From Paracholeplasma vituli (GTDB taxonomy: Bacteria > Bacillota_I > Bacilli_A > Acholeplasmatales > UBA5453): a DNA stretch of 64,000 bases. The first letter of the stretch is position 1. The number at the start of each line of letters is the position of its first letter. The translations under genes and the position numbers were made by a program. The DNA lies in contig NZ_JAOEGN010000006.1 of assembly GCF_025446935.1 (NCBI RefSeq), forward strand, positions 1-64,000, read 5' to 3'. This document shows positions 1 through 64,000 of this stretch, piece by piece. The notes under the pieces are model-generated. The model was given only the letters and a program-made list of their open reading frames with translations. It was not told the DNA's origin and did not search any database.

Positions 1-124
1 AAAACAGTCTAGCTGTATTAGTATGAAACAAATCCACAGTACATTATTAGTATATTAAATTAGAAAGAAAGAGGAAAGGTTTGAATTCATCTTAAGTGCT
101 AACTTAATACAATTTAAATCTTAC

Positions 125-673
125 ATGATTAATATGACAACTTTTATTTTTATTAGACATGGAGAACCTCGTTACGATGAGGTTATCGAACGTGGTTACA
201 AAAACCAAGGTTATGACCTTGGAAAACTAACCGATCGAGGTGTTTTACAAGCTGAAACGGTTGCAAAAGAAGCGATATTAAAGGATGCTGACTATATCAT
301 TTCATCGCCTTATACACGCGCACTTCAAACCGCAGCAATCATTTCTAGAATCACACAGATTCCACTCACTGTTGAAAACGACTTACACGAGTGGATGCCT
401 GATGTTACTTTTTCAGATCGTAACGACTTAGACGAAGCTTATCCTGAGTTCATGCAAAATAAAGGTATTCGTAACCCGAATACGAAGTTTCCTTGGGAAT
501 CCTATGAAACATTATCAAAACGTACACATAACGCCATAAAACCGTATTTAAAATATAAAAAAGTGATAGTGGTCTGTCATGGTATTGTAATGGGGACATT
601 TACGAATATAGAAGATATGATTCCACATTGTGGTATTCGGGTAGTAAACATCGATGAGTCATTTTTCAAATAG
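125..673 (+). CDS. Histidine phosphatase family protein (phosphoglycerate-mutase fold)
   Basis: This is a cytoplasmic histidine phosphatase of unknown substrate. The N-terminal phospho-acceptor motif RHG is at residues 11-13, and a second His-Gly pair at about residue 152 (VVCHG) fits the usual second catalytic histidine. At 182 residues it is a normal single-domain member. The start is uncertain: ATG at 125 and ATG at 134 both precede the first strand, and no clear Shine-Dalgarno is visible. A TACAAT box at 108-113 would give a very short leader or a leaderless mRNA. The gene overlaps mutY by 20 bases, so the two are probably co-transcribed. Bases 1-124 upstream hold nothing else I can identify. 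The family call is firm; the substrate is not known. Confidence 0.85.
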   Translation: MINMTTFIFIRHGEPRYDEVIERGYKNQGYDLGKLTDRGVLQAETVAKEAILKDADYIISSPYTRALQTAAIISRITQIPLTVENDLHEWMPDVTFSDRNDLDEAYPEFMQNKGIRNPNTKFPWESYETLSKRTHNAIKPYLKYKKVIVVCHGIVMGTFTNIEDMIPHCGIRVVNIDESFFK

Positions 674-1679
674 TTTAATTGCGTGGTATGAAATCCACAA
701 ACGCGATTTACCTTGGCGCCATACTGAAAACCCTTATTATATTTGGGTCTCTGAAATCATGTTACAGCAGACTCAGGCTCAAACAGTCATTCCGTATTAC
801 AATCGTTTTATTGAAACCTTACCTACTTTAAAGGACCTAGCTTTCGCTGAAGAAGATCTCATATTGAAACTATGGGAAGGTTTAGGTTATTATTCTCGAG
901 TTCGTAATATGAAGAAAACAGCTCAATATATCTTGGAAAACTACAACGGCATTTTTCCAAATCGTTATGAGGATTTAATCAAACTAACGGGTATTGGTGA
1001 ATACACTGCCGGTGCGATTCTTTCGATTGCATATCATCAAAAATGGAGTGCAATTGACGGGAATGTATCCAGAGTTTTGGCTCGCTATTTCGGCTTTAAA
1101 AAAGATATAACGCTAAACACCTCTAAAAAAATGTTAACGGATTTGAATCATACATTATTAGAAGATGAACGACCACATTTGTACACGCAAGCCATGATTG
1201 AATTAGGTGCTACTTTATGTACCAAGCATAATCCAAAATGCGATCTATGTCCTGTATCAGCAATGTGTGTAGCCAAGAAAGAAAATCTTCAAAGTGTATT
1301 ACCTGTCAAAGCAAAAGCGAAAGCAAAAACAGAAAAACACTTCATTACATTTATTCTTCAAGACGAAAACAATCAATATCTAGTTCAAAAAGTCGAGGAC
1401 AATTTACTAAAAGGCCTCTATTTATTACCACAGGTGGAATCAGATGGGTTATCCTATGCCATCGAGTCTTTGATGGACCAAGGGATAGAAATCTATTATA
1501 CTGAACCTTTAAAGTCTTATAAGCATGTGTTTACACATCTTGTTTGGTCTATGGATGTTTATTTCGGTAAGTGCAAGAACAGCGATTCATTGACAAAGAT
1601 AGATCATTTTAATCATATTCCAATGGCGACGGCGCATAAACAAATAATTCATAAGGAGAAACATTATGGCAACGATTAG
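654..1679 (+). CDS. mutY: A/G-specific adenine glycosylase MutY
   Basis: MutY is a base-excision repair enzyme that removes adenine mispaired with 8-oxoguanine. The helix-hairpin-helix segment is at residues about 112-122 (TGIGEYTAGAI). The catalytic glutamate is in SEIMLQQTQ (E34), and the glycosylase-family aspartate is D135 in AIDGNVSR. The 4Fe-4S cluster ligands are C189, C196, C199 and C205, with the expected C-x6-C-x2-C-x5-C spacing. The remaining ~120 residues correspond to the NUDIX-like 8-oxoG-sensing domain (HVFTHLVW). The 341-residue length is typical. It overlaps the preceding phosphatase by 20 bases and the following small gene by 14 bases, forming a compact operon. Confidence 0.95.
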   Translation: MSHFSNSLIAWYEIHKRDLPWRHTENPYYIWVSEIMLQQTQAQTVIPYYNRFIETLPTLKDLAFAEEDLILKLWEGLGYYSRVRNMKKTAQYILENYNGIFPNRYEDLIKLTGIGEYTAGAILSIAYHQKWSAIDGNVSRVLARYFGFKKDITLNTSKKMLTDLNHTLLEDERPHLYTQAMIELGATLCTKHNPKCDLCPVSAMCVAKKENLQSVLPVKAKAKAKTEKHFITFILQDENNQYLVQKVEDNLLKGLYLLPQVESDGLSYAIESLMDQGIEIYYTEPLKSYKHVFTHLVWSMDVYFGKCKNSDSLTKIDHFNHIPMATAHKQIIHKEKHYGND

Positions 1680-1995
1680 TTTAAGCGGAACTGGTGATAT
1701 TCAAAACGTAGGTCAAGTCATTTATAATGCTGTAGTTCATGGTTCGATTACTGGTGAATGTCGACTCGATGTTAAGTCGGATTTCGAAGATGGCTCTGTC
1801 CGGATGATGGTTTTTGAAAAGTTCTATTATCGCACTAGTAATCGTGCAAGTTTATCCATCATGATTAGCCAAAAAGGTAATCAAATTAGAGTTAATGGCA
1901 TCAGTACTGGGGCTGCACAGGGTATGTTGGTTAGATTTGCCTGGGGTGCTGAAGATAATTTTTCTGGTATCGTTGAAAAAATACTCAAAATATGA
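1666..1995 (+). CDS. Small conserved protein, DUF6054-like
   Basis: This is a 109-residue protein with no signal peptide or membrane segment. It carries the pattern VFEKFYYRTSNRASL followed near the C-terminus by RFAWGAEDNF, which I recall as the hallmark of the DUF6054 family, whose function is unknown. The start ATG lies inside the last codons of mutY (14-base overlap) with an AAGGAG Shine-Dalgarno, so it is translated from the mutY message. It is followed at once by a bidirectional hairpin terminator. The family assignment is from memory of the motif and has not been checked by search. Confidence 0.65.
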   Translation: MATISLSGTGDIQNVGQVIYNAVVHGSITGECRLDVKSDFEDGSVRMMVFEKFYYRTSNRASLSIMISQKGNQIRVNGISTGAAQGMLVRFAWGAEDNFSGIVEKILKI

Positions 1996-2010
1996 GTTTT
2001 AGATAACAAA

Positions 2011-2032
2011 AAAGCGCTCAAATGAGCGCTTT
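2011..2032. terminator. Bidirectional terminator between the mutY operon and queT
   Basis: A perfect 9-bp stem (AAAGCGCTC / GAGCGCTTT, loop AAAT) lies between two convergent genes. It overlaps the queT stop codon. A-runs upstream and T-rich sequence downstream let it work on both strands. Confidence 0.8.
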
Positions 2033-2516
2033 AATCTTCAAATAATGACTTGAATCCAGTGTGTTTATCGAGTAACTGATACAAGGGCATCCCCACGATA
2101 TAAGTCACTGCAAACTCACCGATTGCGACATAACCCATGGTTAGAAATAAGGGTAAATCCCAAACGAGATATAAAATGAAACCAACAATGACACCGTTAA
2201 ATAAGGTAGGTGCTAAAAGTGATAGGTACTTGTTCTTGATGCGAACCATCGAATAGACGCTCAAGAACGTAGCGAGTACTCCTAGGGTTAAATCAAATGG
2301 TAATTGTGCGCCTGGGCTGTACAAATTGGCAACAAAAGTTCCGACGGTAAGACCGACCACCGCTTTTTTGTCAAAGAATACCAGAATCAAGAGTAGTTCA
2401 GCAACGCGAAACTGAATTTCACCGAAGCTAATCGGGATGAATAGTAACACGAGGACGACATAAAGTGCCGCAACCAAAGATTGTCTAATCCAATCTTTTA
2501 AGGTAAAATGAAACAT
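2031..2516 (-). CDS. queT: QueT-family queuosine-precursor transporter (ECF S component)
   Basis: QueT is the integral membrane substrate-binding (S) subunit of an energy-coupling-factor transporter for preQ1 or queuine-type precursors. It works with shared EcfA, EcfA' and EcfT subunits that are not encoded in this window. The 161 residues contain about five hydrophobic segments, with the family pattern FGEIQFRVAE near residue 32 and YSPGA near residue 67. The identification is supported independently by a preQ1-I riboswitch directly upstream whose tail contains the Shine-Dalgarno, and by a divergent tgt gene. Translation is therefore probably repressed by preQ1. Since tgt next door looks damaged, the physiological need for this importer is an open question. 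Confidence 0.9.
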   Translation of the reverse strand: MFHFTLKDWIRQSLVAALYVVLVLLFIPISFGEIQFRVAELLLILVFFDKKAVVGLTVGTFVANLYSPGAQLPFDLTLGVLATFLSVYSMVRIKNKYLSLLAPTLFNGVIVGFILYLVWDLPLFLTMGYVAIGEFAVTYIVGMPLYQLLDKHTGFKSLFED

Positions 2517-2526
2517 ATGAAATTAT

Positions 2527-2562
2527 CTCCTTGTTTTGTTTTCGCAGGTAACTAGTACTGCG
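2527..2562 (-). promoter_or_regulatory. preQ1-I riboswitch controlling queT
   Basis: On the minus strand a 5-bp P1 stem CGCAG/CTGCG (2558-2562 with 2543-2547) encloses the 10-nt loop TACTAGTTAC. It is followed by the A-rich tail AAAACAAAACAAGG and then AGA. The tail matches the class I preQ1 aptamer, including the AACAAAACAAGG end known from the Thermoanaerobacter riboswitch. AAGGAG (2527-2532) is both the 3' part of the pseudoknot and the queT Shine-Dalgarno, 10 nt from the ATG. This indicates ligand-dependent occlusion of the ribosome-binding site. Confidence 0.9.
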
Positions 2563-2580
2563 GGCAGAAGCCATAAACAA

Positions 2581-3716
<1,136 letters not shown>

Positions 3717-3811
3717 GTTCTGCTAAAATCGCTTTATATATCTTTTAATTATAAGTCAATTAGTGTAAAATTAACTTAGGTTGTTTATAACAAAATTTTA
3801 GGAGGGATATT

Positions 3812-4939
3812 ATGGTATTTGGCGAAAATGATAACTTCAACCAGAAGCCAGTCATCAAAGTAATTGGTGTTGGTGGCGGTGGTGGTAATGCCGTCAACCG
3901 CATGATTGAAAACGATGTAAAAGGTGTAGAATTCGTAGCTGTGAATACCGATGCCCAAGTATTAAGAGTATCCCGTGCTGAGAAACGTCTACAAATTGGA
4001 AAACATTTAACCCGTGGATTAGGTGCCGGTGCTAAACCAGAAGTTGGTAAACGTGCAGCGTTGGAATCTGAGGATGAAATAAGAGCCGTATTGAGCGATG
4101 CTGATATGGTGTTTATTACTGCCGGTATGGGTGGTGGAACTGGGACAGGTGCAGCTCCAATCATCGCGAGACTTGCGAAAGAAATGGGTTGTCTAACGAT
4201 TGGTATTGTTACAAAACCATTTGCATTTGAAGGCCCAGCACGTACTCAAGCCGCAATATCCGGTCTTGAAGAATTGAAGCAATTTGTCGATACGTTGATC
4301 GTCATTCCAAATGAACGCTTATTATCCATTATTGAACCGAATACACAAATGCTAGATGCGTTCCGTGAAGCCGATAATGTCTTAAGACAAGGGGTTCAAG
4401 GGATTGCTGAAATCATTGCAGTTCCTGGTCTGATTAACGTTGACTTTGCTGACGTACGTACAGTTATGGAAAACAAAGGTACCGCATTAATGGGGATTGG
4501 GATCGCCTCTGGTGAGAATAGGGCCATTGAAGCAGCTCGTAAAGCCATTCACTCGAAACTTTTAGAAGTCTCAATTGATGGTGCAACCGATGCAATTGTC
4601 AATATCACTTCTGGTACAAACATCACGCTATTCGAAGTTTCACAGGCCTTAGATGAAATTCGTAATGCGACTGATTTTGAGTTAAACGTCATTTATGGTA
4701 CTGCCTTAAATGAGGATTTAAAGGATGAAATGATTGTCACTGTAATCGCGACAGGATATGAGCTCAAAGCGAAGGAATCTACTATTGATGATTTTGCAAC
4801 TCAAATCTTCAAAAAGACTACAAATGATCAAGTGAAGTTGACACCATCCGGATTTGAAAAACAAAGTCAGATGGTCGAACCTCAAGCAGAAGTCAAGAAA
4901 TCAAATAAATTGCCATCATGGCTACAAAGTAAAAAATAA
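3812..4939 (+). CDS. ftsZ: Cell division GTPase FtsZ
   Basis: FtsZ is the tubulin-like GTPase that polymerises at mid-cell. The GTP-binding signature GGGTGTG is at residues 107-113, with glycine-rich N-terminal strand [14 protein letters not shown]7-loop-type region precedes a short linker, and the C-terminal peptide [10 protein letters not shown] resembles the usual partner-binding tail. The start follows a strong AGGAGG. No ftsA is adjacent; tgt lies upstream and ychF downstream. SepF, four genes later, is the likely membrane anchor. In a wall-less cell FtsZ is not universally essential, but this copy looks intact. Confidence 0.97.
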
Positions 4940-4942
4940 CAG

Positions 4943-4966
4943 AAAAGGGGCCCTGGCGCCTTTTTT
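4943..4966 (+). terminator. Probable terminator after ftsZ
   Basis: An imperfect hairpin (AAAAGG...CCTTTT outer stem, with GC-rich inner pairs from GGGCC/GGCGCC) is followed by six Ts. It starts three bases after the ftsZ stop and would separate ftsZ from ychF, perhaps only partially. Confidence 0.6.
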
Positions 4967-4984
4967 GATGAAGGAGTATTATTT

Positions 4985-6085
4985 ATGTTAAGAGCAGGTA
5001 TTGTTGGGTTACCCAACGTGGGTAAATCCACATTATTCAATGCAATCACGAAAAGTGCAGCCCTCGCTGCAAACTATCCATTTGCGACCATAGACCCAAA
5101 TATTGGGGTTGTTACTTTAAAGGATAAACGATTAGATGTCCTTGCAGGTATGTATAAATCAGGACGCATTGTCCCAACTACAGTCGAATTCATCGATATT
5201 GCTGGTTTGGTTAAAGGGGCTTCTAAAGGTGAAGGTCTTGGAAACCAATTTTTAAGTCACATTCGTGATGTCGATACGATTTGTCAAGTTGTGCGTTTGT
5301 TTAAAGACGATAATATCATCCACGTTGAAGGTTCTGTAGATCCTTTACGTGACATTGATATTATTCAGCTTGAACTCAATATTGCAGACTATGATACGGT
5401 TATGAAACGTATCCCTAAAATTGAGAAAAAAGCGAAAACAGCTGGTAATCCAGAAGAGAAAGAAGAATTTGAAGTATTAAGTAAGATTAAGCAAAGCTTA
5501 GAAGATAACATTCCGATTCGTTTAATGGATTTGTCCGATAGCGAACTTGCAATTATTAAAAGCTATAACTTCCTTTCTGCTAAAGCGATGATATACATCG
5601 CGAACGTCTCAGAAACCGAAATTCGTACTATTGAAACTAATCCAGTCTATCAACGTTTGGTTGAAAAAGGTAACCACGAATCGGCGGATGTCGTTTACAT
5701 CTCCGCACAAATCGAATCCGAACTCGCTCAACTAGACGATGAAGAAAAAGAAATGTTTATGGCTGAACTTGGCCTTCATGAAGCTGGACTCGATCAGTTA
5801 ATCCGTACCACTTACCATCGCTTAGGTTTAGAAACCTACTTCACGGCTGGTCCGATGGAAGCTAGAGCTTGGACATTTAGAAAAGGCATGACCGCACCAC
5901 AATGTGCCGGTATTATTCACAGCGATTTTGAACGTGGTTTCATTCGAGCTGAAACTGTGGCTTTCGATGACTTAGTCAAGTATGGTTCATACTCAGGTGC
6001 TAAAGAAGCCGGACGCGTTCGTCAAGAAGGCAAAGACTACCTCGTCAAAGATGGGGATGTCATGTTATTCAAATTTAATGTCTAA
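4985..6085 (+). CDS. ychF: Obg-family ATPase YchF
   Basis: YchF is a universally conserved P-loop NTPase of the Obg family that prefers ATP and associates with ribosomes and the proteasome or proteases. The Walker A sequence GLPNVGKST is at residues 8-16, Switch II DIAG follows, and the helical insertion and C-terminal TGS domain are present (AWTFRKGMTAPQCAG, ending VMLFKFNV). At 366 residues it is the normal length. The start follows AAGGAG. Its placement between ftsZ and the ylmE-sepF-ylmH genes differs from Bacillus. The next gene starts inside its last codons, so they are translationally coupled. Confidence 0.96.
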   Translation: MLRAGIVGLPNVGKSTLFNAITKSAALAANYPFATIDPNIGVVTLKDKRLDVLAGMYKSGRIVPTTVEFIDIAGLVKGASKGEGLGNQFLSHIRDVDTICQVVRLFKDDNIIHVEGSVDPLRDIDIIQLELNIADYDTVMKRIPKIEKKAKTAGNPEEKEEFEVLSKIKQSLEDNIPIRLMDLSDSELAIIKSYNFLSAKAMIYIANVSETEIRTIETNPVYQRLVEKGNHESADVVYISAQIESELAQLDDEEKEMFMAELGLHEAGLDQLIRTTYHRLGLETYFTAGPMEARAWTFRKGMTAPQCAGIIHSDFERGFIRAETVAFDDLVKYGSYSGAKEAGRVRQEGKDYLVKDGDVMLFKFNV

Positions 6086-6701
6086 ATTGACTTTTAATAC
6101 ACAATCCATCTTAAAATCCGTTATGAACTATCCGGATGTTACGGTGGTTTGTGCTTCTAAATACGTCAATGCGCTCGAGATGAGAGAAATATTTCAAGCT
6201 GGTGTACACCATTTTGGTGAAAATCATGCTCAAGTTTTATTAGAAAAAAAGGCTTTATTGAGAGATTTGCCAATCACTTGGCACTTCATCGGACACCTTC
6301 AAACCAACAAGGTAAAAAAACTCGTGCCTGAAATTGATTTTTTACATAGTTTAGATTCACTTAAACTTGCTAAAGAAATCCAAAAGTATCGAGATACCCC
6401 GCTTTCTTGTTTTATCGAACTCAATGTAGTCAATGATCCAAATAAGACTGGATTATCCATACCGGATTTGCCAGAATTTCTTTTAGAAATCCAAAAATAT
6501 GATAAAATAAAGATAGTCGGTTTCATGGCGATGGGTGTAGATCAGGATTTAACAAAGACTCAATCAGTCTTTGAGACACTCAAAGCTTTGAAAGAACAAA
6601 CCAATTTACCGTACGTTTCGATGGGCATGACAGACGATTATCCAATCGCCCTTGCTGTCGGTACCAATTTCGTACGAATTGGCCGCAAATTCATTTTGTG
6701 A
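6078..6701 (+). CDS. yggS: PLP homeostasis protein YggS/YlmE
   Basis: This is a pyridoxal-5'-phosphate-binding protein of the alanine-racemase fold that buffers PLP and affects amino-acid metabolism. The PLP lysine is K28 in VVCASKYV. Family landmarks follow in order: FGENHAQ, WHFIGHLQTNK, FLHSLDS, the GFMAMG strand, and SMGMTDD with the phosphate-binding VRIGRKF at the end. I set the start at ATG 6078, which overlaps the ychF stop, because sequence upstream of it is just ychF in another frame. At 207 residues it is slightly short. It corresponds to ylmE of the Firmicutes ftsZ-ylm cluster. Confidence 0.92.
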   Translation: MSKLTFNTQSILKSVMNYPDVTVVCASKYVNALEMREIFQAGVHHFGENHAQVLLEKKALLRDLPITWHFIGHLQTNKVKKLVPEIDFLHSLDSLKLAKEIQKYRDTPLSCFIELNVVNDPNKTGLSIPDLPEFLLEIQKYDKIKIVGFMAMGVDQDLTKTQSVFETLKALKEQTNLPYVSMGMTDDYPIALAVGTNFVRIGRKFIL

Positions 6702-6709
6702 GGTAATTT

Positions 6710-7057
6710 ATGGCCCTATTTAGTAAAACCAAGAAATCTGAAAGTGTCCTACCAAACTATCAAGGCGAATCGCTTTCTACAGCGTTCGACCGTGTTATTT
6801 TTGAATCTTTGTCCACAGATGAAGATGCGTATATCACCTCATTAGCCACCGAACTCATGGATGGTCACCCACTCGTACTCAATTTTGAGGAGTTACAACC
6901 AGACCCAGCGAATAAAATTATGGCCTTTCTTTCTGGCGTGGTGTTTGCACTAGAAGGCGACATCATTCAAATTAACAAGAAGGTGTTCTTATTTGCACGT
7001 CAACAAGAGTTTAAAGATGGGACATTAAAACAATTTATCGATGAATATAAAGACTGA
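6710..7057 (+). CDS. sepF: Cell division protein SepF
   Basis: SepF is a cytoplasmic FtsZ-bundling and membrane-anchoring protein. The 115 residues consist of a short positively charged N-terminus, an unstructured linker, and the compact SepF domain (HPLVLNFEELQPDPANKIMAFLSGVVFALEG). The classical amphipathic N-terminal anchor helix is weak here (MALFSKTKKSE). It lies 8 bases after yggS with a GAGGTAA ribosome-binding site and overlaps ylmH by 17 bases. Since no ftsA is adjacent, SepF is the best candidate for tethering FtsZ to the membrane. Confidence 0.93.
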   Translation: MALFSKTKKSESVLPNYQGESLSTAFDRVIFESLSTDEDAYITSLATELMDGHPLVLNFEELQPDPANKIMAFLSGVVFALEGDIIQINKKVFLFARQQEFKDGTLKQFIDEYKD

Positions 7058-7748
7058 TTTTTACAGGCGTTTAAAAAGTCAACGTGACGCCTATTATCAA
7101 GACCTTTTGTATCGGTTTTTAAACCCGCCTGAGCGTGATTTGGTCAAATCGATGTTTAAAGGTTTTCATATTTATGAATCCGATTCTAACCACGAATATG
7201 CAAGGGTTTATGTTACAGAAGAACCAAAAGAGGTCGATTTTAAGATCATCACTTTAAAATCAACTTATGTAGACCCTCTAATATCACATCGTGATGTCTT
7301 AGGTGCACTCATGCATCTAGGATTAGAACGAGATACCTTTGGTGATATTCACATTACTGAAAAGGATATATACATTCAAGTAGTTGCTGAACTTAAACAG
7401 ATTTTTACAGACTTACATCAAATCAAACAAGACTTCATTTACTTTGAAGAGGTTAGTGGTATTCCAACTGACAGTAAACAGAAAAATGAAGCCATAACCT
7501 TGTTTTTAGATAGTCTAAGGATTGATAATCTTGTGAGTAAAGCATTTAACATCCATCGTGAGGACGTTAAAACGATGATTGATCAAGAAAAAGTCAAAAT
7601 TAACTACTTTCCAGTACAAAAATATACTGTTTTAGTAAAACCTTATGATATAATATCGGTTAGAGGATTTGGTCGTATCATCCTTACAGATGACATGGGC
7701 ACGTCCAAAAGTCAAAAAATTAGAATCAAATGTGAATTGTTGCGATAA
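7041..7748 (+). CDS. ylmH: S4-domain RNA-binding protein YlmH
   Basis: YlmH is an RNA-binding protein of the ftsZ-ileS neighbourhood that has been linked to ribosome-associated quality control, where it acts like RqcP on obstructed 50S subunits. It has an N-terminal ~150-residue domain (PPERDLVKSMF, RDVLGALMHLGL) and a C-terminal S4 domain from about residue 165 (DNLVSKAFNIHREDV, then VLVKPYDIISVRGFGR). The start ATG lies within sepF. The stop is followed directly by the T-box leader of ileS. MutS2, which acts in the same quality-control pathway in Bacillus, is also in this window. Confidence 0.88.
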   Translation: MNIKTDFYRRLKSQRDAYYQDLLYRFLNPPERDLVKSMFKGFHIYESDSNHEYARVYVTEEPKEVDFKIITLKSTYVDPLISHRDVLGALMHLGLERDTFGDIHITEKDIYIQVVAELKQIFTDLHQIKQDFIYFEEVSGIPTDSKQKNEAITLFLDSLRIDNLVSKAFNIHREDVKTMIDQEKVKINYFPVQKYTVLVKPYDIISVRGFGRIILTDDMGTSKSQKIRIKCELLR

Positions 7749-7754
7749 CAATGG

Positions 7755-7945
7755 ACAGCATATGGAACTAGAGATGTAAGAAGCGACTTAGGGATTGGTG
7801 AAAGCCTAAGCAAATCACTCCATAGGATCACCATAGAGCAACTGTAGACACTGCGTTAAAGTGTAAGAGGGCTAACTGTTTTTAAGTTAGAACTAAGGTG
7901 GTACCGCGACACTGTCGTCCTTAGATTTCATCTAGGGACTTTTTT
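7755..7945 (+). promoter_or_regulatory. T-box leader of ileS (isoleucine)
   Basis: The canonical T-box AACTAAGGTGGTACCGCG is at 7891-7908, followed by a terminator (stem GTCCTTAGAT / ATCTAGGGAC, 7917-7939, then Ts). Stem I contains the GGTGAAAGCC block. The candidate specifier is ATC at 7828-7830, followed by ACC, matching isoleucine and the downstream ileS. Uncharged tRNA-Ile should favour the antiterminator. No convincing promoter is seen between ylmH and the leader, so it may also attenuate readthrough from the ftsZ-side operon. Confidence 0.93.
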
Positions 7946-7966
7946 ATTTTTATAGGAGGATTGACC

Positions 7967-10660
7967 GTGGAACTTAAAGATACACTATTACTACCCCAAA
8001 CCAGTTTTGAAATGCGTGGGAACTTAGGGGTTAGAGAAGTAGAATTCCAATCTAAATGGGAATCTATGGATTTATACAACCGCGTATTAAAACAAAATGA
8101 AGGCAATACCCCATTCGTATTACACGATGGGCCACCTTATGCCAATGGTGCAATCCATATTGGGCATGCCTTAAACAAAATCTTAAAAGACTTTGTCCTT
8201 CGTTATAAAACCATGAAGGGTTTTTATGCACCTTATATTCCAGGTTGGGATACACACGGTTTGCCAATTGAACAAGCACTCACCAAAAAAGGTGTTAATC
8301 GTAAAGAAATGACGGTATCTGATTTTAGAAGACTCTGTCATGATTACGCATTAGAACAAGTCAAAATGCAGAAAGTTCAATTCAAACGTTTAGGCATCTT
8401 AGGCGAATGGGACAATCCATATATCACTTTAAACCCATCCTTTGAAGCGGATCAACTTCGTGTTTTTGGAGCGATGGCAGCTAAAGGTCTCATTTATAAA
8501 GGATTAAAACCAGTCTACTGGTCACCAAGTTCAGAATCTGCACTAGCAGAAGCAGAAATTGAATACGAAGAAGTCACCAGTCCATCGATTTATGTGGCTT
8601 TTGAAGTCGTAGAAGGCCCACGTAAAGGCCAAAAATTGATTATTTGGACAACAACTCCTTGGACTTTACCTGCAAACCTAGCGATTTCTGCGAACCCAAC
8701 TTTAACTTATGTTGTTGTACAAAACCAGGGGACTCAATATATTGTTGCGAAATCATTACTCGAAAAAGTAAGTTCCGTACTTAAGTTCGAAAACCCTATT
8801 GTAGTAGATACTTTCCCAGGTACTGACCTTGAGTTTGTTAAGTATACCCACCCATTAAATGGCCGTATTTGCCCAGTTATCTTAGGTGAACACGTCACCG
8901 ATACCGATGGTACTGGATTAGTTCATACCGCACCAGGTCATGGTGAAGACGACTATAACGTTGGTAAAAAATACAATCTAGATATCTTAGTACCTGTGGA
9001 TGACCGTGGGATGTTTACTAAAGAAGCCCTTGAATTTGAAGGGATCTATTATGAAAAAGCCAATCCACTCATCATTGAAAAACTCCAAAATATGGGGAAC
9101 TTGCTCCATGTTTCTTACTTTAAACACAGCTATCCACATGACTGGCGTACAAAGAAGCCAATCATTTTTAGAGCAACCCCACAATGGTTTGCTTCGATTG
9201 ATTTATTAAAACAACCCCTCTTAGAAGAAATCAAACATACCAATTGGATCCAAAAATGGGGCGAACTTCGTATTCATAATATGATTAAAGACCGCAATGA
9301 CTGGTGTATCTCTCGTCAACGTGCTTGGGGTGTACCAATTCCAGTATTCTATGCTGAAAATGGTGAAGCGATTCTTGACCAAGCGGTCATCAATCATGTC
9401 GCAACCATCGTTGAAGAAAAAGGTACCAATGCTTGGTTAGATTTAGATGTCAAGGACTTATTGCCAAAAGGCTTTACGCATCCAGGTTCACCAAATGGTA
9501 TCTTTAAAAAAGAAACTGACATCATGGATGTTTGGTTTGACTCTGGGTCTTCCCATAAACTATTAGCACGTAGAGGCTTATCTTACCCGGCAGACCTTTA
9601 TCTAGAAGGTTCTGACCAATACCGTGGTTGGTTCAACTCCTCACTCATCACAGGTGTAGCACTTTATGGTAAAGCACCATATAAAGCAGTTGTATCGCAC
9701 GGTTTCGTACTAGATAAAGATGGCCGTGCTATGAGTAAGTCGTTAGGTAATACTACCGACCCACTAAAAATAACATCTGAAATGGGTGCAGATATCCTAA
9801 GATTATGGGTATCCTCTGTTGAATATGCTTCCGACGTCCGTATCGGCGATCAATTGATGAAACAAGTCAGTGAATCCTACCGTAAGATTCGTAACACATT
9901 CAAATTCTTATTATCCAATCTTTTCGACTTCAATCCATCTACGGATTTAGTGCCATACAATCAATTAGGTTCACTCGATAAGGTCATGTTACATAAACTT
10001 GAAGATTTAAAACAAGGTGTCTATGAATCCTTTGATCAATTCCGTTTTGATGTGGTTTACAGACAAGTCAATAACTATATGATCAATGACTTATCTGCAT
10101 TCTACTTAGACTACACCAAAGACATTTTATATGTTGAATCCCAAAAAGGGTTGCTAAGAAGAAGTGTCCAAACTGTTTTATATGAACAATTGATGACACT
10201 ACTTAAAGTATTAAATCCAATTTTACCTCATACAACTTCAGAAGCTTATTGGGCTTTACCGTTTGAACACCTAGATGATGTATATCTAGAAAAAATGCCT
10301 GAAGTTAACACTTATTCAGATCGTCATTTAGATGCAGCCTTTGAAGATTTCATGAGGCTCCGTGATGAACTCCTAAAACAATTAGAAGACATGCGTAAGA
10401 ACAAAGTCATCGGTAAATCATTAGAAGCTGGTGTTAAAGTAACCTTACCTAAAGACATGCGTAATCACATTGAATCCTTAAATGTGTCACTCACTCAAGT
10501 ATTGATGGTTTCATCCATTGAACTACACCTCGGCGAAAGCCTCAATGTCGAAACCTTTGTTGCAGAAGGTCATAAGTGTGAACGCTGCTGGAATATCGTC
10601 GCTAAGGTCGATGAACAACACGTTTGTCCACGCTGTGCAGCTGTATTGAAAGGCGAATAA
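7967..10660 (+). CDS. ileS: Isoleucyl-tRNA synthetase
   Basis: A class I aminoacyl-tRNA synthetase. The ATP-binding GAIHIGH is at residues 61-67 and AMSKS at 588-592. The CP1 editing domain lies between ([13 protein letters not shown]; later [13 protein letters not shown]). The C-terminus carries a zinc knuckle (CERCWN and CPRC). I chose GTG 7967 as start because the strong AGGAGG at 7954-7959 is 7 bases from it; an in-frame TTG at 7961 would be only one base from that Shine-Dalgarno. The 897-residue length is normal for the bacterial type. Expression is governed by the T-box upstream, and surE follows after a single base. Confidence 0.97.
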
Positions 10661-10661
10661 T

Positions 10662-11432
10662 ATGAATATCTTAATTGTGAATGACGACGGTATCTTAGAA
10701 CCAGGTATCGAAGTCTTAGCGAAGCAACTCGCACCTCTTGGTAATATTTATGTTGTGGCTCCTGAAACGCATCAAAGCGGTCAGGGCCACGGCATTACCA
10801 TTAATGAACCTTTAAAAGTCAAAGACTATGGGAATCTTTATGGCGCTACTAAGGCTTTATCCGTCTTGGGTAAGCCAGCAGATTGTACACGAATTGCAGT
10901 GGGTTTATTAGGTGTTGATTTTGACCTATGTGTCAGTGGTGTGAATAGTGGTTTAAACGTCGGATCTGATGTGCTTTATTCTGGTACAGTTGCCGCTGCA
11001 ACAGAAGCCTTAATTTTGGGAATTCCAGCCATTGCTGTATCTGGTCCCAAAAAGAGTTTACACATGGCTGAAAAATCAATATATAAACTGGTTAAATACT
11101 TATTAGAAAACAACGTACTCGGAAAAGAGTATATTCTAAACATCAATTATCCAAGTTCAAAATTTGAAATGTTCTTGGGGGTTAAGTGGACCACTCAAGG
11201 TAAGCACCATCACGCTGCGAGGTTTAACCAAGTTGGTGAAAATTTATATGAAACCGTATATGAATTGATTGACACCAATGAGGATGATAACAGCGACGTA
11301 ACCGCATTTAGAACAGGATATCTATCCATAACCCCATTATTTGAAAATCGAACACACAATGATTTACTTCAAATCTTAGAAAACCAAAAGCAATTGAATG
11401 TAACCGCTATTTATGATAATATAATTGAGTAA
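10662..11432 (+). CDS. surE: 5'/3'-nucleotidase SurE
   Basis: SurE is a metal-dependent nucleoside-monophosphate phosphatase. It has the N-terminal family signature ILIVNDDG with the metal-binding Asp pair, then SGQGHGITI, and the conserved CVSGVNSGLNVGSDVLYSG loop. The C-terminal dimerisation arm is present (256 residues in all). It begins one base after the ileS stop, so it is probably read from the T-box-controlled transcript and by translational coupling. Confidence 0.94.
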   Translation: MNILIVNDDGILEPGIEVLAKQLAPLGNIYVVAPETHQSGQGHGITINEPLKVKDYGNLYGATKALSVLGKPADCTRIAVGLLGVDFDLCVSGVNSGLNVGSDVLYSGTVAAATEALILGIPAIAVSGPKKSLHMAEKSIYKLVKYLLENNVLGKEYILNINYPSSKFEMFLGVKWTTQGKHHHAARFNQVGENLYETVYELIDTNEDDNSDVTAFRTGYLSITPLFENRTHNDLLQILENQKQLNVTAIYDNIIE

Positions 11433-11444
11433 GGATGTGTTTAT

Positions 11445-12311
11445 ATGAACGTATTTGTGCTTCATTTTTTTAAAGAAAAAAGTAGAGCTTTTGACTATGA
11501 ACGCATTTTATCCTTTTTCGATGATGTCCAAGAAGCACAGTTGGGAGAAGTTTCAGAATCCTCTAGCGAAGTTCGCATGGAGTATCGTCACCCCATCTTA
11601 AAGACCAAAGCGGATTTTGTGATTTCTAGGAAATCTACTGTCACTGACATTTATAAGTTAGATCCACAATTCTTAGACGTCAATTTCAGGCTAGAAATGC
11701 CTCTAATGACGCCTTTTTATGGTGCGAAGAAAGTCTTTAATATCGTTGAACGTCTTTGTAAGGAGTTCAATTTTGCAATTTACCACGATATGTTTGAAGA
11801 TGTGTTACCATTTAAAATGGAAGTCGTCGAAAAAGTATTCGATATCGTTCGTAAAGCTTATAAAGAGAAGTATGGTTATCAATTAAAGGATTACCACACA
11901 TTCAATGATCAAAAACTCAATGATTGTTTAAAATACGTCGATGAACAATATGACTTACATCGTTATTATAAAGAGTTAGATATTTATGTGCCCAACTACT
12001 TCGTTGTTTTAGATGAAGATCAAAAAGTACATTTTTCCATTGAATGGCGTGAAAATACAGTTACGTTATTTCCACCCCACATCGATTATGTCTATTTACG
12101 AATCGGTTTTGATCAAAAAATCATTCCTTTTCATGAGTTGATGGCTAAAATCGATAAGATGACAACCGGTGTACCTGGTTTTCTTCAAAACACCAAAGTC
12201 ATCGAACCAAAACACTTAAAAAAAGTGATGAAAATCATCAAGAAAACCAAGTTTACACCTGTGAATGGTACACTCGTTCACATTGAACTCGAACATGTTA
12301 TCGATATCTAA
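11445..12311 (+). CDS. Hypothetical protein, 288 residues, family not recognised
   Basis: I do not recognise a family. The protein is soluble, with no signal peptide or membrane segment, and is rich in aromatic and charged residues. It starts with a beta-strand-like MNVFVLHFF followed by an acidic stretch. A middle helical segment (YKEKYGYQLKDYHTFND) and a C-terminal Lys-rich segment (KHLKKVMKIIKKTKF) are notable. It follows surE by 12 bases with an AAGGATG-type ribosome-binding site and is closed by a terminator, so it is the last gene of the ileS-surE transcript. The placement suggests a housekeeping role, but nothing in the sequence shows which. Confidence 0.75.
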   Translation: MNVFVLHFFKEKSRAFDYERILSFFDDVQEAQLGEVSESSSEVRMEYRHPILKTKADFVISRKSTVTDIYKLDPQFLDVNFRLEMPLMTPFYGAKKVFNIVERLCKEFNFAIYHDMFEDVLPFKMEVVEKVFDIVRKAYKEKYGYQLKDYHTFNDQKLNDCLKYVDEQYDLHRYYKELDIYVPNYFVVLDEDQKVHFSIEWRENTVTLFPPHIDYVYLRIGFDQKIIPFHELMAKIDKMTTGVPGFLQNTKVIEPKHLKKVMKIIKKTKFTPVNGTLVHIELEHVIDI

Positions 12312-12331
12312 GGGTCAATGATGGCCCTTTT
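12310..12331 (+). terminator. Terminator after the ileS-surE operon
   Basis: An 8-bp stem AAGGGTCA / TGGCCCTT (one G-T pair, loop ATGA) is followed by a short T-run. It overlaps the stop codon region of the 288-residue gene. Confidence 0.65.
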
Positions 12332-12355
12332 AAATCCAAAAAAAGGAGGAATTAC

Positions 12356-12598
12356 ATGTTTTCAAACCTAGATCCTGCAATTGTGGAGCTATTTGGCATT
12401 TTAGCAGGGACCTTGGTCCTAATCTCATTTTTAATGAAGAGTGAAAGACAAATTCGTTTCATCAATATCATCGGCTGCGTGATTTTTGTAGTTTATGACA
12501 TCATGATCAGCTCAGTGTCAGTCGTTGTATTAAACGTTGGCTTGACACTCGTTCATATTGTAAAATTAAGTCGTAAGAAAGAAAAGGAGCAAGAATAA
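12356..12598 (+). CDS. Small membrane protein, YgjV-like
   Basis: An 80-residue protein with two or three hydrophobic segments ([48 protein letters not shown]) and a highly charged C-terminal tail. The pattern of a short helix, a cluster of charged residues and then [14 protein letters not shown] resembles the small YgjV/Imp-type membrane proteins of Firmicutes, whose function is unknown. It has its own AGGAGG and lies 2 bases ahead of deoC, so it appears to lead the deo operon. The family resemblance is by eye. Confidence 0.7.
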
Positions 12599-12600
12599 TC

Positions 12601-13281
12601 ATGTCATTAAGTAAAATGATTGACCACACCAAGTTAGGACCTAGTGTGGTAGAGGCAGACATCATTAAACTCTGCGAAGAAGCTAAACAGTATGACTTCA
12701 TGAGTGTATGTGTCAACCCAAATTATGTTAAACTAGCAAAATCATTGCTACAAGGTTCGTCCGTACTCGTTTGTACAGTCGTTGGATTCCCTTCCGGTGC
12801 GCATGCCACTGAGGCTAAAGCGTTTGAAACTCGTCAAGCGGTTATAGATGGTGCAGATGAAATCGATATGGTCATTTCTGTTGGTAACCTTAAAGACAAA
12901 CGTTATGACGCAGTCTTGCAAGACATCAAAGCTGTTGTCGCAGCAGCGAGTGGTAAACTGGTTAAAGTCATCATCGAAACCTGTTTATTAACCGATGAAG
13001 AAAAAATCAAAGCGTGCGAACTTGCGGTTTTAGCAAAAGCAGACTTTGTCAAAACATCCACAGGTTTCTCAACCGGTGGTGCGACTGCAGCCGATATCGC
13101 ATTGATGCGTAAAGTTGTCGGTCCTAATTATGGTGTAAAAGCTTCTGGCGGTATTCGTAGCTATGAAGATGCAAAACTCATGATTGAAGCAGGGGCTAGC
13201 CGTATTGGTGCATCCTCAGGTATTAAAATCGTAACCCATCAACAAGGAGATAAGAAAGATGATTCCAACACCTCATATTAG
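12601..13281 (+). CDS. deoC: Deoxyribose-phosphate aldolase
   Basis: DeoC cleaves 2-deoxyribose-5-phosphate into acetaldehyde and glyceraldehyde-3-phosphate, letting the cell use deoxynucleosides as carbon and energy. The start shows MIDHTKLGP. The Schiff-base lysine lies in [13 protein letters not shown], the proton-relay lysine in [12 protein letters not shown], and the phosphate site in RIGASSG. The last codons overlap the deoD start by 23 bases. It would use deoxyribose-1-phosphate released by DeoD here and by the pyrimidine phosphorylase at 29.6 kb, after phosphopentomutase, which is not in this window. Confidence 0.96.
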
Positions 13282-13978
13282 TCTTACAGATAAAAATTTA
13301 ATAGCTAAAACAGTATTAATGCCGGGTGACCCACTACGTGCGAAAATGATTGCAGAAACCTTCTTAACCGATGTTGTTCAAATCAACGCAGTACGTAATA
13401 TGTTTGGCTATACCGGTAAATATAAAGGCAAACCAGTCACTGTATTTGGTTCAGGTATGGGAATGCCTTCCATTGGTATTTACTCCTATGAACTTTTCGC
13501 TTTCTATGGCGTCGAAAACATCATTCGCGTAGGGTCTTGTGGAGCTTATACGAAGGATTTAAACCTATACGATGTCATTTTAGTCAATGAAGCATACAGT
13601 GAATCTTCCTATGCTAAAACTATGGGATTAACTGGATCTAAAGTACTAAAAGCGAATAAGACACTTAATAATCGTGCCGTGAAAGCTGCAGAAAAGTTAA
13701 ATATTCCGCTTACAGTCGGACGAATTCACTCTTCTGACGTGTTCTATAACTTAAAAGGTTCTGTCCATGAAGCCCGTTTCAATGAACAAGGTTGTATCGC
13801 AGTAGAAATGGAATCTTTCGCTTTATTCGCAAATGCTAAAGCATTGAATAAGAAAGCAACCTGCCTCTTAACTGTGTCTGACTCCCTAGTCACTCATGAA
13901 GCAACCACTGCTGAAGAAAGACAAAAATCTTTCACAAAAATGATGGAAATTGCGCTAGAAGTAGCGATTAAATCATGA
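13259..13978 (+). CDS. deoD: Purine-nucleoside phosphorylase, DeoD type
   Basis: A hexameric DeoD-type phosphorylase that converts purine (deoxy)nucleosides plus phosphate into free base and (deoxy)ribose-1-phosphate. Visible landmarks are MPGDPLRAK (phosphate loop), [31 protein letters not shown] (sugar and base contact) and the catalytic Asp in [12 protein letters not shown]. The start ATG lies inside deoC behind AAGGAGAT. The stop overlaps the ATG of the next gene, so these are translated in series. The product purines could be re-used by Apt at 47.5 kb. Confidence 0.96.
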
Positions 13979-15186
13979 TTTTAGTCGACACTACAAAAAA
14001 ATTCAAAACGGTACTCATCACATTAAAGTTTAAAAGGCCGGCGAGAGTAGATGAATTCGCCTTTAGAACCTTACTGCCAAGTGTACTACGCACTAAAACT
14101 AACTTATACAAAAATCGCCAACAATTCAATGAAAAACTTGAAAATCTTTATGGTGCAAGTTTAAGTTCGAATACCAATAAAATTGGTACTTTAAGTATCA
14201 TTCATATTCAACTCAAATTGATCAATCCTTCCCTAGCACTCGATGAAACATTGTTTGCTGAAGGGTTAAACTTCTTGAAGGAATATGTCTATGGACATGA
14301 TACTTTCAATGAAAAAGACTTTGAACTTGAAAAACAAATGCTGATTGAAGAAGTGGTTGCGAAAGAAAACGATAAAACCCGTTATGCTTTAACCCGTCTA
14401 TTTGAAGAAATGTGTCCAAATGAACTCTACGGTGCTCGTGTATCCGGAACCAAAGAACAATTAGAAGCACTGACATTCAAACAATTTAAGAAATTATATA
14501 AAGACTTCGTGAATAACGATGAACTTCAAATTATCCTTTCTGGAGATATTAAGCGTCAAGACATCTCTTTAACTGAAACGATATTCCCAAACGCTTCCTT
14601 CAGCCCAATCGATTTCTTAGACTATGAAACCAAGACTATTGAATCGGTTAAAGAAATCGTTGAACACGATCAAATCAACCAAACGAAATTGAATATTGGT
14701 TATCGTTTACCAATTCGTCAAGGAGATACCAATCATGTCGCTGCCGTATTATTTAATGCAGCACTAGGTGGATATGTACACTCTCGTTTATTTTTAAATG
14801 TACGCGAAAAACACTCATTATGTTATTATGTATCATCTGTCTATGACGCCTACAAAGGGATTTTATTCATCTATTCCGGTGTCGATGCGAAACGCTTAGA
14901 TTTAGCTAAGAAAGTGATCGATGAAGAAGTCAGACGTATGTGCACAGAACGCATTAGTGAAAAAGAACTTGCCTTATCCAAACAAGCGATGATCAATGAC
15001 CTAAAGGAATCAGAAGACTCTCAAGGTGCGAGACAAAACTTGATGTATATTCAAGCGTTATTAGGTAAAACACCTTCTTTAGAAGAACGTATCGCTAAAA
15101 TTGAAGCTGTGACCCCAAATGATTTATTAGAAGTAGGTAAATTACTCGTAAAAGATACGGTTTATCTATTGGATGTGGAGCGTTAA
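13975..15186 (+). CDS. ymfF: M16-family peptidase-like protein YmfF (non-catalytic half)
   Basis: A peptidase M16 fold protein without the HxxEH zinc motif, so it is unlikely to be a protease by itself. The length (403 residues), the lack of a catalytic motif and its position directly ahead of an HxxEH-bearing M16 protein fit the YmfF/YmfH pair of Firmicutes. In databases this pair is labelled as associated with EF-P 5-aminopentanol modification. The C-terminal M16 arm is present (GGYVHSRLFLNVREKHSLCYY). The start overlaps deoD by 4 bases (ATGA). The two probably form a heterodimer. Confidence 0.88.
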   Translation: MILVDTTKKFKTVLITLKFKRPARVDEFAFRTLLPSVLRTKTNLYKNRQQFNEKLENLYGASLSSNTNKIGTLSIIHIQLKLINPSLALDETLFAEGLNFLKEYVYGHDTFNEKDFELEKQMLIEEVVAKENDKTRYALTRLFEEMCPNELYGARVSGTKEQLEALTFKQFKKLYKDFVNNDELQIILSGDIKRQDISLTETIFPNASFSPIDFLDYETKTIESVKEIVEHDQINQTKLNIGYRLPIRQGDTNHVAAVLFNAALGGYVHSRLFLNVREKHSLCYYVSSVYDAYKGILFIYSGVDAKRLDLAKKVIDEEVRRMCTERISEKELALSKQAMINDLKESEDSQGARQNLMYIQALLGKTPSLEERIAKIEAVTPNDLLEVGKLLVKDTVYLLDVER

Positions 15187-15189
15187 ACT

Positions 15190-16482
15190 ATGGAAAAACT
15201 ATACTATCCTCAACTCAATGAAACCGTCTATCAAAAGACTCTAGCCAATGGTTTAAAGATTTATATGATTCCAAAAACTGATTTTCATAAAGTCTTCGCT
15301 ACATTTACTACAAACTATGGTTCATTTGATCAAAGTTTTATTTTCCCAAAAACAGGTAAAAAGATGAATCAACCAGAAGGTATTGCGCACTTCTTAGAAC
15401 ATAAGATGTTTTCAATGCCAGACAAGACTGATGCATTTGAAACCTTGTCAAAATTTGGTGTCAATGCGAACGCCTATACGAATTTTGATCGTACTAGTTA
15501 TTTATTCTCAGGCACTAAAAACATTGAAGGTGCGCTGAATTATTTACTAGATTTCGTGCAAACCCCGTACTTCACAGTGAAATCGGTTCGTAAAGAACAA
15601 GGTATCATTGCTGAAGAACTTAGAATGTATGCCGATTACCCTAATCAACGTTTGTTTTATGGATTATTACAAAATCTATATGAAAAACACCCAATCCATG
15701 TTGAAATTGGGGGGACAGTAGAATCCATCTACCGGATTACCGCCAAAAAGCTTTATGATGCGTATGAAACATTCTACCACCCTTCCAACATGGAAGTCGT
15801 CTTAGTCGGTAATTTTGATCCCGAAGCGATGGCTAAATTGATTGAAGATAACCAAGCTAAAAAAGCATATACCTATCAAGAACCAATCAAACGCTTTATG
15901 CCAAAAGAACCTAAAGGGATTGTAAGATCTCATGCAGAAGTGGAAATGCCTGTAGTCATGCCTAAACTAGGACTTGGGGTTAAATTAACACCTTCATCGG
16001 GAAAAGAAGCCCTAAAGAAAGACATTGCACTTGCAATATTGCTAGATATGTATTTTGCGAACTCCACAAGGAACTATCAAACCTTATTACAATCGCGTTT
16101 AATTAATGAATCTTTCGAATATACCAGTATTGAAGAAGACGGCGCGTTCAGCCTAGCATTCTTTGGTGATACCGTCGATCCAACTGCACTTAAGGAAAAA
16201 CTAACCAAAATGATTTTAGCGTTAAAACGTAAAAATCACGATGTTGCTTTATTTGAACGTCAAAAGAAGAGTACATTGGGCTCGTTCTTTATGAGTTTAA
16301 ATAGCCTTGAATCGATTTCAATGGGATTCACCAATTATTTAGCGAATGGTATTTCTATGTTTGAAGTACCTGAAATCATTGAATCCATTACATTAGATGA
16401 TATTCAAGTGATCGCGCAAGATATTCAACCTAAACGTATTTCTTCATTTGTTGTCTTACCAGCGAAAGCTCAAAAAGCCTAG
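15190..16482 (+). CDS. ymfH: M16-family zinc peptidase YmfH
   Basis: This is the catalytic partner of the preceding gene. It keeps the inverted zinc motif HFLEH (in GIAHFLEHKMF), with the third ligand glutamate expected in EEL about 75 residues later (IIAEELRMYADYPNQRL). The sequence YEKHPIHVEIGGT and the substrate-gripping C-terminal M16 domain are present. It is 430 residues long with no signal peptide, so it is cytoplasmic. It lies 3 bases after ymfF. In Bacillus the pair has been tied to EF-P modification; the EF-P gene is not in this window. A strong terminator follows. Confidence 0.9.
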   Translation: MEKLYYPQLNETVYQKTLANGLKIYMIPKTDFHKVFATFTTNYGSFDQSFIFPKTGKKMNQPEGIAHFLEHKMFSMPDKTDAFETLSKFGVNANAYTNFDRTSYLFSGTKNIEGALNYLLDFVQTPYFTVKSVRKEQGIIAEELRMYADYPNQRLFYGLLQNLYEKHPIHVEIGGTVESIYRITAKKLYDAYETFYHPSNMEVVLVGNFDPEAMAKLIEDNQAKKAYTYQEPIKRFMPKEPKGIVRSHAEVEMPVVMPKLGLGVKLTPSSGKEALKKDIALAILLDMYFANSTRNYQTLLQSRLINESFEYTSIEEDGAFSLAFFGDTVDPTALKEKLTKMILALKRKNHDVALFERQKKSTLGSFFMSLNSLESISMGFTNYLANGISMFEVPEIIESITLDDIQVIAQDIQPKRISSFVVLPAKAQKA

Positions 16483-16517
16483 TTTTTATCAAAAATTAAT
16501 ATAAAAACCATTCAAGG

Positions 16518-16545
16518 GGAATTTCACATCGAAATTCCTTTTTTT
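16518..16545 (+). terminator. Terminator of the deo-ymf operon
   Basis: A perfect 8-bp stem GGAATTTC / GAAATTCC with loop ACATC is followed by seven Ts. Confidence 0.85.
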
Positions 16546-16615
16546 GTATCAAAATACGTCAATTTAAACTTTACATCCTGAATTTCTGCAATTAGGTGAT
16601 TTCAATATACTACTT

Positions 16616-16621
16616 TATAAT
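16616..16621 (+). promoter_or_regulatory. -10 element of ssb
   Basis: TATAAT 20 bases before the ssb ATG, with AAGGAGG between them. The -35 region is not well conserved. Confidence 0.5.
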
Positions 16622-16641
16622 AGGCATCAAGGAGGTACACA

Positions 16642-16998
16642 ATGTTAAATCAAGTAACACTGATTGGTAGACTCACTCACGATCCTGTTGTGAAGACCAT
16701 GGAGGATGGCAAAAAAGTATCCGATATTCAGATTGCAGTTCAGCGTGCATTCAAGAATATGGATGGTCTTTACGAAACAGATTTCATCAGTTGTAGTCTA
16801 TGGCAAGGTTCGGCTGAAATTATTGAAAACTATTGTAAGAAAGGGTCTATGGTAGCAATCCGCGGCAGGCTTCAAACCAGAAAACTCGAACTTGCAAATA
16901 ACAAAATCATTTCAGTCATTGAACTCGTCGGCGAAAGGGTTATACACCTTTCTAGTACATTTAAAACAAGTCCATCATGTCCGGAAGAAGACGCCTAA
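16642..16998 (+). CDS. ssb: Single-stranded DNA-binding protein, short form
   Basis: An OB-fold protein that coats single-stranded DNA. The N-terminal family start MLNQVTLIGRLTHDP and the core SCSLWQGSAEIIENYCKKGSM and GRLQTRK are clear. At 118 residues it is short. The glycine/glutamine-rich linker and the acidic tip (DDDIPF-like) that recruits repair proteins are absent, replaced by SCPEEDA. This resembles the shorter SsbB-type paralogues of Firmicutes and suggests the genome may carry another full-length Ssb. It is a single-gene unit with its own promoter and terminator. Confidence 0.92.
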   Translation: MLNQVTLIGRLTHDPVVKTMEDGKKVSDIQIAVQRAFKNMDGLYETDFISCSLWQGSAEIIENYCKKGSMVAIRGRLQTRKLELANNKIISVIELVGERVIHLSSTFKTSPSCPEEDA

Positions 16999-17013
16999 GC
17001 AGGCGCTTTTTCA
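16992..17013 (+). terminator. Terminator of ssb
   Basis: Stem CGCCT / AGGCG (loop AAGC) overlaps the ssb stop codon and is followed by five Ts. Confidence 0.7.
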
Positions 17014-17092
17014 TTTTTATATATCATATAAACGTTTTTGAATTTTGATACATACAGCACTAAAATGGATTGTGAATGAACCTAAATGTTGG

Positions 17093-17098
17093 TATAAT
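17093..17098 (+). promoter_or_regulatory. -10 element upstream of pepV
   Basis: TATAAT in TTGGTATAATG, six bases before the AAGGAG Shine-Dalgarno at 17104-17109. It confirms ATG 17118 as the pepV start rather than upstream in-frame codons and implies a very short leader. Confidence 0.5.
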
Positions 17099-17117
17099 GA
17101 AACAAGGAGTTGATATT

Positions 17118-18494
17118 ATGAACATTAATTTTGTAGAAGAAGTCACAAAACGCAAAGAAGCGATTATGAAAGACCTAGTCGGCCTCATTCAAATCAATTC
17201 AGAATTAACCACTTTCGATCCGAACCGTAAACATGCACCATTTGGCGAAGGTATCGATGAAGCATTAACTTATATGTTGAATATTGGCAAAAGAGATGGT
17301 TTTAGCACGTTAAATGCAGATCATTATGCTGGTCACATTGAATATGGTCAACAAGACGAATACGTCGGTATGGTGGGTCACTTAGATGTCGTACCTGCAG
17401 GTTCTGGATGGTCTTATCCACCATACGGTGCAGTCGTTGCAGACGGTAAAATGTATGGCCGTGGAACAGAAGATGACAAAGGTCCAACCCTCGCTGCTTA
17501 TTATGCTATGAAAATATTGAAGGACCTCCAAGTTCCACTCTCTAAGCGTATCAAATTGGTTCTTGGTACCGATGAAGAAACCGCTTGGCGCTGTGTAAAT
17601 TACTATTTTAAACATTATCCAGAACAACCAGTAGCCGGATTCATTCCAGACTCAGAGTTCCCTCTAACCTATGGTGAAAAAGGCATTTTAAAAGTCGTCG
17701 TTAAAGGTAAGAATGAGCCATCTAAATTGGTTCGTTTTGACTCGGGTTTACGCGATAATATGGTGCCTGATCACGCCCTCGCAATTGTTTCAGACAAAGA
17801 CTTGAAAGAAAAATTTGAAGCATTCCTTTCTAAACATAAATATTCAGGTAAGGTATCCGAAGAAGGTGCTAATTTAGTCCTTGAAATCGATGGTAAGAGT
17901 GCACACGGTTCTACACCAGACGAAGGTGTGAACGCAGCCTATCTCATGGTTCATTTCTTTAATGAAGTAGGTATCACAAATGCATTTATTGACGCCATCA
18001 ATACCTACCTATTAGACGATACTAAAGGCGTCAAAATTGGTGTCGACTATTTAGATAAAGAAATGGGACCTGTGACAGTTAATGCTGGTGTATTTAAACT
18101 CGAAAATAACCAATTCGAAATCATTTTAAACCCACGTTATCCAAATGGTGTTGACCCAGAAAGTTTTATCAAACGTTTTGAAACAGCATTCTCTTCACTT
18201 GGATTAAAAGTTGAACTCGGCAAACACCAACGCCTGCTTTATGTGGACCCAAAATCAGCTATGATTCAAACCCTTATGGAAGCCTATAAGAAGTATTCCA
18301 AAGACTATGAGGCTAAACCACTGACTACCGGTGGTGGTACTTTCGCAAGAGCGATGAAAAACTCGGTAGCATTTGGACCACATTTCCCTAATAAACCAAG
18401 CTATATTCATCAAAAAGACGAATACATCATTTTAGATGATTTCTTCATGAGCATTGCTATCTATGCAGATGCATTGTATCAATTGGCAAAATAA
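17118..18494 (+). CDS. pepV: Dipeptidase PepV (M20 zinc peptidase)
   Basis: A cytoplasmic M20A metallopeptidase that hydrolyses dipeptides. Metal-binding landmarks are [12 protein letters not shown], the bridging Asp in [10 protein letters not shown], the general-base Glu pair in [16 protein letters not shown], and a C-terminal His in [13 protein letters not shown]. The lid domain insertion typical of PepV/Sapep is present ([17 protein letters not shown]). The 458-residue length is normal. The TAA stop overlaps the thyA ATG (TAATG), so pepV-thyA-folA-plsC form one translationally coupled operon. Peptide use is expected for an organism dependent on imported amino acids. Confidence 0.94.
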
Positions 18495-19360
18495 TGAAAC
18501 AGTATCTCGATCTATGTCGTCATGTAATGACACATGGCACCGAAAAAACGGATAGAACCAACACCGGAACCAAAAGTGTGTTTGGCTATCAAATGCGATT
18601 TGATTTATCTGAGGGATTTCCTCTGTTAACGACCAAAAAAGTATTCTTAAAAGCCATCATTCATGAATTACTTTGGTTCATCAGTGGGGACACTAATATT
18701 AAATATTTAGTTGACAACGATGTCCGAATTTGGAATGAATGGCCTTATGAAAAATTTAAAAAATCGGATGACTATCGACAAGAAACGATGGAAGAATTCG
18801 TTCAAAAAATCAAAAATGATGCTGAGTTCGCAAAGAAACATGGCGAACTTGGGCCAGTCTATGGTGCTCAGTGGCGTAATTTTAACGGGGTTGATCAGTT
18901 GATGGATGTCATCAAGCAAATTAAACACAATCCCGATTCAAGACGCATAATTCTATCCGCTTGGAATCCGAAAGACTTACCTGAAATGGCGTTACCACCT
19001 TGTCATACATTCATGCAGTTTTATGTGGTGAATGGTGAGTTATCCCTTCAACTTTATCAACGAAGTGGTGACATTTTCTTAGGTATTCCATTTAATATCG
19101 CATCCTACAGCCTATTTTTAATGATGGTAGCTCAAGTTACGGGTTTAAAACCAAAAACATTCGTTCATACCATTGGGGATGCACATATTTATAGTAATCA
19201 TTTTGATCAAGTGAATCTACAACTCAGTCGAACCCCTAGAACACTGCCTAAGATGAAAATAAATCCCGACGTTAAAGAGATTACAGGGTTCAAATTTGAT
19301 GATTTTGAATTGGTGGATTATAATCCATACCCTACAATCAAAGGTGTCGTAGCGGTATGA
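18494..19360 (+). CDS. thyA: Thymidylate synthase ThyA
   Basis: ThyA methylates dUMP to dTMP using methylene-tetrahydrofolate. The catalytic cysteine is in [12 protein letters not shown], the phosphate-binding arginines in [12 protein letters not shown] and [14 protein letters not shown], and the nucleotide contact in HIYSNHFDQ. It is 288 residues long, slightly longer than the 264-residue Escherichia coli enzyme because of an insertion after residue 85, as in Lactobacillus-type ThyA. It is coupled to folA by a 4-base overlap, the usual pairing because ThyA oxidises folate that FolA must reduce. Confidence 0.97.
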
Positions 19361-19830
19361 TTAAACTCATTTGGGCAATGGATCAAGATTGGCTAATCGG
19401 TAAAGACAATGTATTGCCTTGGCATTACAAGAAAGATTTGGCCTATTTTAAAGAAAAAACCAAAGGTCAACCCGTTTTAATGGGAGATATGACTTATGAT
19501 TCATTAAAATCATACTATAAAGACAAACCATTACCGTTTGGACAACTGTATGTTGCTTCTATTACGGATAGGGTGTTTCACGACGCAATTAAGGTAACGG
19601 ACATCGATCAGTTCTTAAGCACCTATAAAGACGATTTATTCGTCATTGGTGGTAAGACTATCTACCGTTTAAGTTTACCTTATGCCGACCAACTTTACAT
19701 CACTTTCATCGACAAATCTCATGAAGGGAACGTTTATTTTCCGAAGTTTGATTTAAACGCATACCACCTGATTCAAGAAGAAAAAGTCGATGTATTAAGA
19801 TTTTGTGTATACGAAAAGGTGAAATCATGA
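19357..19830 (+). CDS. folA: Dihydrofolate reductase
   Basis: FolA reduces dihydrofolate with NADPH, regenerating cofactor for ThyA. It has the N-terminal strand [20 protein letters not shown] with the conserved W-x-x-x-x-D region (KKDLAYFK), the NADPH-contact stretch [11 protein letters not shown] and [16 protein letters not shown]. At 157 residues it is a standard single-domain enzyme. The start overlaps thyA by 4 bases, and its TGA overlaps the plsC ATG. Confidence 0.95.
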
Positions 19831-20630
19831 TTTCAGCACTATTTATTATCATTTGGTTTGGATCAGCAGGGTTCTTTTTTGGCCTCACGTCCTCTGAACT
19901 ATGGCTCATTCCAGTTTGGCTCATCGTAGGCTACGCACTCGCATGGATTTCTATGGTACTTACCCTCATTGTCATGATGCCTTATATGAAGTACACCAAA
20001 GTTGATAATCGATTCAAGCATTATTACATTCGTAGTATCGCCAAATTCATCTCGATATTTGCTTTAAGACTAAGATTAAAGGTAGAAGGGAAACATTTGT
20101 TGCCAGCAGACGGTAGTTTCGTGATGTATGCAAACCACAAATCCTACGCAGATCCGTTTATTCTTTATCAACTGATTGATAGACCTGCGGGCATGGCAGC
20201 TAAAAAAGGCATCTATAAGTTACCAGTCGTAAGACGTTATATGCCTTGGTTTGGTTGTATCCAAATTGATCGTGAAAACAACCGTGAAGCTGCAAAATCC
20301 ATACTTAAAGGTATTGATCAAATTAAACAAGGTATGATTATGGCCATATTCCCTGAGGGTGGCATTAAAGATCGCAACGATGAACAAATGGTCGCGATGC
20401 GTGCAGGTGCATACAAACTCGCAACTAAAGCAGAAGCTCCGATTGTTCCCATAACTCTAATCGGAACCACTGAGGTTAAACATAGAGCACCTTGGAGACC
20501 TACTAAGATAAAAGTCATCATTCATGAACCGATTTATAAAGAAACCTATCAAGACTTATCCTCCACAGAACTCGCAGATCACGTGATGCAACTGGTAAAT
20601 CAAACCATAAAAGTGCACAATGGTAAATAA
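19827..20630 (+). CDS. plsC: 1-acyl-sn-glycerol-3-phosphate acyltransferase PlsC
   Basis: PlsC acylates lysophosphatidate to phosphatidate at the membrane in phospholipid synthesis. The catalytic NHxxxxD is NHKSYAD with H104 and D109, and the phosphate-binding motif is FPEGG near residue 175. Two N-terminal hydrophobic segments (residues about 1-20 and 25-50) anchor it. I place the start at ATG 19827, which overlaps the folA TGA; in-frame sequence before it is folA. A classical terminator follows at once, and then a group II intron remnant. Confidence 0.93.
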   Translation: MISALFIIIWFGSAGFFFGLTSSELWLIPVWLIVGYALAWISMVLTLIVMMPYMKYTKVDNRFKHYYIRSIAKFISIFALRLRLKVEGKHLLPADGSFVMYANHKSYADPFILYQLIDRPAGMAAKKGIYKLPVVRRYMPWFGCIQIDRENNREAAKSILKGIDQIKQGMIMAIFPEGGIKDRNDEQMVAMRAGAYKLATKAEAPIVPITLIGTTEVKHRAPWRPTKIKVIIHEPIYKETYQDLSSTELADHVMQLVNQTIKVHNGK

Positions 20631-20659
20631 ACAGAAATCTACAAGGATTTCTGTTTTTT
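20631..20659 (+). terminator. Terminator of the pepV-thyA-folA-plsC operon
   Basis: Perfect 9-bp stem ACAGAAATC / GATTTCTGT, loop TACAAG, then six Ts. The intron remnant begins three bases after the T-run. Confidence 0.9.
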
Positions 20660-20661
20660 CT

Positions 20662-20985
20662 GTGTATCGGGCATCGCATATAACTAAGTGGTGAAAGTCC
20701 ACTGTGGAGGTACTCACTGACCACCACTAACGAAGCACAAGGTATCCATCGTGAGGTGTGAACTGGAGGAAGTGCGTAGTAAAATCTTGGCTTGGTGAAC
20801 GAGAACTTGGTGTAAGGTATTTTTAAAGGATAAGAGAACAGAACATCTTGAAGTCCAAAAAGTGAGCGTAATTTAGGGATGTGAACCAAGCACGAAAAAG
20901 AGGAAAGTTATATGAATTACCCCGGGAGGTCTCCTATACTTAGGTTTAAGATAAAATGAAGATAGTCGTATCCTCATATCCTAAG
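20662..20985 (+). mobile_element. 5' remnant of a group IIC intron, reverse transcriptase lost
   Basis: The segment begins GTGTATCGGGCAT, close to the GUGUGCCCGGCAU start of the Oceanobacillus iheyensis group IIC intron. It continues with matching landmarks in the same order: GGTGAAAGTCC, CACAAGGTATCC..GTGAGGTGTGAACTGG (written in pieces), GAGGAAG, and finally ACCCCGGGAGGTCT, which in intact introns sits just before domain IV and its ORF. No reverse-transcriptase ORF and no domain V/VI follow. The 5' boundary lies three bases behind an intrinsic terminator, the preferred target of class C introns. The 3' boundary near 20985 is approximate. Antisense ORFs across this stretch are not real genes. 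Confidence 0.8.
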
Positions 20986-21083
20986 GTCGAAAAAGGTTTA
21001 TTCGAAACAAGATCGAAAAGGACTCAACCAACCCGGATATCATCCAAACTGTATGGGGAATTGGATATCAATTTAAAGAATAA
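20985..21083 (+). pseudogene. C-terminal remnant of an OmpR/PhoB-type response regulator
   Basis: About 31 codons ending at TAA 21081-21083 read (R)NKIEKDSTNPD and then IIQTVWGIGYQF. This is the typical end of an OmpR-family winged-helix output domain (recognition helix, then the TVWGxGY wing). In-frame stop TAA at 20982-20984 and the intron remnant lie upstream, so no receiver domain remains. A hairpin terminator follows. It shows that a two-component regulator gene once stood here and that most of it was deleted, probably together with the 3' part of the intron. Confidence 0.75.
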
Positions 21084-21095
21084 AATAGTTAGAAT

Positions 21096-21121
21096 ATCAG
21101 TCAATCACGACTGATTTTTTT
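21096..21121 (+). terminator. Terminator behind the response-regulator remnant
   Basis: Stem ATCAGTC / GACTGAT with loop AATCAC, then a run of seven Ts. Confidence 0.8.
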
Positions 21122-21131
21122 CATATATAGA

Positions 21132-21146
21132 TTGAAACGTTTTCAA
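21132..21146. promoter_or_regulatory. Inverted repeat TTGAAA-CGT-TTTCAA upstream of the ABC exporter
   Basis: Perfect 6-bp arms around CGT resemble LacI/CcpA-type operators (cre-like, but one base short of the 14-base consensus symmetry). It lies about 35 bases before a TATAAT at 21180-21185 that probably serves the exporter genes. The regulator is unknown. Confidence 0.35.
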
Positions 21147-21179
21147 GATTATGGGCTATGAAATTAAACTCGATGGCTG

Positions 21180-21185
21180 TATAAT
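21180..21185 (+). promoter_or_regulatory. -10 element of the ABC exporter operon
   Basis: TATAAT about 39 bases before the first exporter gene. No clear -35 is seen. Confidence 0.45.
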
Positions 21186-21223
21186 CATATATAGACAGGA
21201 CACACTCTTAAGGACATTATACT

Positions 21224-22957
21224 ATGAAAAAAATCATCTCTCACATCGGTTGGTTCATCAAAGTTGAATGGAAGCAATACACCATCATGTTTATCCTATT
21301 AATCGGGATATCCATTATTTCTTTAGCACCTGCAAAAGTGCTTGGTGAAGCCATTGACATTATCGTTTCTTCGCAATTAACTCGACAAAACTTTATTTGG
21401 CTTTTTGGTCTTCTATTACTCATTCCAGTCTTGCGTTATTTAATGTCATTCCTTTATAACTTTATGGTAACCAAGGAAGCACAAAAACTGGCTTATCAAC
21501 TGAGAAGTAATTATTTAAAACACCTTTTTAAAATGGACTCCAAATTTTATGAAATGTATGAAAAAGGGGACCTCATTTCCCGTGTGACGAGCGATCTAGA
21601 TTCGATTACACAGGCAGCTACGTCATTGTTAGAAGGTATCATCTTCAACGTGGGGCTGATTATATTCGCAATCGCGGTCATGGGTATGACGATCAGTTGG
21701 AAATTAACCATTATATCCATCACAATCATGCCGATCGGGATTACGATTTTAAACATCATCCGTAATAAAAAACGTAAATACATAAAGATTCACCGTGAAA
21801 TCTACGCAGATATGACTGAAAAGGTCTTAGAAAACGTCGAAGGCCAAAAGACAATACGTGCTTATGTTCAAGAGGAAAATGATCTTAAACGTCAATATGA
21901 CGCCATCAATAAGGACATCGAATCCTGGCGCTACATTGTTAAATATGAAAACTGGTTTACACCCATGTTTGAAGTCATTTATGGTATTGCATATATTCTT
22001 GCATTCTCATTTGGGACATTTTATATTATGCAACAAGAAATGACCTTAGGTGGATTGATCACATTTGTGGCTTATATCGGCCAATTGTATGGACCAATCA
22101 CCTCGATTTCAGGGATTTTTACACAAATCAACAATGCGCATATTTCAATTGACCGTTTCGAACAAGTCATGAATGAAAAACCTGAAGTCCATGATGAAAT
22201 CGACTCTAAAGCTATTATCGATTTTAATGTGATTGAATTTAAAGATGTTACATTTAAATATCCATTTGATAAACAACCGGTCATTAAGAATATCGACATT
22301 ACCATTAAAAAAGGCCAAACCATTGGTATTGTTGGTCCAACAGGTGCGGGTAAGTCTACCTTAATCAGGCAGCTATTACGAGAATTTAACGTTTCAGAGG
22401 GAACGATTCTTGTAGATAATCAACCAATTCAATCCTATAAAATAGAAGATATTCGAAACCTAGTGGGGTATGTACCACAATCCCACATACTGTTTAGGCG
22501 TAGTTTCGATGAAAATATCTTAATTGGTAAACCAAATGCCTCTTCACAAATGTTAGATAAGGCTGTCAAACTTGCCGACTTTGAAAAAGATTTGATGTTT
22601 TTACACGATGGTTTACATACCATGGTAGGTGAATCCGGTGTCAGTTTGTCTGGGGGGCAAAAACAACGTCTTTCAATTGCGAGAGCTTTAATCAAAGAAC
22701 CCGCTATTCTCATTTTAGACGATTCGTTATCGGCAGTAGATGCGAAAACTGAAGACAACATCATTAACCACTTAAAAGAATTCCGTAAAGGTAAAACCAA
22801 TATTATCATCGCACATCGATTCTCTGCGATTCACGATGCAGATATCATTTTGGTTTTAGAATCTGGTCGAATTACCCAACGTGGTACACACCAAGAGCTC
22901 ATTAGACAAGAGGGTTGGTATAAAACCCAGTTTATTGAGCAGATGACGATGAGGTAA
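21224..22957 (+). CDS. ABC exporter subunit, BmrC-like (degenerate Walker B)
   Basis: A half-transporter with six membrane helices fused to a nucleotide-binding domain. Walker A GPTGAGKST is at residues 371-379 and the canonical signature LSGGQ at 475-479. The catalytic glutamate after Walker B is replaced by D500 (ILDD). The H-loop is in IIAHRFSA. With the next gene, 5 bases downstream, it forms a heterodimeric exporter. Its size (577) and the E-to-D change match the BmrC/LmrC/TM287-type subunit, which contributes Walker A and B to the degenerate ATP site. Substrate is unknown; relatives export drugs or lipids. Confidence 0.92.
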   Translation: MKKIISHIGWFIKVEWKQYTIMFILLIGISIISLAPAKVLGEAIDIIVSSQLTRQNFIWLFGLLLLIPVLRYLMSFLYNFMVTKEAQKLAYQLRSNYLKHLFKMDSKFYEMYEKGDLISRVTSDLDSITQAATSLLEGIIFNVGLIIFAIAVMGMTISWKLTIISITIMPIGITILNIIRNKKRKYIKIHREIYADMTEKVLENVEGQKTIRAYVQEENDLKRQYDAINKDIESWRYIVKYENWFTPMFEVIYGIAYILAFSFGTFYIMQQEMTLGGLITFVAYIGQLYGPITSISGIFTQINNAHISIDRFEQVMNEKPEVHDEIDSKAIIDFNVIEFKDVTFKYPFDKQPVIKNIDITIKKGQTIGIVGPTGAGKSTLIRQLLREFNVSEGTILVDNQPIQSYKIEDIRNLVGYVPQSHILFRRSFDENILIGKPNASSQMLDKAVKLADFEKDLMFLHDGLHTMVGESGVSLSGGQKQRLSIARALIKEPAILILDDSLSAVDAKTEDNIINHLKEFRKGKTNIIIAHRFSAIHDADIILVLESGRITQRGTHQELIRQEGWYKTQFIEQMTMR

Positions 22958-22961
22958 TCCC

Positions 22962-24947
22962 ATGAAAACCATGAAAAAAGTCTGGCGCTATATCGCCAAA
23001 TATAAAAAATACTTAGTCATTAGTTTCACAGCGATGGTTATTGTTCAAGTTTTAGGTTTGTTCGCACCACTCATTGTCAAGTCGATTCTCGATGATTACT
23101 TAGTCGGAATTGAAAGACCGTGGTATGAAAGTAGTTCATCTGAAGGTGTTTCTTATCAAGGGTCTAATTATGTTCAAGATAATACAGAAGGCGATGTCTT
23201 ATCCATCATCATTTACCGCGGTAAGTATTACGCGGTCATGGATATCGTTGAGCTTGGAAATAAAACCATTACTGGTAATACCTTAACCGTTCATAATAAT
23301 CAAGGTCAAACTTTTACCTATGCGGTAACTCAGCTGTCGAAAAATGAAGTACTCGCATTCTATCAACCTTTCGTGAATCCGATTATTGTATTACTCGTTT
23401 TATTGATTTTAAGATTCTTTTTACAAATTTTATTCACGTATATCCAGCGTATTTCAACCATGATGATCAACGTGAACATTGTTAGAGATGCGCGTATGGA
23501 CGCCATTAAATCCTTGCAGAAGATGCCAATGCAGTATTTTGAAAAGGAACCTGCAGGGAAAATTGCTAACCGTATCATCAATGACGTTGGTGGGATGATG
23601 AACCTATTCTCAACAATCATGAATTTATTAGTGAATGCGACAATGGCAATTGTATTCGCGTATATTGGGATGTTCTACTTGGATGCGAAACTCGCACTAT
23701 TCACATTTATAATCTTCCCATTTGTTTATATTTGGCTGCGTTATTTTATCAAGAAATTAAATAAGATTGCGGTGAAGGTCAACGAACAAAATTCGATGAT
23801 TACAGCAAACCTTAATGAAATCATCAATGGTATTTCAGTACTTCAAATTTTCAACTTTGAAGAACAAACTTCAGATAAGTTTAATCAATTATCAGAAGAT
23901 TTCTTAAAAGAAAAATTAAAGGAAACTAAGCTTCATCTATCCATCGGTTGGAACATGATTCGCTTAATTGGTCAATTGGTTACAGCATTTGTCATTCTCT
24001 ATTTCGGCGTATCTTATCTAAATATTGCAGGATTTGTAGTATCTGCTGGGATTATCTATGCCTACAATGATTATTTATCACGACTCATTGAACCTGTGGG
24101 GACACTCTTTAGAGAAATTGGTAACTTACAGCATGCAATTGTCAGAACTGAACGTTTATTCGTTATTGTCGATGGTGAGCAAGAAGATAGTGATTTCCAT
24201 GTAATCGATCGTTATGAAGGCAAAATCGTATTCGATAATGTTTGGTTTTCCTATGAAAAGAATAACCCGGTCTTAAAAGGCATCGATTTAACTGTACTAC
24301 CTGGTCAAATGGTTGGATTAGTCGGTCATACTGGTTCTGGAAAAACGTCATTAATGAGCTTATTACTGCGTTTTTACGACATTAAACCCGATGATATGGG
24401 TAATATTTATATCGATGATCAAGACATTCGAACCTATAGTAAACGAACCTATCGTCAACACATCGGGATCATTCTACAGGACCCTGTCCTTTTCAAAGGT
24501 ACGATTGCGGATAATATTCGATTTGGTGTTGATATTTCTGATGCTGAAATTGAACGTATTTTACGCGAAATTGGTGGCGATAAACTCTTAGATAAACTTG
24601 AGGATGGAATCCACGCTAAAGTCACACGACAAGGTAGTAACTTTTCAGTTGGTGAAAAACAAATCATTTCTTTTGCAAGAGCTGTTGTCCACAATCCTTC
24701 TATCTTAATCATGGATGAAGCAACCGCCAATATCGATACGGAAACAGAAGGTATGATTCAACATGCATTAAATAAAGTCAAAGAAGGTAGAACAACGATT
24801 GTCATTGCACACCGCTTGTCTACAATCAAGAATGCAGATAAGATTGTCGTATTGGAAAAAGGGATTAAAGTCGAAGAAGGCACACACAGTGCTTTACTCA
24901 AGAAAAATGGCGTTTATGCCAATATTTATCGTTCCCAAATCAAATAA
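22962..24947 (+). CDS. ABC exporter subunit, BmrD-like with extracellular insertion
   Basis: This is the partner subunit of 661 residues. Walker A GHTGSGKTS is at 455-463 and the catalytic glutamate is intact (E586 in IMDEATANID). The signature is non-canonical FSVGEKQ (561-567) instead of LSGGQ. That signature would pair with the partner's Walker B aspartate, giving one dead and one active ATP site. Residues about 40-120 form a polar insertion between the first two membrane helices, rich in Ser, Gly and Tyr, as in the extracellular domain of BmrD. The two genes are closely spaced and end in a hairpin terminator. Confidence 0.92.
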   Translation: MKTMKKVWRYIAKYKKYLVISFTAMVIVQVLGLFAPLIVKSILDDYLVGIERPWYESSSSEGVSYQGSNYVQDNTEGDVLSIIIYRGKYYAVMDIVELGNKTITGNTLTVHNNQGQTFTYAVTQLSKNEVLAFYQPFVNPIIVLLVLLILRFFLQILFTYIQRISTMMINVNIVRDARMDAIKSLQKMPMQYFEKEPAGKIANRIINDVGGMMNLFSTIMNLLVNATMAIVFAYIGMFYLDAKLALFTFIIFPFVYIWLRYFIKKLNKIAVKVNEQNSMITANLNEIINGISVLQIFNFEEQTSDKFNQLSEDFLKEKLKETKLHLSIGWNMIRLIGQLVTAFVILYFGVSYLNIAGFVVSAGIIYAYNDYLSRLIEPVGTLFREIGNLQHAIVRTERLFVIVDGEQEDSDFHVIDRYEGKIVFDNVWFSYEKNNPVLKGIDLTVLPGQMVGLVGHTGSGKTSLMSLLLRFYDIKPDDMGNIYIDDQDIRTYSKRTYRQHIGIILQDPVLFKGTIADNIRFGVDISDAEIERILREIGGDKLLDKLEDGIHAKVTRQGSNFSVGEKQIISFARAVVHNPSILIMDEATANIDTETEGMIQHALNKVKEGRTTIVIAHRLSTIKNADKIVVLEKGIKVEEGTHSALLKKNGVYANIYRSQIK

Positions 24948-24951
24948 ATTG

Positions 24952-24976
24952 AAAGCCGTCTTTTTGATGGCTTTTC
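24952..24976 (+). terminator. Terminator of the ABC exporter operon
   Basis: Stem AAAGCCGTC / GATGGCTTT (one G-T pair) with a T-only loop, then a short T-run. Confidence 0.65.
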
Positions 24977-24980
24977 TCAT

Positions 24981-25008
24981 GAAAAAACGCCAATGTGAAA
25001 TTGGCGTT
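24981..25008 (-). terminator. Terminator of the nqr operon
   Basis: Minus strand: stem AACGCCAAT / ATTGGCGTT followed by six Ts, seven bases beyond the nqrF stop. Confidence 0.85.
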
Positions 25009-25014
25009 AGTCGA

Positions 25015-26097
25015 TTACGAAAATTTGTCGTAGAAGACATTATGTTGTTTAATGTCGTGTTTATTAAGGACTTTGATGCAGGCATTAATCATCCCTGGTG
25101 ACCCACAAAGGTACGCTTCGGATTCGGATAAATCACCAACATTTCGGTCTACAACATCGGTAATGAGGCCAGTTTGTCCGGTCCAATTGTCTTCTGGAAG
25201 TGGTTCAGATAAAGCAGGAATGTATTCGAAATTAGGAAATTCTTTTTGAAGTTGTTCAAACTCTTCAGTCATATAGAGATCTCGTTTGGACTTAGCTCCA
25301 AAGAAGTATTTTACTTTTCGATTCATACCACGGTCTTTTAAGTAATAAAGGATACTACGAATCGGAGCTTTACCAGACCCACCCGCTATACAAATCATGT
25401 CTCTTTCGGAAGATTCTTGAAGGTAGAAATCTCCAAATGGTCCTGTTAATGTAATTTTGTCACCGACTCTAAGAGCTTTATGCACAAATGTGGTCGCTTG
25501 TCCATTGGGTACTTGTCTAATAATGAGTTCAATTTCGTCTGGGAATGCTGGGTTTGAAGCAATCGAATAAGCTCGAATGATATCAATACCAGGTACAACA
25601 ATTTGTGCAAATTGACCAGGCTTAAATTCCATTCTTGTTGGTGAGATGAGTTTAAATTTCACCAGTTTAATATCGTAAGTCTGATCGATGATCGAAATAA
25701 CTTTTGTTTTGTACGATTTCGCATTCAACAATTGTTTAGGTATTTCAATCTTCATATCGTCTTTGACTTTGACTTGGCAGGAAAGACGGACGCCATTTTC
25801 TTTTTCAGAGGCAGAAAGGAATGGTAACTCAGTTGGTTTGATTTCTCCACCGCCATCGATCAATCTAAATTTGCACGTACCGCAGGTCGCTTTACCACCA
25901 CATGCAGAAGGTAAATAGATTTTTTGGTCTGATAGTGTATTGAGCAAGGTATCTTCATTCTTAACAGGAATGATGATTTCATCGTTGATCATTAAGATTT
26001 TTTCTTTTCCACCACCAAGTAGTTTATCCACGACGATGAGTAGTAAGGTAATGAGCACTAAGACGCCCATTAATATGATGGGAACAAATATATTCAT
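25015..26097 (-). CDS. nqrF: Na+-translocating NADH:quinone reductase subunit F
   Basis: NqrF is the NADH-oxidising entry subunit. An N-terminal membrane helix (residues about 4-25) is followed by a plant-type 2Fe-2S ferredoxin domain with ligands C66, C72, C75 and C107. Then come an FAD-binding domain (RAYSIASNP) and an NAD-binding domain (CIAGGSGKAPIRS, YLCGSPGM). This architecture distinguishes an Nqr from an Rnf complex, which would carry RnfB/RnfC. It is last in a five-gene operon. Relatives need a covalently flavinylated partner and ApbE; no apbE is in this window. At 360 residues it is somewhat shorter than the ~407 of Vibrio. Confidence 0.95.
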   Translation of the reverse strand: MNIFVPIILMGVLVLITLLLIVVDKLLGGGKEKILMINDEIIIPVKNEDTLLNTLSDQKIYLPSACGGKATCGTCKFRLIDGGGEIKPTELPFLSASEKENGVRLSCQVKVKDDMKIEIPKQLLNAKSYKTKVISIIDQTYDIKLVKFKLISPTRMEFKPGQFAQIVVPGIDIIRAYSIASNPAFPDEIELIIRQVPNGQATTFVHKALRVGDKITLTGPFGDFYLQESSERDMICIAGGSGKAPIRSILYYLKDRGMNRKVKYFFGAKSKRDLYMTEEFEQLQKEFPNFEYIPALSEPLPEDNWTGQTGLITDVVDRNVGDLSESEAYLCGSPGMINACIKVLNKHDIKQHNVFYDKFS

Positions 26098-26106
26098 TTT
26101 GGCCTC

Positions 26107-26688
26107 CTATATGCTTGCTAGGCCAGTTAGGCCAATGAATGCTAGAGCTAATATGCCCAATAATACAAAGACAATTCCTTTACCTTTAAGTCCTCTAGGA
26201 ACATCTGCATGTTTCGCCATTTTTTCTCTTAATCCTGCAATCAGTACAATCGCGAGCATCCAACCTAGAGAAGAACCAAAGGAGAATACGGCGGTTTCGC
26301 TGAATGTGTATTCGCGGGTTACAAAGAATAACGATACTGCGAGGACAACACAGTTCACCGTGATCAAAGGTAAGAAAATCCCGAAAGCATTGTACATTTT
26401 AGGTACGAATTTTTCCATCAAAAGTTCAAGAATTTGAACAGTAGCAGCAATCGTAATGATGAACACAAGTAATGCTAAACTGGTCGTTTCGGTTTGTTTT
26501 AATAATAGATAAATCGGATAATTGATGATACCTGTCAACGTAACAACGATGACTACAGCAATCCCCATACTTTTGGCATTCTTAACCGAAGTAGAAATTG
26601 CGATTAGAGGACACATCCCGAGGATATATACGAGTGCGATATTGTGGTTCAAAATGGTTGCCACAAAGAGTTCAATTAGACGTTCCAT
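26107..26688 (-). CDS. nqrE: Na+-translocating NADH:quinone reductase subunit E
   Basis: An integral membrane subunit with six predicted helices, part of the inverted NqrD/NqrE pair that binds an iron centre at the membrane mid-plane. The conserved cysteines are in LGMCPLIA and LPLITVNCVVL. The stretch LYNAFGIFLPLITVN and the end SLGWMLAIVLIAGLREKM match NqrE more closely than RnfA. It starts 3 bases after nqrD behind GAGGAA, and nqrF follows after 9 bases behind GGAGG. Confidence 0.92.
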   Translation of the reverse strand: MERLIELFVATILNHNIALVYILGMCPLIAISTSVKNAKSMGIAVVIVVTLTGIINYPIYLLLKQTETTSLALLVFIITIAATVQILELLMEKFVPKMYNAFGIFLPLITVNCVVLAVSLFFVTREYTFSETAVFSFGSSLGWMLAIVLIAGLREKMAKHADVPRGLKGKGIVFVLLGILALAFIGLTGLASI

Positions 26689-26691
26689 GGG

Positions 26692-27318
26692 TTATTCCTC
26701 ACTTTCATAAAATTTGAGCCATTCGCGAATGCCCCAAATAAACAATGCAATGACGAAGAATCCGCCTGGAGCTAAAGCCATAATTGACCAGTTTGTGAAT
26801 GATTCAGGCATGACACGCATGCCCAAGATAGTCCCAAACGCGAGGGTTTCACGAATCAACGAGACTGTGACCAATACGAAAGTATACCCCATACCACTTG
26901 CGAAACCATCAACTAATGAATAGTGAACAGGATTCTTAATTGCATAAGCTTCAGCACGTCCCATGACAATACAGTTGGTAATAATCAATCCTACATAAGC
27001 ACCTAACTGAATCGCAATCAATGGTAGGAATGCTTCAAGGAACATCTGTACGAGAATAACAAACGTTGAGATGACGACCATATAGGTCACCATACGGACT
27101 TTACCTGGGATTAGTCTACGAAGTGCAGAAATAAATGCGCTGCTCGCCATGACTACAAAAGTAACACCGAACCCCATGGCTAACGCATTCTCCACTTTAT
27201 TAGAGACAGCTAACGAAGAACAGATACCTAAGACGGTGACGACGATTGGGTTATTGGTAGATATACCACCCTTTAATATGTTAAACCATTTTTTATAGCG
27301 TAATCGAATTAATTTCAT
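26692..27318 (-). CDS. nqrD: Na+-translocating NADH:quinone reductase subunit D
   Basis: A membrane subunit, structural partner of NqrE in the Nqr complex. The conserved cysteines are in VLGICSSLAV and LIITNCIVMGRAEA, and the C-terminal part LAPGGFFVIALFIWGIREW is typical of NqrD/RnfE. I place the start at ATG 27318 (MKLIRLRYKKW), two bases after the nqrC stop and behind GGGGGTG. An upstream in-frame start would lie inside nqrC and add a non-conserved leader. Length is 208 residues. Confidence 0.92.
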   Translation of the reverse strand: MKLIRLRYKKWFNILKGGISTNNPIVVTVLGICSSLAVSNKVENALAMGFGVTFVVMASSAFISALRRLIPGKVRMVTYMVVISTFVILVQMFLEAFLPLIAIQLGAYVGLIITNCIVMGRAEAYAIKNPVHYSLVDGFASGMGYTFVLVTVSLIRETLAFGTILGMRVMPESFTNWSIMALAPGGFFVIALFIWGIREWLKFYESEE

Positions 27319-27320
27319 CG

Positions 27321-27917
27321 TTACACCCCCACAACTGCCCATTTAGCTTTGAAATCAGCGTAAGCAGTATTTAGTATTTCTTCAAATTTTTCTGAAGTAC
27401 GCGTCCCACCTGTGATGGCATCTACTTCATTGGACAAATTATCAGCTGACCCATGACGAATCATAATATATGGAGTTGAATCAGCAAAAACAATACCTTT
27501 ATATTTGTCTAAGTACCATTTTTCAGCTACTACACCGCCTAAACCAGGGGTTTCAGATTGTTCTAGAATACTCAAATTGACGACGGTTTTGAAATCTTGT
27601 TCGAAAGTAATAACCCCACGAATGGTTCCCCAAACTCCACCACCAGAGAAGATGTAAGAGATTTGTCCTGTCGCGTTATCGATATAGAATGTATCTTGAC
27701 CTTCATATTGAATTACAGTGACTTCTTCATCAAAAATGTCATGGACCGTGTTTAAATTATACTTAATCTCATAGGCATCTAAAATGGCAGATTTAACTTG
27801 AGCTTGTTTATTCAATTCGATACGTTCTTTAGTTAATAAGTCCATACCAACCAATAAACCCGATGTGACACCACCAAGGATAATCACAAACAGAAGCATT
27901 TTAATATATTGTTTCAC
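27321..27917 (-). CDS. nqrC: Na+-translocating NADH:quinone reductase subunit C (FMN-binding)
   Basis: A membrane-anchored extracytoplasmic flavoprotein. One N-terminal helix (residues 5-27) precedes the FMN-binding domain, which contains SETPGLGG near residue 121. The flavinylation motif TGGT (T169-T172, in DAITGGTRTS) corresponds to the SGAT consensus; the last threonine should carry covalent FMN added by ApbE. It is 198 residues, shorter than the ~260 of Vibrio NqrC and closer to RnfG in size. It overlaps nqrB by 4 bases. Confidence 0.92.
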   Translation of the reverse strand: MKQYIKMLLFVIILGGVTSGLLVGMDLLTKERIELNKQAQVKSAILDAYEIKYNLNTVHDIFDEEVTVIQYEGQDTFYIDNATGQISYIFSGGGVWGTIRGVITFEQDFKTVVNLSILEQSETPGLGGVVAEKWYLDKYKGIVFADSTPYIMIRHGSADNLSNEVDAITGGTRTSEKFEEILNTAYADFKAKWAVVGV

Positions 27918-28834
27918 GCGGCTACCTCCATCGAAGGTTCTTTTTTATAACTATCGATTAATGGTGCAATTGCGTTCATGATTACTATCGCAAAAGCAGT
28001 GCCTTCTGGATACGCACCAACATCTGCACGAATAACCATGATTATTACGCCAATCCCGATACCATAGGCTACTCTACCCCATCCGTAGGTTGGTGCAGTG
28101 ACTGGGTCGGTCGCTACAAAAAACGCAGCAAATAGTACACTACCTACCAACAAGGATGAGATTGGGTCTCTAAATAGTTCCGGTACAATCCAACCCCCAA
28201 CGAGGTTAATTACAAAAATCGAAGTTAGAAGTGATAAGGTGATTCTCCAATCGATAATCTTTAGAACGATTAATGCTAATCCCAAAACCAAGATTCCAAT
28301 TCGGAATGTTTCACCCAATGACCCAGGCACATTACCAACCAACAATTCCCAAAGGTTGTAACCTAATGCGTTGTTATTTAATTGAATCAATGGTGTAGTC
28401 GAAGCGACAACATCGGTTTGTGGGTTCAACCACTGTGTATTCATATACTTTGGAAATGAGATAGTAACGAAGATATAACCAACGAGTGCAGGATTGAATA
28501 CGTTTTTCCCAAGACCACCGAATAGTGATTTCGCAAAGAATGTCCCAAATACACTACCGATGATGACAATCCATAACGGCACAGTTGGTGGCATCATGAG
28601 TGTAAAGATGAGTGGTGTGATTAATAAACTGTAATCGAGTGGTTTTTTACGAATTTTCGCAAACGCTACCTCGACCGATACGGAGCCTAAAACAGCTATC
28701 AATGCAATTAAGAATGCATACAGCCCAAAAATAATACTGGATGAGACCAGTAGAACGAATAAAACCCCTGTATAAATCAGAAGGTTTCTTCGTGTTAAAA
28801 CATCTAAATGACTAGATGTTTTGTCTGATTCCAT
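27914..28834 (-). CDS. nqrB: Na+-translocating NADH:quinone reductase subunit B / RnfD-like
   Basis: A multi-pass membrane subunit carrying covalent FMN. The flavinylation region reads ASTTPL (residues about 144-149) where the family has SGATPL, so the acceptor threonine is kept but the preceding Gly-Ala is not. The conserved GGLGKNVFNPAL and FVATDPVTAP are present. At 306 residues it lacks the ~100-residue N-terminal extension of classical NqrB and resembles RnfD in length. Start ATG 28834 is preferred over GTG 28843, which belongs to the ribosome-binding site. It is the first gene of the operon; nqrA, which normally precedes it, is absent. Confidence 0.9.
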   Translation of the reverse strand: MESDKTSSHLDVLTRRNLLIYTGVLFVLLVSSSIIFGLYAFLIALIAVLGSVSVEVAFAKIRKKPLDYSLLITPLIFTLMMPPTVPLWIVIIGSVFGTFFAKSLFGGLGKNVFNPALVGYIFVTISFPKYMNTQWLNPQTDVVASTTPLIQLNNNALGYNLWELLVGNVPGSLGETFRIGILVLGLALIVLKIIDWRITLSLLTSIFVINLVGGWIVPELFRDPISSLLVGSVLFAAFFVATDPVTAPTYGWGRVAYGIGIGVIIMVIRADVGAYPEGTAFAIVIMNAIAPLIDSYKKEPSMEVAA

Positions 28835-28891
28835 AAAATTCACCGCTTTCTCTATTGAAGTATTTGAACTTCAAAGTTAATATTTACCGTT

Positions 28892-28921
28892 ATTGTATCA
28901 TAGCGCTTTCATATATGACAA
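28892..28921 (-). promoter_or_regulatory. Promoter of the nqr operon
   Basis: Minus strand TTGTCA (28916-28921), 18-bp spacer, TACAAT (28892-28897), about 58 bases before the nqrB start. The operon therefore begins with nqrB, not with a missing upstream nqrA. Confidence 0.65.
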
Positions 28922-28949
28922 ATCGTTTGCTTATGAATAAGCCAATAAA

Positions 28950-28975
28950 TAAAAAAAATAAACCGAAACGGTTTA
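28950..28975 (-). terminator. Terminator of the histidine phosphatase gene
   Basis: Minus strand stem TAAACCG / CGGTTTA with loop TTT followed by eight Ts, two bases beyond the stop codon. Confidence 0.85.
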
Positions 28976-28977
28976 TA

Positions 28978-29550
28978 TTAGGGTTCAATATTATAATCGG
29001 TTGTGATTAAACGGTTGCCATCGTATTCGAAGATACAAAGGCTACCATTATTCAAAAATGTTCGATAGGTATAAGTATTAGGGTCTGCTAAAACGAGTAA
29101 GGACTTGATAACATGAGAGTGACAAGATAGCAAAATGATCTCATTCGGGTGACGTTGATAGAGATTATCTAACCCGTTTTGGATGCGCTGTAATAAGGCT
29201 TCATCATGCTCATATCCATCTCTTCTAAAGTTAGGTGTTGAAATGGTTTTAGAGGTCACATCGACATCATCACCTTCAAATACTCCAAAGTCTCTTTCAA
29301 TGAATGCTGGATCAATCTCAATTTCAAGGTTTACATTGAGTTCATTTTGAATAATCTCAGCAGTTTTGATACTGCGAATCAGTGGAGATGAAACGACTTT
29401 AGTAAATTGGACTTGACGTTGTTTCAAATAACATCCCATCCGCTTTGCTTGAGCCTCACCATTTTCATTTAATGGATGGTCAGTCCAACCCTGTACTAAG
29501 CGGTTTAAGTTATAGTTAGTTTGTCCATGACGGATTGCATAAATGCGCAT
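28978..29550 (-). CDS. Histidine phosphatase family protein (cobC/PhoE-like)
   Basis: A second histidine phosphatase, unrelated in close sequence to the one at the left edge. The RHG motif follows at once (MRIYAIRHGQTNYN), with the GWTDHPLNENG stretch, SSPLIRSIKTAE, the proton-donor Glu in IERDFGVFEG and the second catalytic His in LLSCHSHVI. I place the start at ATG 29550, eight bases from GGGAG; an in-frame GTG at 29559 touches that Shine-Dalgarno. A TATAAT (29570-29575 on the minus strand) serves it. Substrate is unknown, possibly a glycolytic or sugar phosphate. Confidence 0.88.
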   Translation of the reverse strand: MRIYAIRHGQTNYNLNRLVQGWTDHPLNENGEAQAKRMGCYLKQRQVQFTKVVSSPLIRSIKTAEIIQNELNVNLEIEIDPAFIERDFGVFEGDDVDVTSKTISTPNFRRDGYEHDEALLQRIQNGLDNLYQRHPNEIILLSCHSHVIKSLLVLADPNTYTYRTFLNNGSLCIFEYDGNRLITTDYNIEP

Positions 29551-29569
29551 GTAATTCACTCCCGTTGCT

Positions 29570-29614
29570 ATTATAGCACAAAGTAATGCCCAATAAACTT
29601 GAATATGATATAAT
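29570..29614. promoter_or_regulatory. Divergent -10 elements (histidine phosphatase / pdp)
   Basis: TATAAT on the minus strand (29570-29575) faces the phosphatase, and TATAAT on the plus strand (29609-29614) faces pdp. They lie 33 bases apart, so the two start regions overlap. The plus element excludes upstream in-frame starts for pdp. Confidence 0.5.
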
Positions 29615-29636
29615 ACATTTACGAGGTGTAAATACG

Positions 29637-30932
29637 ATGAGAATGTTAGATTTAATTACAAAAAAACGCGATGGTTTTGAATTAACCAAAGCAGAGATTG
29701 AATTCATTGTCCATGGCTATACGCAAGGACAAATTCCAGATTATCAAATGTCATCATTCTTGATGGCGACTTATTTTAACGGTATGACAGACCAAGAATC
29801 AACTGACTTAGCGATCGCTATGATGCATAGTGGAGATACCTTCAATCTTGAAGACATTTCAGGCATCAAAGTCGATAAGCATTCCACTGGTGGTGTTGGT
29901 GACAAGGTCACATTGGTTTTAGGACCGCTTGTAGCTGCTTGTGGTGCGAAATTCGCGAAGATGAGTGGCCGTGGTTTAGGTCATACTGGTGGTACACTGG
30001 ATAAATTAGAAGCCATTCCTGGATACAATATTGTCTTAGATGAAGATGCGTTTAAGGCTCAAGTCAATCGCATTGGTATTTCTGTCATTGGTCAATCCAA
30101 AAATATTACCCCAGCAGATAAGAAGATGTACGCGCTGCGTGACGTGACAGCCACTGTCCCATCGATTCCACTAATTGCATCTTCAATCATGTCAAAAAAA
30201 TTAGCTTCCGGTGCAGATGCGATCTGTTTAGACGTTAAAGTAGGGAATGGCGCTTTCATGACTGATCTTGAAGAAGCCAAGAAATTAGCTGTCCTTATGG
30301 TTCAAATCGGTAAACTAGCTGGTAAACGTGTGAAAGCAATCCTTACAAATATGGATGAACCTCTTGGATTTGCTGTAGGGAATACACTAGAAGTCATTGA
30401 AGCGATTGAAACCTTAAAAGGTAATGGTCCAAAGGATTTAGAAAATGTTGTCCTTGAAATCGGTGCCTATTTACTTGAGGATGCAGGTATTGCTTCGAAA
30501 GAAAAAGCAATTGAACTTTTAAAATCCAAATTACATAATGGACAAGCCCTTGAAAAATTAATCGAATTGGTTGAAGCTCAAGGTGGGGATTCGAACTATA
30601 TCAAGAACCCAAGTTTATTCACTAAATCCACTCAAGTCATTCCATTAAAGGCAAATAAGTCTGGTTATATCGAATCCATGACAACCATCGATATCGGTTT
30701 AGCAGCTGCTTACTTAGGTGCAGGTAGAGAAACTGTTGATGGCGTCATTGACCCAGCAGTAGGTATTATTTTCCATAAGAAGATTGGTGATTATGTCCAA
30801 GAAGGTGATGTTATTTTGGATATTCATGCGAATCAAAAAGGTGTTAAAGATGCTTTATCTACGTTAGAAAAAGCCATCCATATCGGCACACAGAAAAAAG
30901 AAGTTGTCCTCATCGAGGGTGTTATTCTATGA
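29637..30932 (+). CDS. pdp: Pyrimidine-nucleoside phosphorylase
   Basis: Pdp phosphorolyses thymidine, deoxyuridine and uridine, giving base and (deoxy)ribose-1-phosphate. Family landmarks are KVDKHSTGGVGDK (phosphate loop), SGRGLGHTGGTLDKLE, and the active-site KKLASGADAICLDVK and GAFMTD. The start is ATG 29637 behind GAGGTG. The 431-residue length is normal. The gene overlaps the following SDR gene by 4 bases. It complements deoC and deoD elsewhere in the window, so the cell can draw sugar phosphates from both purine and pyrimidine nucleosides. Confidence 0.95.
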   Translation: MRMLDLITKKRDGFELTKAEIEFIVHGYTQGQIPDYQMSSFLMATYFNGMTDQESTDLAIAMMHSGDTFNLEDISGIKVDKHSTGGVGDKVTLVLGPLVAACGAKFAKMSGRGLGHTGGTLDKLEAIPGYNIVLDEDAFKAQVNRIGISVIGQSKNITPADKKMYALRDVTATVPSIPLIASSIMSKKLASGADAICLDVKVGNGAFMTDLEEAKKLAVLMVQIGKLAGKRVKAILTNMDEPLGFAVGNTLEVIEAIETLKGNGPKDLENVVLEIGAYLLEDAGIASKEKAIELLKSKLHNGQALEKLIELVEAQGGDSNYIKNPSLFTKSTQVIPLKANKSGYIESMTTIDIGLAAAYLGAGRETVDGVIDPAVGIIFHKKIGDYVQEGDVILDIHANQKGVKDALSTLEKAIHIGTQKKEVVLIEGVIL

Positions 30933-31693
30933 GTTGTGCACTGGTCACAGGTGGTGCCATTGGTCTCGGCCGGGCATTTTCTGAATTACTCGCTGATCGT
31001 GGTTATGACCTGTTTTTAACGTCAAGAAATCTTGAACATTTGGCGTCTGCACAAAAAGAAATACAAGCAAAATACCGTGTAAAAGTTCATATCTTTGTAG
31101 GAGATTTATCGAAGGTAGAATTTCGAGATAAACTCATTAGCTTCGTTGAACCTTACGACATAGATCTATTAATCAATAACGCAGGTTTTGGACATAATGA
31201 TCTATTTGAAGATGCACCACTCGATAAAGAGTATCAAATGATTGACTTAAATATTAAAGCATTACACCATTTAATGAAACACTTCTATGGTATGTTTAAG
31301 ACAAAAGGTCAGGGGCGTATCATCAACGTTAGTTCACTAGCTGGTTTTGTTCCAGGTGCATACGCTTCAACCTATTACGCTTCAAAAGCCTACGTGACTA
31401 GTATTACAAGGGCTCTGGCATATGAAGCGAAGGTTACAAAATCCAATGTGAAGATTCAAGCTTTATGTCCGGGTCCACTCAAAACCCAATTTTTCGAAAC
31501 AGCTGGGACACAAGTTAAATTTTATAAACGTGATCCTAAGTTTGCTGCACGCGCCATTCTCGATTCTAAACGTGTAGTCGTGGTTCCTAGTTTAAAGGAA
31601 AAGTTAGCACATGGCATGTTAAAAGTACTGCCAACAAACCTAACTGTACGTTTCGCAGGCTTTGGACAAAGACGTAAAAAAAAATCCGTATAA
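30929..31693 (+). CDS. Short-chain dehydrogenase/reductase
   Basis: A classical SDR oxidoreductase of unknown substrate. It has the N-terminal NAD(P)-binding motif TGGAIGLGRAF (TGxxxGxG type), NNAGFGH in the fourth strand, the catalytic Ser in NVSSLAGFVPG and the YxxxK pair in YYASKAY. LCPGPLKTQF follows. A C-terminal basic extension ends QRRKKKSV. The Arg at the end of strand two (LTSRN) favours NADP(H). It overlaps pdp by 4 bases and ends in a strong terminator. Confidence 0.88.
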   Translation: MSCALVTGGAIGLGRAFSELLADRGYDLFLTSRNLEHLASAQKEIQAKYRVKVHIFVGDLSKVEFRDKLISFVEPYDIDLLINNAGFGHNDLFEDAPLDKEYQMIDLNIKALHHLMKHFYGMFKTKGQGRIINVSSLAGFVPGAYASTYYASKAYVTSITRALAYEAKVTKSNVKIQALCPGPLKTQFFETAGTQVKFYKRDPKFAARAILDSKRVVVVPSLKEKLAHGMLKVLPTNLTVRFAGFGQRRKKKSV

Positions 31694-31697
31694 AAAC

Positions 31698-31735
31698 AGT
31701 GCTTGAAGGCTTTATAAAGGCCTCAAGCACTTTTT
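31698..31735 (+). terminator. Terminator of the pdp-SDR operon
   Basis: Long stem AGTGCTTGA / TCAAGCACT extended inward by GGC/GCC pairs, followed by five Ts. Confidence 0.9.
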
Positions 31736-31798
31736 ATTTCATGACTTCGTTTGCTAAAGTAGGCAAAAAACGATACAATATAGATGAGGTAAATTGAT

Positions 31799-32440
31799 AT
31801 GAGAACAGAAGAAAAGAAAGTCCTTCCCCAAAAAGAAGCCGAAAAGCTCCGCGAAAAACAGTTAGGACAACAAATCAGTAAGTTCAAAGAAGCTGACAAA
31901 GAAGTCCTTAAAATCGAATATGAAGAATATGATGAAGATGAGGATTACGCAGTTATTGACCTCGAAATTACACAGGAAAGTGATATTTATCAAAAGTTCA
32001 CTATGTTGAGTCGTCGCCGCATTAGTCAGGAAATCATGAATCACTTGGAAGAAAATGCGAAGTATGTCCCACTTTATAAGCCACTGTTGATTAACATTAC
32101 GATGCCTAATCACATACTCGAACCAGAACTTCTAAAAACCATTGAACTCATGGTTGAGCGCAGTTTGACAAAACGTATCATCGATTTGACTGTGAATATT
32201 AAGCAAATCAAAATCATCTCCACGTTGATGGTTCTATTTGGTTTAACTGCGATGATTATTTCTATTTTATTGTCCGATCGATTTTTCAATATATTCATCA
32301 TCAATGAAGTTTTTTCAATCGCGAGTTGGGTGTTTATTTGGAAATCCGTAGAAGGTTTCTTATTTGACTTACGTAAAACAACGAATCAAAAATATAAATT
32401 ACTGCAAATTTATTCTGCGGATTATGTTTCGAAGTTATAA
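31799..32440 (+). CDS. Hypothetical membrane protein with charged N-terminus
   Basis: I do not recognise a family. The first ~125 residues are soluble and strongly charged: a basic stretch to about residue 45, then an acidic run (EYEEYDEDEDYAVIDLEI), then a mixed helical part. Two membrane helices follow at about residues 135-160 (IISTLMVLFGLTAMIISILL) and 165-185 (FNIFIINEVFSIASWVFIW), with a short cytoplasmic tail. It is a single-gene unit between an SDR terminator and the thiamine riboswitch. The start at ATG 31799 has a plausible GAGGTAAA ahead. Confidence 0.7.
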   Translation: MRTEEKKVLPQKEAEKLREKQLGQQISKFKEADKEVLKIEYEEYDEDEDYAVIDLEITQESDIYQKFTMLSRRRISQEIMNHLEENAKYVPLYKPLLINITMPNHILEPELLKTIELMVERSLTKRIIDLTVNIKQIKIISTLMVLFGLTAMIISILLSDRFFNIFIINEVFSIASWVFIWKSVEGFLFDLRKTTNQKYKLLQIYSADYVSKL

Positions 32441-32472
32441 ATCACTTTGATTTGTTTTTTCAATATATATGT

Positions 32473-32478
32473 TATAAT
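32473..32478 (+). promoter_or_regulatory. -10 element of the thiT riboswitch transcript
   Basis: TATAAT ten bases before the aptamer. Possible -35 elements TTGTTT or TTGATT have poor spacing. Confidence 0.5.
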
Positions 32479-32487
32479 ACAAGTGTA

Positions 32488-32607
32488 CTACGGGGAGCCA
32501 AAAGGCTGAGAGGATTAAAATCGACCCGAATTACCTGATCTGGATCATGCCAGCGGAGGAATAGTCACTTAATGGACATTCTTTTGGCATTCCAAAAGGA
32601 TTTTTTA
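32488..32607 (+). promoter_or_regulatory. TPP riboswitch with terminator, controlling thiT
   Basis: The aptamer shows the THI-element blocks in order: CGGGGAGCC, GGCTGAGAGG, GACCCG, then ACCTGATCTGGATCATGCC and AGCGGAGGAA. A downstream terminator (CTTTTGG / CCAAAAG, 32581-32598, then six Ts) shows transcriptional attenuation when thiamine pyrophosphate is bound. The aptamer ends near 32567. Confidence 0.95.
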
Positions 32608-32627
32608 TTTATAAAGGAGTGTTCAAG

Positions 32628-33167
32628 ATGAATAAAGAATTAACTAGACTCACAGAATCAGCAATTTTAGTAGCTTTAGCAGTGGTATTGGAAATCATCT
32701 CTAAAATGATTCCAGTTTTACAGATGCCACAAGGTGGTTCCGCATCCCTAGCGATGTTTCCAATCTTCATTTTAAGCTATCGTCATGGCTTGAAATGGGG
32801 CTTATTGGCTGGATTTGCATTCGGGATTGTCAATTTTTTCATTGATGGTTATGCCTTCTTTTGGGGTTCGTTTGTATTCGACTATACCCTTGGTTTTGCT
32901 GCCATTGGCTTAGCTGGATTTTTCAGTAAAAAAGCACTGAAATTAGATCTCAGTGCAGTCATTTTCGGGGTGTTATTAGGTGGGTTTACTCGCTTTGTAA
33001 TCCATACATTATCTGGTATATTTTTCTTCGCGGAATATGCTGGAGATGAAAACGTCATTATATACTCCATCGTGTATAATGGAACTTATATGTTAGCATC
33101 AACGATACTCTGTTTAGTAGCAATGCTGCTTACTTACAAGCGCTTGCTTGTTTTAAACCGGGTATAA
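32628..33167 (+). CDS. thiT: Thiamine transporter ThiT (ECF S component)
   Basis: ThiT is the membrane-embedded thiamine-binding subunit of an ECF transporter. It has six hydrophobic segments in 179 residues, with the family pattern MPQGGSASLAMFPIFILSYRHG, written here in its two conserved halves MPQGG and MFPIF, and YGLK-like GLKWGLLAG. The later aromatic and Gly-rich segments (FVFDYTLGFAAIGLAG) line the thiamine site. The start ATG 32628 is 8 bases after AAAGGAG. Thiamine uptake control by the upstream TPP riboswitch confirms the call. Its 3' end overlaps the convergent recU by 38 bases. Confidence 0.94.
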   Translation: MNKELTRLTESAILVALAVVLEIISKMIPVLQMPQGGSASLAMFPIFILSYRHGLKWGLLAGFAFGIVNFFIDGYAFFWGSFVFDYTLGFAAIGLAGFFSKKALKLDLSAVIFGVLLGGFTRFVIHTLSGIFFFAEYAGDENVIIYSIVYNGTYMLASTILCLVAMLLTYKRLLVLNRV

Positions 33168-33732
33168 CATACTGATCTAAAATGGATAGATAGTCTATTC
33201 GAGGGTTGTATCCAAAGGTAATCGGATACCCCTCTTTTTTAATGGTTTCATATGGAATAGATTTCCGACCCCCATGAAGGGAATCTTGAAAATGATCGTA
33301 TAAAACATCAAAAGGTAGATAAAAATACTGATTGTATGATGCAAAATAGATAATCATAAACCCAATTCCACCCGCATCTACGACGCGTTTTAAGTGATGA
33401 ATTTGATGGTCTGGAATATTCTTTAACGGAATCGAGGTTCTAGAATTCGTTTCTTTCGCATCGAAATCAACATAATAACCACGGTAAACGCCGTTAAAGT
33501 CTGTCGTTGAAGGGGTCTTGTAGTATGCTTCAACGATTTTGGCTTTATTACGGGCTGGATAGCTTACTGTTACGACTTGTACAGGGGTTGGTTTTTTGTA
33601 GATCACTGCGATTTGTTTATCAAGATAATACTGATTAGTCGCTTCAATATCGCTCTCTAGTGTCATCCCAAGATTTGCACGGTTGATAATTTTTTCAGTT
33701 GTTTTTTTTGGAGTAGGGTATTTAATAGCCAT
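33130..33732 (-). CDS. recU: Holliday junction resolvase RecU
   Basis: RecU cleaves four-way junctions in recombination and chromosome segregation in Firmicutes and Mollicutes. The nuclease core reads GVYRGYYVDFDAKETNSRTS, with catalytic Asp, Glu and Lys in DFDAKET. The N-terminal part has NRANLGMTLESDIEATN, and the end has PFDVLYDHF and NPRIDYL. I place the start at ATG 33732, six bases after AGGTG, rather than at the in-frame GTG 33741. The last 38 bases overlap thiT on the other strand. At 200 residues it is the standard length. Confidence 0.94.
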   Translation of the reverse strand: MAIKYPTPKKTTEKIINRANLGMTLESDIEATNQYYLDKQIAVIYKKPTPVQVVTVSYPARNKAKIVEAYYKTPSTTDFNGVYRGYYVDFDAKETNSRTSIPLKNIPDHQIHHLKRVVDAGGIGFMIIYFASYNQYFYLPFDVLYDHFQDSLHGGRKSIPYETIKKEGYPITFGYNPRIDYLSILDQYVIPGLKQASACK

Positions 33733-33886
33733 TTTAATCACCTATTAGTATATTACCATAAAGCCAAATGAATTTGCTTTTAGAGTCTATTTGATTTGAA
33801 AAGGTGTAATAAACTTGCTGAAATTTTCCTGTCCATGTTATAATTAAATAAACTTTAACGTTTCTGTATCGAAAGGATGTATTTTA

Positions 33887-35560
33887 ATGAGCTTAATCAA
33901 AATATTCGCGCTAGGCGGACTAGGTGAAAACGGGAAAAACATGTACTGTGTTGACGTCGATAACCAAATTTTCATCTTAGATGCTGGGATCAAATACCCA
34001 ACATCGGAATTATTCGGGGTCGATGAAATCGTTCCAGATTATAAAGTACTTTTAGAGCACCAAAGTAAAATCAAAGGTTTTTTCATGACACATGCTCATG
34101 AAGACCACATTGGTGCACTTTCCCATATCTTAAAGGATATCAATGTCCCTGTTTACGCAACAAACTTCACCATGGAATTAATCAAGGATAACCTCAAAGA
34201 AGAAGGTTATGATTTAGACAAGTTAAAACTCCATGTGATCAATCAAAATTCAATCATCAAGTTTGACCACGTCAAAGTGACTTTTTTTACAACTACCCAC
34301 TCCATTCCAGAGAGTGTTGGGGTCGCAATCAATACTGTAGATGGGTCAATCATTTATACCTCTGATTACACATTTGACCAAAGTGCAGACCCACGCTATC
34401 AAACCGATTTTAAAAAGATCAATGAACTAGCAGAAAAGAAAGTACTTTGTTTAATGACTGAATCCTTGGGTTCTGGATTGGTCTTAAATGGTTCGATCAC
34501 AAAAGAACTCGATCATACCATCAACCAAGCGATTTCTAACGCAAAAGGTCGCGTTATCGCATCCTTATTCTCATCTGACTTATTGAAAATCCAAAGGGTA
34601 ATTGATATCGCCTTAAAACATAAAAAACGCATCGCAATCATTGGTAGACGTGCTCAACGTATCGTCGATATTGCTATTGAAATGAGTTATTTGAATATCC
34701 CCAAAGAATCCTTAATCAGCTTAAGATATATCGATGATAAGAATAAGAATGATGATAGTGATATCGTTGCTTTAGTTACTGGTAATCGCCATGAACCATT
34801 CTTTATGTTACAACGCATGTGCAAGAAGGCTGACCGCCTCATCCACATCGATGAAAACGATTCGGTTTTGGTTGTGGCTTCACCGATTCCTGGTACTGAA
34901 AAGATGGCTGCGAAAACCTTAGACATCCTTTATCGAACAGATGCCAAAGTGACTGTGATTGATAAAAAAATATTGACCACCTCACATGCGACAGCCGATG
35001 AAATTAAAATGATGATGAATATGCTTAAACCGCGTTATATTCTCCCAGTTATCGGTGAATACCGTATGCAGTATACTGTTCAGCGATTAGCCATGGAAAT
35101 GGGCTATGATAAAGACCAAGTATTCCTAATGGATAATGGCGATGCACTGGTCTTTAAAGACGGTGAACCTGATGTTCAAAGAGCACGTTATCGCAGTGGT
35201 GATATCCTGATCGATGGATCGGCTATTGGGGATGTCAACGACATCGTCATCCATGACCGTGAACTCTTATCAGAAGATGGTGTATTGCTGATTGTAGCCA
35301 ATATCAATCCACGTTCGAAACGCATCCTTGGTGAAATTGAAATTGTCACCAAAGGTTTTGTCTATGTTAAAGAATCGGAACAACTACTTCAAGAAGTCAA
35401 AGAGTTATTCGTTAAAGCTTGTGACAAACACCTTAAAGGTAAGTATATTAATTGGAATGAACTCAAGACCAATGTAAGAGAAGAAATCAACAAGTTCTTA
35501 TATAAAGAAACCAAACGTAGTCCAATAACAATCCCTGTGATAATTGCAACCGAAATATAA
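33887..35560 (+). CDS. rnj: Ribonuclease J family protein with altered metal site
   Basis: A beta-lactamase/beta-CASP nuclease for mRNA turnover and rRNA processing. The metal motif HAHEDH is H69-H74, the next ligands are in TTHSIPES and TSDYTFDQ, and the catalytic-base region keeps H367 (TSHATADE). The position equivalent to Bacillus RNase J1 His390 is I389 (PVIGEYR instead of PVHGEYR), so one metal ligand is missing. Bacillus RNase J2 also deviates around its active site. This copy may therefore be a low-activity or structural paralogue paired with another RNase J elsewhere. A C-terminal domain is present. Single-gene unit with AAGGATG ribosome-binding site. Confidence 0.93.
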   Translation: MSLIKIFALGGLGENGKNMYCVDVDNQIFILDAGIKYPTSELFGVDEIVPDYKVLLEHQSKIKGFFMTHAHEDHIGALSHILKDINVPVYATNFTMELIKDNLKEEGYDLDKLKLHVINQNSIIKFDHVKVTFFTTTHSIPESVGVAINTVDGSIIYTSDYTFDQSADPRYQTDFKKINELAEKKVLCLMTESLGSGLVLNGSITKELDHTINQAISNAKGRVIASLFSSDLLKIQRVIDIALKHKKRIAIIGRRAQRIVDIAIEMSYLNIPKESLISLRYIDDKNKNDDSDIVALVTGNRHEPFFMLQRMCKKADRLIHIDENDSVLVVASPIPGTEKMAAKTLDILYRTDAKVTVIDKKILTTSHATADEIKMMMNMLKPRYILPVIGEYRMQYTVQRLAMEMGYDKDQVFLMDNGDALVFKDGEPDVQRARYRSGDILIDGSAIGDVNDIVIHDRELLSEDGVLLIVANINPRSKRILGEIEIVTKGFVYVKESEQLLQEVKELFVKACDKHLKGKYINWNELKTNVREEINKFLYKETKRSPITIPVIIATEI

Positions 35561-35589
35561 TTCATAAAGACAGTTCGTATGGTGATATG

Positions 35590-35656
35590 ATCCCCTCAAA
35601 GTAGACACTACAAATAATTAAAGTTTGTAGAATTTTACAGAGAGGGGATTTTTTTT
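35590..35656 (+). terminator. Terminator after RNase J, with IS-end-like sequence
   Basis: Outer stem ATCCCCTC / GAGGGGAT and inner stem CTACAAA / TTTGTAG, then eight Ts. The left arm and following bases (CCCCTCAAAGTAGACACT) resemble the terminal repeat of IS150-type elements of the IS3 family. The rest of 35657-35753 holds nothing I recognise. Confidence 0.6.
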
Positions 35657-35753
35657 CTTCGACTACGTTCGCATGGATTTATAATATGTGATTCGATTAC
35701 GACACTAAACCATAAAAATGTTTCTATTAATTCGAATAAGTACGCTGAAACCC

Positions 35754-35781
35754 TTTACAATTGTGTTTAAATCGATATAAT
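35754..35781 (+). promoter_or_regulatory. Promoter of the beta-glucan utilisation operon
   Basis: TTTACA (35754-35759), 16-bp spacer, TATAAT (35776-35781). Confidence 0.7.
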
Positions 35782-35790
35782 GTTAAATGA

Positions 35791-35804
35791 GGAAACCGAT
35801 TTCC
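35791..35804. promoter_or_regulatory. LacI-type operator GGAAACCGATTTCC
   Basis: A near-perfect palindrome with central CG, nine bases after the -10 and therefore over the transcription start. It has the shape of LacI/GalR-family operators (and is cre-like). The natural ligand is the LacI-family protein at 39453, encoded in the same operon. Confidence 0.65.
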
Positions 35805-35824
35805 AAACACAGTGAGGTGCACAT

Positions 35825-38335
35825 ATGGGAACCATTCTAAAACAAAATCTTAAGGGCTTAACCGGCTATTATTTTCCGTTATTCAACAAATCCGGTTTAA
35901 TGTCTTACATTACACCAACACTTTCTGGCGATATTAAACTGGACTATCACCATTATATTACCGAACCCTTCACAGAAAAAGACCTCGTTAATAGTCTATT
36001 TTCACGCAATGTCATTTTCTATGTTGATGGTAAACCTTACCACCTGAATGGTAATTCATTGTTACAACAAAAAGATACCATGGATTTAGAAGTGGGGCCG
36101 CTTTATCAAGTAGTTACTCGAAATAATCCAAAAATGAGCCTTAAAACGACCTCATTCATTGTCAACGATGACCCTATTGAGATTCACAAAATTGAATTTA
36201 CGAATCGATCAACAAAAACCATCCGCTTGGATGTTTTAACCGCTTCACCACTCTATGGTAGAAGCGCTGATAACCTAAGAGACCACCGCCATGTAACCTC
36301 TTTACTCAATCGAGTATGGGTCAAAGATGGCCTCATTGAACTTAAACCAACACTATCTTTTGACGAACGTGGACACAAACCAAATGATGTCTATTATGGT
36401 TTCCATGCACAATCCAGTGATTTAAGCATAAAGGCTTATTACCCATCTTTGGATGATTTCATTGGCAACGGAAACTTATTATTTCCTAAACCTCAAAATC
36501 CATCCCATGTTGGTGATACCATTGATGGTTATGAAGCGCTAGGTGGCATCGCATTTAATCCAATTCAAGTCGAACCAAATCAAACCATTAGATTGTTTAT
36601 CGGTTTTTCTGCCAACACGGTCGGACACTTAGAACGCTACAACGTCTATTTAAATGAAACGAACTTTGATACTGCATTCAACGCTTGTAAAACCTACTGG
36701 CTCGATGAGGTATCAAGACTGCAATTCTCATATGGAAGCCAAGCTAAAACCGCACTTTTAGATATGGTAGCTATTCAACCCATCTTAAGACGCTTTTTTG
36801 GTAATTCATATATGCCTCACCATGATTATGGAAAAGGTGGGAAAGGCTGGCGTGATCTTTGGCAAGATTTGCTATCTCTTATTATGTATAACGATCCTAC
36901 AGTAAAAGACGCGCTCATCAATAATTTCGCTGGAATCCGTATAGATGGATCAAACGCGACCATTATAGGATCAAAGAAGGGCGAATTCAAAGCCGATCGT
37001 AACAACATTGTCCGCGTTTGGAGTGACCATGGTGCGTGGCCAATCGTAACCACAGCCATGTATATTCACGAAACCGGAGATCTCGATTTCTTATGGCTTC
37101 AAACCCCCTATTTTGAAGACCAATTTACGCACTATACGAAGAAAACCAAGACAAACTTCCCTAAAGACTATGTCCTTAGAGTTGAGGGCACCCCATACAC
37201 AGGTACTATATTCGAACATTTATTACTAGAAAATGTAGTGGCTTCCCTCAATTTAGGTGAACAAGGTTTCTTAAAACTCGAAGATGCCGATTGGAACGAC
37301 GGTTTAGACATGGCAACTAAAAAAGGTGAAACACTCGCTTTTACCCATTTCTACGCGAACAACCTACGCACATTAGCAGAATTCCTAGAATACGCCAATG
37401 TGCCAACTATTACACTTTTCAAGTCCTTAGCTGAACTCAGTCTAAATATCCATAAAAATCCAAGTTTGGAATCTTTCTTAGACCGTGTAGCTTTATTTGA
37501 TGGTGTAACCGCCGTTGTTGATACCACACAATTAATCAAGGCTTTAAAAGCCAAAGCCAAAGCGATGATTAAACACTTAGATGTTTATGGTGTACATCCA
37601 ACTGGTGCATTACAATCCTATATTGATAATGATGGTATATTCTTAGACCGTTTCGATACACTTTCTTTAACTGGTCAAGCGATGGCGTTACTATCTGAAA
37701 CCGTCAGTTTAAAACGAGCAAAACAGATTGCTTCCGTGACAAAGAAAACCTTGTTTGATGCTTCCATTGGTGGATATAAACTCAACTCCAATTTTGAGGA
37801 AGTCAAACTTAACATGGGAAGAGCTTACGGCTTTGCCTATGGACATAAAGAAAATGGTGCTGTATTCTCACACATGGCTGTGATGTATGCCTATGGCTTA
37901 TACCAATACGATTTGGTGAATTATGGGCATGAAGCGATTGATGCACTTATGAACCGATCGATTCATCCAAAATCAAATATGCTTGCAGGTATTCCTGAGT
38001 ATTTCACACCAAAAGGTGAAGGTAAATACAGTTACCTCACGGGTTCGGCTTCATGGTTGTTAAAATTATTAAGAACCGAAGTATTCGGTATCCAAATGCA
38101 CTTAGGGACACTCATTTTGAATCCTAAATTGACGAAAAAAGATTTTATCCATGGCGTTGCTTATATCGACACTTATTTATTTGGACAAAAACGCCGAATT
38201 ACTTATCATAATCCTAAGCAGTTATCTTATGGTCAATATGAAATTAAGAAAATAACAATGAATAGCCAATGGGTACCGAATTACTTCCAATCCCTCGATG
38301 GCAACCTGGAGGTTTATTTAGATGAAAGGTATTGA
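35825..38335 (+). CDS. GH94 disaccharide phosphorylase, probably laminaribiose phosphorylase
   Basis: An inverting phosphorylase that splits a beta-linked disaccharide with phosphate to alpha-glucose-1-phosphate and glucose, saving ATP. The domains are an N-terminal beta-sandwich (to about residue 290), an (alpha/alpha)6 barrel and a C-terminal beta-sheet. The general acid is D492 in DWND (489-492), within EDADWNDGLD. The phosphate-site HHDYGKGGKGWRD region is present. At 836 residues it is the length of GH94 enzymes, and a laminaribiose phosphorylase of this type is known from Acholeplasma laidlawii. The neighbouring GH16 laminarinase-type enzymes support a beta-1,3 substrate, but cellobiose cannot be excluded. 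It is the first gene of the operon and has no signal peptide. Confidence 0.85.
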   Translation: MGTILKQNLKGLTGYYFPLFNKSGLMSYITPTLSGDIKLDYHHYITEPFTEKDLVNSLFSRNVIFYVDGKPYHLNGNSLLQQKDTMDLEVGPLYQVVTRNNPKMSLKTTSFIVNDDPIEIHKIEFTNRSTKTIRLDVLTASPLYGRSADNLRDHRHVTSLLNRVWVKDGLIELKPTLSFDERGHKPNDVYYGFHAQSSDLSIKAYYPSLDDFIGNGNLLFPKPQNPSHVGDTIDGYEALGGIAFNPIQVEPNQTIRLFIGFSANTVGHLERYNVYLNETNFDTAFNACKTYWLDEVSRLQFSYGSQAKTALLDMVAIQPILRRFFGNSYMPHHDYGKGGKGWRDLWQDLLSLIMYNDPTVKDALINNFAGIRIDGSNATIIGSKKGEFKADRNNIVRVWSDHGAWPIVTTAMYIHETGDLDFLWLQTPYFEDQFTHYTKKTKTNFPKDYVLRVEGTPYTGTIFEHLLLENVVASLNLGEQGFLKLEDADWNDGLDMATKKGETLAFTHFYANNLRTLAEFLEYANVPTITLFKSLAELSLNIHKNPSLESFLDRVALFDGVTAVVDTTQLIKALKAKAKAMIKHLDVYGVHPTGALQSYIDNDGIFLDRFDTLSLTGQAMALLSETVSLKRAKQIASVTKKTLFDASIGGYKLNSNFEEVKLNMGRAYGFAYGHKENGAVFSHMAVMYAYGLYQYDLVNYGHEAIDALMNRSIHPKSNMLAGIPEYFTPKGEGKYSYLTGSASWLLKLLRTEVFGIQMHLGTLILNPKLTKKDFIHGVAYIDTYLFGQKRRITYHNPKQLSYGQYEIKKITMNSQWVPNYFQSLDGNLEVYLDERY

Positions 38336-38726
38336 AATCCATCATTTTGATGGCATTGGTTATCAAAAATTATTCCATTTTCAATCGTGGAGAATTGCGA
38401 TTTTAAATTATATCGACGAACTAGACCCAAATAACATTCATAAGTTTCAAGCTCATACCTTAACGGATGAATCGTTTGTCCTTCTAGAAGGGGCTTGTAC
38501 ACTATTTATTTACGAGGATGGGCGTATCGTCCCTATCCATTTAGAACCACATAAAATTTACAACATCAAAAAGGGTGTATTTCACTCCCATACGTTGTCA
38601 AAAAATTGTAAATTATTGATTATTGAAGAGGAGAATACCTCAGATGACAATTCACCTTCAATGGATCTAACAGACGCACAAAAGCAACAACTTATAGAAT
38701 ACGCGAGGATGAATCATGGCTTATAA
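38322..38726 (+). CDS. Cupin-fold protein in the glucan operon
   Basis: A 134-residue small protein whose middle reads like a single cupin barrel (SFVLLEGACTLFIYEDG, then HKIYNIKKGVFHSHTL, the second cupin motif with paired His). A His-containing first motif (KFQAHTLTDESF) precedes it. It could be a sugar-binding or isomerase-like protein. It starts behind a strong GGAGGT inside the 3' end of the GH94 gene and overlaps the GH16 gene by 11 bases, so it is made together with both. No enzymatic role can be read from the sequence. Confidence 0.75.
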   Translation: MKGIEIHHFDGIGYQKLFHFQSWRIAILNYIDELDPNNIHKFQAHTLTDESFVLLEGACTLFIYEDGRIVPIHLEPHKIYNIKKGVFHSHTLSKNCKLLIIEEENTSDDNSPSMDLTDAQKQQLIEYARMNHGL

Positions 38727-39447
38727 ACTTTTATGGCAAGACTTGTTTGAAAAAGATGGGAAACCCGATGCATCGATTTGGGGTTATGAAACCGGAGGAC
38801 ACGGTTTCGGAAACGGTGAATCACAATACTATACTAACCGTGAAAAGAATGCATTCGTGAAAGATGGCATCCTTAACATTGTGGGTTATAAAGAAAAATA
38901 TGAAAATAACGAATACACATCAGCTAAATTGACAACCTATGGTAAAAAATCAATTCTATTTGGTCGTGTTGAAGTCATGGCGAAGTTACCACTTGGGCTG
39001 GGGACATGGCCAGCCATTTGGTTATTATCCAATGCTTTTCAAACAGGTACTTCATGGCCACTTTGTGGTGAAATCGATTTAATGGAACACGTCGGAAATC
39101 ACCCTGGATTTGTTCATTTTTCATTACACTCGAAAAGTTATAATCACATAAACTATCTTCAACCCACACACATAGTGGAAGACCCAAAATTAACAGAAGG
39201 TTTCCATGAATATGCGTTTGAATGGGAAGAAGATGAGATGCGTTTTTACATCGATAAGAAACACCATGTCACCTTCCATCGTGGCGACGAAAACCGCCTA
39301 ACCGATGAAGGCGGATGGCCGTTTCATCAGCCATTCTACCTCATTTTGAACCTCGCACTTGGCGGTTGGTGGGGTGGAAAGATTGATGATTCTATTTTTC
39401 CTGTGACCATGCAATTTAAATACGTTAAAGTTTACGAAAGGATCTGA
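38716..39447 (+). CDS. GH16 family endo-beta-1,3-glucanase-like, cytoplasmic
   Basis: A retaining endo-glucanase. The GH16 catalytic signature is GEIDLMEHVG with nucleophile E119, D121 and acid/base E124. The other substrate-cleft landmarks are FGRVEVMAKLPLGLGTWPAIW, the FHEYAFEWEEDEM strand and the NLALGGWWGG end, all typical of laminarinase (EC 3.2.1.39-type) subfamilies. The protein starts directly with the catalytic domain (MAYKLLWQDLFEKDG) and has no signal peptide or anchor, unusual for GH16. It would act on imported oligosaccharides and feed the phosphorylases. Confidence 0.9.
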   Translation: MAYKLLWQDLFEKDGKPDASIWGYETGGHGFGNGESQYYTNREKNAFVKDGILNIVGYKEKYENNEYTSAKLTTYGKKSILFGRVEVMAKLPLGLGTWPAIWLLSNAFQTGTSWPLCGEIDLMEHVGNHPGFVHFSLHSKSYNHINYLQPTHIVEDPKLTEGFHEYAFEWEEDEMRFYIDKKHHVTFHRGDENRLTDEGGWPFHQPFYLILNLALGGWWGGKIDDSIFPVTMQFKYVKVYERI

Positions 39448-39452
39448 AGACG

Positions 39453-40460
39453 TTGAAACGGACGATCTACGATATCGCGAGAGAACTGAATCTCTCACCG
39501 GGTACCATTTCTAAGGTGATTAACAAGACAGGTAATGTGTCCGATGAAACGAGAGAACGTGTTCTTGCATACATTAAAAAAGTTGGCTATGTGCCTGCAA
39601 CCTCTGCACGTATGTTGAAATCTAAAAAGAGCTATACCATTGGTGTCGTCTTTTCTGAAGATTTGAACATTGGATTAGAACACCCATTTTTCGCTTCAAT
39701 TCTTCAACATTTTAAGAAATACGTTGAAAATGAAGGCTATGAGCTCTCGTTTATTGTCTCTAAACTAGGAAATAACCAAATGAGTTATTATGAGTGGTGT
39801 ATGAATAAAAAAGTGGATGGGGTTTACATTGTCGTTGGTGATAATGGCGATCAAGGCTTACACGAACTCGCCCTTAAAAATATCCCATGTGTGTCCACGG
39901 ATATTCTCATCCCTGGTATCCATGCCATAGTCTCTGATAACCGAATGGGGATTATTCAAAGCCTGGATTATGTCTATCAAAATGGTTCAAGTAAAACAGT
40001 CGGTATGATTGCTGGACCACAGCATTCAAGAGCTTTTTTAGAACGTTATCAAGCGTTTATTGAATATCAAAATGAGCAAGAACATCCAATTAATCCTAAA
40101 CACATTGTGTTTGCTGAATCCTTTGGATTTACTTCAGGCTACCAAGCTGCGATGAAACTGCTCGAAAACCCATTGCCAAAAGTCTTGTTAGTTGGATCAG
40201 ATGACATCGCTTTAGGCGTTTTAAAAGCACTCAAAGACCATAACATTAGCATCCCAAAGGACATTGAAATCATTGGTTTTGACGATATTCATTTTGCAAA
40301 ACACTTTACACCAAGTTTAACAACGGTAAAACAGGACCGAGAACGCATAGCAACCACAGCAGCTAAAAAATTACTACAGTTGATTAATCACCCAGATCGA
40401 CCTGTCGAAGAAGTTATCCGCATTCCGGTTGAACTGATGGTTCGCGAAACAACAAAATAA
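39453..40460 (+). CDS. LacI-family transcriptional regulator
   Basis: A DNA-binding repressor with an N-terminal helix-turn-helix (IYDIARELNLSPGTISKVIN) and hinge, followed by a periplasmic-binding-protein-like sugar domain (SYTIGVVFSEDL, VLLVGSDDIALGVLKAL, IIGFDDIHFAKHFTPSLTTV). The start is a TTG codon at 39453 behind GAAAGGA; no ATG is available nearby. It lies five bases after GH16 and is thus autoregulated as part of the operon. The operator at 35791-35804 is the likely target and a beta-glucan-derived sugar the likely inducer. Confidence 0.93.
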   Translation: MKRTIYDIARELNLSPGTISKVINKTGNVSDETRERVLAYIKKVGYVPATSARMLKSKKSYTIGVVFSEDLNIGLEHPFFASILQHFKKYVENEGYELSFIVSKLGNNQMSYYEWCMNKKVDGVYIVVGDNGDQGLHELALKNIPCVSTDILIPGIHAIVSDNRMGIIQSLDYVYQNGSSKTVGMIAGPQHSRAFLERYQAFIEYQNEQEHPINPKHIVFAESFGFTSGYQAAMKLLENPLPKVLLVGSDDIALGVLKALKDHNISIPKDIEIIGFDDIHFAKHFTPSLTTVKQDRERIATTAAKKLLQLINHPDRPVEEVIRIPVELMVRETTK

Positions 40461-40488
40461 GCAGTTGTACGATTTTATGGAGGTCAAT

Positions 40489-43400
40489 ATGAAATCGAAT
40501 TATACTACATTTATTCAAAAGAACTACCAAAAACAAAAACCATTCTCCTCATTTTTACCAGGTATTGCGGGTAAAAAAGGAATTCCACTTTGGAGTTTCT
40601 ATGTGAATCGTGGCCAAGTAATCACCAGTTTTGGCCGACGTGATAAGAATGGCGCAATTCTTGAATTCTTTCCAGCGAATGCAGCGTATATGTATACCAA
40701 AACCATTGGTTTCCGTACATTCATTCGTGTAAACGGTATCATTTATGAATTTTTTAAAGAGGAAGGTTTAAATCAACACCTTTACGTTGAAAAAGAATCT
40801 GTCTCGATTTCTGAAATCAACGAAACTATCGAACTAAAGGTCACTGTGAAGTACTTCACTCTCCCTAATGAAAAAGTTGGTGCTTTGGTTCGCAAAGTGA
40901 CATTCGAAAACTTATCCAATCGTAAAAGACACATTGAAGTCCTTGACGGTTTGACCCAAATACTCCCTTCAGGGATTGATTACGGCGGATTCAAAGCCAT
41001 TTCAAACCTTTTACAATCCTGGATGGACGTCGATTTTAAGCCAGGTTATGCTTTCTATAAACTAAGAGCTTCCACTGGAGACTCCGCTGAGGTGAGTGAA
41101 GTTACTGATGGTAATTTCTATTTATCAAAACTTGAAGACGAAACCGTTAAAATCATCGCCGATACCAGATTGGTGTTTGATATGGATACGGCATTCGCGA
41201 AACCTTACGGGTTTATGTACCATGCATTTGATGCGTTTGTATCAAAACCACAAGTTGTCGTGAACCAAGTCCCGTGTGCTTTTAGTGCATTTAGCTATGA
41301 TTTAGATAAGAAAGTTACCTTAAACAGTTTAGTTGGTTACACATCAGACCGCGGTTTACTTGATGAATACGTTGAAAAATTGAATACCGAATTCCTCATG
41401 GAAAAAGACCTTGAAAATTCTAAACTTCATGGAGAAATCACACAAGCCATCGAAACGGAAACTGCAGAACCACTCTTTGATGCTTATTTAAAACAATGCT
41501 ATTTAGACAACTTATTACGCGGAGGGGAACCGTTCCCAATCGAAACTGCAGATGGTACAGCGAGTTACCATTTATTCAGTCGTAAACATGGTGATTTAGA
41601 ACGTGACTATAACTTCTTTGTCATCGAACCAGAATACTATTCACAAGGAAACGGAAACTTCCGTGACGTCTTACAAAATCGTCGTAACGATACCTTATTC
41701 CACCGATTTGTTAAAGATCATAACCTATGGCATTTTGCATCGTTAATCAGTGCGGATAGTTATAATCCATTATCAATTGAAGGTATTCAATTTGAGTACC
41801 ACAGTCAAGTGTCCCATAAAGGTTTAGAAGAGTTCCTTAAAAAACCATTCACACCAGGGTCACTCTACAAGAAACTCATTGACTTAGGGAACTCTGATAA
41901 CGTCGCCGAAACGACCATGAAGATCGTACTAAAATCATCGAAACCTGTGATTAAGGCGAGTTTTGGTGAAGGTTATTGGAATGACCACTTCACGTATATT
42001 TATGACCTCATTGAAGGCTTCTTAGATATTTATCCTGAACAAGAAGAGTCTTTACTCTTCAACCAATCCAAATACCGTTTCTTCGATAACCATACAGATG
42101 TCTTACCAAGAGAAGAAAAAACGGTGCTTACCAAAGATGGAAAAGTCAGACAATATGGCGCATTAGCCCATCATCATGGAGATAGTGACTGGTTATTAAT
42201 TGATCAAAAACCGGTTTCAGTCACCTTAGCTTCTAAGTTATTGACCCTTGTGTTGAACAAATACGGTCTATTAGACCCAGCAGGTATCGGCTTATCTTAT
42301 GATGCGAATAAACCTGGCTGGAATGACGCGATGAACGGATTACCAGGATTGTTTGGTTCCGGTGTATCTGAGATGTTTGAACTCAAACGTCTCAATCAAT
42401 ACCTACTTAAAGCATTCAAGTCCTTCGAATCTAAAGACATCGAAGTCCTTAAACCTTTAGTCGATCTAATACATGCTTACCAAAACTTGAATTCGACTGG
42501 ATTTGCATTATGGGATCAAAGAACGACAGCCTTAGAAAATTATCGCGCTGCACTAAAACACCCACTGTCACTCGCACGTATTTCAACGAAAGATGCAATT
42601 AAAGTGTTAGAACGCATCCAAACTGATCTTGAAGTCGCTGAAACCAAAGCGCTCGAGATTGACCCAGTATACCCAACTTATCTCACATTTGAAGCGACAA
42701 AATACGAACCGATTTTAGAAAATGGACAACCAAAGATTGGTAATTATAAGTTACCACTCGTAAAGGTCCTAGCCTTTGAAATGAAACCTATTCCAGCCTT
42801 CCTTGAAGCGCCGGCACGTTACTTAAAACAAACCAAAGATGTAGAAAAGGCGAAAGTATTGTATCAAACGATTAAAGAAACAGAGTTATATGATCGTAAG
42901 ATGAAATTCTATCAAACCAGCGTTTCTCTTGATGCGTATTCAAATGAAATCGGACGCATTAGAGCGTTTACTAAAGGCTGGCTTGAACGCGAATCGAACT
43001 TCCTACACATGACTTATAAATACTTACTAGGCCTTCTAAAAGCAGGACTACACGACGAATTCTTCAAGGAAATCGAAACCAACTTGGTTTGCTTTATGAA
43101 TCCCGAAGTATATGGGCGTTCACCACTCGAAAACTCCAGTTTCATCGCGACATCCACCAATCCAGACCCAAATAAACATGGACAAGGTTTTGTCTCAAGA
43201 CTATCCGGGTCTACAGCTGAAATGTTATCGATGTACAAAGAGATGTTTATTGGTAAAAAACCATTTAGTTACGATAATAACCAACTGACTTTAGCAATTA
43301 AACCGGTATTACACCACCGTTTCTTTAGAGAAGGACGTGTATCGTTTAAATTCTTTGATACAAAGGTAACCTACATAAATCCAAAAGGTTTGAATACATA

Positions 43401-43551
43401 TGATCCTAATGCAGTCATTACGGATATCGAAGTGAGAGATGCCTTAGGTACCCATTGGATTAAAGGTAATGTACTCAATGAAACCTTTGTTAAGGCTATC
43501 CGTGAAGGCTCGATTGAACAAATTATCCTCTATATCAATTTACGTAACTAA
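40489..43551 (+). CDS. Large GH94-like phosphorylase, probable beta-oligoglucan phosphorylase
   Basis: A 1,020-residue enzyme of the GH94/GH149/GH161 phosphorylase clan. The catalytic region reads PGWNDAMNGLPGLFG with general acid D613 (P609-D613). The segment YSQGNGNFRDVLQNRRND and an N-terminal beta-sandwich (residues about 1-300) match the ~1,000-1,150-residue group that includes beta-1,3-oligoglucan phosphorylases. I infer that it shortens beta-1,3-oligosaccharides, complementing the disaccharide phosphorylase upstream. The start is ATG 40489 behind GGAGGT; an earlier in-frame ATG precedes that Shine-Dalgarno. No signal peptide is present. Exact CAZy family and linkage are not provable here. 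Confidence 0.78.
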   Translation: MKSNYTTFIQKNYQKQKPFSSFLPGIAGKKGIPLWSFYVNRGQVITSFGRRDKNGAILEFFPANAAYMYTKTIGFRTFIRVNGIIYEFFKEEGLNQHLYVEKESVSISEINETIELKVTVKYFTLPNEKVGALVRKVTFENLSNRKRHIEVLDGLTQILPSGIDYGGFKAISNLLQSWMDVDFKPGYAFYKLRASTGDSAEVSEVTDGNFYLSKLEDETVKIIADTRLVFDMDTAFAKPYGFMYHAFDAFVSKPQVVVNQVPCAFSAFSYDLDKKVTLNSLVGYTSDRGLLDEYVEKLNTEFLMEKDLENSKLHGEITQAIETETAEPLFDAYLKQCYLDNLLRGGEPFPIETADGTASYHLFSRKHGDLERDYNFFVIEPEYYSQGNGNFRDVLQNRRNDTLFHRFVKDHNLWHFASLISADSYNPLSIEGIQFEYHSQVSHKGLEEFLKKPFTPGSLYKKLIDLGNSDNVAETTMKIVLKSSKPVIKASFGEGYWNDHFTYIYDLIEGFLDIYPEQEESLLFNQSKYRFFDNHTDVLPREEKTVLTKDGKVRQYGALAHHHGDSDWLLIDQKPVSVTLASKLLTLVLNKYGLLDPAGIGLSYDANKPGWNDAMNGLPGLFGSGVSEMFELKRLNQYLLKAFKSFESKDIEVLKPLVDLIHAYQNLNSTGFALWDQRTTALENYRAALKHPLSLARISTKDAIKVLERIQTDLEVAETKALEIDPVYPTYLTFEATKYEPILENGQPKIGNYKLPLVKVLAFEMKPIPAFLEAPARYLKQTKDVEKAKVLYQTIKETELYDRKMKFYQTSVSLDAYSNEIGRIRAFTKGWLERESNFLHMTYKYLLGLLKAGLHDEFFKEIETNLVCFMNPEVYGRSPLENSSFIATSTNPDPNKHGQGFVSRLSGSTAEMLSMYKEMFIGKKPFSYDNNQLTLAIKPVLHHRFFREGRVSFKFFDTKVTYINPKGLNTYDPNAVITDIEVRDALGTHWIKGNVLNETFVKAIREGSIEQIILYINLRN

Positions 43552-43553
43552 TT

Positions 43554-43892
43554 GTGTTTAAAAGAATCGGTATTACACTGTTTGTATCTGCTTTAATGAT
43601 ACTAACGGGCTGTAAACCTAAGATTGAACTGACTACCATAACACTCAATGGGGTTAGCGACGTGCTCAGTATTCCTTATGGTAGCTATTTTAATGTCTTA
43701 GATGGTATTACAGCTAATGGGGATGATTTAAAAGATTACACCGCTTACCTCACTTTTGAAACCGAAGCGAATGTATCTGAGACGGGGATACTCGATACAA
43801 CGATTAGTGGTCAACAAATGATCCTTTATCGTGTTCGTTTTGGTGAGTTTGATGTGTCTAAATGGCGATATTTATACGTACTACAACCATAA
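43554..43892 (+). CDS. Small lipoprotein with Ig-like domain
   Basis: A 112-residue lipoprotein. The signal peptide MFKRIGITLFVSALMILTGC carries the lipobox LTGC, to be processed by LspA (58.0 kb). The mature ~90 residues look like one Ig-like fold of the DUF5011 type (YGSYFNVLDGITANGD, then LDTTISGQQMILYRVRFG). The start is GTG 43554, two bases after the phosphorylase stop, so it is co-transcribed. It is too small for a solute-binding protein and may bind glucan at the cell surface or be a truncated relic. Confidence 0.7.
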   Translation: MFKRIGITLFVSALMILTGCKPKIELTTITLNGVSDVLSIPYGSYFNVLDGITANGDDLKDYTAYLTFETEANVSETGILDTTISGQQMILYRVRFGEFDVSKWRYLYVLQP

Positions 43893-43925
43893 AAAAGCCG
43901 TTAGGTCCTTAAACGACTTAACGGC
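43891..43925 (-). terminator. Terminator of the cyclophilin gene, shared region with the glucan operon
   Basis: Stem GCCGTTA / TAACGGC with additional inner pairs. The T-run is on the minus strand, so it terminates ppiB; it may also act weakly on the plus strand. Confidence 0.75.
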
Positions 43926-43932
43926 ATATTGT

Positions 43933-44457
43933 TTACAATCGATTGGGTTTAGGGTAAGTTTGACCCTTTAAATCTATCGAAACGGATTCAATTACGATAT
44001 CCGTGTGTGGTTTGTCTGAGTAATCTCTTGGACTCATCACAATGGCATCCACGACTTCAATGCCTTTCGTTACGACACCAAAAGCAGCATACGCCCCATC
44101 TAAATGAGGGGATGCTTTATGCATGATGAAGAATTGAGCGGTCGCAGAGTTCGGATTATTAGTTCTTGCCATCGAAATGACACCGCGTTCATGTAACAAT
44201 GGATTGGAAAACCCATTTTGCTTGAAATCACCACGAATTGGGCGTAATTCTGGGCCCCATCCACCTTGAATCATGAAATTGGGAATAATTCTGTGGAACT
44301 TTAAACCACTGTAATAACCAGATGCCACTAAGTCAATGAAATTATTGACGGTATTTGGCGCTACTTCTGGAAATAATTCTAACTCAATGGTACCAAACGA
44401 TTTGACTACCATCACAACTTTAGGGTTGGTTGGTTTTAAAAACTGTTCATAAGACAT
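43933..44457 (-). CDS. ppiB: Cyclophilin-type peptidyl-prolyl cis-trans isomerase
   Basis: A cytoplasmic foldase of the cyclophilin family. Active-site landmarks are FHRIIPNFMIQGG (catalytic Arg and Phe), SMARTNNPNSATAQFFI and the AYAAFGVV end. No signal peptide is present; the 174 residues are about one domain plus short extensions. It sits between the glucan operon and the second GH16 gene on the opposite strand, interrupting that locus, and seems an independent housekeeping gene. Confidence 0.94.
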   Translation of the reverse strand: MSYEQFLKPTNPKVVMVVKSFGTIELELFPEVAPNTVNNFIDLVASGYYSGLKFHRIIPNFMIQGGWGPELRPIRGDFKQNGFSNPLLHERGVISMARTNNPNSATAQFFIMHKASPHLDGAYAAFGVVTKGIEVVDAIVMSPRDYSDKPHTDIVIESVSIDLKGQTYPKPNRL

Positions 44458-44560
44458 ATATTCATACCTCGCTATGGATTAATTATACTAAAGCAGGTGT
44501 GATTTGTCATCTATGACGTTATTATGCAATAAAAAGACATATTATTAGGGGGAAATGCAT

Positions 44561-45286
44561 ATGGCAAAATTTAAATTGGCTTTTGAAGAGAACTTTGATT
44601 ACAATGGGAAACCAAATCCTGAGATTTGGACATTCCAAGTTGGACCTAAATGGGCTAACAATGAAAAACAATGTTATGTTGACAAACTCGAAAACTGTTA
44701 TGTCTCTGATGGTGCGCTACACATTATCGCAACCAAGAGTGATGATCCAAATTGCCCATACGAATCTGCACGTATCATGTCTAAGGATAAGAAACATTTT
44801 CAATACGGTCGCTTTGTCGTTAGAGCCAAAATGCCTAAGGGACGCGGTGCTTGGCCTGCAATCTGGTTTATGGGCACTGTGAAAGGTCAAGGTTGGCCAG
44901 CTTGTGGAGAAATCGACTTAATGGAATTTGCTGGTAACAGACGTACTCAAGTCACTTCAGCTTACCATACAAAAACGTATAACCATTCGATTAATACCCA
45001 TAAAGAAGGCGTTTTAATAGCGAATAATTTAGATACCGAATTTCATGATTACATCTTAGAGTGGACTAAAGACCATATCTCCTTCCAAGTCGATTACGAA
45101 GAAATCTTACGTGCAGACAAAAAGCCTAATGATACTTTTGCAGAATGGCCTTTTGATCAACCTTATTACATGATTATCAACCTCGCAGTAGGCGGTTGGT
45201 ATGGCGGTAAAATTGTGGATGAGGACTTCCCGTTTCATTTTGAAGTTGCTTCGATTCGTCATTTTGAAATCATTGAAGAAAAATAA
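44561..45286 (+). CDS. Second GH16 family endo-beta-1,3-glucanase-like protein, cytoplasmic
   Basis: A GH16 enzyme related to that at 38716. The catalytic signature is GEIDLMEFAG with E117, D119 and E122, preceded by FGRFVVRAKMP-like YGRFVVRAKMPKGRGAWPAIW (written in parts) and ended by NLAVGGWYGG. Again no signal peptide. I choose ATG 44561 (MAKFKLAFEE), eight bases from AGGGGG, over ATG 44555, which is two bases from it. It is transcribed separately from the main operon, and no copy of the operon palindrome is evident upstream. Possibly it has a different chain-length or branching preference. Confidence 0.9.
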   Translation: MAKFKLAFEENFDYNGKPNPEIWTFQVGPKWANNEKQCYVDKLENCYVSDGALHIIATKSDDPNCPYESARIMSKDKKHFQYGRFVVRAKMPKGRGAWPAIWFMGTVKGQGWPACGEIDLMEFAGNRRTQVTSAYHTKTYNHSINTHKEGVLIANNLDTEFHDYILEWTKDHISFQVDYEEILRADKKPNDTFAEWPFDQPYYMIINLAVGGWYGGKIVDEDFPFHFEVASIRHFEIIEEK

Positions 45287-45312
45287 AAGCCTTAGCGGCT
45301 TTTCTTTTTTTT
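45285..45312 (+). terminator. Terminator of the second GH16 gene
   Basis: Stem AAAAGCC / GGCTTTT with loop TTAGC, then a long T-run. It overlaps the 3' end of rarA on the other strand. Confidence 0.8.
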
Positions 45313-46527
45313 AGTGATCCATTCCAAGCGCTCTTTTAACGCCTTTTCATAAGTGGATTCCTCTTTAGGATGGTAATAAGTGATGTTTTTTATTGGTTCC
45401 GGTAAATAGGATTGATCAACGATTGCGTAAGGGTAATCGTGCGGATACTTATACAAAGAAGCATCCCCTTTAATCTCACGATTGATAATGTGTTTCGGAA
45501 TAGAACCGGTTTTTCCTGTTTCAAAATCGGCAATCGCTTGGTCAAGTGCGGTGTAAGCCGTATTTGATTTAGGCGATAGTGCACAATCGATAACGGCAAC
45601 CGATAGCGGGATGCGTGCTTCAGGTAAGCCCAGTTTTATCGCTGCATCACAGGCTGCCATGACTTTAGGTCCAATCGCTGGGTTTGCTAAACCAATATCT
45701 TCATAAGCAATAACCATTAATCTTCGAGTGAGTGACACTAAGTCCTGCATGACAATGAGTCGTGCTAAATAATGTAGTGCCGCATCGACATCGGACCCTC
45801 GAATAGATTTTTGAAAAGCACTTAAGACTTCATAGTAGTTATCAGCTTGCCCATCTAATTGTAATACAGGCTTTCCTATGGCAAGTTTCGCAATCTTAGG
45901 TGTGATAACTTCATACTGTGTGAGAAGTAGTGTTGCTTCTAACATATTTAAAGCCGTTCGAATTTCACCACCAGCGGATTGAGCAATATAGGCTAATGTG
46001 TCTTTTGTGAGTGTTAAATCCGTATCGACTTCGGATGAATTTAACGCATTTTCAAGTACTTTAATAATATCTTGTTCTGTAATATCGTTGAGTTGATAAA
46101 TATGACAGCGGGAACGAATGGCTGGATTGACCGTAATGTATGGATTATTGGTAGTCAAACCAATGATAGTCACTTTACCTTCCTCCACATACGGGAGCAA
46201 ATAGTCTTGGATATCGGTTTTCATTCGATGAATTTCATCAATAATCAGTAAAATATCGTGATAGGCAGTTTGGTCAATCAATTCTTTTAAGCGCTGTTTT
46301 GAATCGGTTGCTGCGGAAAATGCAAAAGCAGCCATTTCGGATTTTTGAGCAACTAAAGACGCGATAGTAGTCTTACCAGTCCCAGGATTTCCATACAAAA
46401 TGAATGAAATGAGCTTATGTTGTTCGAGCATATGGGTAATAATCCCGTCGCTACCAATGAGATGGTCTTGTCCAACAACATCTTCAAAGCGAACAGGTCT
46501 TAATCGGTGTGCGAGTGGTTTCAACAC
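45292..46527 (-). CDS. rarA: Replication-associated recombination protein RarA
   Basis: A clamp-loader-like AAA+ ATPase acting at stalled replication forks. Walker A is GNPGTGKT (residues 46-53), Walker B IIDEIHR, sensor 1 in IIGLTTNNPY and the arginine-finger region RSRC. The C-terminal tetramerisation part has QKSIRGSDVDAALHYLARL and IAYEDIGLANP, diagnostic of RarA/MgsA. The start is GTG 46527, seven bases after AAGGAG. A TATAAT with extended TG lies at 46552-46557 on the minus strand. Length 411, slightly short of Bacillus RarA. Confidence 0.94.
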   Translation of the reverse strand: MLKPLAHRLRPVRFEDVVGQDHLIGSDGIITHMLEQHKLISFILYGNPGTGKTTIASLVAQKSEMAAFAFSAATDSKQRLKELIDQTAYHDILLIIDEIHRMKTDIQDYLLPYVEEGKVTIIGLTTNNPYITVNPAIRSRCHIYQLNDITEQDIIKVLENALNSSEVDTDLTLTKDTLAYIAQSAGGEIRTALNMLEATLLLTQYEVITPKIAKLAIGKPVLQLDGQADNYYEVLSAFQKSIRGSDVDAALHYLARLIVMQDLVSLTRRLMVIAYEDIGLANPAIGPKVMAACDAAIKLGLPEARIPLSVAVIDCALSPKSNTAYTALDQAIADFETGKTGSIPKHIINREIKGDASLYKYPHDYPYAIVDQSYLPEPIKNITYYHPKEESTYEKALKERLEWITKKKKSR

Positions 46528-46551
46528 GAATCAACTCCTTAATCATTTATG

Positions 46552-46598
46552 ATTATAACACATAACGCTTGCATATCTGTCCTATACAAGGCTAAAAT
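46552..46598. promoter_or_regulatory. Divergent promoters of rarA and the NadC-like gene
   Basis: Minus strand: TGTTATAAT (extended -10, 46552-46560 region) for rarA. Plus strand: TTGCAT (46569-46574), 18-bp spacer, TAAAAT (46593-46598) for the NadC-like gene. Confidence 0.5.
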
Positions 46599-46627
46599 AG
46601 AAGCAACTATAGAAAGGTCGTGACCAC

Positions 46628-47404
46628 ATGTTAAGATACTTTGAAACCATAATTGAGTCATTACGTGGTGAACACAACCCGTTGATCGACAAAACGCAGG
46701 GCGTTTTTTATTTATTTTGCAAAGAAGAAGGCATCGTATCTGGGTTAGATGAGATTCAGACCTTATTAAGCCTTTATGACATTGAAATCGAATTTAGAAA
46801 GCACAAACAAAATGGTCAATCTGTCAAAAGAGGCGAATTACTTTGTTCAATCTCTGGTGAAAAAGATACTGTTTATCGCATCTTAAACACGTTAACTCAT
46901 ATCATCGGTAAAATGATGGGGATTGCTAGTTTAGTCAGACTCTATCAAACTAAACTTCAAAACGCTGTTGTGATGGATTTAAACGATACAATTACAAATG
47001 ACCACGATTTGATTGCGAAAGCCATGAAAGATGGTGGTGCTGTCCGATTGGATTTATTTAAAATCGATGAAACCCTAATAGACCTCACCGGAAACCGTGT
47101 AGAAGCCATTGAAAAAGTGAAGACAGTACAATCCAAACCTGTATTGATAGAAATCTCTGATATCCAGCATTTTTACGAAGTAGAAAATTCAAATGTAGAC
47201 TTTATTTGTCTGAAATACTTTAATGATGAAGCCATTCGTCGTGTCATCTTAGATAACCGAGGTAAGAAGCGATTAGTCATTGGTGGTTTAGTTCTCCCAC
47301 AACGCTTAGACATCCTTGGAAGTTACCAATTTGATTATCTATACACAACACTCTTTATGAGTGCATCCAGAGTATACGATATCGGTGTAAAAGTCGGTAT
47401 TTAG
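46628..47404 (+). CDS. NadC-fold protein lacking the catalytic motifs
   Basis: The 258 residues follow quinolinate phosphoribosyltransferase (NadC) in fold order: an N-terminal sandwich (GQSVKRGELLCSISG) and a helix region (RILNTLTHIIGKMMGIAS, where NadC has the LNFLQ..SGIAT stretch). The barrel follows, ending in SASRVYDIGVKVG. The active-site TRKTTPG is replaced by DLNDTIT (about 117-123), the NHR motif by AVRLD, and the KDNH motif by IDLTGN. Quinolinate phosphoribosyl transfer is therefore unlikely, and no other NAD-synthesis gene is nearby. It precedes apt but has its own promoter. It may have a new binding or regulatory role. Confidence 0.7.
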   Translation: MLRYFETIIESLRGEHNPLIDKTQGVFYLFCKEEGIVSGLDEIQTLLSLYDIEIEFRKHKQNGQSVKRGELLCSISGEKDTVYRILNTLTHIIGKMMGIASLVRLYQTKLQNAVVMDLNDTITNDHDLIAKAMKDGGAVRLDLFKIDETLIDLTGNRVEAIEKVKTVQSKPVLIEISDIQHFYEVENSNVDFICLKYFNDEAIRRVILDNRGKKRLVIGGLVLPQRLDILGSYQFDYLYTTLFMSASRVYDIGVKVGI

Positions 47405-47459
47405 TCTAGTAAAAATACCCATTTTATAGTAAAATATTCATGTTATACGGAGGTATTGT

Positions 47460-47972
47460 ATGAATTTAAAAGATTATATTGCATCAATTGAGAATTTTCC
47501 CAAAGAAGGCATTTTATTTAGAGATATTACACCACTTATGTTGAACGGTGAAGCTTATAAATACGCATGTGATGAGATGGTTCGTTTTGCTAAAGAAGTA
47601 AACGCAACATTAATCATTGGCCCAGAAGCTCGTGGATTCATTTTTGGATGTCCTGTTGCTTATGCATTAAACCTTGGATTTGCTCCAGTTCGTAAACCAG
47701 GTAAACTCCCTCGTGAAACCGTGACAGTAAAATACGATCTAGAATACGGTTCTAACGAACTTTCTTTACACGCTGATGCAGTGAAGAAAGGTGACCGTGT
47801 CCTCATTGTCGATGATTTACTTGCAACCGGTGGTACCGTTGAGGCAACAGTTCAACTTGTAGAAAAACTCGGTGGCGAAGTCGTTGGCGCGGCATTTTTC
47901 ATTGAACTTGAAGCTTTAAAAGGCAGAGAAAAATTATCTAAATACCCGATTTTTGCATCCTTGAAATACTAG
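47460..47972 (+). CDS. apt: Adenine phosphoribosyltransferase
   Basis: Apt salvages adenine to AMP with PRPP. The PRPP-binding motif is [13 protein letters not shown], with the N-terminal [14 protein letters not shown] stretch and the [10 protein letters not shown] loop diagnostic of Apt. The 170 residues are standard. The ribosome-binding site is GGAGGT. The rel gene follows eight bases later, the same apt-rel neighbourhood seen in Bacillus, linking purine salvage to (p)ppGpp control. Adenine could come from DeoD activity. Confidence 0.96.
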
Positions 47973-47980
47973 GTGATATT

Positions 47981-50164
47981 TTGGAAACATTGATGACATT
48001 TGAAAAATTAATCGAAAATGTCAAGACATATATCCGACGCGAAACAGACTTGGCACGACTTGAGGCGGCATATCAATTGTCGTCTTTTAAGCATGCTGGA
48101 CAGGTTCGCAAAAGTGGAGCACCATATATCACTCACCCACTCGCTGTAGCTTATATTCTAAGCGAGTTATCGGCGGGTCCAAATACTCTGATTGCAGCCT
48201 TATTACATGATACTTTAGAAGATACCAATACGACCTACGATGATTTAAAAAATCAGTTTGGTGAAGAAGTCGCACAATTGGTCGACGGTGTGACTAAAAT
48301 TGGTAAGATTTCTTATAACCAATCCATCTCACAAGCGGATAACCATCAAAAAATGCTATTGGCGATGGGCAAAGATATTCGTGTTGTGTTAATTAAGATT
48401 GCTGACCGTTTGCATAATATGCGTACGATTCATTATCAATCCAGTGAGAAACAACTCAAAATTGCCAATGAAACCTTAGAAATATATGCACCGCTCGCAC
48501 ACCGTCTGGGGTTATTCAAAATCAAAGCGGAATTAGAAGATTCATCTTTGCGCATCGTGAATGGACCATTCTATCACCGCATTAAAAATATGATCGAAAA
48601 CCAAGCGATAGTTAAGAATGTATCCATTGAGCATATGATGAGCAAAATTAAAGAGTATTTGGGTGACCACCATGTTGAACATTACCAAATCTCTGGTCGT
48701 ACAAAAAATATCTACTCCATTTACAAGAAAATGACAAAACAAAACAAGGATTTCGAAGATATCTATGATATACTCGCGATTCGTGTTATTGTTGATCGTA
48801 TTGAAGACTGTTACCAAGTTTTAGGTATCATTCATGCCCATTTTATCCCAATTCCAAAACGCTTTAAAGACTATATCGCTGTACCTAAACCAAACATGTA
48901 TCAGTCGCTTCATACTACGATCCTTTCTGACGATGGATCGATTTTTGAAGTCCAAATTCGTACTTATGAAATGGATAAGGTTGCGGAATACGGGATTGCT
49001 GCCCATTGGGCCTATAAAGAATCTAAAGAGTATTCTAAAGAAAAAGAACAATTTGAAATTGCTCAAAAATTGAAATGGTATGCGGATTTACTCAAAATGA
49101 GTGAAGATGCAGATGACAAAAATGAAGGTGCTGATGAGTTTGTTGAAACCGTTAAAAATGACATCCTAGAAGCAAACGTTTATGTCTTTACACCCAAAGG
49201 TCAAGTCGTTGAGCTTACTAAAGGATCTACACCAATTGACTTCGCATACCGAATCCACTCAGATGTCGGTAACAAGATGGTGGGTGCATCCGTCAATAAC
49301 CGTATTGTTCCACTCGATTATGAACTTCAAACTGGTGATATTGTCGCTATTAGAACTTCAAAAAACGTAACCGGTCCTTCTGAAGACTGGCTCAAAATGG
49401 CCAAGTCCTCCCATGCAAGACATAAGATTAAAGGTTTCTTAAACAAGTTAAACAAAGATAATCTCTTGCAAATGGGTAAAGACATGATTGAGCGTGAAGC
49501 TGCGCCACTCAAACTGGATCTCAATCAAATTAACGATGAGTTTGTCTCCAAACATTTCTCCAAAAACATGACCGAAACCGTTGAAGACCTCTATGTTGAA
49601 GTTGGTAAAGGTATCATCAGTCCAAAGACAGTTATTGCGAAACTAAGTGGTAAAGAGCTCGATAAAGACACTTTATTACAACGTCAACTCGATAAAGCTA
49701 AACGCATTCTAACCACTAATCATGAATCTGGTTTGATTGTTGAAGGACTATCTACACCTCAAATCAAGATTGCGAACTGCTGTTTACCAGTGCCTGGTGA
49801 TTCCATCGTCGGTTATGTTACTAAAGGTAGCGGTATCGCTGTTCACCATGAAAATTGTCCTAACGTTAAAAATCTTACCGAAATGCGGTTTGTGGATGTA
49901 TATTGGGCCACCAATATAACACGCAAATACCCTACGCGTATTCAAATTATCGGACAAAACCGTGAGAATATCTTATCTGAAATCATTTCTACGATTAATG
50001 CAACCTCATTGACCATCGCTGAAATCAATGCCATTAGTAATGCTAAACTTGAAAGTATCATCACTTTAAAGGTTTTAGCTAGTAATAAAGCAGAAATCGA
50101 GAATGTCATGGTCAATCTTATGAAGATTTCAAACATTTATCACATTGAAAGAAGATTTAAATAA
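47981..50164 (+). CDS. rel: Bifunctional (p)ppGpp synthetase/hydrolase Rel
   Basis: A long RelA/SpoT homologue that makes and degrades the alarmone (p)ppGpp. In order: an HD hydrolase domain with ALLHDTLEDT (H76, D77), a synthetase domain (GRTKNIYSIYKKM, DYIAVPKPNMYQSLHTTI), TGS (VYVFTPKGQVVELTKG), a zinc-finger region (IKIANCCLPVPGD) and a C-terminal ACT domain. Both catalytic halves look intact, so it is bifunctional. The start is uncertain: TTG 47981 is five bases from AGGTG, while ATG 47993 has a weak site. The TAA stop overlaps the dtd ATG. Confidence 0.95.
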   Translation: METLMTFEKLIENVKTYIRRETDLARLEAAYQLSSFKHAGQVRKSGAPYITHPLAVAYILSELSAGPNTLIAALLHDTLEDTNTTYDDLKNQFGEEVAQLVDGVTKIGKISYNQSISQADNHQKMLLAMGKDIRVVLIKIADRLHNMRTIHYQSSEKQLKIANETLEIYAPLAHRLGLFKIKAELEDSSLRIVNGPFYHRIKNMIENQAIVKNVSIEHMMSKIKEYLGDHHVEHYQISGRTKNIYSIYKKMTKQNKDFEDIYDILAIRVIVDRIEDCYQVLGIIHAHFIPIPKRFKDYIAVPKPNMYQSLHTTILSDDGSIFEVQIRTYEMDKVAEYGIAAHWAYKESKEYSKEKEQFEIAQKLKWYADLLKMSEDADDKNEGADEFVETVKNDILEANVYVFTPKGQVVELTKGSTPIDFAYRIHSDVGNKMVGASVNNRIVPLDYELQTGDIVAIRTSKNVTGPSEDWLKMAKSSHARHKIKGFLNKLNKDNLLQMGKDMIEREAAPLKLDLNQINDEFVSKHFSKNMTETVEDLYVEVGKGIISPKTVIAKLSGKELDKDTLLQRQLDKAKRILTTNHESGLIVEGLSTPQIKIANCCLPVPGDSIVGYVTKGSGIAVHHENCPNVKNLTEMRFVDVYWATNITRKYPTRIQIIGQNRENILSEIISTINATSLTIAEINAISNAKLESIITLKVLASNKAEIENVMVNLMKISNIYHIERRFK

Positions 50165-50604
50165 TGAAAGTAGTCATTCAAAGAGTAACACAAGCATCGG
50201 TTAAGGTTGGCGATTACCACCGGTCTATTGGGATAGGATACTTAATCCTACTCGGTATTCATGTTTCAGACACCGAAGCGGATTATGCATATATTCTAAA
50301 AAAAATACTCGCTTTAAGAGTATTCGAAGACGAGAATGCTAAAATGAATTTGAGTTTATCTCAAGTTAATGGTAGTATTTTATTAATTTCCCAGTTTACG
50401 TTGCTCGGTTCAGTGAAAGGGAATAATCGCCCATCATTCACTGAGAGTGCGAAACCAGATCTGGCGAAAAGTTATTATGAACGTTTAGCCATCGATTTAA
50501 GAAAATCGGTACCAATTGTAGAAACAGGTCGCTTTAGAGAAGACATGAAAATTGAACTCATCAATCAAGGTCCTGTTACCATCATTATCGATTCAAAGGA
50601 GTGA
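50164..50604 (+). CDS. dtd: D-aminoacyl-tRNA deacylase
   Basis: Dtd removes D-amino acids (and glycine mischarged on tRNA-Ala) from tRNA. The family motifs are ISQFTLLG (SQxT) and the Gly-cisPro region, here NNRPSFTESAKP where many members have NGRRPSF. The N-terminal KVVIQRVTQASVKVG is typical. At 146 residues it is standard length. It is translationally coupled to rel by the TAATG overlap, the usual Firmicutes rel-dtd arrangement. Confidence 0.95.
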   Translation: MKVVIQRVTQASVKVGDYHRSIGIGYLILLGIHVSDTEADYAYILKKILALRVFEDENAKMNLSLSQVNGSILLISQFTLLGSVKGNNRPSFTESAKPDLAKSYYERLAIDLRKSVPIVETGRFREDMKIELINQGPVTIIIDSKE

Positions 50605-50610
50605 TTTCGA

Positions 50611-51693
50611 GTGAAAAGTAAAATCAATTGGCGTTATGTAAATGTGCTGGTATTACTCCTGATCATTTACATGCTTTACATTCTATCACCACTTTGGGGT
50701 AGTCTATTTGAAAAGGCCATCATGGCATTGTTGCCAATCATCATCGCGTTTGCAATTGCATTCATTTTTAATCCGATTGTGACTACACTAGAGAAAAAAA
50801 TGAAAATTCCACGAGTCGTTGGGATATTGTCACTTTATGCTTTAATTATTGGTATAGTTTTGGTTATTGTGTTCGTTTTTGTAAAACCCTATATCGATGA
50901 TTTAGGTAATGTTACGGTTGGAATAACCAATTTACTCAGTCAAATTGGGGATTTACTCAATATCGATACAACATCAGTCGAACTCTCCTTATCCACCATT
51001 GTTGAAGATATCTACAATAACATTTTTTCATTCTTTACCGCTACTGGGGATGCTGCTAATTTAGTCGTTTCTACTATATTTAGTGGAGCTGTCATCGTCA
51101 TTGTTGGGATTATCTTCCTCATCAACTTTGAAAACATTAAGAACCGTACGAAAGAGTATTTATTGCTTCGTGAAACAAACAAAATGTATTTATATGTTTC
51201 GCAGTTATATCATGATTTAACGAACTATTTAGTGGCTGAAATCATTATTGCTTTAATTCAATTCATCGAATATGCAGGCTTATTCCTATTGATTGGCATT
51301 TTTATTCCAGAATATAGAACCTATGCATTGGTTTTAGGTGTGTGTGTCTCCGTATTCTCACTTGTGCCGTATTTTGGTGGGTATCTATCCTCATTCTTCA
51401 TGATACTAATCGCGCTATCTTTACCAGAAGTCGTGTACGCCTCCATTCCAATTGGATTATTTATTCTTATCTTCCCTAACTTAGATGCGTATTTAATCAA
51501 TCCAATGATTTATAAGAAGCAACTTAAACTGAACCCATTACTCTCGGTGTCTGCGATTTTACTTGCTCAAGCGTTCTTTGGCTTGGTTGGGGTATTTATC
51601 TCCATCCCAGCTATCTTATTTATCACCATCACATACAACTTCTATAAAGAACCGATTCACGCGAAACTTAGACAATTTAAAGATTCTCTATAA
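50611..51693 (+). CDS. AI-2E family transporter / PerM-like permease
   Basis: A multi-pass membrane protein of the AI-2E transporter (UPF0118) family. About seven to eight hydrophobic segments are visible, with the charged loop between helices carrying IEKKMKIPR-like TTLEKKMKIPRVVG and the conserved LVPYFGGYLSSFFM near residue 250. The end PAILFITITYNFYKEPI is typical. The family is linked to autoinducer export, Na+(Li+)/H+ antiport or lipid-associated functions, so the substrate cannot be stated. The start is GTG 50611 behind AAAGGAG. The gene ends just before the promoter of the T-box operon. Confidence 0.85.
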   Translation: MKSKINWRYVNVLVLLLIIYMLYILSPLWGSLFEKAIMALLPIIIAFAIAFIFNPIVTTLEKKMKIPRVVGILSLYALIIGIVLVIVFVFVKPYIDDLGNVTVGITNLLSQIGDLLNIDTTSVELSLSTIVEDIYNNIFSFFTATGDAANLVVSTIFSGAVIVIVGIIFLINFENIKNRTKEYLLLRETNKMYLYVSQLYHDLTNYLVAEIIIALIQFIEYAGLFLLIGIFIPEYRTYALVLGVCVSVFSLVPYFGGYLSSFFMILIALSLPEVVYASIPIGLFILIFPNLDAYLINPMIYKKQLKLNPLLSVSAILLAQAFFGLVGVFISIPAILFITITYNFYKEPIHAKLRQFKDSL

Positions 51694-51695
51694 GA

Positions 51696-51724
51696 TTGAC
51701 AAATCGGTGTTGTTATTGTATCAT
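51696..51724 (+). promoter_or_regulatory. Promoter of the T-box-controlled hisS-aspS operon
   Basis: TTGACA (51696-51701), 17-bp spacer and TATCAT (51719-51724) with an upstream TG. This is the best-matching promoter in the window and places the transcript start near 51731. Confidence 0.75.
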
Positions 51725-51730
51725 TTACTT

Positions 51731-51920
51731 GTAATTTAATCGTCTGATGATTGAAAAGAATGGGCTGGTTATCTCTTATAGCGAGGATGAATGGTGAAAG
51801 CATCTAGAAACACCCCCCAGGGACACTTCAGGAAGACGTTCAATTTGAGGGCTATGGGCATCCATAGAACTAAGGTGGTACCGCGCATGTTTAGCGTCCT
51901 TAGAAATAAGGCGCTTTTTT
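51731..51920 (+). promoter_or_regulatory. T-box leader of the GNAT-hisS-aspS operon
   Basis: T-box AACTAAGGTGGTACCGCG at 51868-51885, followed by a terminator (AGCG-CCTTA / TAAGG-CGCT, 51893-51915, then Ts). Stem I carries GGTGAAAGCATC. The specifier region reads GGGACACTTC: GAC (51822-51824, Asp) by analogy with the ileS leader, where an A follows the specifier, but CAC (51824-51826, His) overlaps it by one base and cannot be excluded by eye. Confidence 0.9.
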
Positions 51921-51939
51921 ATTTTTTAAGGTGAAATCT

Positions 51940-52497
51940 ATGATATTTAGCCAAAAAATGCCAACAATTGAATTGGATAAAGTGATTCTAAGAACACTCT
52001 TAAAAAAGGATGCTAATGATTTTTTTGAGTTAGGTAAAGATCCTATTACTACCGAATTTTTGACATGGGGCCCCTTCAAGACTCTAAAAGAAGCTATCAC
52101 CATGATCAAATTCACTTACTTCCGAAGAACATCGAGAAATGAACCCATCGGTTATGCGATTGTCGATAAAGCGACAGCTAAAATGATTGGAACCATTGAG
52201 TTTCATACCTTCAATCGTAAAATGAATACCTGTGAAATTGGCTATGTTCTTAGCAGAGACTATTGGAATCAAGGGATTATGACCGATTGTTTAAAAGCCG
52301 TTACGAAAGTTGCTTTTAACCACTTAAAGATGGATCGTGTCGTTATTAAACATATTATTGAGAATACGGCTAGCCAACGCGTCATCCTAAAAGCAGGGTA
52401 TCAATTTGTTGAACTTAGCAAAAAAAGCTTTTTTCATCCCAAAACACAACGTTTTCATGACGTTAATATATACGAACTATGGAGGAATCAAAAATGA
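51940..52497 (+). CDS. GNAT acetyltransferase, RimJ/RimL-like
   Basis: A GCN5-related N-acetyltransferase of the type that acetylates ribosomal-protein N-termini or small molecules. The start TIELDKVILRTLLKKDANDF is the typical RimJ/RimL opening. The acetyl-CoA loop follows CEIGYVLSRDYWNQGIMTD (R/Q-x-x-G-x-G/A type, degenerate NQGIMT). The end NTASQRVILKAGYQFVE contains the conserved Asn and Ser of this clade. It sits between the T-box and hisS, so its expression follows amino-acid starvation. The start is ATG 51940 behind AAGGTG, and the stop overlaps hisS (ATGA). Confidence 0.88.
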   Translation: MIFSQKMPTIELDKVILRTLLKKDANDFFELGKDPITTEFLTWGPFKTLKEAITMIKFTYFRRTSRNEPIGYAIVDKATAKMIGTIEFHTFNRKMNTCEIGYVLSRDYWNQGIMTDCLKAVTKVAFNHLKMDRVVIKHIIENTASQRVILKAGYQFVELSKKSFFHPKTQRFHDVNIYELWRNQK

Positions 52498-53759
52498 TCA
52501 GCAAAGCAAAAGGCACTTACGATGTATTACCCAACGAATCTCATAAGTGGCATACTTTAGAGGAAAAAGCACGTCAAATCTGTGTTTTATTTGGATATCA
52601 AGAAGTAAGAACGCCCATATTTGAATACAAGGAAGTATTCCATCGCCAAAACGAACAATCCGATATGGTGACAAAAGAAACCTATAACTTCATGGATAAA
52701 GGAGATCGCGAACTCACTTTAAGACCAGAAGGTACTGCGGGTGTTATCCGTAGTTTTGTTGAAAACAAACTCTACGTTGAAACACCACTGAATAAACTAT
52801 ATTACATTGGACCTAATTTTCGTTATGAACGCCCTCAAAAAGGACGTTTTAGACAATTCTCGCAATTTGGTGTCGAAGCAATCGGTTCGAATGACCCAGC
52901 ACTGGATGCAGAAGTCATCGGTTTAGCCTATTCATTCATCCAAAAATTAGGTTTAAAAGGAGTTCGTGTAAGAATCAATACCTTAGGTGATAATGAGTCA
53001 AGAGCTGCGTTTAAAGCAGCACTTAAGAATCATTTTGAACCTCATGTAGATACTTTATGTGAAGATTGTAAGCAACGTATTGATAAAAATCCACTCCGCA
53101 TTTTAGATTGTAAAATCGATGGTCAACACCCAGCTGTCGTAAAAGCACCAACGACTCAAGACTATTTAAATGATTTTTCTAAGCGCTATTTCCAAAGTGT
53201 GCTTACTTATCTAGATGTCGCAAACATCGACTATGAGATTGCACCTAAATTGGTACGTGGTTTAGACTACTACACCCACACTGTATTTGAAATCGAAGCC
53301 GATATTGAAGGATTTGGTGCTCAAAACGTATTAGGTGGTGGGGGTAGATACCAATCATTAGTTAAGGAACTCGGTGGACCAGATTTACCAGGTATTGGAT
53401 TTGCATTCGGTATGGAACGTTTAATCATCGCCATGGAATCGGAAAATATCGCTTTCGAACAAGACCCAAGGACAGACATTTTCTTTATCGCAACCGATGC
53501 GAATGCCCGCACACAGGCACTTAAATTGCTATTTGAGTCAAGAAATCAAAATATGGTTGCCGATATGGATTTTGTTTCGACATCCTTTAAAGCCCAGCTA
53601 AAATCGGGTTTAAAAAAGAATGCAAAATACTTAGGAATCATTGGTGAAACTGAACTTCAAAATAAGACCATTTCTCTAAAGAATACTGAAACACAACAAC
53701 AGGAAGAAGTTCCTCTAAAGATAGCGATTAGATCGCTCAAAGACTGGTTAGGTAAATAA
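52494..53759 (+). CDS. hisS: Histidyl-tRNA synthetase
   Basis: A class II synthetase. Motif 2 is [20 protein letters not shown], the histidine-binding signature [14 protein letters not shown] is intact, and motif 3 is [12 protein letters not shown]. The C-terminal anticodon-binding domain follows ([15 protein letters not shown]). I set the start at ATG 52494, eight bases after GGAGGA; ATG 52479 contains that Shine-Dalgarno. It overlaps the GNAT gene by 4 bases and aspS follows after one base, the common Firmicutes hisS-aspS order. Length 421. Confidence 0.97.
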
Positions 53760-53760
53760 T

Positions 53761-55485
53761 ATGGCATACACGCATCATAACAACGAATTAAATCTATCAA
53801 ACTTAGGACAAACTGTCCATCTCAAAGGCTGGGTTGCACGAAAACGTAATCTTGGTGGTTTAATCTTCATCGATTTAAGAGACCGTTTTGGGATTACACA
53901 ATTACTCGTTCAACCTGGACAAGAAGTCTATGAACTTGCAAGTACTCTAAAAAGTGAGTACGTCATCGACGTAAAAGGGACTGTCATCGAACGTGAATCT
54001 AAAAATCCAAATATGGCTACAGGTGATATCGAAGTCAACATTACATATTTAAAGATTCTTAATACCGCTGAAACCCCACCAATTGGGATTTCAAATGAAG
54101 ATACTGCTTTAGAAGATACACGCTTAAAATACCGCTATCTAGACTTAAGACGTCCAGTTATGCAAAACTATTTAATTAAGCGTGCTCAAATCACACAAGC
54201 TGTCCGTGAAGCGTTATTGGCAGAAGATTTTAATGAATTTGAAACCCCTATTTTAGGTAAATCAACACCTGAAGGCGCACGCGATTTCTTAGTACCTTCT
54301 AGATTATATGCTGGCGAATTTTATGCACTACCACAATCCCCACAAATCTATAAACAATTATATATGGTAGCTGGGTTTGAAAAATATTTCCAAATTGCAC
54401 GTTGCTTTAGAGACGAAGACCTTCGTGCAGACCGTCAATTAGAATTCACACAAGTGGATATCGAAACTTCATTCTTAAGCGAAGAAGAAATTCAATCGAT
54501 GGTTGAACGTGTCTTAGCTCATACATTTAAAAAAGTGCTAAACCATGAAATTCAATTACCAATTGAACGCATGTCCTTCGATAAAGCGATGTCTTTATAC
54601 GGATCTGATAAACCAGACATTCGTTTCGGTTTATTGTTAAAGGACTTGAATCCTTTACTAGATTCATTTGAAATTCCATTTTTAGCAAATAAAACCGTAA
54701 GAGGTTTTGTCGTACCAAATGGAGCCCATTTATCTAGAAAAGAACTGGATGCATTCACATTAACTGTGAAGAAAAATCATGGGGACGCACTTGCTTTCCT
54801 TAAAGTAATGAACCATGAATTATCGGGGTCTTTACTAAAGAACATCACAGACCCACATGCATTTATCCATACAGCTGGTTTAAATGATAATGACTTATTA
54901 TTGGTTATTGCAGGTAAGGATTATGAATCAGCCTCCAAAGCAGCAGGGGCACTACGTAAAGAACTTGGTGACTACCTCAATTTAGCTTCTGATGACGATT
55001 ACCGTTTTGTTTGGATTGTAGACTGGCCACTCTTTGATGTCAATGATGACGGCTCATTAACTGCTGCCCATCATCCATTTACATCGCCTAAAGAAGCCGA
55101 TAAACCGTTATTAACAACCAATCCAAAAGCCTGCCGTGCACAAGCGTATGATATTGTTTTAAACGGTTATGAACTCGGTGGTGGGTCCGTGAGAATTCAC
55201 GAATCACACATCCAACAACAAATGTTTGAAGCGATTGGATTATCAAATGAAACGATTGAAGAACGCTTTGGATTCTTAGTAGGCGCACTCAAGTATGGTA
55301 CACCTCCACATGGTGGATTGGCATTAGGTCTTGACCGTTTAGTTATGCTTATGACACACACCAAGAACATCAAAGATGTTATCGCATTCCCAAAAACACA
55401 AAGTGCGAGAGACCTCATGATGCAAGCACCCTCTACAGTTGCAGATGCTCAGCTTGAAGAACTCAATTTAATCATCAAAAAGTAG
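53761..55485 (+). CDS. aspS: Aspartyl-tRNA synthetase
   Basis: A class II synthetase of the bacterial type. The N-terminal OB anticodon domain ([23 protein letters not shown]) precedes motif 2 ([18 protein letters not shown]), the bacterial GAD insertion (about residues 290-410), and motif 3 ([13 protein letters not shown]). At 574 residues it is the expected length. It shares the T-box upstream of the GNAT gene. A terminator follows. Whether it is discriminating or also charges tRNA-Asn cannot be told from sequence alone. Confidence 0.97.
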
Positions 55486-55503
55486 TAACTTATGGAATAA
55501 ATT

Positions 55504-55540
55504 ATCCCAGTTCAGTTTAATCATTGAATTGGGATTTTAT
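55504..55540 (+). terminator. Terminator of the hisS-aspS operon
   Basis: Stem ATCCCAGTTCA / TGAATTGGGAT (one G-T pair), then Ts. Confidence 0.8.
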
Positions 55541-55671
55541 TTTAATAATCGCTTATAACGCATTTTAGTGAAATTCCCACAATTAGAATAGTTTATAAAT
55601 ATTAGTCGGTTCTCTAGTCAAAAATGTGTTTTTAAGGTATGATATTATTAAAGCAATTTGGAGGTTAATCT

Positions 55672-56169
55672 ATGAAAAAAATCATTTTAGCAGGTGGATG
55701 CTTTTGGGGTGTCCAAGCCTATTTTAGAGATTTAAAAGGGGTCTATCATACTGAAGTTGGTTATGCGAACGGGAACAAACCAAACCCGACTTATCAAGAA
55801 GTTTGTAATGGAGTGGCTACGCACGCTGAAGTCACATTAGTCAAATATGATGAAACCATCGTTTCCCTTTCAACCATTTTGGAACATTTCTTTAGAATCA
55901 TCAACCCGTATACACTTAACCGTCAAGGTAACGATATTGGCTTACAATATCGCTCAGGTGTTTATTATGAATCTGAAAACGACGCACTGGTGTCGCGTGA
56001 ATTCATTCAAAAACGCCAAGCGTTATCTGAACGCAAGTTCGCTGTTGTTGTTGAACCTTTAAAAAATTATTATAAAGCAGAAGAATACCATCAAGATTAC
56101 TTAATCAAGAATCCAAATGGGTACTGTCATGTCAACTTAGACTTATTGAAAGCAGATGAACGTAAATGA
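55672..56169 (+). CDS. msrA: Peptide-methionine (S)-S-oxide reductase MsrA
   Basis: MsrA repairs oxidised methionine. The active-site signature GGCFWG is at residues 9-14 and the Glu/Tyr substrate pocket residues are in YRSGVYYES. The resolving cysteines usually near the C-terminus are not evident: the last Cys is in NGYCHVNLD, so recycling may follow the C-terminal Cys of that motif. Length 165. The start follows GGAGGT, and the stop overlaps the next gene (ATGA), beginning a chain of coupled genes up to the pseudouridine synthase. Confidence 0.94.
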   Translation: MKKIILAGGCFWGVQAYFRDLKGVYHTEVGYANGNKPNPTYQEVCNGVATHAEVTLVKYDETIVSLSTILEHFFRIINPYTLNRQGNDIGLQYRSGVYYESENDALVSREFIQKRQALSERKFAVVVEPLKNYYKAEEYHQDYLIKNPNGYCHVNLDLLKADERK

Positions 56170-56636
56170 AACGCTCTGACTACATTTCATGGGACCAATA
56201 CTTTATGGGGGTTGCTTCACTATCAGCACTCAGATCTAAAGATCCAAACACCCAAGTAGGCGCTTGTATCATCAATACCGATAAACGCATCATCGGGATT
56301 GGTTATAATGGATTACCACAACAGTTGTCTGACGATGAATTTCCTTGGACAAAAGATGGTGACTTACAGGACACCAAATACCCTTATGTCGTTCACGCAG
56401 AAGCCAATGCAATTTTAAACGCAACTCAATCGATTAAAAATGGGGTTTGCTATGTCACGCTTTTTCCGTGTCATGAATGTACAAAATTACTGATTCAAAG
56501 TGGGATTAAAGAACTCGTCTATCAAGAAAATAAATACGAAAATACACCGTCTAATGTCGCAGCGATGCGCATGTTAAATGCTGCAGGTGTTAAAATCCGT
56601 CAGTTTCATTTGGGACAAATTGAGATTAAACCATGA
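56166..56636 (+). CDS. comEB: dCMP deaminase (ComEB-like)
   Basis: A zinc-dependent deaminase converting dCMP to dUMP, which then supplies ThyA (18.5 kb). The zinc motifs are HAEANAIL (HAE) and PCHECTKLL (PCxxC); the N-terminal PNTQVGACIINTD strand is typical. At 156 residues it matches single-domain dCMP deaminases. It overlaps msrA and the following YlbL gene by 4 bases each. Confidence 0.93.
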   Translation: MKRSDYISWDQYFMGVASLSALRSKDPNTQVGACIINTDKRIIGIGYNGLPQQLSDDEFPWTKDGDLQDTKYPYVVHAEANAILNATQSIKNGVCYVTLFPCHECTKLLIQSGIKELVYQENKYENTPSNVAAMRMLNAAGVKIRQFHLGQIEIKP

Positions 56637-57628
56637 AGTGGTTATGGAAGCATAAGGTCACTTCAATCGTACTCATCCTAGTCTATGTGTCGATCCTATT
56701 TTCGGTGACCTATCGTTTAAACGATAAAACCCTTACTCTTAAAGGTGACTTAACACCTGTAAAAACCCAGGTGAATCTTGAACAAGACCCGCATTTCTAT
56801 ACGATTTATGTGGTCAGTATGGATAAACCCACATTATTTCAATACTGGATAGCGAAACTTATTAAACAAATCGATATCTCCACATTACCAAAAGCCTATG
56901 AAGGTATGAGCGTGATGGACCAATTCAAAATGGGTCAAATCGCAGAAGAATTGAGTTATCAATACGCAACCATTCAAGCCTACACAAGGGCGAATCTAGT
57001 GAATCCAAACATCCAAATTGACTATGTTCTTAAAGGTTATATTGCGAGTTTCGTGGAGTCCTATCAAGATGACATTCGTTTGGGTGATATTTTAATCGAA
57101 GTCGATACGATGACTATTGATAGTGTATCTAAAGAAACGCTCTTTGGTCAATTTTCGAATAATGATCAAGTCGAAGTTGTTGTTTTAAGAGGGCAGGAAC
57201 GTCTGACAATAACGCTGAATAAAAACACAACCATGGATCGCTACGGTATTCGTTTTGAACCTTACTACACACTGACCACTATACCTTTATTGAGTACGGC
57301 ACACACTAGCGATTTTGTTGGTGGTCCCTCTGGTGGGATGATTCAAACTTTAGATTTATACATGAAATTACTCGATATTGATTTAAAAGAACTTAAAATC
57401 GCAGGGACAGGTACGATTGAATTGGATGGTACGATAGGCGCAATTGGTGGTATTGAACAAAAAATATACACCGCTAATGATCACAATATCGATATATTCC
57501 TATGTGGTGCCGAAAACTATGAAGCTGCACTGAAAGTCTATGAAACATTAAAATCCCCAACATTTGAACTGATAAAGGTAGGTGACATCGATGAAGCCAT
57601 TCAAAGTGTACTTTCACGATTGTCTTAA
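56633..57628 (+). CDS. ylbL: YlbL-type PDZ/Lon-like membrane protease
   Basis: A membrane-anchored serine protease. It has an N-terminal helix (residues about 8-28), a PDZ domain (about 125-215, GDILIEVDTMTIDSV) and a C-terminal Lon-type proteolytic domain with catalytic Ser in GGPSGGM and Lys in GIEQKIYTA. This matches YlbL of Bacillus, which degrades a cell-division inhibitor after DNA damage. The 331 residues are the usual length. The gene overlaps its neighbours on both sides. Confidence 0.92.
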   Translation: MKWLWKHKVTSIVLILVYVSILFSVTYRLNDKTLTLKGDLTPVKTQVNLEQDPHFYTIYVVSMDKPTLFQYWIAKLIKQIDISTLPKAYEGMSVMDQFKMGQIAEELSYQYATIQAYTRANLVNPNIQIDYVLKGYIASFVESYQDDIRLGDILIEVDTMTIDSVSKETLFGQFSNNDQVEVVVLRGQERLTITLNKNTTMDRYGIRFEPYYTLTTIPLLSTAHTSDFVGGPSGGMIQTLDLYMKLLDIDLKELKIAGTGTIELDGTIGAIGGIEQKIYTANDHNIDIFLCGAENYEAALKVYETLKSPTFELIKVGDIDEAIQSVLSRLS

Positions 57629-57986
57629 TACCCAAAAGCAGTATAAAGCCTATCATAAAAATCTTTCATTCAAGGAAGCCTTATTGTATGCATTGTATAC
57701 AACCGTTTTCAGCTTAGCAATCATCCTTTTGCCTAGTCTTATCGTTATTAATTTGATGATGTTTGTCACCTATATGAAGGTTTGGATTGTCTATGGGGCT
57801 TTAATCGGTGCGCTATTTATCTATTTACGTCACAAACTACAAACAGAATGGATAAAAGACTATTCAAAAGACTTAGAATTTGATAAAATAAAGCAGCTGT
57901 TCGAACTCAAAACAAAACTCTACATATTAATATGGTTTGGATTCGTTTATCTCTTGTATTTTATTTTTGGAGGATACATCGTATGA
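57591..57986 (+). CDS. Hypothetical membrane protein, 131 residues
   Basis: No family recognised. It has three likely membrane helices (SLAIILLPSLIVINLMMFV, VWIVYGALIGALFIYL, LYILIWFGFVYLLYFIF), a charged segment (KLQTEWIKDYSKDLEFDKIKQ) between the second and third, and a polar Tyr/Lys-rich N-terminus. I choose ATG 57591 (MKPFKVYF), eight bases from AGGTGA; the in-frame GTG 57582 is part of that site. It overlaps ylbL by 38 bases and lspA by 4, so expression is coupled to both. Confidence 0.75.
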   Translation: MKPFKVYFHDCLNTQKQYKAYHKNLSFKEALLYALYTTVFSLAIILLPSLIVINLMMFVTYMKVWIVYGALIGALFIYLRHKLQTEWIKDYSKDLEFDKIKQLFELKTKLYILIWFGFVYLLYFIFGGYIV

Positions 57987-58438
57987 TTATCGGTTTTATC
58001 ATCATTGGACTAATCGTCTTGGTCGACCAATTTACTAAATGGCTTACTGTGACTTATGTAGGCGATCAAACTATCGTCATTATTAAAAATTTTTTCAATT
58101 TGGTTGAACACCACAACGATGGGGCTGGATGGAGCATTTTTGCCGGACAATGGTTATTTCTCATCTTAGTTACCTTGGTTTCACTAGGTTTCTTCATCTA
58201 TTTATTCAAATCCATCAGTTTTAAAACCAAATGGGTTTACAGCCTCGCTGTCTCCTTCATGATTGGTGGTACATTGGGTAACTTTATCGACAGAATTCGT
58301 CTGCGTTATGTTATTGATTTTCTACAATTTACCTTTGGTAGTTACACATTTCCAACCTTCAATGTCGCGGATTCCGCACTCACTGTCGGTGTTATTCTAT
58401 TCGCAATTGATATTTTCTTCTTGGAGCCAAAAAGATGA
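57983..58438 (+). CDS. lspA: Lipoprotein signal peptidase LspA
   Basis: An aspartyl protease in the membrane that cleaves lipoprotein signal peptides at the lipobox Cys. The catalytic Asp pair is in GNFIDRI and FNVADSALTVG, and four membrane helices are visible. The N-terminal DQFTKW is conserved. I set the start at ATG 57983, overlapping the previous stop. It is 151 residues long. The pseudouridine synthase follows with a 4-base overlap, the same lspA-rluD order as in many Firmicutes. Its substrates would include the lipoprotein at 43.6 kb. Confidence 0.95.
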   Translation: MIIGFIIIGLIVLVDQFTKWLTVTYVGDQTIVIIKNFFNLVEHHNDGAGWSIFAGQWLFLILVTLVSLGFFIYLFKSISFKTKWVYSLAVSFMIGGTLGNFIDRIRLRYVIDFLQFTFGSYTFPTFNVADSALTVGVILFAIDIFFLEPKR

Positions 58439-59346
58439 ACAAATGGGTATTTAACGTAGAAGCAGCACACGTAGGCTTAAGAGCCGACGTATTTGTAGCA
58501 CAATTATTAACCGAAACTACTCGCAGTCAAATTAAAAAATGGTTTGATGCGAAACAAGTATTGATTGAAGGTGAACCTATCAAACCGAGCTATGCTGTTC
58601 GCTTTGACGATGAACTCACCGTATTTTCTACTGATGAAGTCATTCGAATTGACCCTGTCAATCTAAACTTAGAAATCGTCTATGAAGACGATGATGTCGC
58701 TGTAGTATACAAGCCTCAAGGGATGGTCGTTCATCCGGCAGTGAGTTTCAAAGAAGTCACCTTAGTGAACGGTCTGAAGCATCAAATTAAAACCCTATCA
58801 GACATCAATGGTACACTAAGACCAGGTATTGTTCATAGAATTGATAAAGATACTTCGGGATTATTGCTTGTTGCGAAAACCAATTTTGCTCATGAATCCT
58901 TAGTGATTCAACTTCAAGATAAAACCGTTAGACGTGTTTATGAAGCGATTTGTCTGAACCCAATTGTAGAAGATTCTGGAACCATTACGACCCCAGTGGG
59001 AAGAGATGAAGTGAATCGTCTAAAAATGGCTGTTACCGAAAATGGTAAACTCGCAGTTACCCATTTTAGAGTACTAAAACGCTATAAGAGACACAGTTTT
59101 ATTGAATGTGTACTAGAAACGGGTAGAACACACCAAATTCGTGTGCATATGCAATACATTGGACATCCAATCTTAGGTGACCCACTTTATGGACATAAAC
59201 CCATTTATGGTACAACTGGTCAGTTCTTACACGCGAAAACACTTGGATTTATTCATCCAAGAACAGGAGAGTACTTGGAATTCACCCATGAAGCACCTGA
59301 AGTTTTCAAAGAAACCCTTGATAAATTAGAACATGATCAACTCTAA
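58435..59346 (+). CDS. RluA-family 23S rRNA pseudouridine synthase (RluD-like)
   Basis: It converts uridines to pseudouridine in rRNA. An N-terminal S4 domain (LRADVFVAQLLTETTRSQIKKW region) precedes the catalytic domain with the conserved Asp in RIDKDTSGLLL (HRIDKDTSG). The later PVGRDEVNRLKMAV and TGRTHQIRVH motifs are typical of RluD/YlyB. The 303-residue length fits. It ends the coupled run that began with msrA. Confidence 0.94.
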   Translation: MNKWVFNVEAAHVGLRADVFVAQLLTETTRSQIKKWFDAKQVLIEGEPIKPSYAVRFDDELTVFSTDEVIRIDPVNLNLEIVYEDDDVAVVYKPQGMVVHPAVSFKEVTLVNGLKHQIKTLSDINGTLRPGIVHRIDKDTSGLLLVAKTNFAHESLVIQLQDKTVRRVYEAICLNPIVEDSGTITTPVGRDEVNRLKMAVTENGKLAVTHFRVLKRYKRHSFIECVLETGRTHQIRVHMQYIGHPILGDPLYGHKPIYGTTGQFLHAKTLGFIHPRTGEYLEFTHEAPEVFKETLDKLEHDQL

Positions 59347-59374
59347 AAAAAAGGCCTCCACGTTTGTGGAGGTC
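59345..59374 (-). terminator. Terminator of rnhC, also usable from the plus strand
   Basis: Stem CCTCCAC / GTGGAGG extended by G-T and G-C pairs, loop of four. A run of eight Ts follows on the minus strand. The hairpin overlaps the rnhC stop codon and lies directly behind the pseudouridine synthase gene. Confidence 0.8.
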
Positions 59375-60245
59375 AATTTATTTTTAAGGGTGTTTCAATG
59401 TGATTTTTCGCTAAATTCTTGAAGTTTAACTTCGTAATTGGAGGTAACGCTTGGTAACCTCTAGATTTATAAATATCGACTAATTGCTTATCCACTTCGC
59501 TACCAGCACCCTTTAACAAAGTGATGCCCATATACTTAGAAAATTGTTGCATTTTCGCTAAGAAGGCATAACGTGCAATGATGGAAGCTGCAGCTACACT
59601 GATGTGTACGCTTTCAGCTTTTGTATAGAATTGAATATCACGATAAATGAGTTTTTCTGTTTTCAAGTAATTGAAATAAATCGGTGGTTCACAAAATTGG
59701 TCCAGTATCACAGGTACTTTATCCGATAGTTTCTCAGATGTCTTGATAATAGCGTGGTTATGTAAATAGGCTTTTATTTTGTTCATATTATAACCTTTAC
59801 GAACCATCTCATTATATTTCTCTGGATTAAGTATTAAAATCGAGTGGATGAGACGATTGGCCAAAATCGGTCCAATCTTAGAAATCATTGCGTCGGTCAT
59901 GGCTTTCGAATCTTTAACACCTAAAGATTCTAAAAAAGCAATGTCTTCTTTAGAAACATAAGCACTACAGACCACGATGGGGCCAAAAAGATCCCCGGTT
60001 CCAACTTCATCCGAACCAATCGCAGCGTAGGTTTCTATCCCTAGAATGCTTTTGATATGGTTAAGTTCTTGCTCGTAGTCGCCTTGAAGGACGACTTTAC
60101 CAGTTTTATAAGCGTGAATGGTTAATCCATTTTTCACAGCCGAAAAGGCTACATACTGATTCGAGGCCTCACGTTCGAACGTTTTATATGCATGGATTAA
60201 AGTATTTAATTGTTCGGGTGATATACTCAAACTGTAATTTGCCAT
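59373..60245 (-). CDS. rnhC: Ribonuclease HIII
   Basis: RNase HIII cleaves RNA in RNA/DNA hybrids. The catalytic GSDEVGTGDLFGP carries the Asp-Glu pair, with further acidic residues in VKDSKAM and LDQFCEPP. An N-terminal TBP-like substrate-binding domain (residues 1-70) separates HIII from HII. The end LLKGAGSEVDKQ is typical. Length 290. It is divergent from mutS2, as in Bacillus where rnhC and mutSB are close. Single-gene unit. Confidence 0.95.
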   Translation of the reverse strand: MANYSLSISPEQLNTLIHAYKTFEREASNQYVAFSAVKNGLTIHAYKTGKVVLQGDYEQELNHIKSILGIETYAAIGSDEVGTGDLFGPIVVCSAYVSKEDIAFLESLGVKDSKAMTDAMISKIGPILANRLIHSILILNPEKYNEMVRKGYNMNKIKAYLHNHAIIKTSEKLSDKVPVILDQFCEPPIYFNYLKTEKLIYRDIQFYTKAESVHISVAAASIIARYAFLAKMQQFSKYMGITLLKGAGSEVDKQLVDIYKSRGYQALPPITKLNFKNLAKNHIETPLKIN

Positions 60246-60308
60246 ATAATTTCTCCTGACTATATATGATTATACCATAAAATTTGATAGAATGTAATAG
60301 GTGATACT

Positions 60309-62624
60309 ATGAGTTACGCTATGAAAGCGCTCGAGTTTGATGTCGTATTGGCGCGAATATCCAAATACGCGATGTGTGATACAACTCGACAAAATATCCT
60401 TAACCTAGTCCCTTTTACGGACCTAGAAACGGTTAATAATGAAATACTTAAAACAAAACAAACCCTAGATTTGATTGCTCGAATGGGGGCTTTTCCTTTT
60501 ATCGAAGACTATGATGTTCATGAGTTATTTAACGCCATCCAAATAGGACAAGTTCTTTCCGTACACGATGTTCTCAGTATGAGGTTGTTTATGGTCATGA
60601 CACGAGATATTATTCAGTCATTTCGTGAAATTATCCGTAACAAAATGCCTTTTGATAAACTCCAATTTGTATATGAACAATTATTCCCTACAGATCATTT
60701 AGTATCTTTGATTGACTCTAAAATCGATCCAGATGGCGTAGTATTAGACACGGCTTCAGAAGCGTTAAGTCAAATTCGTAAGCAAATGCGACGTCTAGAA
60801 CAACAAAGACGAGAAATCCTCAATAGCCTTTTACAAAAACGTGCTTCTCAATTAAACGATCAAATGATTGTCATGCGAAATAATCGTTATTGTTTACCAG
60901 TTAAAGCGGATTTTAAACACAGTTTTAAGGGAATCATCCATGATGAATCCTCATCTGGTACAACAGCTTTCATTGAACCGATTGAAACCATTGAAAAAAC
61001 TGTAGAACTTGAACGCTTAAGTTTTGCTGAACAACAAGAAATCCTTAAAATATTAGAAGAAATCTCAGCATCCTTGAAGCATGATGTTGAAGAACTAAAA
61101 GGGAACTTAGAAGCGTTATTAATTCTCGATTTATTACAAGCTAAAGCCAAATACGCTTTAGATATGGATGGGTATCCTGTGCACATGAACAATCAGGGGC
61201 ATATCGAACTCGTCGATGCAAGACACCCGTTAATTGATCCTAAAGTAGTCGTCCCGATTTCACTAGAACTGAACAAAATCAAACGCACCATCCTGATATC
61301 TGGACCAAACACCGGTGGTAAAACGGTTGCGTTAAAAACAACTGGATTGCTAACTCTAATGGCTCAATCAGGTCTATTAGTCCCGATGAAATCCACAGGT
61401 CACCTATCGATGTTTAAAGGGGTTTATGCTGATATTGGGGATGAACAATCGATATTGCAATCCTTATCGACGTTCTCATCTCATATGAAACGCATTAAGC
61501 AAATTGTCGATGTGGCCAGTGACGATATCCTTATTCTATTTGACGAACTCGGAAGTGGTACAGACCCACAAGAGGGTAGTGCTCTCGCAATGGGCATTTT
61601 AGATTATTTAGAACCCTATAATCTAAGAATGATTGTCACAACTCACTATTCAGAACTTAAAGTTTATGCCTATACACATCCACACATCGCGAACGCCAGC
61701 GTCGCATTTGATAACGACACCTTAAAACCTTTATACCGCATTAATTATGGTATCAGTGGTGCATCCAATGCCCTTTATATCGCGAAGAAACTCGGTTTAA
61801 ACGACACTGTCATTGATTTAGCGAAAGGTTATTCTAAGCTCAAGGAAAATGACTTAACGAAGTCAATCAAAGCGTTTGAAGAGGAATCCCTAAACGTTAA
61901 GAAGAAAGAACAAGCCTTGACTGAAGAACTCGATCGCATTCAAGCATTAAAGGCGGATTATGCGAAAAAAATCGAAATTCTTGAAGCAGAAAAGGATGCT
62001 ATTCTAGCGAAGACCAAAGCCCAAGCTGATAAGCAAATGAAGGCGAATCTTGAGAAAGCTCAAGAACTCATTGAAATCCTATCGATGAAGGATTTAAAAG
62101 ACCATGAGATTGCCCAAATTAAATATGAGTTTAAACAGTTGGATTTCGATGATATTCCAAAAGAAATCATTCGCGACCTAAAAGTAGGCGACCATGTATT
62201 CATCAAGTCTTACGATCAAAACGGTGTTATCACTCAAAAAGTGAAAAACCAGTTCAAAGTAAAATTTGGGGTGTTTGAACTCTTGTTTGATCCAAAAGAC
62301 CTCAAACCTACGGAAGAACCTAAAATAAGACCACGCGTCATTAGATCTAAACCTGTTGAGTCAAAATTACCTTCAAATGATGTCAAAATGGAACTTGATT
62401 TACGTGGTTATCGCTTTGAGGACGTTAAAGAAGAATTGGAAAAATTCTTAGATACAGCTGTGTTGAATCACATGCGTACAGTACGAATTATTCATGGTTT
62501 TGGTACTGGAGCAGTCCGTAAAGCCGTTTATGATGTAATTAAAAATTCACCTTATGTATCTGGTTATCGCTATGGTGGTGAAGGTGAAGGCCTTCAAGGT
62601 GTGACCATTATTACTTTAAAATAA
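60309..62624 (+). CDS. mutS2: MutS2 (endonuclease/ribosome-rescue ATPase)
   Basis: MutS2 is a MutS-type ATPase without mismatch-recognition domains that suppresses recombination and, in Bacillus, rescues collided ribosomes. The ATPase Walker A is GPNTGGKTV, Walker B is LILFDELGSGTDPQEG, and coiled coil follows at about 510-600. The C-terminal Smr nuclease domain is intact (MELDLRGYRFEDVKEEL, VRIIHGFGTGAVRKAV). The LDLR and HGxG motifs needed for Smr activity are present. Length 771. The start follows GTGATACT, weak. It partners functionally with the YlmH-type quality-control factor at 7.0 kb. Confidence 0.95.
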   Translation: MSYAMKALEFDVVLARISKYAMCDTTRQNILNLVPFTDLETVNNEILKTKQTLDLIARMGAFPFIEDYDVHELFNAIQIGQVLSVHDVLSMRLFMVMTRDIIQSFREIIRNKMPFDKLQFVYEQLFPTDHLVSLIDSKIDPDGVVLDTASEALSQIRKQMRRLEQQRREILNSLLQKRASQLNDQMIVMRNNRYCLPVKADFKHSFKGIIHDESSSGTTAFIEPIETIEKTVELERLSFAEQQEILKILEEISASLKHDVEELKGNLEALLILDLLQAKAKYALDMDGYPVHMNNQGHIELVDARHPLIDPKVVVPISLELNKIKRTILISGPNTGGKTVALKTTGLLTLMAQSGLLVPMKSTGHLSMFKGVYADIGDEQSILQSLSTFSSHMKRIKQIVDVASDDILILFDELGSGTDPQEGSALAMGILDYLEPYNLRMIVTTHYSELKVYAYTHPHIANASVAFDNDTLKPLYRINYGISGASNALYIAKKLGLNDTVIDLAKGYSKLKENDLTKSIKAFEEESLNVKKKEQALTEELDRIQALKADYAKKIEILEAEKDAILAKTKAQADKQMKANLEKAQELIEILSMKDLKDHEIAQIKYEFKQLDFDDIPKEIIRDLKVGDHVFIKSYDQNGVITQKVKNQFKVKFGVFELLFDPKDLKPTEEPKIRPRVIRSKPVESKLPSNDVKMELDLRGYRFEDVKEELEKFLDTAVLNHMRTVRIIHGFGTGAVRKAVYDVIKNSPYVSGYRYGGEGEGLQGVTIITLK

Positions 62625-62699
62625 GATTGCTTTAGGCTTGAATTAAGCGTTTACATACTTTATAATGAACTTAAGTAAAGATTAAATGGAGGGTATTTT

Positions 62700-63017
62700 A
62701 TGCTTATTACGTATGATGGCAGTGATTTTGAAAAAGTAGTGGGACGTCAAGGCCTTGTCTTAGTAGATTTTTTCGCAACCTGGTGTGGCCCATGCAAAAT
62801 GTTGATGCCACAACTTGAGTCGTTATCTGAAGAACAACCTCAAATTCCATTTGTAAAAGTGGATATTGACCAATACAGACCTTTAGCAAAAGAAACTTAC
62901 GGTATTACCAGTGTCCCAACTTTGATTTTATTTAAAGACGGTGTCGAAGTCTCTAGACAAAGTGGTTTCGCTCCTAAAGATGCTGTTTGGAAATGGATTC
63001 AAGCAAATAACAAATAA
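62700..63017 (+). CDS. trxA: Thioredoxin
   Basis: A redox protein with the canonical active site WCGPCK (in FFATWCGPCKML), cis-proline in SVPTLILFKDG and a compact 105-residue thioredoxin fold. It would reduce MsrA (55.7 kb) and other disulphides. A GGAGGG ribosome-binding site precedes ATG 62700. It is a single-gene unit, bounded by a terminator that overlaps the convergent acetyltransferase. Confidence 0.96.
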   Translation: MLITYDGSDFEKVVGRQGLVLVDFFATWCGPCKMLMPQLESLSEEQPQIPFVKVDIDQYRPLAKETYGITSVPTLILFKDGVEVSRQSGFAPKDAVWKWIQANNK

Positions 63018-63020
63018 AAA

Positions 63021-63038
63021 ACACGGTCTTCACCGTGT
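63021..63038 (-). terminator. Terminator of the ElaA-like acetyltransferase gene
   Basis: Hairpin ACACGGT / ACCGTGT. The T-run lies on the minus strand. Confidence 0.7.
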
Positions 63039-63043
63039 AGTTT

Positions 63044-63073
63044 AAAGCGTTCGTAATTTACGAGCGCTTTTTT
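63044..63073 (+). terminator. Terminator of thioredoxin
   Basis: An 11-bp stem AAAGCGTTCGT / ACGAGCGCTTT (one G-T pair) followed by Ts. It overlaps the 3' end of the minus-strand acetyltransferase gene, an interlocked pair with the previous hairpin. Confidence 0.8.
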
Positions 63074-63504
63074 AATTCTAAAGCGTAATGATCGATGCCA
63101 TCGACTAAGTATATGTCACTAGTTACGACAAACCCAAAACTTTCATAAAATGCTTTTAAGTAACTTTGACCTTCGATTCGAATGATTGATTCAGTTTTAA
63201 ATAAGTGTTCAATCGCACGATTGATCAATTGTCTAGAATAGCCTTTACCACGTGCTTTAGGATAGGTAACCACACGGCCTAAAGAAGATGCATCTTCAAA
63301 TTTATATCCAAAGGGAATTGTTCTCACATAAGAGACAATTTCGTTGTTTTCAACGACAAAAAAGTGTGTGGAATGGTAATCCAAATCGTCTAAATCCAAA
63401 TACACGGCATTTTGTTCAACGACAAATACATCACTACGTAATTTAAGGATTTGATAGAGTTCTGTTGTGGAAAGATCATTAAATGTTTTTTGCATGATAA
63501 TCAT
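63058..63504 (-). CDS. GNAT acetyltransferase, ElaA-like
   Basis: A 148-residue GCN5-type acetyltransferase. The opening LYQILKLRSDVFVVEQN and the YLDLDDLDYHSTHFFVV stretch are characteristic of the ElaA clade, whose substrate is not firmly known. The acetyl-CoA loop is GRVVTYPKARGKGYSRQL (R-x-x-G-x-G/Y). The start ATG 63504 is 9 bases from GAGGTA; a second ATG at 63495 is possible. Single-gene unit. Confidence 0.88.
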   Translation of the reverse strand: MIIMQKTFNDLSTTELYQILKLRSDVFVVEQNAVYLDLDDLDYHSTHFFVVENNEIVSYVRTIPFGYKFEDASSLGRVVTYPKARGKGYSRQLINRAIEHLFKTESIIRIEGQSYLKAFYESFGFVVTSDIYLVDGIDHYALELKKRS

Positions 63505-63569
63505 AAAAAAATACCTCTAGATTATTATACTCGAAATCATGTTTTTCGAGTAATCTTTTCATTTTATTG

Positions 63570-63575
63570 TATAAT
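63570..63575 (+). promoter_or_regulatory. -10 element of truB
   Basis: TATAAT 15 bases before the truB ATG, with GGTGAT between. Confidence 0.45.
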
Positions 63576-63590
63576 AGAAATGGTGATATT

Positions 63591-64000
63591 ATGGAAGGCA
63601 TCTTCTTAATCGATAAACCCGCAGGTATGACATCCTTTGATGTTATTAGAAAACTTCGCGGAAAACTCAATACAAAAGAAATCGGACATGCGGGAACACT
63701 CGACCCTATGGCCACAGGTTTGTTGGTGGTCCTCGTTGGAAAAGCGACCAAACTATCCGATTTATTAACCTCGGAAACTAAATCTTATCAAGGTACCATA
63801 ACTTTTGGTACTGCTACAGATACCTACGACCGTTTGGGTAAAATCACGGAAACTATGACTGATTTTACCTTGAATGAACTCGATATTGATACGACCATTA
63901 AATCGTTTTTAGTGAAGGATTCTCAAGTTCCACCAATTTACTCAGCGATTAAAATTCAAGGTAAAAAATTGTATCAATATGCTCGACAAGAACAATCAAT
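63591..64000 (+). CDS. truB: tRNA pseudouridine-55 synthase TruB (5' part)
   Basis: TruB makes pseudouridine 55 in the T-loop of tRNAs. The reading frame from ATG 63591 is open to the window edge (136 codons). It carries IDKPAGMTSFDV, the catalytic GHAGTLDPMATG (nucleophile Asp) and PPIYSAIKIQGKKLY. The rest of the gene lies beyond the edge. The ribosome-binding site is GGTGAT, and a TATAAT lies at 63570-63575. Confidence 0.93.
   Translation, partial: MEGIFLIDKPAGMTSFDVIRKLRGKLNTKEIGHAGTLDPMATGLLVVLVGKATKLSDLLTSETKSYQGTITFGTATDTYDRLGKITETMTDFTLNELDIDTTIKSFLVKDSQVPPIYSAIKIQGKKLYQYARQEQS

Follow-up and report, generated by a model that had tools for sequence, protein, structure and literature searches.

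We analysed a stretch of 64,000 nucleotides from Paracholeplasma vituli (hereafter the window), whose minus strand carries five intact ORFs, ordered B-C-D-E-F, that make up a complete nqrBCDEF operon between positions 28843 and 25015. Each scored far above the Pfam cut-off for its own family. The candidate promoter, a 10/12 match with a TG extension, was the best match of the region in a consensus scan and directly precedes nqrB. Both the operon without nqrA and the position of its promoter agree with the preliminary description of this DNA, and the coordinates given there were correct except for the choice of start codons: an ATG at 28834 is the likelier start of nqrB, giving a product of 306 aa, and for nqrD an ATG at 27318 is favoured by the relatives. 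The features are collected in Table 1.

Table 1. Features of the nqrBCDEF operon, in the direction of transcription
Feature	Positions	Strand	Remarks
Putative sigma-70-type promoter, TTGTCA-N18-TG-TACAAT	28892..28921	-	about 50-80 bp upstream of nqrB; consensus match only
nqrB (RnfD-like)	27914..28843	-	309 aa from GTG 28843
Codon ACA, FMN-attachment Thr of NqrB, motif DVVASTTPL	28394..28396	-	aligned with V. cholerae NqrB T236
nqrC	27321..27917	-	198 aa; a single membrane helix, a single FMN-binding domain
Codon of FMN-attachment Thr172 of NqrC, motif DAITGGTRTS	27402..27404	-	present in all NqrC examined
nqrD (RnfE-like)	26692..27342	-	216 aa; two [2Fe-2S] Cys kept
nqrE (RnfA-like)	26107..26688	-	193 aa; two [2Fe-2S] Cys kept
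nqrF	25015..26097	-	360 aa; membrane helix; ferredoxin-type 2Fe-2S domain with 4 Cys; FAD and NAD domains
Intrinsic terminator 3' of nqrF	24986..25008	-	9-bp stem, T tail; strong hairpin

Subunits and their flavin sites

NqrF was typed as nqrF-like, with 291.9 bits against the NCBIfam nqrF model (cut-off 295), and has the 2Fe-2S, FAD and NAD domains of a Na+-NQR subunit. The closest NCBIfam models of NqrD and NqrE are nqrD and nqrE, and all four cysteines of their [2Fe-2S] cluster are present, again as in Na+-NQR. NqrC matched PF04205 at 54.5 bits and its PDB relatives are NqrC proteins. NqrB is short and RnfD-like, as previously proposed: the top NCBIfam model for the 309-aa product was RnfD (231 bits, cut-off 207), its sequence relatives in the PDB are RnfD first and NqrB next, and its AlphaFold model (pLDDT 79) matched RnfD (8ahx, 9eri and 7zc6) and then V. 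cholerae NqrB.

With the V. cholerae Na+-NQR the window shares NqrF, the NqrD/E cysteines, the NqrC FMN site and the NqrB riboflavin and FMN sites, but it lacks NqrA, the N-terminal quinone helices of NqrB and a quinone pathway, and belongs to a separate clade. With the RNF of Clostridium tetanomorphum and Acetobacterium woodii it shares the short RnfD-like NqrB, the short RnfG-like NqrC and an RNF-derived core (RnfD-, RnfG-, RnfE- and RnfA-like). However, NqrF (FAD, 2Fe-2S, NADH) replaces RnfB and there is no RnfC; RnfB and RnfC, missing from the nqr operon, are both encoded in a separate rnf operon on C11.

Judged from sequence, the threonine for covalent FMN attachment is present in both NqrB and NqrC, as in Na+-NQR. 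In NqrB it is residue 150 if translation begins at the GTG and 147 if it begins at the more probable ATG; none of the listed riboflavin ligands is missing either. This site had been described as altered, a reading that we rejected: the acceptor threonine is kept, and ASTTPL lies within the variation of RnfD, A. woodii RnfD carrying TTATPL at the aligned position. The gene apbE, suggested earlier as a check, was found in the same genome.

Across the clade, the FMN threonine of NqrB was lost in at least six events. That of RnfD in the same genomes is retained (15/15), that of NqrC occurs without exception, and the [2Fe-2S] and NqrF ligands are invariant (40/40 for NqrD, 42/42 for NqrE and 42/42 for NqrF). 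The window NqrC has a single FMN domain; several relatives carry two to five in tandem, with five in A. oculi. A correlation between loss of the NqrB threonine and multi-FMN NqrC was unsupported on the tree, the independent events being too few.

Absence of nqrA and ancestry of the operon

No nqrA was found in the genome of the window, which is 99.99% complete: the highest TIGR01936 score was 11 bits, against a cut-off of 321, and this match falls on RnfC. The same profile detected none in 24 genomes (this one and 23 related) nor in 40 named genomes across phyla, these 64 being carriers or relatives of the window NqrF. A copy located elsewhere or lost to assembly was ruled out by this search, and the absence noticed earlier is a true one. 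The B-C-D-E-F order without nqrA is common to 20 relatives, closed genomes included. We give a negligible chance to the idea that an ordinary Na+-NQR was misassembled or misannotated here: its one argument, the draft state (43 contigs), is opposed by this shared gene order, by the zero count over the 64 genomes, by the promoter that nqrB has of its own and by the separation of the clade from canonical NQR.

That separation was seen in a D+E+F tree holding one canonical NqrABCDEF set and leaving out the Pseudothermotoga, C. ultunense and Alkaliphilus sequences; the whole comparison set comprised about 100 relatives. In the tree, the window clade is nested in a grade of hybrid operons combining RnfC with NqrBCDEF, and therefore RnfC, rather than NqrA, would be the subunit that was lost. 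The closest hybrids (Petrocella, Tissierellales, Omnitrophota, Armatimonadota) differ from the window in keeping an RnfC-like output subunit with its 4Fe-4S motifs. A single origin of all NqrA-less operons was rejected by an AU test (p 7e-7) on a 47-row subset, with groups named after the tree was seen.

NqrB evolves fast, with 33-56% identity to relatives, against 56-76% for NqrD/E/F over the same distances. Fast evolution and lost flavin sites could signal a decaying, weakly used complex, but the high conservation of NqrD/E/F, the invariance of their ligands and the intactness of all reading frames make this highly improbable.

The situation as such is not new: an NqrA-less NqrBCDEF was already published in 2014 and 2018, in Pseudothermotoga thermarum/lettingae, Clostridium ultunense and 'Ca. 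Izimaplasma' ZiA1 (PMC4148951, PMC5924567, PMC6256511), where the five genes follow one another as they do here, nqrA is likewise lacking and an rnf operon lies apart, as in the genome of the window. Those reports list the genes and declare the acceptor unknown. New here are the tree position of the mollicute clade, the loss of the NqrB flavin site, the expansion of NqrC and the absence of quinone.

Quinones and the electron acceptor

UbiA prenyltransferase was found above the cut-off in none of 61 genomes of the order (controls, 14/14), and cytochrome bd oxidase in none of nine genomes, that of the window included. Both results support the earlier view that an acceptor other than a membrane quinone is needed. 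Peloplasma aerotolerans M4Ah (L063) carries the same operon, and its describers detected no respiratory quinones in this species (PMC11122141).

The preliminary description took NqrA as the clear quinone site. This was overstated: cryo-EM locates ubiquinone on NqrB and leaves NqrA without a cofactor or assigned function (PMC10643135, PMC12174285). Because the V. cholerae quinone binds NqrB, the missing NqrA alone cannot exclude quinone reduction. There, helices AH-I and AH-II of NqrB close on the quinone (PMC10643135). In the AlphaFold model of the window NqrB no helix precedes residue 15, hence AH-I and AH-II are lacking; neither these helices nor a quinone pool, which go with quinone reduction in Na+-NQR, were found here. 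A scavenged exogenous quinone could still be reduced at NqrB, as the location of the V. cholerae quinone on NqrB and not NqrA would allow (PMC10643135). We consider this very unlikely, since the pocket helices are missing, the equivalents of N156 and F159 are changed, a bd-type quinol oxidase is missing and quinones went undetected in Peloplasma. The equivalent of V. cholerae G141 was dropped as evidence against quinone, being S, V or G depending on the alignment. The natural variation of the clade makes quinone an unlikely acceptor.

Proposed electron transfer towards the cell surface

Among the three options raised in the preliminary description, a chimaeric Nqr/Rnf-like complex holds for the ancestry, and extracytosolic delivery is the best supported function. 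We propose that the operon may serve to carry electrons from NADH via NqrC to the cell surface, in a Na+-coupled manner, with roughly even chances on the sequence evidence. In favour are the lack of nqrA and of traits of quinone use, the invariance of the NqrF, NqrD/E and NqrC sites beside the repeated loss of the NqrB threonine that RnfD of the same genomes keeps, the multi-FMN NqrC of relatives and the presence of apbE. The complex would be of RNF/NQR type, NADH-oxidising and Na+-coupled, with its cytosolic output module (ancestrally RnfC) lost. Electrons from NADH would enter the FAD and 2Fe-2S centre of NqrF and cross the membrane by way of the [2Fe-2S] centre of NqrD/NqrE, reaching on its outer face the FMN covalently bound to NqrC. 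NqrC would then reduce an extracytosolic acceptor, namely the multi-FMN RnfGs of the companion Rnf and/or free flavin, metal or O2, and the electrons would not go back to a membrane quinone. NqrB would act as ion channel and scaffold, its flavins becoming dispensable in the clade. Na+ would be pumped outward and then used by a Na+-type F-ATPase; the F-type c subunit of this genome has the Na+ signature GQG...AETTGIY. The direction of electron flow, the identity of the acceptor and the Na+ coupling are those that we infer for the complex.

No dedicated extracytosolic reductase was found in the genome of the window, FMN_bind occurring only in NqrC and two RnfGs and FAD_binding_2 proteins being absent; a search there for an acceptor among flavinylated fumarate reductases and further FMN_bind proteins found none. 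This speaks against the export model, as do the single FMN domain of the window NqrC and the unsupported correlation between multi-FMN NqrC and loss of the NqrB site. In older work, the membrane NADH oxidase of Acholeplasma laidlawii is said to be an iron-sulfur flavoprotein. Multi-flavin RnfGs have been proposed to feed external acceptors (Meheust 2021, PMC8238504), and the window resembles the multi-flavin and partial NQR/RNF-like systems of that study in its presumed extracytosolic electron transfer via ApbE-flavinylated domains. However, the NQR/RNF-like system described there, in Actinobacteria and CPR, is a fusion of the NqrB/RnfD membrane domain to an NqrF-type NAD domain, whereas NqrB and NqrF are separate in the window; multi-domain NqrC is not described in the searched part of its text (PMC8238504).

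The FMN of NqrB has been proposed to drive Na+ translocation (PMC10643135); if it does, Na+ pumping without NqrB flavins would be hard to explain, which counts against the export model. Because the window NqrB retains its FMN threonine and riboflavin ligands, electrons in this species may still be able to go back to the cytosol, from NqrC through the FMN and then the riboflavin of NqrB to a cytosolic acceptor, which would be either a soluble carrier or the RnfC of the rnf operon, docked on the RnfD-like NqrB. The presence of RnfC in the ancestral operon and in 22 of the 23 NqrF+ genomes of the order would suit such a borrowed output; the case for a strict dependence of Nqr on Rnf is weak, since RnfC is also encoded in 27 of the 38 NqrF- genomes. 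The seven clade genomes checked that have lost the NqrB FMN threonine yet keep the RnfC and RnfD sites indicate that there is no shared requirement, and transfer from NADH through RnfC to NAD+ would have no driving force. We regard this return path as unlikely, while still giving it appreciable weight.

Five genomes lack rnfB in their rnf operon, and the RnfA and RnfE encoded there have lost all four cysteines and fallen to 21-31% identity; RnfC and RnfD stay at 51-62% with their flavin sites kept. The part of Rnf lost is the opposite half to that losing sites in Nqr. Both half-complexes together might form one two-piece RNF-like machine, in which the path from NADH through NqrF and NqrDE to NqrC meets that from RnfG through RnfD to RnfC via surface FMN domains. 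This complementary loss would fit such a circuit, as would the multi-FMN NqrC of the same five genomes and the adjacency of the nqr and rnf operons on the same strand in one genome (L039). Nevertheless, its energetics would be unfavourable with NAD(H) at both ends, the Rnf of the window itself still has the RnfA/E cysteines and a short RnfB, and electron export by both halves is equally possible, so that we find it improbable. Tentatively, and at less than even chances, the Acholeplasmatales may have split RNF/NQR into complementary halves (NADH to NqrF-DE-C, and RnfC-D-G) joined at surface multi-FMN proteins, amounting to a quinone- and cytochrome-free, flavin-ended, Na+-pumping respiration that exports NADH electrons from a wall-less cell.

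The acceptor of NqrA-less Nqr, a question since 2014, is narrowed by the variation of this clade, in which the outward half stays invariant. Cultured carriers, Peloplasma aerotolerans and Acholeplasma oculi, are open to testing. If true, electron transfer to the surface via NqrC would mean that a redox-driven sodium pump is workable with one of two transmembrane electron paths, which would bear on electron-ion coupling in RNF and NQR, and wall-less bacteria that are regarded as purely fermentative would have genes to account for a process resembling respiration.

Operon structure and ancestry

The five nqr genes follow one another head-to-tail on one strand, in an order that was identical in 20 relatives; neighbours vary. 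In close relatives (loci L035-L038) a CoA-disulfide-reductase/NADH-oxidase-like gene (~825 aa), missing in the window, lies convergent to nqrF. The window's genome (1.86 Mb, 43 contigs, completeness 99.99%) grouped with the wall-less Acholeplasmataceae, source of the closest named matches.

Features of the nqr unit in the window
Feature	Coordinates	Strand	Basis
promoter (best-scoring)	28921-28892	minus	predicted
nqrB	28843-27914	minus	Pfam + NCBIfam
nqrC	27917-27321	minus	Pfam + NCBIfam
nqrD	27342-26692	minus	Pfam + NCBIfam
nqrE	26688-26107	minus	Pfam + NCBIfam
nqrF	26097-25015	minus	Pfam + NCBIfam
terminator	25008-24986	minus	predicted

The lack of nqrA noted in the preliminary description extends to the whole genome, where the nqrA model scored 11 bits only, on RnfC. 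The same model gave no match above cut-off among 24 genomes of the order, nor among 40 named genomes of various groups with the same NqrF type.

A tree was built from NqrD+E+F (94 rows, 775 columns). In it, the window clade (42 rows, 99*) was nested inside a grade of operons carrying an RnfC-like gene 5′ of nqrB, from Petrocella, Tissierellales, Omnitrophota, Armatimonadota and Anammoxibacter. A second NqrA-less clade, mostly Spirochaetes, was separate; joining both as one group was rejected by the AU test on a 47-row subset (p 7e-7), the groups having been named after the tree was seen. Since canonical NQR was represented by V. cholerae alone, on a long branch, the deep root is unsure. Hybrid RnfC-NqrBCDEF operons were observed at L072, L085, L089, L093, L100, L105 and L120. 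Their RnfC-like protein retains 4Fe-4S motifs, scores 241-269 bits with the rnfC model (except the truncated L072) and 115-150 bits with the nqrA model, and is possibly an intermediate in NQR evolution. Spirochaete-type NqrA-less operons carry a conserved ~155-aa gene after nqrF (L097:9087-9542 and about 30 further loci) with the pattern GFLG.D.R...HGFYEGKGS..R..P and no Pfam or NCBIfam match, a candidate new subunit or maturation factor.

Flavin and iron-sulphur sites of Nqr and Rnf

Cofactor residues were taken as named in PMC10643135 and their positions transferred by alignment. The window NqrB retains the FMN-Thr and all listed riboflavin ligands. This Thr is retained in 32/46 members of the window clade (near-duplicates included), in 35/35 of the Spirochaete-type clade and in 10/10 RnfC-bearing operons, and parsimony on the tree requires at least six changes; three related genomes (L042-L044) have the entire loop deleted. 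The NqrC flavinylation Thr showed no exceptions, and the Cys of NqrD, NqrE and NqrF are invariant across the window clade. As a paralogue control, the RnfD FMN-Thr, G198, N200, N203, A205 and D346 were retained in 15/15 of the same genomes, including the seven whose NqrB lost the FMN-Thr, so the loss is specific to NqrB.

NqrC itself is expanded in several relatives: it reaches 354-847 aa there and has, after one membrane helix, 2-5 FMN-binding domains in tandem. The A. oculi model shows five repeats of one pattern at moderate confidence (pLDDT 71, pTM 0.37), and in multi-domain proteins the Thr is retained in those repeats that the domain profile recognises.

The rnf operon of the window's genome (contig C11) comprises rnfC, rnfD, two rnfG, rnfE, rnfA, rnfB and, finally, apbE, which gives this genome a flavin transferase. 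FMN_bind proteins there are only NqrC and the two RnfGs. The rnfB (C11 7569-7880) encodes 103 aa, the FeS module alone without ferredoxin repeats; all nine further rnfB-bearing operons examined within the order encode an RnfB of this short form (103-123 aa). At L039, in a related genome (G005), rnf-apbE and nqrBCDEF share a strand and are separated by ~2 kb.

Five genomes (G022, G030, G032, G050 and G052; L148, L152-L155) have an rnf operon without rnfB. All four [2Fe-2S] cluster Cys are gone from their RnfA/RnfE homologues, which are only 21-31% identical to those of the window's genome; where rnfB is present, the corresponding figure is 54-87%. RnfC and RnfD are intact, still at 51-62%. The Nqr complex of the five retains the inside-to-outside path, and the Rnf complex the other.

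Quinones, sodium and electron flow

No UbiA prenyltransferase scored above cut-off in 61 genomes searched (14/14 control genomes were positive), and nine genomes including the window's held neither cytochrome bd nor FAD_binding_2 fumarate-reductase-like proteins. Respiratory quinones were reported as undetectable in Peloplasma aerotolerans M4Ah (PMC11122141), an operon carrier (L063). The V. cholerae quinone site is on NqrB, beneath two N-terminal amphipathic helices (PMC10643135); in the AlphaFold model of the window NqrB, the residues before 15 form no helix, and the structures that match it best are those of RnfD proteins.

The F-type ATP synthase c subunit of the window's genome (L160, contig C33; GQGYAAAKAVEAVGRQPEA...AETTGIYGLV) has the residues known from Na+-binding c rings of the Ilyobacter type. 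In G022 and G032, nqr has V-type ATPase c-subunit genes at a distance of no more than about 9 kb, and V-ATPase-like genes, recognised by eye from N-termini, flank nqr at L050, L051, L053 and L054.

NqrA-less NqrBCDEF was reported in Pseudothermotoga (PMC4148951) and C. ultunense (PMC5924567), the partner being stated as unknown in both; the genes listed for Izimaplasma ZiA1 include NqrBCDEF (PMC6256511). RnfG with several flavinylation sites was described by Meheust et al., who proposed that electrons are exported to acceptors outside the cell (PMC8238504). The kind of system is thus already known; as far as literature searches show, the lineage-specific degeneration pattern and its bearing on electron flow are new. 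The evidence is read most economically as an outward electron path coupled to Na+, from NADH through NqrF, NqrD/E and NqrC. This reading is weaker for the window, where both paths are formally intact, and strongest for the relatives without the NqrB site.
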